A stretch of DNA of 34,359 bases from positions 1 through 34,359 of IMG/VR virus record IMGVR_UViG_3300030116_005585; one strand, written 5' to 3'. Below, piece after piece: positions 1-34,359 of the stretch. The position numbers and the translations under genes were made by a program. How positions within the stretch are numbered: the stretch's first letter is position 1; every line of letters starts with the position of its first letter. Source of the DNA: a virus. A model generated the notes under the pieces. That model was not told where the DNA came from, searched no databases, and saw nothing but the letters and a program-made list of their open reading frames with translations.

Positions 1-2
1 TC

Positions 3-314
3 CCACTAGATAATTCACTTCAAAGAAGATGTAAGCAAGCTGTTGACAATCAGCTAGCCCGAACAAAACAACTGCTAAAAGATAGTCAACTTAACTGGCA
101 TATCGCTCGCTTGAAAAATTGTGGGGAATTACGCTTAGCCGGAATTGAATTTCACCCTGATTCTCCCTATGCAGACCTTTGTAAGGACGTTGTTGTAAGA
201 CCTAAATTAGGTCAAGTCCTTCCTCATCGACATAACATCCCAGTTACTTCGTCTTCTTCTTCTTCTTTGCCTTCTTTAGAGGTGGGAGACCTTTCTTCTC
301 CCGATAAGCGTTAG
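3..314 (+). CDS. Partial hypothetical protein (3' end of a gene entering from the left)
   Basis: This frame is open from the first complete codon of the window to TAG at 312-314, so the start lies outside. The visible 103 residues include three cysteines and the segment CGELRLAGIEFHPDSPYADL, then DVVVRPKLGQVLPHRH. I do not recognise the family. The C-terminus runs into a serine tract antisense to the lysine-rich tail of the - strand gene 244-1002, so the two genes overlap tail to tail by 71 bases. An internal ATG at 111 exists, but upstream codons in the same frame look equally coding. No - strand reading frame of useful length competes in 1-243. The open frame is seen directly; that it is a real gene is inferred. 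Confidence 0.45.
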   Translation, partial: PLDNSLQRRCKQAVDNQLARTKQLLKDSQLNWHIARLKNCGELRLAGIEFHPDSPYADLCKDVVVRPKLGQVLPHRHNIPVTSSSSSSLPSLEVGDLSSPDKR

Positions 315-1002
315 CTCTGATTTCTGACAAAGTTGGTTTTGTTGGATTCTTACCTAATAGTTTTTGAACTCTGGTCATCACCTGTTTAACAATCGGCTTT
401 ACTACACGTAATAAAATCGGAGTTGAAGCCGCTGCACTAGTTGCAATAATCGCAATCCCTCCAACCTGAACAACTTGAGGAACACTTGGAATTGCATCAA
501 CAATCTGTTCAGCAAATGAGACTTCTGAATATTGAGTAACGCATCTATTCCCGATTAGTTCATATCCTGTTATCTCTTTCGTTCCCTTCCCATCAGGAAT
601 TTTGGTCCCGATTTCTGGAGCGTCAGGAGGCGGGCAATCCTCGTTTTTTGCGGGGGCTGGTGGTGGTTCTTCCGTTGGTGGTGTTTCTGGTTCTGTGTGT
701 CTTTGCGGTTGTGATTCCTCAATTGGAACGATCTCTTCAGGTACAAAATTGATCGGGGTATATGAAGGGATTTGCGCCCCTCCATCGCAGTACGCCACAT
801 TTTGTTCAGGATCATTTGATATAAGAGCCTCATTCTCATAATTAGCCTTTCTAACTTCAACGCAAGGCATCTCAATAATCGGAAACCCTATAGGAACAGC
901 AACCGGAATATTGGGGGCGTTTAAAGATGGATGAATATAAATTCCTGACTGAATGTCTGGGATATTGATCCCTTTAATTTGAATATCAGGTATCTCGCTC
1001 AC
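244..1002 (-). CDS. Proline-rich putative structural protein with one membrane-like helix
   Basis: 252 residues, last gene of the late operon. The N-terminal 90 residues are rich in Ile/Pro. Residues about 100-130 form a Pro/Glu linker (PETPPTEEPPPAPAK). A short cysteine-containing segment follows, then one hydrophobic stretch near residues 178-200 and a very basic C-terminus ending in a lysine run. Pro-rich proteins of this layout occur beside tail genes in marine cyanophages, where they are generally called virion structural proteins; that assignment is by analogy. Its start overlaps the end of the preceding gene by 17 bases, a sign of translational coupling. The lysine tail is encoded antisense to the serine tract of the + strand gene at the left edge. 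Confidence 0.65.
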   Translation of the reverse strand: MSEIPDIQIKGINIPDIQSGIYIHPSLNAPNIPVAVPIGFPIIEMPCVEVRKANYENEALISNDPEQNVAYCDGGAQIPSYTPINFVPEEIVPIEESQPQRHTEPETPPTEEPPPAPAKNEDCPPPDAPEIGTKIPDGKGTKEITGYELIGNRCVTQYSEVSFAEQIVDAIPSVPQVVQVGGIAIIATSAAASTPILLRVVKPIVKQVMTRVQKLLGKNPTKPTLSEIRANAYREKKGLPPLKKAKKKKKTK

Positions 1003-1141
1003 GATCTATTGGTTTTGGGAACGGTGCATAAGGATCTTTTTTTGTAATGTCTACCCATTTACCATTCGTGTAATAAAACATCAATTGATTGTCTGGGTGA
1101 ATATAAGTATCCCCCTCTTGAGGTCCATTAGGTTTTATCAT
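986..1141 (-). CDS. Small hypothetical protein, 51 aa
   Basis: I chose the ATG at 1141 (MIKPNGPQEGDTYIHPDNQL...) over the one at 1177, because it follows an AAGAAG-like ribosome site and because upstream codons overlap the zinc-ribbon gene 1128-1280. The product is short and hydrophilic, with a DTYIHPDNQLMFYYTNGKWV core of the kind seen in small virion-associated cyanophage proteins. The ends overlap both neighbours (14 and 17 bases), so it belongs to the same tightly packed late operon. No function can be assigned. Confidence 0.6.
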   Translation of the reverse strand: MIKPNGPQEGDTYIHPDNQLMFYYTNGKWVDITKKDPYAPFPKPIDRERDT

Positions 1142-1280
1142 TATTTTTCTTCTTGTATATCTCCACAGCCGACCCACATTTAGGGCAGTTTAAAAACGTA
1201 ACCATTGAATACTCATCGTATTCATCTACATCTGCATCTGAATCCCAAATCAATTCAGTTTTGCAATGCCAGCAATTCAT
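1128..1280 (-). CDS. Zinc-ribbon mini-protein, 50 aa
   Basis: Direct translation gives MNCWHCKTELIWDSDADVDE followed by YDEYSMVTFLNCPKCGSAVE and a lysine-rich end. Two CxxC knuckles (C3/C6 and C35/C38) separated by an acidic stretch form a classic zinc ribbon. Nearly the same peptide recurs in cyanophages as an uncharacterised conserved gene; this is from memory and was not searched. Its ATG overlaps the TGA of the upstream 43-aa gene (ATGA). It ends inside the next gene, so translation is probably coupled. The role is unknown; binding of nucleic acid or protein through zinc is the usual inference. Confidence 0.75.
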   Translation of the reverse strand: MNCWHCKTELIWDSDADVDEYDEYSMVTFLNCPKCGSAVEIYKKKNNDKT

Positions 1281-1408
1281 TTCTTCATTTTGCGATCAAA
1301 GTGTAAATCTATCCTCTTTTTACCGTAATACAAGGCAACGATCCAAAGTGTAAATAGAAATCCTTCGGCGTAACTCATCGAATGCCAAGCCTGTGTTGCT
1401 GCTTCCAT
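1277..1408 (-). CDS. Single-helix membrane mini-protein, 43 aa
   Basis: Translation gives MEAATQAWHSMSYAEGFLFT, then LWIVALYYGKKRIDLHFDRK and MKK. A hydrophobic helix (about residues 14-28) is followed by a basic tail, so it should sit in the inner membrane with the tail in the cytoplasm. The MSYAEGFLFTLWIVALYYG core is one I associate with cyanophage genomes, where it usually lies near the zinc-ribbon peptide. Translation could also start at the internal ATG of MSYAEG. The stop overlaps the next start as ATGA. Function is unknown; a lysis or membrane role is possible but unsupported. Confidence 0.7.
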   Translation of the reverse strand: MEAATQAWHSMSYAEGFLFTLWIVALYYGKKRIDLHFDRKMKK

Positions 1409-1412
1409 TGTT

Positions 1413-1877
1413 TTAAATAGGTAAAGTGCCTAAAGAACGTCTAATTTGTCTTAACTCCTCAAAGTTTTTTTGTTTTTTCCCTCCGTCATACGGCCACGCA
1501 TATCCTTCCGCAATCATTAACTCATTTAATGAAATCACTGAATCTCCCACGTATATCCACCCCAATAATCTGCCATATTTTCCTTTTGCTCCTTTGTCCA
1601 ATTCCGTCCGAATCATCAGAGAATGTCCTGCTTTCTTCGCATCCTCCAATTTGTCCTCCAGCCACAGAGTTGCATCTAATCCCAACCTCTTTTCCTCCAA
1701 ATCTCGCGTCCTTTTCTCAGGAGTATCAACACCACATACCCTTACACGTTCCTTCTTTAAGAGATCAAAACCCAAATCAAAGGTTACATCCACAGTGTCT
1801 CCATCAATTACCCGATCAATTGAGTGGACTCGGTAATTCCAACAACTGATTCGATTAGGTGGCTTTACTTCTGTCAT
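1413..1877 (-). CDS. Staphylococcal-nuclease-like (thermonuclease) protein
   Basis: 154 residues, close to the size of a minimal SNase fold (OB-type beta barrel). Motifs seen are DGDT (residues 25-28, calcium-binding loop), R46 with VDTPE ending in E54, and KYGRLLG with R103. These match the catalytic Arg, Glu and Arg of micrococcal nuclease. Such enzymes cut DNA or RNA with calcium. Cyanophages often carry one near structural genes, where host DNA degradation is the usual suggestion. There is no signal peptide, so it should act inside the cell. Its start overlaps the stop of the upstream membrane gene by four bases (ATGA). Confidence 0.88.
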   Translation of the reverse strand: MTEVKPPNRISCWNYRVHSIDRVIDGDTVDVTFDLGFDLLKKERVRVCGVDTPEKRTRDLEEKRLGLDATLWLEDKLEDAKKAGHSLMIRTELDKGAKGKYGRLLGWIYVGDSVISLNELMIAEGYAWPYDGGKKQKNFEELRQIRRSLGTLPI

Positions 1878-2089
1878 CGCAAGCTTGGAACAGGAGCTGT
1901 AGGGATAGCAGGGCCAGTTAAATTTTTCGGTATAGGGAGCGATCCTGTTAAATTTCCAATAAGTTCTTTTTTTAGTTTTTCTTGATTCGCTTCATTCGTA
2001 ATAAAGAGATACGCATAAATGCCTCCACCCGTTATAGAAATAACAAGTAAAAAAGAGATTACACTAAGAGCATTAATTATCTTTTGCAT
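1874..2089 (-). CDS. Small membrane protein, 71 aa
   Basis: A hydrophobic segment spans about residues 7-29 (ALSVISFLLVISITGGGIYAY region), followed by a polar stretch and a Pro-rich C-terminus (LPIPKNLTGPAIPTAPVP). This predicts an N-terminal anchor with the rest projecting. Similar one-helix proteins precede the SNase gene in cyanophage genomes as conserved hypotheticals. It is joined to the nuclease gene by a four-base overlap. An 84-base gap separates it from the upstream gene; only a very short open frame is visible there. Confidence 0.65.
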   Translation of the reverse strand: MQKIINALSVISFLLVISITGGGIYAYLFITNEANQEKLKKELIGNLTGSLPIPKNLTGPAIPTAPVPSLR

Positions 2090-2172
2090 GAGAGAAGCCT
2101 TTTTAAAAACATTACCACCTGTAATAGTAATCGTATTTATCGGACTTGTCTCTTTGTTGCCTTTAGCTTTAG

Positions 2173-2373
2173 TTACTCAGTCATCCCTACCTCGCAAGAA
2201 TCCTCCTCTTCCGACCCGCCTTCTGCAATAAGCTTTTCACATATTTTTATAGCACCTGTTAATTCAGCGTGTTCTTGCTTGCACTCATTAATAACTTGAT
2301 TGGCTTGATTGAAACGAGCCATGACTTGTTCTCTTGCTTCAAGCAAGTTTGCTAGTTCTGCTTCAACTGCCAT
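2173..2373 (-). CDS. Coiled-coil small protein, 66 aa
   Basis: The first 50 residues (MAVEAELANLLEAREQVMAR onward) have the heptad pattern of an alpha-helical coiled coil. The end is acidic (GGSEEEDSC). The start overlaps the end of the 2OG oxygenase gene by 11 bases. Small helical proteins of this kind occur among fibre-adjacent genes in marine phages; I cannot give a function. Self-assembly through the coiled coil is likely from the pattern alone. Confidence 0.6.
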   Translation of the reverse strand: MAVEAELANLLEAREQVMARFNQANQVINECKQEHAELTGAIKICEKLIAEGGSEEEDSCEVGMTE

Positions 2374-2896
2374 TTGTTTCTTTAAATATGAATGTAATGG
2401 TCATTCTATATTTAGGAGCCTTATTTGACTGCGGCCTTATTGCGTGTGGAATACCACCATCAAAAAGGACAATTCTTCCCGGCACAAAGCTAGAAGCATA
2501 AATGATTTCTTTTAAATTATTTGAGTCATAAAATAAGGTTTCTCCATACCATCCATCTTCCCAATCTAAATTGACGTAATACAAAGCAACCTGTTTCCTA
2601 GGGTGCGAATGGATGTAATGAATATCACTGGAACGTACCAAATTAACAACAATGGATTCAATTCCTTTTGCTGTAAACCAGTCAGTTGGTTCGGTGCATT
2701 CGTGTAAATAATCTAGGATTCCTGTTTCATTTGCTTGTGCTGTAGTCCATGCACTATGAGTATCTGCAATGACCTTATCGCCATCAATAAAAGGTCTATC
2801 GCACCAACCGAGCGTGAACTTAGATTCAGCACAAGTATTTAATAAGCGTTCTCTAATGGAAAAAGGAACCTTATTATCAAAGGTTTCTATCTTCAA
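2363..2896 (-). CDS. 2OG-Fe(II) oxygenase superfamily protein
   Basis: 177 residues with the double-stranded beta-helix signature: IHSHP (H96, H98), then VALYYVNLDWEDGWYGETLF (E119), PGRIVLFDG (139-147), distal H151 in IPHAIRP, and R164 in KYRMT, where 2-oxoglutarate usually binds. Family enzymes hydroxylate protein or small-molecule substrates using iron, oxygen and 2-oxoglutarate. They are common auxiliary genes of cyanophages and often lie beside fibre genes, as here. The canonical HxD iron ligand pair reads H-S-H, so the acidic ligand is not in its usual place; E119 might substitute. The fold is confident, activity and substrate are not. The gene ends inside the coiled-coil gene. Confidence 0.82.
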   Translation of the reverse strand: MKIETFDNKVPFSIRERLLNTCAESKFTLGWCDRPFIDGDKVIADTHSAWTTAQANETGILDYLHECTEPTDWFTAKGIESIVVNLVRSSDIHYIHSHPRKQVALYYVNLDWEDGWYGETLFYDSNNLKEIIYASSFVPGRIVLFDGGIPHAIRPQSNKAPKYRMTITFIFKETNGS

Positions 2897-2900
2897 TTAA

Positions 2901-3191
2901 TTATAATTTCGAAGTTTTGTCTGCTATTAATTTAGCTTTCCAAGCATCTTTCACTGTTTGAGTCCAAACAGAAGCCGCAATCCCTTTGACTTCTGCTGAT
3001 TCTGCACTGATATCAGTATCAACTAAATTATCAGAAGCATCTAATGTTCCGGGGTCAAGAACTTTCCGATGGAATGAACGAGTCAGTTCTTCATCATCTT
3101 CTTTAATTACAGTAGCAGTTCTTATCTGGATGAATTTGTAATCACCAACTATTTCAATTTTGTCCTCAACGAGTGTCTTAGTTATGGCCAT
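2901..3191 (-). CDS. Conserved small protein following fibre genes, 96 aa
   Basis: The product starts MAITKTLVEDKIEIVGDYKF and contains a DPGTLDASDNLVDTDISAE segment and a helical C-terminus (AASVWTQTVKDAWKAKL). Proteins with this start and a conserved SFHR segment recur next to tail fibre genes in marine phages. Their role is unknown; a minor virion part or a fibre assembly factor is possible. A GGAG ribosome site lies about nine bases before the ATG. An 86-base gap upstream holds a possible promoter. Confidence 0.65.
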   Translation of the reverse strand: MAITKTLVEDKIEIVGDYKFIQIRTATVIKEDDEELTRSFHRKVLDPGTLDASDNLVDTDISAESAEVKGIAASVWTQTVKDAWKAKLIADKTSKL

Positions 3192-3238
3192 TAGGATTAA
3201 TCTCCGATTAAAACAGGTTTAGGTTTGACTATAGGGAT

Positions 3239-3267
3239 AGTATACCTCAATCATAAATAATTAACGA
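3239..3267 (-). promoter_or_regulatory. Weak candidate promoter inside the fibre operon
   Basis: On the - strand, TATACT (3244-3239) matches the -10 consensus at five of six positions. The -35 region (TCGTTA) is poor. It lies in the only sizeable gap of the fibre region, upstream of the 96-aa gene and the oxygenase, so a secondary promoter for the auxiliary genes would make sense. Evidence is weak. Confidence 0.25.
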
Positions 3268-3277
3268 TATTTAGTTC

Positions 3278-4207
3278 TTAAGAAGACCAATAAAATCCAG
3301 CAGCATAAAGGTTTCTGGTTGTATTTCCGCCTCCAAAGTTGACGTTAGGGAAACCATCTCCGCCATTCCAATCTACTGTTTTTAAATTCAGATTTGATGA
3401 ACTGGCTCCAGCGTATGTAACTACTGGGGCAGCTTCTAAAGTATTTCCCCAATCCCAATAAGCATAAGTCCAGTTACTGAAAATATTATTTTGTTCTCCA
3501 GCAGGCACTGCATAAGGAAGTCCAGAGATAGTAGTTGTAGGAGAGCCTCCATTAACTGTTATATAACATTTCCAATAAACCATATTACCTATTTTCGTAT
3601 ACCCTCCGACTTGATGTTGATAAGTAACACTTGTTCCTGAAACGGTAGGAGTCCATGACCCCTCTTCATAGTCGTCAATCGCATTGGCAGCTGCAGTATC
3701 TCCATTAAATGAGATACCACCACCTGTCTGGAAGCGTATTTTTTCACTTCCATCAATAAAGATTCTTACTTTACTATCATTTTTTGCATTATTAATATCA
3801 GCTTCTAAGTCTAAGTCTCCGCCTGACCCATCTACTAAGCAGACAGGAGGACCAGTGGTATCTGAATCGGTAAGAGTGAATTTAGGAGTAGGGTTATTTA
3901 TCCCTAAAGTGGTTCCATCAAAGGTAAGATTTGCCTCACCTTGCATAGCATTAGCACCTGTCACAGTGACAACTGTGTTATCAGTTGATCCAGATAAAGT
4001 TGCTCCACCTGATGAAGCATCTTCAAAAGCTGGAGGCGATCCGGCTCCTGTAGAAGTTAATACTTGTCCATCTGTTCCGGGTCCAACTGCTACTGGATTA
4101 CCTGATGCGTCATAAGTAATGATCTGGCCATCCGTTCCAGCGGCCATTTTTGCTAAAGATATAGCATCATCTTTAATGCCATCTGTTCCTGCTTGAGTAA
4201 GTCCCAT
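3278..4207 (-). CDS. Tail fibre / adhesin-like protein
   Basis: 309 residues. The N-terminal third consists of short beta repeats (DGQIITYDASGNPV, DGQVLTSTGAGSP) typical of fibre shafts. A middle part reads PTPKFTLTDSDTTGPPVCLV, and the C-terminal 120 residues, starting near EEGSWTPTVSG, are rich in aromatic residues, Gly and Asn, as in trimeric receptor-binding tips. It is the only short fibre of the cluster not followed by the small YPSI/QLD-type protein; the 96-aa gene comes next instead. It probably sits at the tail tip. Sequence identity to known fibres is usually low, so the call rests on composition, repeats and context. Confidence 0.75.
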   Translation of the reverse strand: MGLTQAGTDGIKDDAISLAKMAAGTDGQIITYDASGNPVAVGPGTDGQVLTSTGAGSPPAFEDASSGGATLSGSTDNTVVTVTGANAMQGEANLTFDGTTLGINNPTPKFTLTDSDTTGPPVCLVDGSGGDLDLEADINNAKNDSKVRIFIDGSEKIRFQTGGGISFNGDTAAANAIDDYEEGSWTPTVSGTSVTYQHQVGGYTKIGNMVYWKCYITVNGGSPTTTISGLPYAVPAGEQNNIFSNWTYAYWDWGNTLEAAPVVTYAGASSSNLNLKTVDWNGGDGFPNVNFGGGNTTRNLYAAGFYWSS

Positions 4208-4209
4208 AA

Positions 4210-4503
4210 TTAACTAGGTTTAGGATTGTCAGATTTAACTTTATCAATGGCTTCGACCCACTTGTTAGTGCCATTCTTTTTGTCCCAATATAGTTGATCT
4301 AATTGCTCCTTAATTGAATCATATTCAATTGATCTTTTATTTTTATAATCTACTTTTGCAAATTCAGTATTAATAGCAGAATGATCTAATGTTATTTCCT
4401 TTCCATCTTTATCCCAAGCTTGGAAAGTTACATTGTCATCGGTGCTAACACGTACTGCGTCTGAATAAAGTTTAAATATTTGAGAAGTCTTTGAAACACT
4501 CAT
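4210..4503 (-). CDS. Fibre-linked small protein C (putative fibre chaperone)
   Basis: 97 residues. It shares the layout of two further genes (5090-5416 and 6042-6356): a motif of the form Y-x-S/A-[IL]-x-x-Q/F-[IL/A]-D-x-[LM]-Y-[WK] (here SIKEQLDQLYWD) and an end that reads KVKSDNPKP. Proteins with this motif often follow tail fibre genes in marine phages; a fibre-folding or attachment role is the usual inference. It overlaps the stop of its fibre by four bases. The C-terminal nine residues are nearly the same as in the copy at 5090, also at the DNA level (GGATTGTCAGATTT), which points to recent duplication. Confidence 0.65.
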   Translation of the reverse strand: MSVSKTSQIFKLYSDAVRVSTDDNVTFQAWDKDGKEITLDHSAINTEFAKVDYKNKRSIEYDSIKEQLDQLYWDKKNGTNKWVEAIDKVKSDNPKPS

Positions 4504-5093
4504 GCTGCCACCTCAAGTAAAGTTATAGAACTTGTGCATCCACCATCTGTATTGTTTAGTACAACTTCACCTGATTGTCTATTTTTTATTTGGACTTTAT
4601 AAACATGTGCATTAGTATCTGCGGCATTGTCTAAAGAGACAAAAGTTACTGCTTGGTTTAAAGGATCACTTTGCGAATATCCCATATTGGTATTAATAGC
4701 GACTTCAGTAGAGCCTTGTAATAGACGAACACTACAAGCTGATAAGTCAGCCGATTCTGATGAGATTCCAACACACTCAGCAATAGCTAAAATCTTATTA
4801 CTTGCAGAGGCAGGGGTAATACTCGCAGTTAAATTAGTGCAATCTGTAAAGCTAGTTGAGTTTATAGCCGACCTTGTACCAGTTGAAGCATGAACTACTT
4901 GTAGGATTTTACCTGCTCCTGACCAAGCATTATCACCCCTTAAAAAGGTTGAACTACTAGCCGTTCCAGTGGCCGATAAGGTTGCAATATCAACGGTGTC
5001 CGCAGGTAGACTCAGACTCCCATCAGCCGCTAAGACAATGCTGTTCGTTGACGAACTAGCGTGTTTAATGTTGGTCGTGTTAAGTGTACTCAT
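4500..5093 (-). CDS. Tail fibre protein (cassette C)
   Basis: 197 residues in two parts. The N-terminal 60 residues carry LSATGTASSSTFLRGDNAW, a linker shared almost exactly with the fibre at 6356-6928. From about residue 65 (GKILQVVHASTGTRSA...) a compact beta-rich domain with SITPASASNKILAIAEC extends to the end; this domain type is common in marine phage fibres and is thought to be a trimeric tip. A shared N-terminus with different C-termini suggests domain shuffling that changes receptor range. It overlaps the neighbouring genes by four bases at each end. Confidence 0.78.
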   Translation of the reverse strand: MSTLNTTNIKHASSSTNSIVLAADGSLSLPADTVDIATLSATGTASSSTFLRGDNAWSGAGKILQVVHASTGTRSAINSTSFTDCTNLTASITPASASNKILAIAECVGISSESADLSACSVRLLQGSTEVAINTNMGYSQSDPLNQAVTFVSLDNAADTNAHVYKVQIKNRQSGEVVLNNTDGGCTSSITLLEVAA

Positions 5094-5416
5094 GGTTTTG
5101 GATTGTCAGATTTTACTTTTTCACAAGCCGCATAATACGCCTTTAAATGTGTATCATCTCCTTTGCTATTCCAATACATAGCATCGGCAAAGTCTGCTAA
5201 GGAAGGGTACTGAGGTTGTCTATCTCTTTGATATTTGACAGCATGGTACTCATCAGTTAAACGAGTTATTTCTGCTTGTATCTCTTCTTCTGTTGGTTGA
5301 GGGATATCAGGTGTTTTCCATAAAGTTACTTGGTCACTAGCACCAAGAAATCTAGCATTAGGTTGTAATGAATTAATTGCTGTAAACCTATGTACAGGTA
5401 TTTTTTCTACGGTCAT
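5090..5416 (-). CDS. Fibre-linked small protein B (putative fibre chaperone)
   Basis: 108 residues, second member of the family. The product contains PTEEEIQAEITRLTDEYHAV (helical), then QYPSLADFADAMYWNSKGDD and the end CEKVKSDNPKP. The start MTVEKIPVHRFTAINSLQPN resembles that of member A (ITKADAMSSLKPG), so A and B are closer in the N-terminal half, while B and C share the C-terminal end. This mosaic fits repeated duplication and recombination. It is coupled by four-base overlaps to the fibres before and after it. Confidence 0.65.
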   Translation of the reverse strand: MTVEKIPVHRFTAINSLQPNARFLGASDQVTLWKTPDIPQPTEEEIQAEITRLTDEYHAVKYQRDRQPQYPSLADFADAMYWNSKGDDTHLKAYYAACEKVKSDNPKP

Positions 5417-6045
5417 ACGTCTAGCTCCATAGCTACAATTTGCATGTTGTTAGTTGCACCTGATTCACTATAAGGCAACCATATCTTGCCCGTAGAGTTC
5501 TGCACAAGTCCCATCAATTTATACTGAACTGCTGTGCTTGCAGATTGTGCTGGTGAGTCTAAGTGCATCATATGGAATTGTCCGGGTCCAAGCCAACTTG
5601 TGGAAGTTGCATAATAAGACCATTGATTATCTTCTCTAACATCTACATCAACACCTCCAATACTTCTTCTTACTCTAAAACTAATTTCACTTGTGTTACC
5701 TGAACTAGCTTCTTGTGCAATACCTGAGTTCCATTGAATCAGTATCTTACTATTTAATTTAGTTGTAGTAACTGTTATTGTTGTATTCCCTATGTCTTGG
5801 AAAGCATTATCTGCATCAAAATAATTACTTCCTGTAGATTGTACATGAACATACTGTAGAACTTTCCCTCCTCCAGCGTCAGCCCAACTAAGAGTACCCG
5901 ATCCATTTGTAGCTAATACTTGATCCGCATCTCCGTCATTTTGCGGGAGCGTTAATGTGACGGCTGCATTAGAAGTTGTTGAGGCTGGAGCTTTCCAAGC
6001 TACGGTTCCTCCTCCTGAATCAGCGGTGAGTTTTACTTCGCTCAT
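5413..6045 (-). CDS. Tail fibre protein (cassette B)
   Basis: 210 residues. The N-terminal section contains TLTLPQNDGDADQVLATNGS followed by GTLSWADAGGGKVLQYVHVQ, the common peptide repeat of marine phage fibre shafts. The C-terminal 140 residues form a beta-rich domain, with ITVTTTKLNSKILIQWNSGI near its start and GPGQFHMMHLDSPAQ further on. The shaft differs from cassettes A and C (no FLRGDN linker), although the order shaft then KVLQ-type tip is the same as in C. It is likely a tail-tip adhesin. Four-base overlaps link it to its small partner genes. Confidence 0.78.
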   Translation of the reverse strand: MSEVKLTADSGGGTVAWKAPASTTSNAAVTLTLPQNDGDADQVLATNGSGTLSWADAGGGKVLQYVHVQSTGSNYFDADNAFQDIGNTTITVTTTKLNSKILIQWNSGIAQEASSGNTSEISFRVRRSIGGVDVDVREDNQWSYYATSTSWLGPGQFHMMHLDSPAQSASTAVQYKLMGLVQNSTGKIWLPYSESGATNNMQIVAMELDV

Positions 6046-6356
6046 TTTGGATACTTGTCTTTTACTGCTTTAATTGCTTTCGCAAATTCACCTGTGGCAT
6101 CGACCTTACCAGCAAGAATGTCTTTATATAGTAGATCAATTTGCTCTCTTAAGGCAGGATATTCTGATCTCCGTGGACCTTGATAATCTTCTATTGCTTG
6201 TAATCTTGAGACTTCAGCATTGACCTCAGATTCTGTAGGTTGAGTTTGTTTTGTATCTATCCAGTTTACTGTTGAATAATCTTCTCCTTGTATAGAGAAC
6301 TCAGCTCCCGGTTTAAGTGATGACATTGCATCGGCTTTAGTAATAGTTTTTTTCAT
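6042..6356 (-). CDS. Fibre-linked small protein A (putative fibre chaperone)
   Basis: 104 residues, first of three related proteins: SLKPGAEF near the start, PTESEVNAEVSRLQAIEDYQ, then YPALREQIDLLYKDILAGK and the end AIKAVKDKYPK. I chose ATG 6356 (MKKTITKADAM) over ATG 6368 because GGGAG lies seven bases upstream and its ATG overlaps the fibre stop as TAATG. The family is not characterised to my knowledge; position after every short fibre except the last suggests a dedicated helper of fibre folding or joining. Confidence 0.65.
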   Translation of the reverse strand: MKKTITKADAMSSLKPGAEFSIQGEDYSTVNWIDTKQTQPTESEVNAEVSRLQAIEDYQGPRRSEYPALREQIDLLYKDILAGKVDATGEFAKAIKAVKDKYPK

Positions 6357-6928
6357 TAAATCTCCCAAGTAATTAATGTCGCACCAGTTATATACTGAGT
6401 ACTAGTGCCGCCGGATTGATAACCTCTAACTTTAAATGTTGTAGATGAGGTGGTTGAGTGGTAGTCCACTATTGTTAACATGTTCTGGCCACCTGCGTCA
6501 TACTGATTTTGTCTCCATTCAAAAGCACCACTCGTATTACTATTGTCATTTAGTTTAATAGAATAATGTGGAATGATATTTGTAGAATAAGAATTAGAAA
6601 TTTGAGCAACTAGTAGGAAAACAATAGTACTGCCACCATTCCCGCCTCTAGTTACACTATGACCTGTATCTGTATAACTACTTGCTGTAATCGTAGTACT
6701 TCCTCCTCCATATTCATCAACTTGGAACTTTTTAACTACACCTGAAGGTGCTGCCCAAGAATTGTCTCCACGTAGGAATGTACTGGAACTTGCTGTACCT
6801 GTTGCTGATAAATCTGCTAGTGCAACCGAATCATCAGGTAATCCACCAGCCGCTAAATTTGTAATAGTTCCATTGGAGCCGAGGTTAATTAACCCCGCTG
6901 CACTAGAACCGTCAATAACAATTGCCAT
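6356..6928 (-). CDS. Tail fibre protein (cassette A)
   Basis: 190 residues. The start MAIVIDGSSAAGLINLGSNG resembles many cyanophage fibre N-termini. LSATGTASSSTFLRGDNSWA (about residues 40-59) matches cassette C. The C-terminal 120 residues (KKFQVDEYGGGSTTITASSY onward) form a beta domain ending GATLITWEI. This tip differs from those of B and C, so each fibre may bind a different surface structure, or they may be alternatives. It begins nine bases after the 675-aa fibre ends. Confidence 0.78.
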   Translation of the reverse strand: MAIVIDGSSAAGLINLGSNGTITNLAAGGLPDDSVALADLSATGTASSSTFLRGDNSWAAPSGVVKKFQVDEYGGGSTTITASSYTDTGHSVTRGGNGGSTIVFLLVAQISNSYSTNIIPHYSIKLNDNSNTSGAFEWRQNQYDAGGQNMLTIVDYHSTTSSTTFKVRGYQSGGTSTQYITGATLITWEI

Positions 6929-6937
6929 GATGAAAGT

Positions 6938-8965
6938 TTAGCTAATAACCCAGTTAGATCCAGTTGGGATTGTCACCGTTCCCGAAACTGTAATAGGACC
7001 AACTGAATGGCCATTCTTATTTGTACTCATCGTATATGTGGAACTAATCGTCTGGGAATTTTCATAGATACATCCATCAGCAACAGAAGAAGCTAATCCA
7101 GTTAAAGCCGATCCATCCCCTGCATAAGAAGTCGCTGTTAATTGTCCTGTGGCAGAATTAAATGCAAGGTTGCTTCCAGATTTAGGGGCTAGATCACCAG
7201 TGGCAGCGGTAACAAATAATGGGAAACAAGTTGTATCAGAAGACTCATCAGCAACAGTAAATGTAGTCGCATTTCCTACTGCAATTTGAGTACCCATATT
7301 GATGATGAAATATGAGGCTCCTGAAGGTGGGGCGGAATCAAAAATAATATCCGTTCCAGAAACGACATAGCCCTCAGTCATATCCCCTTGGCCAGACCCA
7401 TCGTTGGGTTGCTGCATTACCCCAGCAATTGAAACTCTCAGGATTTCTGCATTAACAGGAGTAACAGCATCACTAGTTCCCTTAGTAACAAGCTTGAAGC
7501 GATAACGAGATCCATCAAAAGTTGAACCACCTCCACCTGTTCCTGATGAAGATGCAATATCTAATAGATCCGCTGATCCTGTTGCACCTCCACCAATTTC
7601 ACCCCATCCAGAGTTATATCCTTCAAACTTAGAAGTTGTGCTGTTATAACGAAAATCTCCATTACTCGGAGAACCATCCCTTTGAGCAGTTGTACCAACT
7701 GGGACTCGTATTGAAGATGTGTAGTTATGAGTAACCTTGCCTGTAAATGTTCCGCCTGTATCTGGAATACCACCTGAATCAGTAGCCCAAGTTAATGTTG
7801 TAGGAGTAGAAGCGTCAGCCTTAAGAATTTGGTTGGCTGTTGGAGCGTCAGCAGGAAGACTGACTGTATAACTAGCTTCTGATCCTTTATCAGTTGCTCC
7901 TTTTATTCCTACATAAGCAGAACCATTTGAATCTGCTTCGTAAAAACGAACCTCTTTATCGTTATCAACAGAAAGATGACCTGTTGTTGTTATTGCTCCT
8001 GAAGCTAAAGAGGAAAGCGTTCCAACAGAAGTCAGGCTTGAAGTAACAACAGTACTTTTTAATTCTGTTCCAGTAAGCGTTCCAGCCGCAGCCGTTACTG
8101 TTATTGCTCCAGTACCGTCAAAGTCAACACCATTAATTGCTCTTGCAGTAGCTAAAGCTGTTGCTGTTGCAGCGTTTCCAGTACAAGACCCCGCAGATCC
8201 AGAAGTGTTTCCAGTAACATTGCCAGTTAAATTTCCGACAAATGAAGTTGCAGTTAATGCACCTGTATTTGAATTAAAAGTAAGACTCGTTGCTGTCTTT
8301 GGTGGAAGATTTCCACTTGCCGCTGTTGCAAAAAGAATTGAACAAGAAGTATCAGTAGATTCCGCAGCAAGAGTAACGTTGGTTGCTGTTGTAGCTGTTG
8401 CAGCTGTTCCTGTGTAGTTAGTAGCTGAAAGAACTTGTGTTCCTGCAACTTTTAAAACTTTTCCAGAGGCAAGATCAATATGCTCTGAACTTGTCCATGC
8501 ATCAGTTGAATTAACCCAATTCCAAGTTTTATCACCATCTGTTGAATCAATTGTTATTCCAGCTCCGTCTACCGCTGAATCATCTCCATTGCCTTTTGCA
8601 ATTTCTATGTTTTTATCTTTTACCGTCAAAGTGGTTGTATCCACCACCGTATTCGTACCACTGACTGTCAAATCGCCCGGAATAGTGACAAGACCAGCCG
8701 AACTGATTGTTAACCTTGCCGTTCCACCTGTAACAAATTGAATCCCGTTATCTCCATTCCTTGCAATTCCTGTGTCTTGGTCAAGTTGGAACGCTATAGA
8801 TGGAAGAGAGGTTGAACCGTCTGGAACTCCTGTAAAAAGATCCTCATAAGTAATCTTTTTATTTTGATCTGCTGTAGACGCTTCACTTAAATCAATAATC
8901 GGTAAAACATCACTAGCCGCAGGTGCAGTTAGCGCAGTTAAAGCTGTTATCTTCTTGTTTGCCAT
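6938..8965 (-). CDS. Long tail fibre / tail-tip adhesin, 675 aa
   Basis: The start MANKKITALTALTAPAASDV plus LPIIDLSEASTADQNKKITY is a widespread N-terminal module of cyanophage fibres and probably docks the protein to the tail. Residues about 195-245 and 565-620 are two copies of one module (TDTSCSILFATAASGNLPPK and SDTTCFPLFVTAATGDLAPK). Between them is a GNLTGNVTGN repeat stretch of beta-helix type and another shaft module (PVGTTAQRDGSPSNGDFRYN) that also occurs in the collar fibre at 8968-9825. The repeats, low-complexity Thr/Ala/Ser composition and position after the J-like gene support a structural fibre. The short C-terminus (TIPTGSNWVIS) is a common fibre ending. Confidence 0.82.
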   Translation of the reverse strand: MANKKITALTALTAPAASDVLPIIDLSEASTADQNKKITYEDLFTGVPDGSTSLPSIAFQLDQDTGIARNGDNGIQFVTGGTARLTISSAGLVTIPGDLTVSGTNTVVDTTTLTVKDKNIEIAKGNGDDSAVDGAGITIDSTDGDKTWNWVNSTDAWTSSEHIDLASGKVLKVAGTQVLSATNYTGTAATATTATNVTLAAESTDTSCSILFATAASGNLPPKTATSLTFNSNTGALTATSFVGNLTGNVTGNTSGSAGSCTGNAATATALATARAINGVDFDGTGAITVTAAAGTLTGTELKSTVVTSSLTSVGTLSSLASGAITTTGHLSVDNDKEVRFYEADSNGSAYVGIKGATDKGSEASYTVSLPADAPTANQILKADASTPTTLTWATDSGGIPDTGGTFTGKVTHNYTSSIRVPVGTTAQRDGSPSNGDFRYNSTTSKFEGYNSGWGEIGGGATGSADLLDIASSSGTGGGGSTFDGSRYRFKLVTKGTSDAVTPVNAEILRVSIAGVMQQPNDGSGQGDMTEGYVVSGTDIIFDSAPPSGASYFIINMGTQIAVGNATTFTVADESSDTTCFPLFVTAATGDLAPKSGSNLAFNSATGQLTATSYAGDGSALTGLASSVADGCIYENSQTISSTYTMSTNKNGHSVGPITVSGTVTIPTGSNWVIS

Positions 8966-8967
8966 AA

Positions 8968-9825
8968 TTAGGTTTTAATTACATACATTAAAGCGACGTT
9001 TCGTGGTCTTGTTTCAGATCCACCAGTACTTGCAGTTTCCTTGTTAGCGGCTACACAATCATTATCACCTCCTTTCCACCAACGATACCCACCATTTGCA
9101 TCATTCTGTTGATCTATATAAGTATGAGTGTGAGCTTTAAACGCCTCGTCTTGTGTTGAACCAAGTGACCTTCCTGAATCAACTCCTCTTGAATTATCCC
9201 AACCTCTTATAAATTCACCTCTTAAATCTGGAAGGTTAAAAGTTGAACTACCATCACCTGCGCCAAACGTGGTAGAAATTGTGCTGAATAATGTTGCATA
9301 AGTACTGCGACTAACAGCAGCTCCATTGCACTCTAAAAATCCAGTTGGAACTGTTGATGTTCCCATTGCATAAATAGCACCTGTCGGAGTACCACCTCCA
9401 AGATTTATCCATGCTGATCCGTCATAAGCTTCTACCTGACTTAACGTGCTGTTTACACGAGTATCTCCAGTCGCAGGAGATCCCGGTCTTTGTGCAGTAG
9501 TTCCAACAGGCAGTTTTAACCTTGACGTTCCAGAGCATGAAAGCTCAGGAGTTGTAACTGTTCCTGTAAATGTAGGTGAAGCTAGTTTTGCTAAAGCTAA
9601 ATTTGCTGCTGTTATATCTCCAATTTCCAACCAAGCATTATTTGCACCATTTCTGATCTTGAGCAAATTATTACTTGTATCTGCCCAAAGTTGATACGCA
9701 TAAGTTGTTGAAGGCTCTGACGATCCACTGGATAACGTCCCCAGTGCCATCAACTGATCATTCATGTCAGAACGAAATGTTGCTCCGTTGGCGTTAGCAA
9801 CTACTAGGTCTCCTTGAGGACTCAT
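8968..9825 (-). CDS. Tail fibre with phage tail collar domain
   Basis: 285 residues. N-terminal shaft region, then PVGTTAQRPGSPATGDTRVN, then from about residue 150 a tail-collar domain: GAIYAMGTSTVPTGFLECNG, YATLFSTISTTFGAGDGSST, FNLPDLRGEFIRGWDN and an RPRNVALMYVIKT ending. The collar domain (first described in T4 short fibre protein gp12) holds a trimeric, often metal-bound, receptor-binding tip; HTHTY near residue 235 could be such a metal site. The gene follows the J-like gene directly (stop and start are adjacent), as the side fibre gene does in lambda-type phages. Confidence 0.88.
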   Translation of the reverse strand: MSPQGDLVVANANGATFRSDMNDQLMALGTLSSGSSEPSTTYAYQLWADTSNNLLKIRNGANNAWLEIGDITAANLALAKLASPTFTGTVTTPELSCSGTSRLKLPVGTTAQRPGSPATGDTRVNSTLSQVEAYDGSAWINLGGGTPTGAIYAMGTSTVPTGFLECNGAAVSRSTYATLFSTISTTFGAGDGSSTFNLPDLRGEFIRGWDNSRGVDSGRSLGSTQDEAFKAHTHTYIDQQNDANGGYRWWKGGDNDCVAANKETASTGGSETRPRNVALMYVIKT

Positions 9826-12800
9826 TTAAGTAATCTCCTTTCCATGACCACTGGCTGAGTAGTAGAACGAACGAGCAACGGCTGAACTGCCGTTCTTAAA
9901 CGTAATTGTAAAGCCTGTTCTACTTAATGAGGAAATTTCATAAAAATCTCCAGACTGTGAATTAGTTGGTGTAATAGCTATTGAAGGTGTTTCTTTAAAA
10001 GCTTGATTAAAAGTAACAGCCTGAGAAGATGATCCTGTTGAAATAGGAGAAGAAATAGATATTGTTCTTCCCTGCAATTCCAGTACAGCCCCTAATTCTG
10101 TTACACCAATATTCTGGTTCGTATCTTCACTTGTTAATTTTGCTTTGAACTGAAACCCTCTTCCTCTCATCAAAACATTACTAAATTCTTTCCAATCTCC
10201 CCACGTAGGAGAACTAGAAGGATTATCTTCTGTAGCTCGAACGTAAACAGCAGCGTTACATTTATCCGCACTTGTCGCACCAACATTATCTATATCTCCC
10301 CAACTATCGATTAAATCTGTTCTTGTATCCCATAAGCTGTTCAATAAGTAACTATTTGCTTTCAATCTTCTCCTTATATTTATATCATAAACATGCGTTA
10401 AATCTACCGAAGTATTAAAAGTATATTCCCCACTACTTGCCGCAGCACTACTGGTTTCTGTTAGTTTCAAGGCGTCTAACCCTGAGTCATAAGTTGTACT
10501 AGACTTCGTTCCGGGGAAATTGGAAGATTCCTCTGTGATTGTTGAAACAGCTAAACGATCAGAAGGAGCTGGAAGTGTGTTTGTAACCCTTGTACTCGTC
10601 CAATCAGAATCAGAACTTCCCGGTGTTGGAGAAGTCCTACCTCCATCATCAGCAAATTTTAATAAGTACGTTCCAGTTAAATTTGGAACTTGTTTTTGTG
10701 TTTGGCTTCCTGTCGCTGCAACTACAATTTCTTGTGCATCTTTCCATTTGGCACCTGAAGTTAATTCTGAATGCCTAATTAATACTTTCCCCCCTAATAA
10801 CACATCTAATTCTGTTGATCTTGTCCAACTAAGAATCGCACTCGCTTCATCAATAGGCACTAAGCTCACTCCTGTAACCTGTTGGGGATTAGCTGTTTTA
10901 CCTACAGCAATAAAAGGATTTAATTTTGCTGGTTCGATTGATCTCAATCCTGAAGCAGTAACGGCATAAACTTCAATAAAATAATTACCTTCAACTGTGT
11001 CTAAAATCTCAAAACTATTACTTCCTTCTACTGTTATACCTGTCCAGTTTCCATCTTCAAATCTCCATCTGATATAGCTTGTGTCTGTAGAACTTGTCCA
11101 ACTTAATTGAATCTTAACTCTTGCAACACCTGTGTTTTCATAAATAGTCTCTAATCCACTTAAACTCGTAGGAGAATCGGGTGGCTGGTCTAAATTTGTA
11201 ACATCCCTTGTCTCTAAAAGGATTCCAGACTCTATATGATCAAATTTTCCAGCATTATATTGCAAAGCTGTAATAATATAATTAGCTTTTTCTTGTTCTT
11301 CTATAGAAATTACACGCCATAAAGATGTTTCTATCGCATCATCTGTTGTTGTTGTTTCATACACCCACATTGCATTGTTTGCTGGAGCTGCAGAAAATGC
11401 ACTACTTACACTAATTACATTAGAAGAAATACCACTTACAGCCTTTCTTTCAACCGTTCCATCGGGCAAGATTACTGATAAAAATGGTGTTGTAGCAGAG
11501 CTATAAGTTACATCCCTAATATCATCAACTGTTATTGCAGAAGTCGTTGCACTTGTAACCCTTCCTCCTACATGACTACCTGATCTAAGTGGATCTGCTA
11601 CTTCTATAATTTGCCCCGGCCTAACAATTACACCTGCTTCAATTCCTGTGGTAAATGTAACTATTTCACGCTCCACATTCTCCATGTAAAGCAGCCATTT
11701 TCCAAGTCGTTCAGCTTGCCCCCTTGAAGTACAAGCAAAAGCATCTATTTGTTTAACAACAGATCCATATCTAGCAATATTCGCATTATCCCTTACCTCC
11801 TGATAATTTATATCCCTAAGATTTAAATCCATGTATTTAACAACTGCAACTGTAGCTCTTGTTTTTTGACTGGAATTGGCATAACTAAAACCGGGTTCAG
11901 CTACATTTGCTAATGTAAATAAATAACTAGAATCTTTAGGGCTATCAGTTCCTAATGTCAGACTTCCAGCAGCCCAAAAAGGCATTGCTCTAAAAATACT
12001 AGTCATCTGATTAATTATTTTATAAGCTTCTTCTGGAGATTGAATACTTACATTGCAAGAAAATCTTGGTTCAGTTCCACCTGTCCCCGTACCATCGTCA
12101 ACTTGAGCTGACGCATATTGAGATGCACTATAAAACGCAAATTTATCAAGCTTACTTTCAGTCAAATGATCTCCTAAACCATAGCGGCTACTAACAAGTA
12201 AGTCATATAAACACCAACAAGGATCGTTAGTGTAAACAGCAGCTCCTAATGTCCCATTAAAAACTCCGCTGTAACTTAAACTCCCGTCTGCTCTAACACT
12301 TGCATTATGGGGGACTTTAACCTTAATTCCTTTAATTAAATATTTTCTATTAGGAACAGAATTAAACTGTTCTGCATCAAGACGAAGACCTACTAAAGCA
12401 CTATTATTGTATGCTCTTTGGTCATACTTTATTTCAGAATAGGTAGGCCATTGAAAAGCATTTGATAGCTTACTGCTTGAACTGTCAGCCGTAACTCTTG
12501 TCACTTTTATATTTACTGGAAATGCGCCACTAAGATTAATTAAATACTCTCTTTGATATAAATCACCCGTTCTACCTTTAATTACTCCTGCGCTACCTGA
12601 TACAACATTTGAATAACTACCACCACTATATTGAACAGCAATTGCTAGCTCAATCTCGGTTCCATAAATATCTCCTTTGTCTGAAATATTCTGCAAAGCT
12701 GGTACGTTAATAACAACTTTTACTGCGTCTACATCACTGTCTGTTATTTGAACAACTCTTGGAGTTGATTGCTCTATTGTTGTATATCCTGTTGATTTAA

Positions 12801-13086
12801 CAGTTGTTGTATTTTCAGTAATAGGAATAACAGTTTGGCTGGAAGTTCCTGTCCTTATTGAATAACTAACATCTTTAAAATTAAACGTCCCATCAGCAGC
12901 TTGAAGAGGCGTGTTGTTTATATAGATAGATTTTGCTCCGTCTACTAACCCTTCTATTTCTCCTTCAGAAATAAGGTCTAATACTTTTGCAAACTGTTTA
13001 CTGTCTAAATTATCTTTTGCCTCTGTAGGAGTACGACCACCACCTCCAGCACCTTTCCCTCCCCCAGAACCAATAACTAAAGTCAT
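9826..13086 (-). CDS. Tail tip protein J (host specificity, lambda gpJ-like)
   Basis: 1086 residues, near the length of lambda gpJ (1132). The Gly-rich start (GSGGGKGAGGGGRTPTEAKD) and LISEGEIEGLVDGAKSIYIN are hallmarks of the J family. RPGQIIEVADP near residue 490 lies in the hub domain. A fibronectin-III-like domain (about 650-745) starts at QPPDSPTSLSGLETIYENTG, with a possible second one after it. The C-terminal part, from about residue 880, holds the variable region that should contact the host. It forms the central tip below the tail tube. It overlaps the I-like gene by four bases and lies in the canonical K-I-J order. Confidence 0.92.
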   Translation of the reverse strand: MTLVIGSGGGKGAGGGGRTPTEAKDNLDSKQFAKVLDLISEGEIEGLVDGAKSIYINNTPLQAADGTFNFKDVSYSIRTGTSSQTVIPITENTTTVKSTGYTTIEQSTPRVVQITDSDVDAVKVVINVPALQNISDKGDIYGTEIELAIAVQYSGGSYSNVVSGSAGVIKGRTGDLYQREYLINLSGAFPVNIKVTRVTADSSSSKLSNAFQWPTYSEIKYDQRAYNNSALVGLRLDAEQFNSVPNRKYLIKGIKVKVPHNASVRADGSLSYSGVFNGTLGAAVYTNDPCWCLYDLLVSSRYGLGDHLTESKLDKFAFYSASQYASAQVDDGTGTGGTEPRFSCNVSIQSPEEAYKIINQMTSIFRAMPFWAAGSLTLGTDSPKDSSYLFTLANVAEPGFSYANSSQKTRATVAVVKYMDLNLRDINYQEVRDNANIARYGSVVKQIDAFACTSRGQAERLGKWLLYMENVEREIVTFTTGIEAGVIVRPGQIIEVADPLRSGSHVGGRVTSATTSAITVDDIRDVTYSSATTPFLSVILPDGTVERKAVSGISSNVISVSSAFSAAPANNAMWVYETTTTDDAIETSLWRVISIEEQEKANYIITALQYNAGKFDHIESGILLETRDVTNLDQPPDSPTSLSGLETIYENTGVARVKIQLSWTSSTDTSYIRWRFEDGNWTGITVEGSNSFEILDTVEGNYFIEVYAVTASGLRSIEPAKLNPFIAVGKTANPQQVTGVSLVPIDEASAILSWTRSTELDVLLGGKVLIRHSELTSGAKWKDAQEIVVAATGSQTQKQVPNLTGTYLLKFADDGGRTSPTPGSSDSDWTSTRVTNTLPAPSDRLAVSTITEESSNFPGTKSSTTYDSGLDALKLTETSSAAASSGEYTFNTSVDLTHVYDINIRRRLKANSYLLNSLWDTRTDLIDSWGDIDNVGATSADKCNAAVYVRATEDNPSSSPTWGDWKEFSNVLMRGRGFQFKAKLTSEDTNQNIGVTELGAVLELQGRTISISSPISTGSSSQAVTFNQAFKETPSIAITPTNSQSGDFYEISSLSRTGFTITFKNGSSAVARSFYYSASGHGKEIT

Positions 13087-13721
13087 GTTTCTACCTGATG
13101 AGTGTCAACGGCTGCTGAAATAACCACAGACCCCGTTAATACTTGACCATAACAAATTGGGACTGGAACACCAGCGGTGGAAGTGTTTTGAGTCCCAGAA
13201 AATGAGAATGAATTTTTAGGGTCTTGTGTTGATTCTGGTACTCCCGGTATAGGTGTTAAAGCATCTGCTACTCCGTATAAAACAAGAGAAGCACCCACTC
13301 CACTCATTATCGTTCCAATGGTTGTCCCGATTCCTGCTGCTGTCCATCCAGTAGCTGCTAATCCTGCAGATCCTGTTGCTCCAAGTGCTTGTGTCCCAAA
13401 CATTCCTGCTCCCGGCAGCAAGAAAGATGCTCCTATTAAGGCAATCCCTAAAAGAATTTTTCCTGAGCCTCTTCCTGCACCCCCCACAACAGGAATAATA
13501 CTTATATCACTCGCTCCTAATGGATAAGCCACCTCATCTTCCCCTATCTCCCAACTCTCAGTAGAAACTTTGTAATACTGATCTGCCATATGCTTTTCTA
13601 ATTCAGGCCAATTTGCTAATAAAAATCGAACAGTTTCAGCAGCATTATTAACATCCGCCTCTAACACTCGATGCCCTACAAATTTGGCAAGCTTTCCATA
13701 TAGTTTGACCTTACGCAACAT
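13083..13721 (-). CDS. Tail assembly protein I (lambda gpI-like)
   Basis: 212 residues. The N-terminal half ([40 protein letters not shown]) is a ubiquitin-like domain typical of lambda gpI, ending in [11 protein letters not shown]. The middle is a Gly/Ala-rich hydrophobic stretch ([20 protein letters not shown] onward), also usual in this family. The C-terminus has [20 protein letters not shown], a conserved segment. gpI is needed to build the tail tip but is thought to be absent from, or minor in, the finished virion. It overlaps K by 11 bases and J by four. Confidence 0.88.
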
Positions 13722-14412
13722 ACCTAATCCTCTTTCCTATACATTTTAATAGCCACTCATCCAAAAGGTCACGAGTAGACAAACGATTTTCTAAATGATG
13801 TAAAACCATTTGATCCGAAAGATACACCCCAATATGATTTAATCCCGAACTTCTCATGCTCATAAGCAATAAATCGCCCCGTTCCAACTCCTCTCTTGGT
13901 AGTAATTCTCTAAATCCTGTTTCTTTCCAGCAGCGATCAAACATTGGGTCTTTTAAAAAATCATCTGAATTAATAGGTCTATCCCAGTCCCTAAGTGTAA
14001 TTCCTAACTCCTCTTGATAAAAATCTCTACATAAACTCCAGCAATCAGTAACTCCCCATACCCATTGCCTACCTACTAATGGAGCTTTAAATCCACAAGG
14101 TTTACAGTGTCCCCATTTCTCAATAATGGGATTAACGATCCACCATTCCAATCCAGATTTTTCACATGCAACTTGGTCTGCTTCACTTGGTTCAGGAGAA
14201 GTAGTTGGATGAGAATGAAATACAGCCATAATTTCGCCCTTGTCTTCAGCAGCAGCCCAGTCTTGAGGATTAATAATAAATAAATCTTCGTTTTTAGTTG
14301 CAACATTAATGCAAGGCCAATACTTTTCTTTCCCTTTTACTATAATAACTAACCCGCAAGCTTCCCTTGGGTGCTCACTTCTAGCGTGTTCTAAAGCCTC
14401 TTCTTTCCACAT
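13711..14412 (-). CDS. Tail tip assembly protein K: JAMM (Mov34) plus NlpC/P60 peptidase
   Basis: 233 residues with two enzyme domains. Residues 1-110 are a JAB1/MPN domain: E17, FHSHP with H66 and H68, S76 and D79 complete the JAMM zinc site. Residues 111-233 are an NlpC/P60 cysteine peptidase: DCW with C124, RGDLLL, and NHIGVYL with H193. Lambda gpK has the same pairing. The NlpC part may trim cell wall peptides during DNA entry; the JAMM part may process a tail protein. All key residues are present. It overlaps the I gene by 11 bases and starts on the stop of the L gene (TAATG). Confidence 0.93.
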
Positions 14413-15227
14413 TATGTAAAGAAACTTCCAACTCCGGGGAAGTCTTCTGGTAATACCTGTCTCTTTGGTATTCTTACCCCTTCAAGATCAAAACTAGCCG
14501 CTAATTCAAATTCTACAGCTACTCTGTTTTCACTTGATTTTCTGTCAATATAAAAAACTTCAGTAGGAAATAGCATAGAACTATCGGCATCTCCATGAGG
14601 ATTTGCAATACCTTCTTGATATATATAGTCACCACTTTCTAATAAAAAGTAATCGCCACTTTCTAATAATAAATAATCAGGCTTAAAATTATTGTCATCT
14701 AAATATCTTTCTAAAGTTCTTAATCTTGTTATTTTCGCTCCTTCTAATCCTTGAGGCAAGGTTAACAATAAGCTAGTAATAGTCCCTAGTATATTTGATA
14801 TTCTTAATCTTGGTCTTGGTAAAGTTTTCCCTGAATAATCAAACCCATCTGCCTCTATAGGCATCCGAGTATAACTATTGCCATTGAAAATTATATTCGC
14901 TCCATCAAACTCACTTACACCATTATGAAACCTATAAACTGAATCTGTACCATGAATTGCAGTGACTAATTCTAATTCAAATAATTCAATAATATTACTT
15001 AAATTAGGCTTCTCTAATTCCGAGTAAGTAGCACTTACCGCTGTCCAAATAACAGTGTTATCTGTAGTCTCTGAACCAAAAGTTGATCCCCATATAGGTT
15101 CCGAAGAGCCTGACGTTCCAGCAGTTGTTACTTTGTAATGAACACCTGTTAATTCAGTTGTAGTAGCTTTTCGTACATCACCAAGGGAGTAGGCGGTACT
15201 AGCTGCCCATGCTGCGACTGCTGCCAT
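14412..15227 (-). CDS. Minor tail protein L-like, with extra N-terminal domain and no cysteines
   Basis: 271 residues. Residues 1-65 ([17 protein letters not shown], then [20 protein letters not shown], ending NTVIWTAV) are a small carbohydrate-binding-type beta module also found in other phage virion proteins. The rest is gpL-like: [35 protein letters not shown], and the [20 protein letters not shown] segment. A tandem [16 protein letters not shown] (about 176-191) interrupts the family. In lambda gpL a C-terminal cysteine cluster binds an iron-sulphur centre; here the protein stops soon after IPKRQ and contains no cysteine at all. Gene order M-L-K supports the call. Confidence 0.82.
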
Positions 15228-15571
15228 TACGGTTCAAATACTTGTTGAAAAGTAGCCTGAATAGTGGCTCGATTCGTATAAGGAATTGTTTTTGCCCATC
15301 CCATGCAAATCCACTTATAAGAAGTACTTTCGTCTAGAGGAGTCCAATCAAATGAAGCTGCATCATCAACTCTTGCATTTAAGAATGTTTCGATTGTATC
15401 TGCATCTGTTTCACTAATATTTGTCCAGCTTAACTTCCATATTTTTGGATTTACATTCATGCCCCATTTCAGTCGGTGCATATATCCATCCCCGTATTGA
15501 GCAACTTGCATACGAGGTGAAGTTTGTTTTTGTGCTCCATATGTAGGAGTAACAGAAGGGAAAGTAGCCAT
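15227..15571 (-). CDS. Minor tail protein M-like
   Basis: 114 residues, similar to lambda gpM (109). Family features seen are the start FPSVTPTYGAQKQTSPRMQV, QYGDGYMHRL, a conserved WKLSWTNIS strand and the end ATIQATFQQVFEP. gpM joins the tail tip below the tape measure. It starts one base before the tape measure gene ends and its stop overlaps the L start by one base, so these genes are probably translated together. Confidence 0.85.
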   Translation of the reverse strand: MATFPSVTPTYGAQKQTSPRMQVAQYGDGYMHRLKWGMNVNPKIWKLSWTNISETDADTIETFLNARVDDAASFDWTPLDESTSYKWICMGWAKTIPYTNRATIQATFQQVFEP

Positions 15572-18500
15572 TAGCGAGCGAGGATTCCTCCGTTGCGTTT
15601 TTGTTTGATTAACTCAGCCTGAACTGCTGCACCTATTAACCTACCTAATTGTTCGGCTTCTCCTGCATCTCCCTGAACTTCCGAACCAGACGCATCTACA
15701 TTTACCACAATATTAGCTCCTCCTAATTGATGATTTGGAACGATACCACCGCTGTTCTTTGGAACGAATAACTCTGGTCCTTTTTCTCCTACAACATAAG
15801 GTCTTCCCCCTGTTACTGGACCACCTCCAGCCCTTGTTCCAAAAAACTTTTGCCAGCTCTCACTATTAGATAAGCCTCCTAAACCTGTTGTTATTCCATA
15901 TTGAAGAAGCATTCTTGCAATACTACGGAAAATATTGCTAGCAACTTCTCCTAATGTTTTAGTTCCCTCTATTGCACCTTCTATAGCATTAACCATTCCA
16001 TCCTTAATTGTATCTCCTATTCGTTTATACATTTGGTCAACTCTTTTTTGCGCTGCCAATTGATCGTTTAACAATGCAATTTGTCTTATTGAATTTTCAA
16101 GAGCTTCTTTCTGTTCAGGAGTCGTAGCTAAATGCTGAAGTTCTGCAATTCTTTGTCGAATTGCGGCTTCTTTTTCTCCATACCTAATCTTAAGAAGAAT
16201 AGCTTCTTTTTCCTTCTCTAAATCTTGCATTATTTCTCCATATTTAACTTTAATATCATCTAAAGTCCCACTAAGTCCTTGCATACTTTCTTCAATACTG
16301 TTTATCAAGTCTTCCCCGCCGGGTAGCATCTTTAAAAGCCATTGAACACCGTCTTTAAGCGCTCCTAGAATAAAGCCTACTATTAAATTGAAAGTAAAGA
16401 AAATACCTTGAACTAATTTCAAAATAGCTGTCAAAGCATAAACAATTGGAGTGAAAACAATTCCAAGAGATGTACCAGCAGCAGCCAAGAAGCCATCCCA
16501 TGATTCTTTTAAGGCTCCTACACCAAGAGCAATATCTCTGCTCATTTCTCCTGAACCACCAGTTGTCCAGAAAACTTGTTCATCAATAGCTTCTTGAGCG
16601 CCTTTATAATCTCCAATTCTCTTTAAATTTCGTATTTGAAGTTCTAATTGAGCATTAACACGAATACCTGATTGTTCTAAAGCATCCAGATTTAAGGTTT
16701 GAGTTGCCTTGCCAATCTCAACTACTCGGTTATGTACTGCTTCTAATTGCGCTCCAATAGCACTACCAATAATCTGGGTTCCAAAACCGCCCATCCCCAT
16801 CATGTTTCCTATAATTGATCCACCTACACCACCAGCAACAGACCCAAGCCCCCCACCAAACAACATGGGGAAACCAGCTCCAAGCATTAAACTTTCATTC
16901 TTTTGACCTCTTATTCTTCTAATATTTTTTAACCTTTGTTGGGCCGTTCTTTTTTGTCTTTCAACATTCTTTTGAATTTTAGAGGCAGTTCTTTCTTGCT
17001 CCTTCATTTCTTTACTTATTAATCTTTCTCCTTTCAATCGCTCTTTCCCTTGTTGAACTAAACGTCTATTTTTTCTTTCAAGAGATTTAACCATTAAATC
17101 CCTTGCAGAAGCAGTTCCAGTTCCAGTTAGACTTGCTTCCCATTGAGCAAAACCACTTGTAGCTCTACCTGTTCTACTAGCTTTTATATTTTGAAGAAGA
17201 GTTCCTTTATTCTTTCCTACATTTGCTAACTTTCTTGCTGTTTCTTCTGCGTTAACTCCAAGTGTCTTCATCGCATCCTTGGAGATTTTTAACTCCATAT
17301 TCAAACGACTAAAGACCGGATTAGCCTTTCCAAATCCAAATAAAGCAGCAGTTGTCTTCTGTGCTGCTCTTTCTGCACCAATTAATTTCTCTATAGCACC
17401 TCTTATTCCTTTAGTACCAAAAACCATCCAAGCAGTTGCTAATAATGCAACACCCCGTGGATCGAGTAGCGCAAAACCAGCAGCCGTCTTAGCTGCTGCT
17501 GTTAAACCAGTTAAAGCTATCTTTGTATCAGCTATTCCTTTAGCCGCTACACCCATTCCCGGCAGCCCTAATCCTGCTCCTCCACTTGCTAAACCTCCTG
17601 CAAATCCCATAGTTTTTGCACCTAAAGCACTAATTGCCCCTCCTGCTTGAGTGTTTAAGCCCATTCCTAATCCTGCTAATCCTGCCCCTGTCCCTACCAT
17701 CAGTCCTCTGCGCTCCATTCCTCTTCCGGGTCTTGCTTCTCGTGCGACTCTTCCTCCTATTCCCCTTAATCTTTCAGCTAAACTTACAGATTTCTGCTCC
17801 TTCTCATTCACTTTACCCATTATTCGATCTCTTTCTTTTAACTCAGCATTAATAGCCTTTTGAATATTTCTTACTCTTGCTGACGCAACTTTATAATTTT
17901 CATTTGTAGTTAGCATCCGATCTTGGATGCCTTGTGCTTCTGACAATAACTGTTTTAAACCCTCTAAACCTCCTGCTTCTCCTGCTGCTCCTGTAAGACT
18001 TGAAGTTGGTGTTCTTCTTTGCTCTCCTATTATTATTTGATCCATTATTCTCTTCCTTGCCATTAACTCAGCGTTCAAAGATTTTTCTACAGCTCTAACT
18101 CTTTCTGACGCAGATATATACCCTCTATTGGTTGAAATTAATCTTGATTGAGCCAACGTAACTTCATCTAATAATTTTCTAAGTCCAATTAGTCCGCCGC
18201 CTTTTGCAGATTGAATCCGATCAAAAATAGTTAATTCTGTTTTCGCAGGAGCTTTAACCTGCTCGACAAATTTACGAACAGACTCTCCTGCTTTTTTAAC
18301 TCCTTGAGTAAGACCTATTAATTTCTGTCCTACACTAAAAACATTTTTACCAAATAATGTATAAGCAGCAGTACCCGCTAAAATTGCAGATGTTAAGACT
18401 GGATGAGCAGCAACAACACCTAAGACACTTGCTTTAAATGCTAATAATTTTCCTGTTGTAAGATTGGCTGCAAGAGCAAAAGGCTTCAAACCTGCAACAG

Positions 18501-18807
18501 TTGTACTCCTTAAAGAAGCATCTAACGCTGTCGCTGCTTTATTTACAGCCCAAATTCCTGCTGTTGTTGTGACAATATCTAAACGTGCTCTTTTTGAAGC
18601 CGAAGCAAGACTATTTGTTCTTTTCTCTAATGATTGAATACTTTTAGCTGTTCTATCTGCGCTACTTGTAATTCCTTTAAAACTTTTAGTCCCAATGTTG
18701 TCTAGTTTTTTTTCAATTCGATCTAAACTCTTAGTAAGCCTTGCCAAAGCTCTACCAAGATCAGTGTCTTTAACCTTTAATTCAATTAAGCGGGTATAAT
18801 CAGCCAC
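15571..18807 (-). CDS. Tape measure protein
   Basis: 1078 residues, the second longest protein of the window after J. Long alpha-helical stretches come first (residues 1-120, 190-350). Gly/Ala-rich hydrophobic segments follow (about 370-480, 640-690 and 770-830), suited to insertion in the host membrane. Near the C-terminus is the typical motif RAGGGPVTGGRPYVVGEKGP followed by ELFVPKNSGGIVP. A repeated helical unit (LIGLRKLLDEVTLAQSRLIS and GLEGLKQLLSEAQGIQDRML) lies at about 210-300. At the usual rough ratio of 0.15 nm per residue the tail would be about 160 nm long. The G/T chaperone upstream and M downstream confirm the role. Confidence 0.95.
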   Translation of the reverse strand: MADYTRLIELKVKDTDLGRALARLTKSLDRIEKKLDNIGTKSFKGITSSADRTAKSIQSLEKRTNSLASASKRARLDIVTTTAGIWAVNKAATALDASLRSTTVAGLKPFALAANLTTGKLLAFKASVLGVVAAHPVLTSAILAGTAAYTLFGKNVFSVGQKLIGLTQGVKKAGESVRKFVEQVKAPAKTELTIFDRIQSAKGGGLIGLRKLLDEVTLAQSRLISTNRGYISASERVRAVEKSLNAELMARKRIMDQIIIGEQRRTPTSSLTGAAGEAGGLEGLKQLLSEAQGIQDRMLTTNENYKVASARVRNIQKAINAELKERDRIMGKVNEKEQKSVSLAERLRGIGGRVAREARPGRGMERRGLMVGTGAGLAGLGMGLNTQAGGAISALGAKTMGFAGGLASGGAGLGLPGMGVAAKGIADTKIALTGLTAAAKTAAGFALLDPRGVALLATAWMVFGTKGIRGAIEKLIGAERAAQKTTAALFGFGKANPVFSRLNMELKISKDAMKTLGVNAEETARKLANVGKNKGTLLQNIKASRTGRATSGFAQWEASLTGTGTASARDLMVKSLERKNRRLVQQGKERLKGERLISKEMKEQERTASKIQKNVERQKRTAQQRLKNIRRIRGQKNESLMLGAGFPMLFGGGLGSVAGGVGGSIIGNMMGMGGFGTQIIGSAIGAQLEAVHNRVVEIGKATQTLNLDALEQSGIRVNAQLELQIRNLKRIGDYKGAQEAIDEQVFWTTGGSGEMSRDIALGVGALKESWDGFLAAAGTSLGIVFTPIVYALTAILKLVQGIFFTFNLIVGFILGALKDGVQWLLKMLPGGEDLINSIEESMQGLSGTLDDIKVKYGEIMQDLEKEKEAILLKIRYGEKEAAIRQRIAELQHLATTPEQKEALENSIRQIALLNDQLAAQKRVDQMYKRIGDTIKDGMVNAIEGAIEGTKTLGEVASNIFRSIARMLLQYGITTGLGGLSNSESWQKFFGTRAGGGPVTGGRPYVVGEKGPELFVPKNSGGIVPNHQLGGANIVVNVDASGSEVQGDAGEAEQLGRLIGAAVQAELIKQKRNGGILAR

Positions 18808-18835
18808 TCAAGAAGAAAGAAAATCTCTTCCTAGC

Positions 18836-19379
18836 TTACCTTGTTTGCGTCCGAGAAGCAGCACCTCTTTGAGCTGCTTGCTTATCTCTTTCCATATCTT
18901 CATTTTGAAGCTCAAAAAAAGCAGCCCAACGAATCATTTCTTCTCTTGTTAGCGTTTTGCTTAATTCTGATACTGTTTTCCCTAACTCTTTTGCTAAAGA
19001 ATAGACAAAACGCAGTTCATTATTCGCTTTTCATGTCTGCTTTAGCTTCATCCACCTCCTTGGCTGCACCAGATTCAAGCATTGCTAACTGTATTTCCTG
19101 AAGGATTGCAGCTTCAACTTCCCTTCTTAATGCAGCCTTGTCTCCATCAGTAAAAATTCTTTTTCCATCTTCATCTAAAGCCTTTTGCATCATTAAAGCT
19201 AAAGCAAATTCATTCGCATCATCAGATTTGGTGGTTTTTTTCTGAATAGCTTCTCTTTCTGCAATTGTTAATGGATGCCAATAAACAGTAAGAATAGTTT
19301 TGCCATCTTTAACAACAGTGTGGTTATAAAGTTGACTCACCCCAAAATTATCTTTGAGGAGTTCAATAGCTGTTGCCAT
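18836..19379 (-). CDS. Predicted frameshifted tail chaperone (GT product)
   Basis: The T segment has no ORF of its own with a normal start. In the frame reached by a +1 (or -2) shift, codons from 19030 to TAA at 18838-18836 encode ELRFVYSLAKELGKTVSEL, then SKTLTREEMIRWAAFFELQN and a polar end. This is the typical T domain (LG-x-T-x-x-EL, MT-x-E-x-x-x-W-x-A-F). The shift must happen between 19030, just after an in-frame TGA at 19033-19031, and the 0-frame TAA at 19022-19020. The only run there is AAAA at 19032-19029 inside ATG AAA AGC GAA TAA. The extended product should chaperone the tape measure, as gpGT does in lambda. Confidence 0.72.
19020..19379 (-). CDS. Tail assembly chaperone G-like
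   Basis: 119 residues, directly upstream of the tape measure gene. The N-terminus (MATAIELLKDNFGVSQLYNH) precedes an HPLTIAEREAIQKK segment and a helical C-terminus rich in Ala/Glu. The protein coats the tape measure during tail assembly and is not kept in the virion, by analogy with lambda gpG. Its 3' end carries the short frameshift window described for the GT product; most ribosomes should stop at the TAA here. A candidate promoter lies just upstream. Confidence 0.8.
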   Translation of the reverse strand: MATAIELLKDNFGVSQLYNHTVVKDGKTILTVYWHPLTIAEREAIQKKTTKSDDANEFALALMMQKALDEDGKRIFTDGDKAALRREVEAAILQEIQLAMLESGAAKEVDEAKADMKSE

Positions 19380-19403
19380 GATTACTGAAATTTATAGACT
19401 AAT

Positions 19404-19434
19404 ATTATACTAGGCCATTGCAGAAAACTGACAA
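19404..19434 (-). promoter_or_regulatory. Candidate promoter before the tail chaperone and tape measure genes
   Basis: On the - strand TTGTCA (19434-19429) is followed after 19 bases by a perfect TATAAT (19409-19404). The spacer is two bases longer than ideal. Transcription would start near 19397 and give a leader of about 18 bases before the G start. It lies in the 30-base gap between the tail terminator and G genes and could raise expression of the chaperone. No experimental support. Confidence 0.35.
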
Positions 19435-19838
19435 GTGATGACTCCCAGATAATGTGATTCATCCTCATCGTCCACACCACCCGGCCCAACAATATCTCTT
19501 ACTTTTGGTTTACAGTTAAATGTATCTGAGTAAGTAGAAGCATTTACAGAAGTTAAACCATCAATAACTGATTCACTAATAGCAGCTAAAACAGAAGTAC
19601 CCTTGTTTTTTGGAACGTAAACATTGCATTGAATAAATCCAGCATAATAATCACTCGCTGCTCCTTGGTTTTGTAAGGTTGATTGCCCAAAATTTACTGA
19701 TACAGCAACATATTTTTTTGCTTTGCCCGGTTTTATATAAGGAACATTTTCATGCACTACCGTTACCGTTCCATCAGCGGCAATAACCGCATCGGTTACA
19801 GCTTTTTCAAAGGCTGCTCTGGCATTTACAAGTGTCAT
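19410..19838 (-). CDS. Tail terminator-like protein
   Basis: 142 residues. The layout is that of the lambda gpU / HK97 tail-end family: an N-terminal helix (LVNARAAFEKAVTDAVIAAD), then beta strands (VTVVHENVPYIKP, YVAVSVNFGQSTLQNQG), a strand with YAGFIQCNVYVPKNKGTSVL and a C-terminal strand HYLGVITCQFSAMA. These proteins cap the tail tube when the correct length is reached and bind the head connector. Position between the head-tail genes and the tail chaperone is where this gene normally lies. It overlaps the preceding gene by four bases. Confidence 0.72.
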   Translation of the reverse strand: MTLVNARAAFEKAVTDAVIAADGTVTVVHENVPYIKPGKAKKYVAVSVNFGQSTLQNQGAASDYYAGFIQCNVYVPKNKGTSVLAAISESVIDGLTSVNASTYSDTFNCKPKVRDIVGPGGVDDEDESHYLGVITCQFSAMA

Positions 19839-20410
19839 AATTTTAAGTAGCTAATACGACCTGCTGCATCAACATCTCCACCAACTCTAATGTTAGGTCG
19901 TTTATCAGTAAAGAATTTATCTATTTTTTGATTTAATCCTTCTTTAAATCCACCTGCTCCACCTGCTAAATAGGAAAATACTTGAGATTTTGGAGATAAA
20001 ACAGCTTGGGGAGCATATCTAGCTGTGTTGCCAATAAAAATTGATTTATTAAGAGTAAACGTAGTAGGAACTGAGTGTCTTTGCTTGATATAAGGTCTAC
20101 TACCTGAAGCTAAAACTGTTTTCCCATTAATAACAGTTGTTTTGATGTTTGACCAAGGAGTGAAAGATTCTCTTTCTTCATTCCTATTAGGTCGTGTTAA
20201 ACCAGCTTTCCAACTAGAAGCAAAAAAACCTGTCAAAACAGGACTAACACCTCCTTTTTTTGCATCAGTTGTTAAATCACTAATAACAGCTCGAACAAAA
20301 CTATTTAATTGAACCGTAATTTCATCTCTAAGATCATCACCAATTATCTTCGCAAAGTCTTTTGCCTTTTGAGCCGTTCCTATTTTTCTCCGTTGCGCTC
20401 GTCTAGCCAT
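19835..20410 (-). CDS. Tail completion / head-tail joining protein (HK97 gp10-like)
   Basis: 191 residues with a basic N-terminus (MARRAQRRKIGTAQKAKDFA), a long helix, then SPVLTGFFASSWKAGL, a motif of the gp10/lambda gpZ type (P-V-x-T-G-x-x-x-x-S-W), followed by beta strands and NTARYAPQA, where these proteins often have N-x-x-x-Y-A. It helps to join tails to heads. The order adaptor, stopper, this gene, terminator fits. The call rests on motif and order; distant families could replace it. Confidence 0.7.
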   Translation of the reverse strand: MARRAQRRKIGTAQKAKDFAKIIGDDLRDEITVQLNSFVRAVISDLTTDAKKGGVSPVLTGFFASSWKAGLTRPNRNEERESFTPWSNIKTTVINGKTVLASGSRPYIKQRHSVPTTFTLNKSIFIGNTARYAPQAVLSPKSQVFSYLAGGAGGFKEGLNQKIDKFFTDKRPNIRVGGDVDAAGRISYLKL

Positions 20411-20796
20411 TAGAACCTCACTAATAAAGTGTATAAATAAACTTGACCACCTCTTCTTGTATCTATGTCAACAATTTGAGCAGCATGTGTTTCACCTGCA
20501 TAACTTAATGTCACTTCATCATTAAATGTTGGCTGATTGCCTCCTATTAAATCAGGTGTAATATATAATTTAGCCTGTCTTATTTCTCTTCCAGTATCTT
20601 CTTCTGATTTAATAAATTCAATTGGAACCTTAATGCTTGCATAGCTGGTATCCGTTGAAGTGACTACACCTGTGCTTGTATTATATGTTGAAGAAGCTTT
20701 TCTAGTGTAAGTAATTGTTGTATCTAAAGATGAACCAAGGTCTGCGACAACTTGCTTGGCTACATCTTTGAATAACGTATCTAATGCTCCCGCCAT
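20410..20796 (-). CDS. Head closure (stopper) protein
   Basis: 128 residues, mainly beta: TTITYTRKASSTYNTSTGVV, VPIEFIKSEEDTGREIRQAK, LYITPDLIGGNQPTFNDEVT and IVDIDTRRGGQVYLYTLLVR. This resembles head-completion proteins of the SPP1 gp16 / lambda FII group, which bind the adaptor and close the DNA exit channel. Its position directly after the adaptor gene and before the gp10-like gene supports this. It shares one base with the next gene. Confidence 0.72.
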   Translation of the reverse strand: MAGALDTLFKDVAKQVVADLGSSLDTTITYTRKASSTYNTSTGVVTSTDTSYASIKVPIEFIKSEEDTGREIRQAKLYITPDLIGGNQPTFNDEVTLSYAGETHAAQIVDIDTRRGGQVYLYTLLVRF

Positions 20797-20798
20797 AA

Positions 20799-21329
20799 TT
20801 AACCTCTAACAACTCTTACTTGATAACTACCAGAACCACCAAGGCAATAAGCACCAAGATAGGACTGAAGCCACGGATAAACGTCAAATACATTGTTAAT
20901 CGTTCCGACTCCCTGACTATCCGTATTGTATTTTACTTCAATTTCTCCTAGCTTCACCTGTTCATAAGTTCCATCAGTTCCTTTGTTACCAATCATTGCA
21001 GTCGTATCATTTGCTAACTGTCTTGCTAATTCATATTGAGCATATTTAATTCCATCAGGAATGGTTTCACACTTTAGGTCTACACCATCAACAGTGTAAT
21101 TATCTCTTGGCCATTTTAATGCTTGACCATCATCACAACGATCTCCATAGAAATTAAGACTATCTATCCAACGACAAGCAGAAATTAATGCTCTTCTTTT
21201 TGCATCATCACTCTTGTCATCCCAATCTGTTTCACTTGGAACGGTTTCAAAATACAGATCGGCCTCATTTAAAGTCACATAACTATTAGAGTTTGCTCCT
21301 TTTAACGTGGCATGAATAGCTGCGGCCAC
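20799..21329 (-). CDS. Head-tail adaptor (DnaT-like family)
   Basis: 176 residues. NSYVTLNEADLYFETVPSET, then DDAKRRALISACRWIDSLNF with a following RDN and DGIKYAQYELARQLAND, is the helical pattern of phage head-tail connector proteins that databases often label DnaT-like ssDNA-binding. In the virion it should bind below the portal ring. It is the first gene after the terminator that follows the capsid gene. The label DnaT should not be read as a replication role. Confidence 0.78.
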   Translation of the reverse strand: MAAAIHATLKGANSNSYVTLNEADLYFETVPSETDWDDKSDDAKRRALISACRWIDSLNFYGDRCDDGQALKWPRDNYTVDGVDLKCETIPDGIKYAQYELARQLANDTTAMIGNKGTDGTYEQVKLGEIEVKYNTDSQGVGTINNVFDVYPWLQSYLGAYCLGGSGSYQVRVVRG

Positions 21330-21366
21330 AACTTAATTAGTAAACCTCCTTTATATCATAGCGTCA

Positions 21367-21397
21367 TAAAAAAGCCCCACCCGAAAGTGAGGCTATT
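21367..21397 (-). terminator. Intrinsic terminator after the capsid gene
   Basis: On the - strand, GCCTCAC (21393-21387) pairs with GTGGGGC (21380-21374) with one G-T pair; the loop is six bases (TTTCGG), followed by six T (21373-21368). It lies between the capsid stop and the adaptor start. Because the tail genes continue in the same direction without an obvious strong promoter, it probably ends only part of the transcripts, which would make capsid mRNA more abundant than tail mRNA. Confidence 0.8.
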
Positions 21398-21423
21398 TTA
21401 TGCAGATCCAACTTAATTAAAAA

Positions 21424-22503
21424 TTAAAGTGTGGATGTGTCAAGTGGTGTGTTGACTGTCAACTGAACCATAGGAATTAGGTCAACATCATAAGTCGCTG
21501 TCCAGTTGTCCTTATTACCAAGAACACTGTTGGTTGGGTTGTCAGAAGCAGATCCCCACTTAGTACCCATAATGTGATACGCAGTGTGGTAATCAACTGA
21601 TAGAACATCCTGCTTAGAAAGAACGTTGCGATCAGCTTCAATCCGTAGATCCTGCTGAACACCTTCAAGGATTGTTCCAGACTTAACCAAATAGCAGTAG
21701 TACTCTTTGATGTGACCAGAGGAACCCGGCTGAACTGCGTTCACCTGAGAATCCATGATTACATTCAAGCCAGCGAAAGTACCGATGCTCTTAGCATCAA
21801 CACCAGCACCGCCGCCACCCCAAGTAATAGCTCCAGAAGAAACCATTGAGGCAGTAGAGAACTGTAAAAGTCCTACTTGATAGAGGTAGAAACCTACATT
21901 TGGGTGAACGATGATTGTGTCCAACTCATCGCCACGCTCTCCAAGAAGCGCACGAGCTTTAGCTACGTTTGCACCTGTTAGATAGTTAGCTTCAGCTTGT
22001 CCTGAACTAGCAGCAACTGCATAGTCACCAGCATTAGCGTTTAGAGCTGTACCGAATAAACCGTGTAGCTGATAGAAAAGTCTTTGGCTGTTTAACTTGT
22101 TGATTGCATCTGCAAGCTGGTTGCGAATGTGAAGCATTGGATCTTCACCAGCAGCCAAAACTGCTACATCATCAACCGCATAAGCAAAACCTCTGTGGCA
22201 GATAGATGCAATCTGAGTTGCTGTGCCAATCTTCTGAGGTGTTAAATAACCACCAGTAGATGTGCCCCAGTTAGCAGCACCTGTCATTACCTCTTCGGTA
22301 GGTGCTACTGGGTTGAACTCAGGAACTTGAATACGTGTTCCACCTTCCTTTGCATCAAGGAAAGGACTACGAACAACTGCGCCACTCTTTACAAAAAGAC
22401 TGCGCTCTTTAATTGCCTCACTTACATAGCGAGATAGATTATTCCTTTTTACGATGTCCGCAAGAAGGACACCGCCGGAATAATTCTGAAACGGGGCTGC
22501 CAT
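21424..22503 (-). CDS. Major capsid protein
   Basis: 359 residues. N-terminal MAAPFQNYSGGVLLADIVKR, then VPEFNPVAPTEEVMTGAANW, the long helix region HIRNQLADAINKLNSQRLFY, a domain with DTIIVHPNVGFYLYQVGLLQ and, near the end, NVLSKQDVLSVDYHTAYHIM. These are features of HK97-fold capsid proteins of the type found with DUF4055 portals. The protein assembles the head shell on the scaffold encoded just upstream. Codon choice looks more GC-rich than in its neighbours, as expected for the most highly expressed gene. A terminator follows it. Confidence 0.88.
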   Translation of the reverse strand: MAAPFQNYSGGVLLADIVKRNNLSRYVSEAIKERSLFVKSGAVVRSPFLDAKEGGTRIQVPEFNPVAPTEEVMTGAANWGTSTGGYLTPQKIGTATQIASICHRGFAYAVDDVAVLAAGEDPMLHIRNQLADAINKLNSQRLFYQLHGLFGTALNANAGDYAVAASSGQAEANYLTGANVAKARALLGERGDELDTIIVHPNVGFYLYQVGLLQFSTASMVSSGAITWGGGGAGVDAKSIGTFAGLNVIMDSQVNAVQPGSSGHIKEYYCYLVKSGTILEGVQQDLRIEADRNVLSKQDVLSVDYHTAYHIMGTKWGSASDNPTNSVLGNKDNWTATYDVDLIPMVQLTVNTPLDTSTL

Positions 22504-22568
22504 TTCAAATAATGGGGATTGATTTTACGGGGTCCAAGTCACAGACTCGGTTGCCAATTTCACAGAAA

Positions 22569-23294
22569 TTAGCTGGCTTGAGCTTCTCTTTTCAGCACCG
22601 CTGCAAGATCAGGCTCGGTAGCTTCAAGGGCCATTTGCCTTGTTAGGTTAATACTACCTTCTTTCCAAGGATTAGTCATGCCCGGAGAGACAGTAGAAGT
22701 AGGAGTAGGTTTAGCACCCATCCCTGCTGCACTGCTGGGTTTGAAGTGATGCTCCCAACCACTTCCGGGGTTTTTTAAGTTACTTATATATGCTGTTAAA
22801 TCTTGTTCAACTCCTCCATTAAGTACAACAACTTGACCATTATCATTCTTTTTAAGTTTGTTTTGAAGAAGAGAAAGTGTTTGCTCTGCATTAATCGCTC
22901 CAGAATCACTAATTGCTGCTAATGCTGCTGTTTTTGCAGTTTCAGCTTCATTAGAAGCCTTTAATTCTTCTAGTTGACGATTAAGTTCTGTTATTTTTTG
23001 TTCTTTGGTTTGGGCTGTTTGGTTCGCTTCTTCCCATAAGTCTTTCCATTGGCCTTGGTCTTCGAGGGTTTTTTTCCTTTGTTCATCTTGTTTTTTGTAG
23101 ACATCATCAAGTTTTCCCTTGATACCTTTAAATTTATCCTCAGTTTCATTTAACTGAGTTTTTAAAGCAGAAATTTGAGATTCGTATTCTGCTTTAACAG
23201 TATCTAAGTTTGGGGCTGGAGTTGTAGGAGTCTCAGCCACGGGCTGTTCAGCGGGAGTCACAGACTCAGGCTGAATGACTTTTTCTTCAACCAT
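22569..23294 (-). CDS. Head scaffolding protein
   Basis: 241 residues. A Pro/Thr-rich start (TPAEQPVAETPTTPAPNLD) is followed by a long coiled coil (about 30-125, LDTVKAEYESQISALKTQLN onward), a short globular part and a C-terminus NPWKEGSINLTRQMALEATE PDLAAVL. The NPWK/NPF-x-[LI]T-x-Q ending recurs in phage scaffolds, whose C-terminus binds the capsid protein. It lies directly upstream of the capsid gene. No protease gene is seen near it, so the scaffold probably leaves the prohead or is cut by another enzyme. Confidence 0.82.
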   Translation of the reverse strand: MVEEKVIQPESVTPAEQPVAETPTTPAPNLDTVKAEYESQISALKTQLNETEDKFKGIKGKLDDVYKKQDEQRKKTLEDQGQWKDLWEEANQTAQTKEQKITELNRQLEELKASNEAETAKTAALAAISDSGAINAEQTLSLLQNKLKKNDNGQVVVLNGGVEQDLTAYISNLKNPGSGWEHHFKPSSAAGMGAKPTPTSTVSPGMTNPWKEGSINLTRQMALEATEPDLAAVLKREAQAS

Positions 23295-23296
23295 AA

Positions 23297-23440
23297 TTAA
23301 TCTTCAGTTTCCTCAGTGTTTACAACAGGTTTTGCAGGTTTTGCAGGTGCTTTTGCTTTTGGTTTGGCTTTTGGCTTAGGAGCAAAAACAGCATCTAAAG
23401 CTTCTGCTGTTGTTCCTGAATCTAAGTCGCCTGTAGACAT
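23297..23440 (-). CDS. Lys/Pro/Ala-rich mini-protein, 47 aa
   Basis: Translation gives MSTGDLDSGTTAEALDAVFA, then a PKPKAKPKAKAPAKPAKP stretch and an acidic end (NTEETED). It lies between portal and scaffold, three bases from the scaffold start, in the same operon. A short acidic helix followed by a disordered basic tract suggests binding to DNA or to the portal or scaffold. Small Lys/Pro/Ala-rich proteins in this position occur in marine phages. The frame is open, and codon use looks coding. Confidence 0.65.
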   Translation of the reverse strand: MSTGDLDSGTTAEALDAVFAPKPKAKPKAKAPAKPAKPVVNTEETED

Positions 23441-23473
23441 AGTAAAAAATTAACTCAGTATTATTCTAATGTA

Positions 23474-24913
23474 TTAATCAACTTTAGGCTCATTTGCTGT
23501 TGGTAACACTTCACCTTGAACCAAAATCTGTCTAAATTCATCTCTATCTATCACTTTTTGATCGAATAAAGAAGTTAATGCAGTTATATCTTGTCCAATT
23601 AATCTATCAATATCAAAATCTCGGCTAATTTTAACTTCAGGGGGTTCTAAACCTAAGTAATTAGCAGATAAATCGAAGATTTTTTGTAATTTCTGTTCTA
23701 ATTCGAGCGATACCATCGAAAGCATGGAGTTAGTATCCACTCGATCAAGCCTTCTCGCATCTGCTGATTCTGCAACAAACTTTTGCTGCGAAAGCGTGCT
23801 AATGCCAAGTGTTGCCATTTGGAGTTGTAACTCTTGGATTTCAGACGTTTGTGCTTCAAATGCGCTCGATGCTGGTTCAACGTAATAAACCTTGTTACCC
23901 GGCTGGGTCGCCATTGCGTAGTTAACACTGATCGACATGTCTTTTGTTTGATCGTCCCAACCCTCCAATACAAGCATTGGTTGTGAGGCTACATGCAAAC
24001 TATGTATTAAGTCAGCTTGTCTTTGGAAATGAGCAAGATTTAAATAAGCAATATCTAGCAAAGGTGGTTTGCTAGTCATTGTGTCTGTTTTGCCTGAATA
24101 AATAGTGACTAAAGGAACTTCTCCTAACGAAAACTCACCACTTTCAACTAAATCAAACTCTTGTTCACCTGCTGGAGAGTTAAAATTACCCGCATAAGAA
24201 GAATCTTTCCAATATAAGTCTTTATTTTTCTCTTTATCTCTATAAACACGATATTTTCCGGGTTCTATTACTCGTACTTGGTCAAATACTTCTTCCCCAA
24301 ATTCCCCAGATGGAATGACAGCTTGTTCCCCAATACGAACTTGAATTAAATTTCCATAATTCACTTCACGATCTAATCTCCAACCATAAATATTCATTGG
24401 ATCTACTTCAATCCAATAGGGTCTTCTATTTAAAGCTCTTTCTTCTGCAAGACTTAATGCTCCTGTAGGAGCTGGATAATCTACTAAAACATGACTTTGC
24501 CCATAAGTTAAAGAGCAAATTAATACTCTTCGAGCATATTCATCTAAATCTGATTTACATCCATCAACATCTTTTGCAAAAACATCTGTCCAGTATGGAT
24601 CACCAATAAGAGTGATTGGTTTACGAAGAATTAAACCTGTAGCAGCTCTAATTAATCGTTGCGTATAGGGTGAAAATACAGCCCGATCTACTCTTGATTG
24701 GTACGCTTGATAATCTTCTCTAGGCTCTAAAGGTAAAAAAGATTCCGAATTGTTGCGTAAGTATTCGGTCCCAAGCGTTACCGCCTTCATTATTTCCCAA
24801 CTTTGCCCCATTTCTAAAACAGCTTTTGTTCTAGCAAAAGGACTGTCAACACCACCCTGATAAGTGGTGCTAACAATATTCGTTGGGTATTTGCCCGGTA
24901 CAGCGTAGGTCAC
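23474..24913 (-). CDS. Portal protein (DUF4055 type)
   Basis: 479 residues. AVPGKYPTNIVSTTYQGGVD, then EDYQAYQSRVDRAVFSPYTQ and RLIRAATGLILRKP are the typical start of DUF4055 proteins, which act as portals in many siphoviruses. The middle has a QSHVLVDYPAP strand and EIDPMNIYGW-like segment (WIEVDPMNIYGWR). The helical region near 360-400 (SEIQELQLQMATLGISTLSQ) is the likely stem and tunnel. A dodecameric ring of this protein forms the DNA gate. It lies between the tail-tube-like gene and the scaffold region. Confidence 0.88.
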   Translation of the reverse strand: MTYAVPGKYPTNIVSTTYQGGVDSPFARTKAVLEMGQSWEIMKAVTLGTEYLRNNSESFLPLEPREDYQAYQSRVDRAVFSPYTQRLIRAATGLILRKPITLIGDPYWTDVFAKDVDGCKSDLDEYARRVLICSLTYGQSHVLVDYPAPTGALSLAEERALNRRPYWIEVDPMNIYGWRLDREVNYGNLIQVRIGEQAVIPSGEFGEEVFDQVRVIEPGKYRVYRDKEKNKDLYWKDSSYAGNFNSPAGEQEFDLVESGEFSLGEVPLVTIYSGKTDTMTSKPPLLDIAYLNLAHFQRQADLIHSLHVASQPMLVLEGWDDQTKDMSISVNYAMATQPGNKVYYVEPASSAFEAQTSEIQELQLQMATLGISTLSQQKFVAESADARRLDRVDTNSMLSMVSLELEQKLQKIFDLSANYLGLEPPEVKISRDFDIDRLIGQDITALTSLFDQKVIDRDEFRQILVQGEVLPTANEPKVD

Positions 24914-24944
24914 AGATTTTCCTTGTAATGGTTAAACCCCTCTA

Positions 24945-25361
24945 CTAAGCAGCAGAAGTAATTGCTCCACTAGTTTGGAAACTCACGCTTACACTTTGAA
25001 GATCACCTACTGTTGTGCCAAATTCAGCACCAGTAATGATTCCATTGAAACTAATCTTTTTACTAGTTGAAGTGTCCAAAAATAACTCAAATAGAGCATC
25101 TGCGGCATCTTCTGTAGTTAAGACATCGTTTATTAAATTGGCAGTTTCATCTCCACTTGCTGCCGTATACAGAATTTCAACGGAGCCTGTACCGGAAATT
25201 AGAGATCCCACATAGCTACGTGATGTAGCTCCGTGAGCTGTGCAATCTAGTGTGTCCTTAGAAACACTAAGGCTCCATCCTGTTGTAGAAGTGACAGCCG
25301 CTACTGAGCCAGCTGAGTTCTTGAACTTTACGGAACCTTCCTCACCACGGTAAAAAGCCAT
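24945..25361 (-). CDS. Major tail (tube) protein-like
   Basis: 138 residues, small and beta-rich: MAFYRGEEGSVKFKNSAGSV, VTSTTGWSLSVSKDTLDCTA, HGATSRSYVGSLISGTGSVE and ISFNGIITGAEFGTTVGDLQ. The pattern W-x-x-x-x-x-x-D-x-x-D-x-T-x-x-G, then G-x-G-x-x-x, matches siphovirus tail tube proteins. Its place is odd: such genes normally follow the tail terminator, but this one lies between TerL and portal, and no other tube candidate is seen near 19400. A head decoration protein is an alternative, though the motif favours a tube. Confidence 0.7.
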   Translation of the reverse strand: MAFYRGEEGSVKFKNSAGSVAAVTSTTGWSLSVSKDTLDCTAHGATSRSYVGSLISGTGSVEILYTAASGDETANLINDVLTTEDAADALFELFLDTSTSKKISFNGIITGAEFGTTVGDLQSVSVSFQTSGAITSAA

Positions 25362-25394
25362 GATTAATTAATAAAGAGAGGTAATGTAAATAGT

Positions 25395-25544
25395 TTAACT
25401 TGTGCTGCCTGATTTTACAGGGGTTTTTGTTGTTCCTTTGCCTTTTTCTCTTAAATATTGTTCGCATCTTGGATCCCACAAGGCAGGATTACGCTTACCT
25501 TTCACTGCTTCAATAGCATCTAGCATTTCTTCTGTAATTTCCAT
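25395..25544 (-). CDS. Hypothetical mini-protein, 49 aa
   Basis: Translation gives MEITEEMLDAIEAVKGKRNP, then ALWDPRCEQYLREKGKGTTK and TPVKSGSTS. It sits 13 bases after the TerL stop and in the same direction, so it belongs to the late operon. The first part is an acidic helix and the rest basic. There is no clear ribosome site. I do not recognise the family; the position next to TerL is its only clue. Confidence 0.6.
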   Translation of the reverse strand: MEITEEMLDAIEAVKGKRNPALWDPRCEQYLREKGKGTTKTPVKSGSTS

Positions 25545-25557
25545 AAACTTAAATGGG

Positions 25558-26814
25558 TTAGTAAATTCTGTACCCAGTCTGCCCTAAAGTTTCCGGTTTT
25601 GCCAAATTGAATTGTTGCAAACACAAATAACCAAAGGCATCAAAAGCGTGATCAACTCCTAAATTCTTATTTGGTAAACCTGTATTTGGTGTATAAGTTA
25701 ATGTTCTTAAAGACTTAATTAGTTCTTTACATCTCGGATGTATAACAGTTCTTCTTGTGCCAGATGCGTCTAATAATGCGGTGTTTACGGCTGTTATCTT
25801 ATCTCTAATTTTCCAAGGTGCTTTAGGTGACGAAACATTAAATCCACTTCTTCTTAAAATACTATGATCTGTCGCACCAATTCCAGCGGTTTTTCTTGCC
25901 CCACCTGTAGGGTCTGGACATGCTATTACTCTACGATCAACACCATATCTACGGGTCACTTCTTCGGCAAAGTCCCATGTGGTTGCCCCACCTGTGAGCA
26001 TGACTTCATCAAACACATACAACATATCTCCATCTTTAACAGCACATATTCCTGACATTGGATCTACGTTGAAATCTACCCCTAAAAGTAAAGGTGCAAT
26101 TGTTATATCTTTTGCTTCCGTAGAAATATTTAAATCACCAAAAGATACAGCTACTAAACCCGTTAAATTTTCAAAACTTGCTTCAAATTCTTGCCTAAAT
26201 GTCCGCTCGTCTAATTGTGCCCTTGCTGCTTCAACTTCATGTGCTGGAACATTACCCCCCTCTATCGTTGTATAACACCATCTTTTCCACTCCTCTGTTG
26301 GATCGTCTGGTACATAACACCATAAATCATAAAACCAACTCGCTGTCCCATCAGGTGTACTAATAAATAACGCCCATCCTTGTTTATCTGCTAAAGCTGG
26401 CCTTATTACTTCAAACCATACCTCTGAATCCATAAATGCTGCTTCATCTAATACCACACCAGATAAACTTCGACCTCTTAATGCCATCGCATTTTCTGTT
26501 CCCTTTAACTCAATACTTGATCCATTAATTAATTCCAGTCTCAAATCTGTCTCATTTTTAGATTGTATCCATATCTTTGGCACTAACTTCTTCAACGCCT
26601 TCCATGCAATATCTTTCGCCATTCGATATGTTGGTGCGCAATAGAAAAATGTCTCCCCCGGTCTGCTAATCGCTCCACGAAGTAACTCAATACAACTTAA
26701 ATAGCTTTTGCCAAATCTTCGCCCAGCTACTAATACTCTGAATCGTTTATCACTATTAAAAACTTCGCCTTGCGCCCATCGTAAATTGATTTCTGGTGCT
26801 GTTTTTACGGTCAT
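25558..26814 (-). CDS. terL: Terminase large subunit
   Basis: 418 residues. ATPase domain: Walker A AGRRFGKS (30-37), Walker B VVLDEA (120-125), coupling motif STPDGT (152-157). Nuclease domain (RNase H-like): D247 in LLGVDFNVDP, D301 in ACPDPTGG and D388/D392 in LGVDHAFDAFGYL. It pumps DNA into the prohead through the portal and cuts the concatemer. It is the first gene of the leftward late operon. The small subunit candidate lies across a 124-base gap on the other strand, an unusual divergent arrangement. Confidence 0.96.
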   Translation of the reverse strand: MTVKTAPEINLRWAQGEVFNSDKRFRVLVAGRRFGKSYLSCIELLRGAISRPGETFFYCAPTYRMAKDIAWKALKKLVPKIWIQSKNETDLRLELINGSSIELKGTENAMALRGRSLSGVVLDEAAFMDSEVWFEVIRPALADKQGWALFISTPDGTASWFYDLWCYVPDDPTEEWKRWCYTTIEGGNVPAHEVEAARAQLDERTFRQEFEASFENLTGLVAVSFGDLNISTEAKDITIAPLLLGVDFNVDPMSGICAVKDGDMLYVFDEVMLTGGATTWDFAEEVTRRYGVDRRVIACPDPTGGARKTAGIGATDHSILRRSGFNVSSPKAPWKIRDKITAVNTALLDASGTRRTVIHPRCKELIKSLRTLTYTPNTGLPNKNLGVDHAFDAFGYLCLQQFNLAKPETLGQTGYRIY

Positions 26815-26938
26815 ATGGATGAATTTAGCCTTTTTTTGTACTGATGCCCCCCTTTTATCTTACAAATGAGAGGCTTAGCGTTATTATCCTATTAATAGTT
26901 TATTGATACAGTCCGTGGCTGAATCATGTTTTCAAAAT

Positions 26939-27358
26939 ATGGGCGATTCAATCGTCCCAGCAAAGCCTAAACGTAAAGTAACTGGGCAGAAAAACTCTCT
27001 CGCAGTTGTAGAAGCTAGACAACAACGTCTTTATCGAAGACAGTTGGATGGCTTGCCAGCTAGACAGCTTGTTTTAGATCACGCAAGCAGAGAAGGAGTT
27101 AGTGTTCCAACTGCTTGGCGTGATTGGAAGCAAGTTAATGCTTGGACTGATGAAGATTGGCAAAAAGATCGGGAGAATATGCTCTCTCGTTTACAAGCTG
27201 CTCGCTTAAGACTTTACGAAAAAGCTATGCGTAAAGGTCAACTTCAAACTGCTGCTCAAGTTTTAGACTCTATCGGTAAAGTTATTGGTGAAAGTGTTGA
27301 ACAAGTTCATATCCAAGCACCTGAGCTAGCTATTCGTGTTGAAGCTAAACCACAATAG
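26939..27358 (+). CDS. terS: Putative terminase small subunit
   Basis: 139 residues from ATG 26939; a TTG at 26903 would add 12 residues, and neither start has a good ribosome site. A basic start (PAKPKRKVTGQ) is followed by a helix-turn-helix (about 35-62: LPARQLVLDHASREGVSVPT AWRDW) and a helical hairpin (RENMLSRLQAARLRLYEKAM onward), the architecture of TerS proteins, which bind the packaging site and feed DNA to TerL. It is divergent from TerL, and a structured non-coding region follows it. A transcription regulator with the same fold type is an alternative. Confidence 0.6.
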   Translation: MGDSIVPAKPKRKVTGQKNSLAVVEARQQRLYRRQLDGLPARQLVLDHASREGVSVPTAWRDWKQVNAWTDEDWQKDRENMLSRLQAARLRLYEKAMRKGQLQTAAQVLDSIGKVIGESVEQVHIQAPELAIRVEAKPQ

Positions 27359-27517
27359 TATTCTATTACTGTTAAATAGACTTAGAAAGCAATATATATT
27401 TAGGTTCCTAGGGGCCTGATACCAGCCTAGCCGATCCGCTACCCTACCCCTTGCAAAAGTAAGATAACTTATCACTAGAATATTATTCAAACAATTATTA
27501 AGTCGGCCTAAATCTTG
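27359..27517 (+). other. Non-coding region after the TerS-like gene (possible packaging or origin site)
   Basis: No open frame of note is found. It holds CTAGG (27408-27412 region) and CCTAG sequences that can form a short hairpin, a C-rich stretch (ctaccctacccc) and the 15-mer ACTAGAATATTATTC (27474-27488) that recurs inside a promoter at 29340-29354. Non-coding DNA beside terS is a usual place for cos or pac, which gives a reason to look here, but no direct signal proves it. Confidence 0.3.
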
Positions 27518-27546
27518 TTGCTTACTTGTTAGTAATAGGCTAATAT
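27518..27546 (+). promoter_or_regulatory. Sigma70-type promoter of the early small-gene operon
   Basis: TTGCTT (27518-27523), 17-base spacer, TAATAT (27541-27546). Transcription would begin near 27553, which is exactly where a long hairpin begins. It faces rightwards to the gene at 27745 and would give a leader of about 190 bases. This is one of the best consensus matches in the window. Confidence 0.6.
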
Positions 27547-27552
27547 TGTAGT

Positions 27553-27744
27553 AGCTAATGGAGAAGGGTTAGAAGGAGTACGGCACCTTCCAATCCTTTT
27601 CCCCTTAGCTGATAGCAAGACCTTATAAATCTTGCTCGCTTCTTTCTGATCTCCTCAAGACTCGGCAAGGCTCACACGATCCACACCAAATCTCGGAGGC
27701 TATCAGCAAAGACAACAAAAAGAACCCTAAGAGAATCTCAACCT
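27553..27744 (+). ncRNA. Structured leader RNA or small RNA
   Basis: First fold: AGCTAA plus GGAGAAGGGTTAGAAGG (27553-27558, 27560-27576) pairs with CCTTCCAATCCTTTTCC plus TTAGCT (27586-27602, 27605-27610) with one mismatch, two G-U pairs and a nine-base loop. Second: GCTGATAGC (27608-27616) pairs perfectly with GCTATCAGC (27699-27707). Third: AGCAAGA (27614-27620) pairs with TCTTGCT (27630-27636). The second excludes the third and the outer end of the first, as in a switch. No start codon or ribosome site decides whether it is a 5' leader of the next gene or a separate RNA. It matches no RNA class I know. Confidence 0.45.
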
Positions 27745-28071
27745 ATGAAGATCACAACGCATCAAAAAACCACTATCGAAGTCTCGGAAGCGTTTGCAAA
27801 TTCGACTCTAGATTTCGATCCAATTCTAGGAAGAGGTCAGAAGGTAAGTCTTGTCATTTCCGACCACCAAGAAAAGCAGACGCTAGAGATTCAATTCTCA
27901 AAATCTGATTTTCAATCTATGTTGATGAGATCGATCAACAATCTCAGCCTTAGCAGATCGGACGCAAACAAAAGATTTTTGTCAGACCTGCTGGAGGCTA
28001 GCCAGAAAATTCTAGGCGAATACGTCGCCAAGGATTTAGAAGAGTCAAGAGAAAAAGAAGGGTTGCTATAA
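27745..28071 (+). CDS. Hypothetical protein, 108 aa
   Basis: First gene behind the structured leader. The product begins with beta-prone sequence (KITTHQKTTIEVSEAFANST), continues with KVSLVISDHQEKQTLEIQFS and ends in a helical, acidic stretch (LSDLLEASQKILGEYVAKDL). I do not recognise it. No clear ribosome site precedes the ATG. A terminator overlaps its last codons, so it may form a transcript of its own. Confidence 0.6.
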   Translation: MKITTHQKTTIEVSEAFANSTLDFDPILGRGQKVSLVISDHQEKQTLEIQFSKSDFQSMLMRSINNLSLSRSDANKRFLSDLLEASQKILGEYVAKDLEESREKEGLL

Positions 28072-28085
28072 CTCTTCTTTTTTTT
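28055..28085 (+). terminator. Intrinsic terminator overlapping the end of the 108-aa gene
   Basis: AAGAAGGGTT (28055-28064) pairs with AACTCTTCTT (28070-28079) with one G-U pair; the loop is GCTAT, and a run of eight T ends at 28085. The stop codon (28069-28071) lies inside it. It would separate the leader-controlled first gene from the small genes that follow, at least in part. Confidence 0.75.
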
Positions 28086-28107
28086 ATCTCTACACCTAAC
28101 AAAAAAA

Positions 28108-28509
28108 ATGACACTAACCAAACAGAAAGAGGACGTTAAGGACTACATCCTCGACCAACTAAAAGACGAACTTAAATATACAGATGATGAGGGAATGAAC
28201 TGTGAAGGTGCAGAACTGCCTGATAAATTTCTCAATGAGAATTATTTTATTATTGGGACTTGGAAGGCCAAGCAATGGTTAGGAGCCGAAACATTCGAGG
28301 CTATAGAAACAATTCAAGAATACGAGCGAGACAACTTTGGAGAAACCTTTACGGATATAAGCGACCCCGAAAAAGTCGCCAATATGCTTAGTTATGTTTT
28401 AGGTTATGAGATTTTAAACAATAGCGAGGCCTTAAGTTTTCGATGGAATAGCCCAATAAATAAAAACACAATTGAACTAATAATCAAAGAACTGGAGCTA
28501 AGGAAATGA
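28108..28509 (+). CDS. Conserved phage hypothetical protein, 133 aa
   Basis: The segment GTWKAKQWLGAETFEAIETI, then QEYERDNFGETFTDISDPEK and VANMLSYVLGYEIL, recurs in many phage early regions as an uncharacterised family (I think of DUF7222, not verified). The protein is acidic and mostly helical. It overlaps the next start by four bases (ATGA), so it leads a small operon. Function unknown. Confidence 0.7.
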   Translation: MTLTKQKEDVKDYILDQLKDELKYTDDEGMNCEGAELPDKFLNENYFIIGTWKAKQWLGAETFEAIETIQEYERDNFGETFTDISDPEKVANMLSYVLGYEILNNSEALSFRWNSPINKNTIELIIKELELRK

Positions 28510-28754
28510 AAAATAATAATTATGTTTGCAGTCCTTACGCAATTTTTGAAAGAGAAGAACCTAAGAAAAGATTTTTAAGCGGTTCAGAGATTGGGAGAGT
28601 TTGGGAAGCTAGAGACACCGCTGACCAGCTAACGCACCAAATAGAGAACCTTCCTTGCTGGATTTTAGAGTCCGAAGACTGGGGAGCTGTTTTGGATGCT
28701 ATGGACAAAGTAAGAACAATTTTAAACACATCAAAGGAGGTTATTACAGAATGA
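28506..28754 (+). CDS. Hypothetical protein, 82 aa
   Basis: The C-terminal half contains LPCWILESEDWGAVLDAMDK, a form of the S-x-[DE]-D-W-x-x-[IV] motif also seen in the small genes at 28751 and 29084. The N-terminal half (KKRFLSGSEIGRVWEARDTA) is basic. It overlaps both neighbours by four bases as ATGA, so it is translated with them. Unrecognised. Confidence 0.6.
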   Translation: MKNNNYVCSPYAIFEREEPKKRFLSGSEIGRVWEARDTADQLTHQIENLPCWILESEDWGAVLDAMDKVRTILNTSKEVITE

Positions 28755-28891
28755 ACTACAAAAACCTCAAAGCCCTAAGCGTTGAAGACTGGGAACTAAT
28801 CAAAGCAGTTTTAACTTATGCGGAAGACCAAGCAATTCTAAAGAACCCAAAGCTTCAAAAAATTATCGCAACACTCGGAGACAGTTTCTAA
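28751..28891 (+). CDS. Hypothetical mini-protein, 46 aa
   Basis: I chose ATG 28751 (MNYKNLKALSVEDWELIKAV) rather than 28655, because AAAGGAGG lies about ten bases upstream and the ATG overlaps the previous stop. The product is one or two helices with the motif LSVEDWELIKAVL, like its neighbours. No function known. Confidence 0.6.
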   Translation: MNYKNLKALSVEDWELIKAVLTYAEDQAILKNPKLQKIIATLGDSF

Positions 28892-29065
28892 ATGAGTTAC
28901 TACATGATTTTGAAATGGCATCCTAGCGATCCAAAGCGCACACATTACGAGATCATAAAAGAATATGAAAACTCAAATTATGTTTGGGGTTCTCCACTTT
29001 ATGAAATCTTAGAGTATTTCGACACTAGAAAAGAAGCTCAAGAGTACATAAAAAAGCAGGTTTAA
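28892..29065 (+). CDS. Hypothetical protein, 57 aa
   Basis: Translation gives MSYYMILKWHPSDPKRTHYE, then IIKEYENSNYVWGSPLYEIL and EYFDTRKEAQEYIKKQV. It starts on the base after the previous stop and ends directly in the following terminator. The pattern of a strand, a loop and a C-terminal DTRKEAQEYI helix resembles small phage proteins with a 'F-x-T-x-x-E-A' ending, but I cannot name it. Confidence 0.65.
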   Translation: MSYYMILKWHPSDPKRTHYEIIKEYENSNYVWGSPLYEILEYFDTRKEAQEYIKKQV

Positions 29066-29079
29066 ATCCTGCTTTTTTT
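29050..29079. terminator. Bidirectional intrinsic terminator between convergent genes
   Basis: AAAAAAGCAGG (29050-29060) pairs perfectly with CCTGCTTTTTT (29068-29078) around a seven-base loop TTTAAAT. Both strands get a T-run of at least six. It ends the + operon of small genes and the - strand gene 29084-29317. Confidence 0.88.
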
Positions 29080-29083
29080 AGGT

Positions 29084-29317
29084 TTAGGGGTTTCGTTTCT
29101 TTCCTTCATATTCCAAGCGGGTTAAATAAAAACGCTGCAAAAGATCCCTAGTTCCATGTTGAGCAAGTGAGAACAGGATCACGTCCCAATCATCACTAGA
29201 TAGGTCTCGGCCTAGGTCTTGAATGGGCAAGAGTTTATCTTTGGGAAGAGGCTGGCTTTTTAATTCTTCAGTGATGTTTTGAACAGTCTCTTGAATTTTG
29301 CTTTTTAAATTCGGCAT
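29084..29317 (-). CDS. Hypothetical protein on the opposite strand, 77 aa
   Basis: The product is helical: NLKSKIQETVQNITEELKSQ, then DLSSDDWDVILFSLAQHGTR and a basic end. It shares the S-x-[DE]-D-W motif with the + genes at 28506 and 28751. It is the only - strand gene between 26939 and 31138 and has its own promoter (29374-29346) and terminator (29050-29079), so it forms a complete single-gene unit. The layout recalls a repressor-like or control gene, but no DNA-binding motif is evident. Confidence 0.6.
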   Translation of the reverse strand: MPNLKSKIQETVQNITEELKSQPLPKDKLLPIQDLGRDLSSDDWDVILFSLAQHGTRDLLQRFYLTRLEYEGKKRNP

Positions 29318-29331
29318 GAATAATTAATTGA

Positions 29332-29360
29332 TTGACAATACTAGAATATTATTCTATATT
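29332..29360 (+). promoter_or_regulatory. Strong sigma70-type promoter, rightward
   Basis: TTGACA (29332-29337, full consensus), 17-base spacer, TATATT (29355-29360). The spacer consists of ATACTAGAATATTATTC, of which 15 bases recur at 27474-27488. It should start transcription near 29367 for the genes 29387 onward. It overlaps the leftward promoter on the other strand. Confidence 0.7.
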
Positions 29361-29374
29361 AAATCATAAGTCAA
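29346..29374 (-). promoter_or_regulatory. Sigma70-type promoter, leftward
   Basis: On the - strand TTGACT (29374-29369), 17-base spacer, TAATAT (29351-29346). It drives 29084-29317. Its -10 lies in the spacer of the rightward promoter, and each -35 lies beyond the other's -10, so both cannot be occupied at once. The overlap contains the inverted repeat AGAATA-T-TATTCT (29343-29356). Confidence 0.65.
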
Positions 29375-29386
29375 CAAGCTCGCCTA

Positions 29387-29566
29387 ATGACTCTAACGAA
29401 CCAACAACTAAATCAGCTTTCTAGTGACGTTTCTCAATTCGCTCAGGCAATGGAGGGATACGAAAAAACTACAGGCTTTCCAAAAAATTTAAAAACCTTT
29501 AAAAGCAAAATTATCTTTTTTAACTCTATCTATCATCAATGTTCACCTAATTGGAGAAGTAATTAA
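29387..29566 (+). CDS. Hypothetical protein, 59 aa
   Basis: Translation gives MTLTNQQLNQLSSDVSQFAQ, then AMEGYEKTTGFPKNLKTFKS and KIIFFNSIYHQCSPNWRSN. It is the first gene after the rightward promoter, with a leader of about 20 bases and no ribosome site. It is separated by two bases from the next gene. The frame, composition and tight spacing support it; the function is unknown. Confidence 0.6.
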   Translation: MTLTNQQLNQLSSDVSQFAQAMEGYEKTTGFPKNLKTFKSKIIFFNSIYHQCSPNWRSN

Positions 29567-29568
29567 TT

Positions 29569-29784
29569 ATGTACTTTGACCGTCTTGACATCTATGAAGC
29601 CTATCATCTTTGGTTTAGTCACTTCTATTCAGGTTTTGATAACAACTATGTAAGAAGATGTCGTATGGAAAGTAAGTTTCAATTTAAACCTAGTTTATGC
29701 CATAGCTATGAAACTCTTTCTGATAATTCAAAATGCATCTATGACCGATTAGAAGACGAACAATATATTTCAAGGAGCTATTAA
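29569..29784 (+). CDS. Conserved small cyanophage protein, 71 aa
   Basis: MYFDRLDIYEAYHLWFSHFY at the start, with CRMESKFQFKPSLCHSYETL and a NSKCIYDRLEDEQY end. The D-R-x-D-I-x-E-A-Y-x-L-[WY] start and the Y-D-R-L end are features I associate with small early genes of cyanophages and other phages, all of unknown function. Three cysteines are present. It is followed after two bases by the zinc-ribbon-like gene. Confidence 0.68.
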   Translation: MYFDRLDIYEAYHLWFSHFYSGFDNNYVRRCRMESKFQFKPSLCHSYETLSDNSKCIYDRLEDEQYISRSY

Positions 29785-29786
29785 TC

Positions 29787-29996
29787 ATGACTAAATTAAA
29801 GAAAACACGAAAACAAAGAAAATGTTATTCGTGTAAATCCATAATCATTAAAGGCGATTTATACGGGCAAAAAACCATTACTTTAGGGGAGAAGACTAAA
29901 GACGGTAGGACCGAATCTTTTGATGGCACCTATTTTGTAACACATCAGATGAAACTGCCTGTAAGCATGTGTAAAACTTGTTTGGAGAATAAATAA
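29787..29996 (+). CDS. Zinc-binding small protein (two CxxC), 69 aa
   Basis: A basic start (KLKKTRKQRK) precedes CYSC (residues 13-16), IIKGDLYGQK, then TYFVTHQMKLPVSMCKTCLE with the second CxxC (62-65). The two knuckles should hold one zinc atom, as in a zinc ribbon. It may bind nucleic acid. It ends exactly where the next gene begins (stop 29994-29996, start 29997). Confidence 0.68.
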   Translation: MTKLKKTRKQRKCYSCKSIIIKGDLYGQKTITLGEKTKDGRTESFDGTYFVTHQMKLPVSMCKTCLENK

Positions 29997-30143
29997 ATGA
30001 CTGAATCTGAATTTCTTGAAGAAATCTATGAGCTTGCTTTTGGAGACGATGCACTTAATAAGGGATACGAACCAAAAGACGTATTAGACCGATTAAAAGA
30101 ATTTTCTGATAATGCTTTGAAATGGGAAGAGGAACACCAATGA
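29997..30143 (+). CDS. Acidic mini-protein, 48 aa
   Basis: Translation gives MTESEFLEEIYELAFGDDAL, then NKGYEPKDVLDRLKEFSDNA and LKWEEEHQ. It is acidic and mostly helical. The ATG follows the previous stop without a gap and its TGA overlaps the next ATG (30140-30143). A related layout (E-x-L-x-E-I-Y-x-[LI]-A-F-G-D-x-A) is familiar from small phage proteins, but the function is unknown. Confidence 0.65.
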   Translation: MTESEFLEEIYELAFGDDALNKGYEPKDVLDRLKEFSDNALKWEEEHQ

Positions 30144-30472
30144 ATAAATACGAACCAAACGCAGAAGAAATTGCGGCAATAATTCAAGAGGGAAAAAACG
30201 ACAAAGTAGAAGATATTCAAATTGTTGAGTCTTTGAAAGAAACGTTTGGTATTAGCACTGCCACTGGTTATAGATGGCTTAGGACTAGCACCAATGAATC
30301 AGACCTGCCTCAAACTTTTCAAACTAGGCAGAAAATAGACTCTTTTAAATTAGAAGCTATCGAACAAGCCACAAAAGCTATTGAAAAAATCAGAAATAAA
30401 GACGACCCAATGGCACTTTTAGAGGCCCTCGATAAAGTCGCCTCTATTGCTTGCAAACTAAAAAAAGCATGA
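30140..30472 (+). CDS. Helix-turn-helix protein with TerS-like architecture, 110 aa
   Basis: I chose ATG 30140 (MNKYEPNAEEIAA) over 30122, because it overlaps the previous stop as ATGA. The HTH is at about 25-49 (IVESLKETFGISTATGYRWL). Two long helices follow (KLEAIEQATKAIEKIRNK and LLEALDKVASIACKL). This order resembles the TerS-like protein at 26939. It may be a regulator or a second packaging-type DNA-binding protein. The palindrome at its 3' end could be a target site. Confidence 0.62.
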   Translation: MNKYEPNAEEIAAIIQEGKNDKVEDIQIVESLKETFGISTATGYRWLRTSTNESDLPQTFQTRQKIDSFKLEAIEQATKAIEKIRNKDDPMALLEALDKVASIACKLKKA

Positions 30473-30484
30473 GAATTTCTCATG
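30468..30484. promoter_or_regulatory. Palindrome CATGAGAA-T-TTCTCATG
   Basis: A perfect 17-base inverted repeat with one central base overlaps the stop of the HTH gene and a possible start of the next gene. As RNA it can form a six-pair hairpin (CATGAG/CTCATG). There is no immediate T-run (a run of six T begins 12 bases later), so a DNA operator or a translation signal is as likely as a terminator. Confidence 0.45.
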
Positions 30485-30508
30485 AGAATCACTAACTTTT
30501 TTCTAATC

Positions 30509-30718
30509 ATGTCTAATCCCTTTACTGAAGAACACAAAGAAAGAATCTTTGAGGAAGTTTGCGAAGAACTCGCCCTAGAAAATCCTAATCTTTCTGATCA
30601 GGAACTTGAAGCTTTAGCCGAACCAATAGCTAAAGAAAGACTAGAAGATGAGTATTATTTCACTTCTCAAGGTCATCCGAGTCTTTCTGCTGCTGATAGA
30701 AACCCTTCTCTTATTTAA
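30509..30718 (+). CDS. Hypothetical acidic protein, 69 aa
   Basis: I favour ATG 30509 (MSNPFTEEHKERIFEEVCEE) over ATG 30482, which lies inside the palindrome and adds a hydrophobic RITNFFLI. The sequence LENPNLSDQELEALAEPIAK is helical and typical of small phage early proteins. It ends with a polar tail. No function is known. Confidence 0.6.
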   Translation: MSNPFTEEHKERIFEEVCEELALENPNLSDQELEALAEPIAKERLEDEYYFTSQGHPSLSAADRNPSLI

Positions 30719-30726
30719 TTATTAAA

Positions 30727-30954
30727 ATGACTAACGATCCAACACTAAAAACTTATAAAGTTCTTATTGGTGAAACTCACGCTCAATACTATGAGGTATT
30801 AGCAGAAAATGAAGATGAAGCCATAGAACGCGCCTACGCTTTTGACGAGGACGAACCGTGGGCTTTAGATACTTGGGATAATGGCATTGTTGATGCTGTT
30901 CATGCAGAAACAGAAGAAGGAGATGTTTATGAAAAAGAAATTAATCGGTCTTAA
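30727..30954 (+). CDS. Hypothetical acidic protein, 75 aa
   Basis: The product reads TYKVLIGETHAQYYEVLAEN, then EDEAIERAYAFDEDEPWALD and a strongly acidic end. The beta-strand, then [ED]-x-E-A-I-E-x-A helix pattern is common in phage proteins of the 'ubiquitin-like/DpnD-PcfM-like' type, but this cannot be fixed here. It is separated from the next gene by one base. Confidence 0.62.
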   Translation: MTNDPTLKTYKVLIGETHAQYYEVLAENEDEAIERAYAFDEDEPWALDTWDNGIVDAVHAETEEGDVYEKEINRS

Positions 30955-30955
30955 A

Positions 30956-31147
30956 ATGGACTCTAAATTAAACGATGCTTATTTTTATGAAAATAAAAGA
31001 GCAGAACTTGAAAAAAAATTCTTTGAACATCAACTCTCGGAAGATGAATATATCTCTTTATGCCTTGATCTTGAAAATGAATACTTGACTTACCTCTACA
31101 AAAAAATTGATGCTAACCCTAAAGATAATCCTGACCTTTTACTCTAG
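30956..31147 (+). CDS. Hypothetical helical protein, 63 aa
   Basis: I chose ATG 30956 (MDSKLNDAYFYENKRAELEK), directly after the previous stop, over ATG 30881, which would overlap the upstream gene. The protein is one long charged helix (RAELEKKFFEHQLSEDEYIS) with a leucine/tyrosine pattern that suggests a coiled coil. Its end overlaps the convergent exonuclease gene by nine bases. Confidence 0.6.
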   Translation: MDSKLNDAYFYENKRAELEKKFFEHQLSEDEYISLCLDLENEYLTYLYKKIDANPKDNPDLLL

Positions 31148-31978
31148 AGAAGGTAAAAACTCATCTCGGAATTGATTTAACCTTTCCTCAAATAATATCC
31201 GACCTCCTGCTAATTCTAAAGCATTCAACTCGACCTCTTGAATGCCATTTTCTCTCGCTATAACAATTAATCCACTTCCTACCTTTATTCCTGTCATTTT
31301 CTCCATACCCCATGCATAGGCACTTAATTGCAAGCGATAATCATCTAACCATGCGTCTGGTTTTGGTTTAGACGATCCACTAGTCTTGAAATCTAATAAA
31401 CATAAGTTCCCTGATCGTTTGTAATCTATTAAGGCATCACTTTGTCCTGCATATCCGATCTTGTTATGAATGGAAAATTCTGAGGCATGAATGGCCGCTA
31501 CATTTTCTTCTATCCACTCGGCCAAATTTTCCGCATATTTTCTAGCTGTCCAATTGACAGTTTTCGCTCTTTTCTTTGCTGTTTGAATGGACTTTTTTGT
31601 AATTGCTTGTGGGCCTCTAAAAAGGCCATCTTCGTAAACCTTCCAGCAATTTCTAGCGTTGCATATATTCCTGTTGATCTTTGATCCAACTTTGAGTACA
31701 TACTCACAATGCTCATGACTAAGAGTTCCCCTGTTACACGCAAGCTCTAGTTCATCGGCACTCCCCGGACGGGATTTCCATTTCTCTAAAGACCGACGCT
31801 TCCCTTCAGAAACCGTGTTGCTTAATATCGTAGTCACTGAATAGTAAATATTTCCTTCTGTATCCGTATATTTCCGGTATTTATCAGAATCATCACGCTC
31901 CAATGAACTAGAACGCAAACTCGCTAGTAAGTCTTGACGTTCTTCTACCAGTGGCATGTAATGAACACTCTTTCCCAT
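31139..31978 (-). CDS. PD-(D/E)XK exonuclease (RecB/Cas4 type)
   Basis: 279 residues. Motifs: RGTLSHEHCE (H88), E167 in ASEFSI, GYAGQSDALIDY with D181, LLDFKTS with D196 and K198, and QLSAYAWGM with Q217. These are the H, E, D, D-x-K and Q-x-x-x-Y elements of RecB-family nucleases. Enzymes of this kind produce ssDNA ends for recombination or process concatemers in phages. No 4Fe-4S cysteine cluster of the Cas4 kind is seen at the C-terminus. It faces left, against its neighbours, and the ssDNA-binding-type gene lies in the same recombination module. Confidence 0.85.
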   Translation of the reverse strand: MGKSVHYMPLVEERQDLLASLRSSSLERDDSDKYRKYTDTEGNIYYSVTTILSNTVSEGKRRSLEKWKSRPGSADELELACNRGTLSHEHCEYVLKVGSKINRNICNARNCWKVYEDGLFRGPQAITKKSIQTAKKRAKTVNWTARKYAENLAEWIEENVAAIHASEFSIHNKIGYAGQSDALIDYKRSGNLCLLDFKTSGSSKPKPDAWLDDYRLQLSAYAWGMEKMTGIKVGSGLIVIARENGIQEVELNALELAGGRILFEERLNQFRDEFLPSLE

Positions 31979-31991
31979 TTATATGGTACAC

Positions 31992-32002
31992 CCTTGTCAA
32001 GG
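31992..32002. promoter_or_regulatory. Small palindrome CCTTG-T-CAAGG before the exonuclease gene
   Basis: An 11-base inverted repeat lies 14 bases upstream of the exonuclease ATG, in the gap between divergent genes. It could be an operator, or part of a leader. It is short, so chance is possible. Confidence 0.3.
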
Positions 32003-32037
32003 TTTGTGACTATTATAATACTATTTGAATGGGCTGC

Positions 32038-32066
32038 TTGACGGATTAGTGTTCTAATATTATTGT
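32038..32066 (+). promoter_or_regulatory. Candidate promoter of the 213-aa gene
   Basis: TTGACG (32038-32043), 17-base spacer, TATTGT (32061-32066). The spacer/-10 part AATATTATTGTAT resembles AATATTATTCTAT in the promoter at 29332, which suggests a shared class of phage promoters. The leader to ATG 32116 would be about 43 bases. Confidence 0.5.
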
Positions 32067-32115
32067 ATTGATATCCGTTAAGGATTTCAACTCTAAACCG
32101 TTAAGGTAATCAATC

Positions 32116-32757
32116 ATGGCTTTAAAAGGCTTTCAGGTAACAGTGGAAGGTACTTCCCCTCTCCTCTGTTCAAATGTCGCTAGTTCCGATCCATTAGGAG
32201 AAGGTTCTAAGCAAAAAGCATTTTTCTCTAGCAAAAAGAAGAAAAATGATGAAGATCACAGAGCGTTAAGAACTCTCGACTGGATCTTTTCTGGCTATTG
32301 GGAATCTCAAGGAGATGTTGAAATTGACGAGTCCGAAAACATTGTCAATTTTGAAGGATTCTCAACTCCTACTCTGCCCGGTGCAAATTTTCAACGCTGT
32401 CTACGAAATGCAGCTACAAAATGGAAACTAGGAAAAGATGTCCTTCGCTCCGTTGTCGTTTCTAACGATCCAGCTATTGAATACGATGGCCCAAAAAATG
32501 CCATTGAAATGTTCAATTCCAGAACACCAAAATTTCAATTAGCTGCTTTTACATCAAGAGGTGTATGGGTTAATCGTTTAATGTTCCCTCTTTGGAAGGC
32601 AACTTATCGGCTAACTGTTGATGATGAAATTTTAAGTGTTTCTCAGCTTAAAAGAATTATTACAATGGCAGGTAAAGCTGAAGGTTTAGGTACTTGGCGA
32701 CCCAGACATGGAAGATTTACTGCTGGTGAATTAGTGGAGGTTGGTTTTGATGCCTGA
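32116..32757 (+). CDS. Conserved phage protein with RAMP/Cas7-like end motifs, 213 aa
   Basis: N-terminus: FQVTVEGTSPLLCSNVASSD plus PLGEGSKQK; then KKKKNDEDHRALRTLDW, STPTLPGANFQRCLRNAATK W, EYDGPKNAIEMF, and near the end KAEGLGTWRPRHGRFTAGEL. The same set (G-x-[ST]-P-L-L, D-P-L, K-x-[DE]-x-[DE], a P-x-x-x-[FL]-x-x-[AC]-L segment, G-[LI]-G-x-[WD]-R-P-[RK]-x-G-R-F) marks a phage family without assigned function that I recall from other genomes. The ends resemble RAMP proteins such as Cas7. Its neighbours (exonuclease, ssDNA-binding type) hint at single-strand annealing or nucleic-acid coating. Fold and role are inferred. Confidence 0.7.
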   Translation: MALKGFQVTVEGTSPLLCSNVASSDPLGEGSKQKAFFSSKKKKNDEDHRALRTLDWIFSGYWESQGDVEIDESENIVNFEGFSTPTLPGANFQRCLRNAATKWKLGKDVLRSVVVSNDPAIEYDGPKNAIEMFNSRTPKFQLAAFTSRGVWVNRLMFPLWKATYRLTVDDEILSVSQLKRIITMAGKAEGLGTWRPRHGRFTAGELVEVGFDA

Positions 32758-33253
32758 TTTAAACATCCATCCACTTGATATAAAGAACCTTGAAAAAGGT
32801 TCTTCTATCTCTAAAGAACAAATTCTTGAATTTTGGAAATATCATTTTCCAGATAAAGAATGGAATGAATTTTCTTTAATGGAAATCAAGGAAAAAATTC
32901 AAAAATTAAGAGCTGACTTAAACGCTCCAATCGTTATCAAACAGGTAAAAGTTGGTAAGGATTTTAGTTTCAAGATTCTCTTAGATGAAGAAGCTCCCGA
33001 TTATTTAGCAGCTCAAGCAACTGCTGGCATTAGAAAGCAGCGTAGAAATGCAAGACGATTGTTAACTGACATTGATGTTGACAATCTTGATGAAGCACAA
33101 AAACGCAACTTGGAAACTAAACAAGTTCATCATGCGTTTATTGCTTCTGCTGCTGATGGAGCTAGAAAACATTCGCTCCAAATGCAAAGGAAAGGTCAGT
33201 CGTTACCTAAGTCTTTGATAAACAAATCAAAGCTTATCCCTCCTGATTCTTAA
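32750..33253 (+). CDS. Hypothetical protein, 167 aa, partner of the RAMP-like gene
   Basis: I chose ATG 32750 (MPDLNIHPLDIKNLEKGSSI), with GTGGAGG about nine bases upstream, over TTG 32741. It overlaps the previous gene by eight bases. The sequence is helical: SKEQILEFWKYHFPDKEWNE, then AGIRKQRRNARRLLTDIDVD, and a basic C-terminus (HSLQMQRKGQSLPKSLINKS). The charge suggests nucleic acid binding. It is probably made with, and acts with, the 213-aa protein. I do not recognise the family. Confidence 0.65.
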   Translation: MPDLNIHPLDIKNLEKGSSISKEQILEFWKYHFPDKEWNEFSLMEIKEKIQKLRADLNAPIVIKQVKVGKDFSFKILLDEEAPDYLAAQATAGIRKQRRNARRLLTDIDVDNLDEAQKRNLETKQVHHAFIASAADGARKHSLQMQRKGQSLPKSLINKSKLIPPDS

Positions 33254-33740
33254 CATTGCGGCTCGATTTGCTGCCCTTCGATTCCCCCTTCTGCCATGCT
33301 GCTCGTTTCAGCTCTATCGCTCGCACTCAACGATTAAGAGTGCAACTTTCTAAGATTTTGTCTTAGCGGCGAATCGCGCCTCAACTCTATTGCGCTTCAC
33401 CTCGGTTCGCTTCAATTCAACAGCTGCTCAATTCACTCGCTCGCACTCAACGACTAAGAGTGCAACTTTCTAAGATTTTGTCTTAGCAAATCGATTCGGT
33501 GCTATTCGACTCTTTCCGATTCCTCCCGCAACGCCTCGATTCCCCTCAGTGCTTTTCGATTCACTTCAATCGCTTCTCAATTCTACGATCCAAGAATTGA
33601 ACTCCTAAAAATTTGCCTTAGCTCCGCAATTTTCCGCCAATCCCCTCATCTCAGCTCTGGTTTCCGCAGCTCTTACCTGCTCAGTACGGCTCAATTTTCC
33701 GCATTTCTATCGCTCACGATCCACGATTAAGATCGCATAA
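33254..33740 (+). repeat. Array of four hairpin units with stop-free spacers (non-coding)
   Basis: Units 1 (33317-33367) and 2 (33437-33487) are 51 bases long with one difference and lie 120 apart. Hairpin A: GCACTC-loop-GAGTGC (33323-33343, 33443-33463), loop AACGATTAA or AACGACTAA. Hairpin B: CTAAGA-TTTTG-TCTTAG (33350-33366, 33470-33486). Unit 3 (33577-33622) has TCAATTC/GAATTGA with TACGATCCAA and a weak B. Unit 4 (33711-33740) has CGATC/GATCG with CACGATTAA and passes into a terminator. The loop is conserved, and the stems differ but pair. The spacers (63, 69, 89 and 88 bases) are pyrimidine-rich with TCGATTC-like words. If transcribed it should be on the + strand. Confidence 0.8.
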
Positions 33741-33771
33741 AAAAGACCCCCTAATTAAAGGGGGCTTTTTA
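33738..33771. terminator. Strong bidirectional terminator
   Basis: AAAAAG plus CCCCCT (33740-33745, 33747-33752) pairs with AGGGGG plus CTTTTT (33759-33764, 33765-33770); A46 is bulged and the loop is AATTAA. T-runs exist on both strands. It closes the array on the + strand and the ssDNA-binding-type gene on the - strand. Confidence 0.9.
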
Positions 33772-33795
33772 ATGGACTTACCTTCGCTTAAAGAA

Positions 33796-34359
33796 CTAAG
33801 CGTCAGGATTGAATGGATCTCCATTAACTAAAAGAGCTTTAATATCAAAGCCTTTTTTCTGAACGTCAGCCCATGCTGATTCCATAGCTTCTTCAGCTTC
33901 GTCATCTCTTGGTTCAACCTGTAGATCGTAAGAAATTCGACCATCTGTATTGATCTTTGTTAGACATAAATCCCAATTCAATAGGTTTTTATATTTCCTA
34001 TTTGAAGCAATCCTTTTAATTGCTTTTTGAATTGTGAATTGGTCACAAGAGAATACCCTTACGGCTTTGTTGTCAAAGTCATAAACAGGCCATGCCATTG
34101 CTTCTTTTACAGGGGCATTTTCATCGCTTCCATAAGCTTTACCCCACATAAAGTCTTTACCCATTTCTTCCATTACTTCTTTATCTGTTGGTTTAGAAGT
34201 AAACCTGAATGGTCTTTTCCCTCCGGTGGAAACATCTTCTCCCCATGTTTGAAAAAACATTAAAGGATCTTCTTCTAGCAAGGCAAAATGAGCTGGTTTC
34301 TTTACATCAACCATGCCGGGATTTAGATAAGAACTAACAAGAGGTTTGTCCCCTTGCTC
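33796..34359 (-). CDS. ssDNA-binding protein-like, start probably beyond the right edge
   Basis: From ATG 34314 the product has 172 residues, but the frame stays open to the edge (…LVSSYLNPG before MVDVKKP), and the sequence reads as one protein, so I treat the gene as partial. Features: PAHFALLEEDPLMFFQTWGE, GKRPFRFTSKP, AMAWPVYDFDNKAVRVFSCD with a following QFTIQKAIKRIAS, WDLCLTKINTDGRISYDLQV and an acidic C-terminus ending NGDPFNPDA. A [WF]-x-V-[YI]-[DN] strand, a T/Q-x-x-I helix and a Y-x-[LV]-x-P strand recur in phage OB-fold ssDNA-binding proteins. It would protect ssDNA made by the exonuclease. Confidence 0.62.
   Translation of the reverse strand, partial: EQGDKPLVSSYLNPGMVDVKKPAHFALLEEDPLMFFQTWGEDVSTGGKRPFRFTSKPTDKEVMEEMGKDFMWGKAYGSDENAPVKEAMAWPVYDFDNKAVRVFSCDQFTIQKAIKRIASNRKYKNLLNWDLCLTKINTDGRISYDLQVEPRDDEAEEAMESAWADVQKKGFDIKALLVNGDPFNPDA

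What the first reader, a model, noticed from the sequence alone, without database searches (positions are those of the whole stretch)
33254..33740. Array of four paired hairpins whose stems covary around a conserved loop
Four units with the same order lie between convergent genes. The loop keeps an ACGAT core (AACGATTAA, AACGACTAA, TACGATCCAA, CACGATTAA), while the stems are GCACTC/GAGTGC (twice), TCAATTC/GAATTGA and CGATC/GATCG. Stems of different sequence that stay paired indicate selection on structure. A second hairpin CTAAGA/TCTTAG follows in units 1-2 and is partly lost in 3; in 4 a terminator takes its place. It fits no element I know: not CRISPR, tRNA or simple terminators. Options are a 3' UTR or small RNA binding a protein, a packaging or origin signal, or a recombination site array.
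Basis: seen in the sequence. Interest (0 to 1): 0.85.

Follow-up and report, generated by a model that had tools for sequence, protein, structure and literature searches.

The report
Cyanophage VIPR guide-RNA array
The four hairpins are the tails of four guide RNAs of a phage-carried, CRISPR-like targeting system (VIPR), here in viruses of marine cyanobacteria, where it reads DNA through a two-letters-in-five code and is probably aimed at rival genetic elements.

Summary
The array is real, but its main part is not the hairpins. The two genes just upstream are a Vipr protein (213 aa; its only PDB relative is SUSP1 Vipr, E 6e-21; its fold matches the Cas7/Csm3 RAMPs) and a probable accessory protein. 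Together they form a VIPR locus, the RNA-guided system described in 2026 (PMC13142463). Each unit is one vrRNA: a noncontiguous guide of about 12-17 NN pairs, then a hairpin tail with a constant ACGA-NN-AA loop and a covarying stem. I found 182 tails in 58 viral sequences with 29 distinct stems; isolate phages have none. A second structured element (three interchangeable classes, none in Rfam) separates consecutive units (107/118, against 5/64 after last units) and is probably a processing site. The window's own guides gave no target. One guide kept in nine relatives matches tRNA-Leu genes at 10/10 dinucleotides under the published 1-nt skip rule, and at 19/20 bases the tRNA-Leu-derived attP of T7-like cyanophages. 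Departures from the published type: YKY instead of GGY, and the inter-unit elements. Nothing has been shown by experiment.

The parts
32116..32757 (+). vipr gene (213 aa), RAMP-fold guide-RNA-binding protein with G-loop GLGTWRPRHGRF
   Evidence: phmmer to PDB 36pp_D 'SUSP1 Vipr protein' E 8.7e-15, profile E 5.9e-21; AF2 model pLDDT 82; top Foldseek hits all Csm3/Cas7-type RAMPs, prob 1.00; alignment with seven other phage homologues
32750..33253 (+). probable vap accessory gene (ATG start 32750; TTG at 32741 also possible); winged-helix-like N-terminus, long C-terminal helices
   Evidence: directly follows vipr in related contigs; AF2 model pLDDT 80; no significant family or PDB match; not detectably related to SUSP1 vap1 by hhalign
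33254..33314 (+). vrRNA 1 guide tract: (YKY NN) repeats
   Evidence: period-5 information 2.42, reached by 1 of 2000 dinucleotide shuffles; decoded
33315..33344 (+). vrRNA 1 tail hairpin: flank TATCGCT, stem 33323-33328/33338-33343, loop AACGATTAA
33350..33366 (+). inter-unit element, class alpha (CTAAGA-TTTTG-TCTTAG)
33367..33434 (+). vrRNA 2 guide tract, with a 2-nt phase slip at about 33420-33421 (possibly a damaged guide)
   Evidence: read from the sequence; the automatic decoder kept only 3 repeats
33435..33464 (+). vrRNA 2 tail hairpin: flank ACTCGCT, stem 33443-33448/33458-33463, loop AACGACTAA
33470..33486 (+). inter-unit element, class alpha
33485..33567 (+). vrRNA 3 guide tract
   Evidence: period-5 information 3.06; 0 of 2000 shuffles
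33568..33601 (+). vrRNA 3 tail hairpin: flank AATCGCT, stem 33577-33583/33594-33600, loop TACGATCCAA
33605..33622 (+). inter-unit element, class alpha, poorly paired copy (CTAAAAATTTGCCTTAGC)
33620..33707 (+). vrRNA 4 guide tract; nearly the same guide in two other phages (L010, L007)
   Evidence: period-5 information 2.17; 0 of 2000 shuffles; cluster
33708..33736 (+). vrRNA 4 tail hairpin: flank TATCGCT, stem 33717-33721/33731-33735, loop CACGATTAA
33747..33770 (+). intrinsic terminator ending the array; its reverse strand also scores as a terminator for the convergent gene 33796-34314
   Evidence: z -4.6

Best explanation
A VIPR locus of a cyanophage: vipr (32116-32757), a probable vap (32750-33253) and an array of four vrRNAs (33254-33770), probably one transcript ending at the terminator. 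Each vrRNA has a 5' guide of about 12-17 pentanucleotide repeats Y-K-Y-N-N and a 3' hairpin tail, perhaps a pseudoknot, with a constant ACGA-NN-AA loop and a free stem sequence. Vipr subunits, a primitive Cas7-like RAMP, would coat the guide. The YKY triplets hold the protein, and each NN pair reads two target bases and skips one. The complex then sits on double-stranded DNA and blocks transcription of a rival phage or mobile element. The second hairpin between units is most likely where the transcript is cut into single vrRNAs. Shown here: Vipr homology and fold, gene order, code periodicity, tail covariation, the placement of inter-unit elements, and one skip-rule match to tRNA-Leu for a relative's guide. 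Inferred: transcription, processing, RNP formation, DNA binding, repression and the identity of targets.
For: Vipr: only PDB match is SUSP1 Vipr; conserved G-loop GLGxWRPRxGRF in nearly all homologues; Foldseek Csm3/Cas7, prob 1.00. Code: 156 upstream tracts aligned on the tail show period 5 from -70 to the tail, with three constrained and two free positions; mean column information 0.30 bits at period 5 against 0.09-0.11 at periods not multiples of 5; the same scan finds the published T-NN-GG arrays in SUSP1, upstream and downstream. Tail: 29 distinct stems, inner five pairs formed in 99%. Gene order vipr-vap-array kept in the related contigs that reach that far. Skip rule: guide G9, in nine phages, matches tRNA-Leu at 10/10 dinucleotides only with a 1-nt skip (at most 6/10 with skips 0, 2, 3; 2000 random dinucleotide sets at most 7, 2000 reorderings at most 8). 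Host: a protein of this phage (247-1002) has relatives only in cyanophage and marine-virus records (395 records).
Against: The triplet is YKY, not GGY; the paper allows 'a related consensus' for some types but its supplement could not be read. No target was found for the window's own guides: U1, U3 and U4 in IMG/VR, U3 and U4 in 12 cyanophages and 8 cyanobacterial genomes with up to 3 mismatches. The 10/10 tRNA-Leu match is absent from 194 cyanobacterial genomes; picocyanobacterial tRNA-Leu and T7-like attP reach 19/20 bases. Vap homology is not established. Pseudoknot pairing (TCG/CGA) is invariant, so covariation says nothing, and its outer pairs are often broken. No expression data.
Confidence: 0.9

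Rival explanations
1. A protein-sponge RNA (like CsrB/RsmZ): several hairpins with the same loop titrate a regulator.
For: Constant loop on changing stems, several copies per RNA.
Against: Does not explain the 5-nt periodicity with two free positions, the neighbouring vipr gene, or near-identical guide dinucleotides kept between phages with different tails.
Confidence: 0.03
2. A Cas7-like RNP with ordinary contiguous guides (a CRISPR-like mini-array of about 60-nt spacers).
For: RAMP-fold protein next to an array of structured repeats.
Against: No contiguous match of the array in 50,697 phage records beyond chance and the terminator; strong pentamer constraint; the one clear target match exists only with a 1-nt skip; no cas genes near.
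Confidence: 0.03
3. A transcription-control or recombination array: nut-like antitermination sites, or attC-like sites that shuffle cassettes.
For: Units recur with different guides and tails, and small ORFs sit between units in L007, L008 and L009.
Against: No integrase-type conserved ends; stems vary freely and only loop and flank are constant; the array follows vipr-vap where both are visible; shuffling is as expected of guide exchange by homologous recombination.
Confidence: 0.02
4. A decayed or inactive VIPR locus in this particular phage.
For: Unit 2 has a 2-nt phase slip, the inter-unit element of unit 3 is degraded, and no targets were found.
Against: vipr and vap are intact with 92-99% and 76-95% identity to the nearest relatives; guide 4 is kept in three phages; units 1, 3 and 4 are intact.
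Confidence: 0.1

Closest known systems
VIPR type II of Escherichia phage SUSP1 (PMC13142463; phmmer hit PDB 36pp; locus read here as L331)
   Same: Small RAMP-fold Vipr with G-loop; vipr followed by a second small gene; intergenic vrRNA array; pentanucleotide repeats with two free bases; 3' hairpin tail whose stem differs between vrRNAs (read) with a possible flank-loop pseudoknot (SUSP1 GTAG/CTAC, here TCG/CGA); structured or terminator-like stretch between units.
   Different: Triplet YKY instead of GGY; second protein not recognisably vap1; tail loop ACGA-NN-AA instead of GCTACATTAAAA; alpha/beta/gamma inter-unit elements; cyanophages; Vipr only 28% identical.
Class 1 CRISPR effectors (Cas7/Csm3)
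   Same: RAMP fold of the protein (Foldseek prob 1.00); RNA array next to the protein gene.
   Different: No cas genes, no direct repeats, no contiguous spacers, guide carried in 5-nt repeats.
VIPR arrays interspersed with hammerhead ribozymes (mentioned in PMC13142463, fig. S19)
   Same: A structured RNA element sits between consecutive vrRNAs.
   Different: The elements here are short internal-loop hairpins with no Rfam match; self-cleavage is not known.
CsrB/RsmZ sponge RNAs
   Same: Several hairpins with one loop motif and variable stems.
   Different: Guide code, vipr gene and inter-unit elements have no counterpart there.

Membership tests
VIPR system | Vipr protein: small RAMP homologue with RRM core, G-loop and thumb | tested here: met
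   E 5.9e-21 to SUSP1 Vipr over nearly full length; GLGxWRPRxGRF G-loop; RAMP fold in Foldseek. Thumb not inspected separately.
VIPR system | Minimal two-gene locus (vipr + vap) beside long intergenic vrRNA region(s) | tested here: met
   vipr 32116-32757, second gene 32750-33253, array 33254-33770; same order in related contigs
VIPR system | vrRNA of 9-16 tandem pentanucleotide repeats with two hypervariable positions | tested here: met
   about 12-17 repeats in units 1, 3 and 4; unit 2 is out of phase by 2 nt
VIPR system | Constant triplet GGY, or a related consensus | tested here: inconclusive
   Triplet is Y-(T/G)-(C/T), not GGY. The paper allows related consensuses (fig. S17), which could not be read.
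VIPR system | Structured 3' tail (pseudoknot in the SUSP1 clade) | tested here: met
   Hairpin with strong covariation; pseudoknot only possible, not supported by covariation
VIPR system | 1-nt skip targeting of double-stranded DNA | tested here: inconclusive
   One conserved guide of relatives matches tRNA-Leu only under skip 1; none for the window's guides
VIPR system | vrRNA expression, co-purification with Vipr, programmable repression | not testable with these tools
   needs experiments
SUSP1-clade (type II) VIPR | vap1 accessory protein | tested here: inconclusive
   hhalign of the vap profile with SUSP1/Medea1 and actinophage second genes gives probability 1-3%, whereas those two groups match each other at 98%; topology winged-helix-like but no significant fold match
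CRISPR-Cas | cas genes and identical direct repeats separating contiguous spacers | tested here: not met
   no cas genes recognised near the array; repeats are pentamers, tails differ in sequence
Known Rfam RNA families (tail and inter-unit elements) | match to a covariance model | tested here: not met

The most novel reading that the evidence does not exclude
A VIPR type of its own in siphoviruses of marine picocyanobacteria. It uses a YKY/NN code instead of GGY/NN, and its arrays are cut by three interchangeable, previously undescribed RNA elements (alpha, beta, gamma). At least one guide, kept across nine phages, is aimed at the tRNA-Leu sequence through which T7-like cyanophages integrate, so the system would interfere with common rival cyanophages at their attachment site.
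Probability: 0.3. Interest if true: 0.9.

Novelty: new variant of a known kind. Interest (0 to 1): 0.72.

Why it matters
VIPR was described only in 2026, from E. coli and Pseudomonas phages, and is proposed as the ancestor of CRISPR. This locus puts it, with a different triplet code, in a lineage of viruses that appears to infect the marine cyanobacteria behind much of ocean photosynthesis. It supplies 139 decoded guide tracts (92 clusters) and 86 non-identical tails for working out which parts of the code are protein contacts and which are guide. It gives inter-unit elements that may reveal how vrRNAs are processed, and a concrete target hypothesis (tRNA-Leu / attP) that can be tested in a reporter.

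Tried and rejected
Rfam: no match for tails, array or inter-unit elements. Isolate phages: no match to the tail by blastn. Genome-contig scan with a loose pattern filled with chance hits, so presence in prophages was not tested properly. No Vipr match in 292 cyanobacterial genomes (the tool warns that an empty answer without a positive control shows little). Target searches: window guides U1, U3 and U4 in IMG/VR; U3 and U4 in cyanophages and cyanobacteria; a second widely kept guide (CA GC AT TT GA AT TT GA) gave 79 hits that do not extend beyond chance; all guides in 1.4 Mb of held sequence and in five T7-like cyanophages (only the tRNA-Leu site stands out, and run lengths there are no better than controls). 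I first read the G9 hits as a conserved protein motif; the mixed reading frames showed that they are tRNA genes. Vap = vap1: not supported. Pseudoknot covariation: not supported. A substitution test by repeat phase in related guides shows C/T exchange at the third triplet position (92% transitions) but no clear extra conservation of NN. Ideas dropped: attC/integron, nut sites, RCR origin, CsrA sponge.

Full report
OBSERVATION. The four units are present as described. Unit tails: 33315-33344, 33435-33464, 33568-33601 and 33708-33736. All fold as stated. The array starts one base after the stop codon of the upstream gene (33253) and ends in an intrinsic terminator (33747-33770).

RELATIVES. The upstream and downstream genes led to the first related contigs. 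A scan of IMG/VR with AATCGCTN{6,10}ACGATTAAGA returned 60 stretches. After removing overlaps I counted 182 tails in 58 sequences, one to seven per locus, the commonest spacing being 100-215 nt. Annotated isolate phages have no match to the tail, and the own genome has it only here. Among 86 non-identical tails there are 29 distinct stems. The inner five positions pair in 99% with several pair types at most of them, and the mean is 5.55 of 6 paired against 3.47 after re-dealing the 3' arms (maximum 4.07 of 1000).

WHAT LIES BETWEEN THE HAIRPINS. Aligned on the conserved TCG(C/T)T of the tail, 156 upstream tracts show a strict 5-nt period from about -70 to the tail: position 0 is C/T, 1 is T/G, 2 is C/T (mostly C), 3 and 4 are nearly uniform. 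Period 5 (and its multiple 10) stands out from all other periods from 2 to 12. Within the window alone, the three in-phase guides reach their period-5 information in 1, 0 and 0 of 2000 dinucleotide shuffles. Unit 2 has a 2-nt slip at about 33420.

THE NEIGHBOURING GENES. The 213-aa protein at 32116-32757 has no Pfam family and one PHROG of unknown function, but its best match in the PDB sequences is 36pp, 'SUSP1 Vipr protein' (E 8.7e-15; profile 5.9e-21). It shares the G-loop GLGxWRPRxGRF, with small changes, with seven homologues in E. coli, Pseudomonas, Gordonia, Mycobacterium and Listonella phages. Its AlphaFold2 model (pLDDT 82) matches Csm3 and other Cas7-type RAMPs (prob 1.00, E 6e-5). 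A 2026 preprint on the SUSP1 system (PMC13142463) describes VIPR: a RAMP homologue plus vrRNAs made of tandem GGY/NN pentanucleotides and a structured 3' tail, which read DNA with a one-nucleotide skip and repress rival phages. My periodicity scan, run on the SUSP1 locus as a positive control, finds the published T-NN-GG arrays on both sides of the genes. SUSP1 tails, read from the sequence, are also hairpins whose stems change between vrRNAs.

INTERPRETATION. The window therefore holds a VIPR locus whose vrRNAs use YKY/NN. The paper says that all seven types use GGY/NN or a related consensus. I could not read the supplement that lists them, so I cannot say whether this one is already among them. 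The second gene is probably a vap: it follows vipr in the related contigs and has a winged-helix-like topology, but no homology to SUSP1 vap1 or to any solved structure is significant.

INTER-UNIT ELEMENTS. They follow 107 of 118 tails that are followed by another unit, but only 5 of 64 last tails (Fisher P 3e-30). Several of the apparent exceptions carry variant or other hairpin-like stretches. Beta and gamma keep their pairs through changes on both sides (5-6 of 10 pairs each). None is in Rfam. The simplest reading is a cutting site between vrRNAs; this is inference.

TARGETS. Decoding gave 139 guide tracts in 92 dinucleotide clusters. One guide (G9: TT AG CG GC CG CT CC AT CC CC), in nine phages and sometimes with a different tail, was searched with eight of its dinucleotides under the skip-1 rule. 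The hits are tRNA-Leu genes, D-arm to anticodon, on the reverse strand. With skips of 0, 2 or 3 the best is 6/10; 2000 random dinucleotide sets reach at most 7 and 2000 reorderings at most 8. The tRNA set used for that control was enriched by the same scan, and the handful of tRNAs collected independently reach only 6/10. The phage lineage appears to infect picocyanobacteria: protein 247-1002 matches 395 records, all Synechococcus, Prochlorococcus, cyanophage or marine-virus records apart from one uncultured, and the gene at 2366-2896 resembles a Synechococcus phage oxygenase. Exact 10/10 sites are absent from 194 cyanobacterial genomes. Picocyanobacterial tRNA-Leu genes and the attP of P-SSP7, P-SSP2 and P-SSP3 reach 19/20 bases. 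T7-like cyanophages integrate at tRNA-Leu through that attP (PMC8776855), so rival T7-like phages or the host tRNA gene are the candidate targets; this remains a hypothesis. The window's own guides gave nothing.

VERDICT. A real and interpretable finding: a member of a very recently described kind, with a variant code and an unexplored set of inter-unit RNAs. No function has been shown by experiment.

Noticed in passing
L007:5090-5335, L008:4229-5022, L009:2767-3234: Small + strand ORFs sit inside or at the end of the vrRNA arrays, directly after a tail, where an inter-unit element would otherwise stand; looks like gene cassettes moving in and out of the array.
   Followed up: partly
L013 array; L017, L018, L035, L062, L068 (beta); L014-L069 (gamma): Beta and gamma inter-unit hairpins with internal loops and covarying stems, absent from Rfam; possible new processing sites or small ribozymes.
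   Followed up: partly
L025, L026, L029, L038, L039, L051, L061, L063, L069: The same guide occurs with different tail stems in different phages, so guides and tails are exchanged separately.
   Followed up: partly
L333 (Listonella phage phiHSIC) 3130-3400: A Vipr homologue next to 5-nt periodic tracts with a GCA-type triplet, a further departure from GGY.
   Followed up: no
L329 (Mycobacterium phage LittleE), L328 (Gordonia phage Trine), L330, L334: VIPR-like loci, not annotated as such, with GG-containing pentamer arrays in actinobacteriophages; vipr and the following gene are labelled hypothetical or DNA binding protein.
   Followed up: partly
window 3278-9825: Run of related tail-fibre-like ORFs alternating with small ORFs of about 100 aa (repeated VKSDNPKP-like ends), suggesting duplicated fibre-chaperone modules.
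   Followed up: no
window 33796-34314 (-): Convergent gene with a weak match to Sak-like ssDNA annealing proteins (PHROG 659, E 0.016), in the same region as a PD-(D/E)XK exonuclease gene (31139-31978).
   Followed up: no
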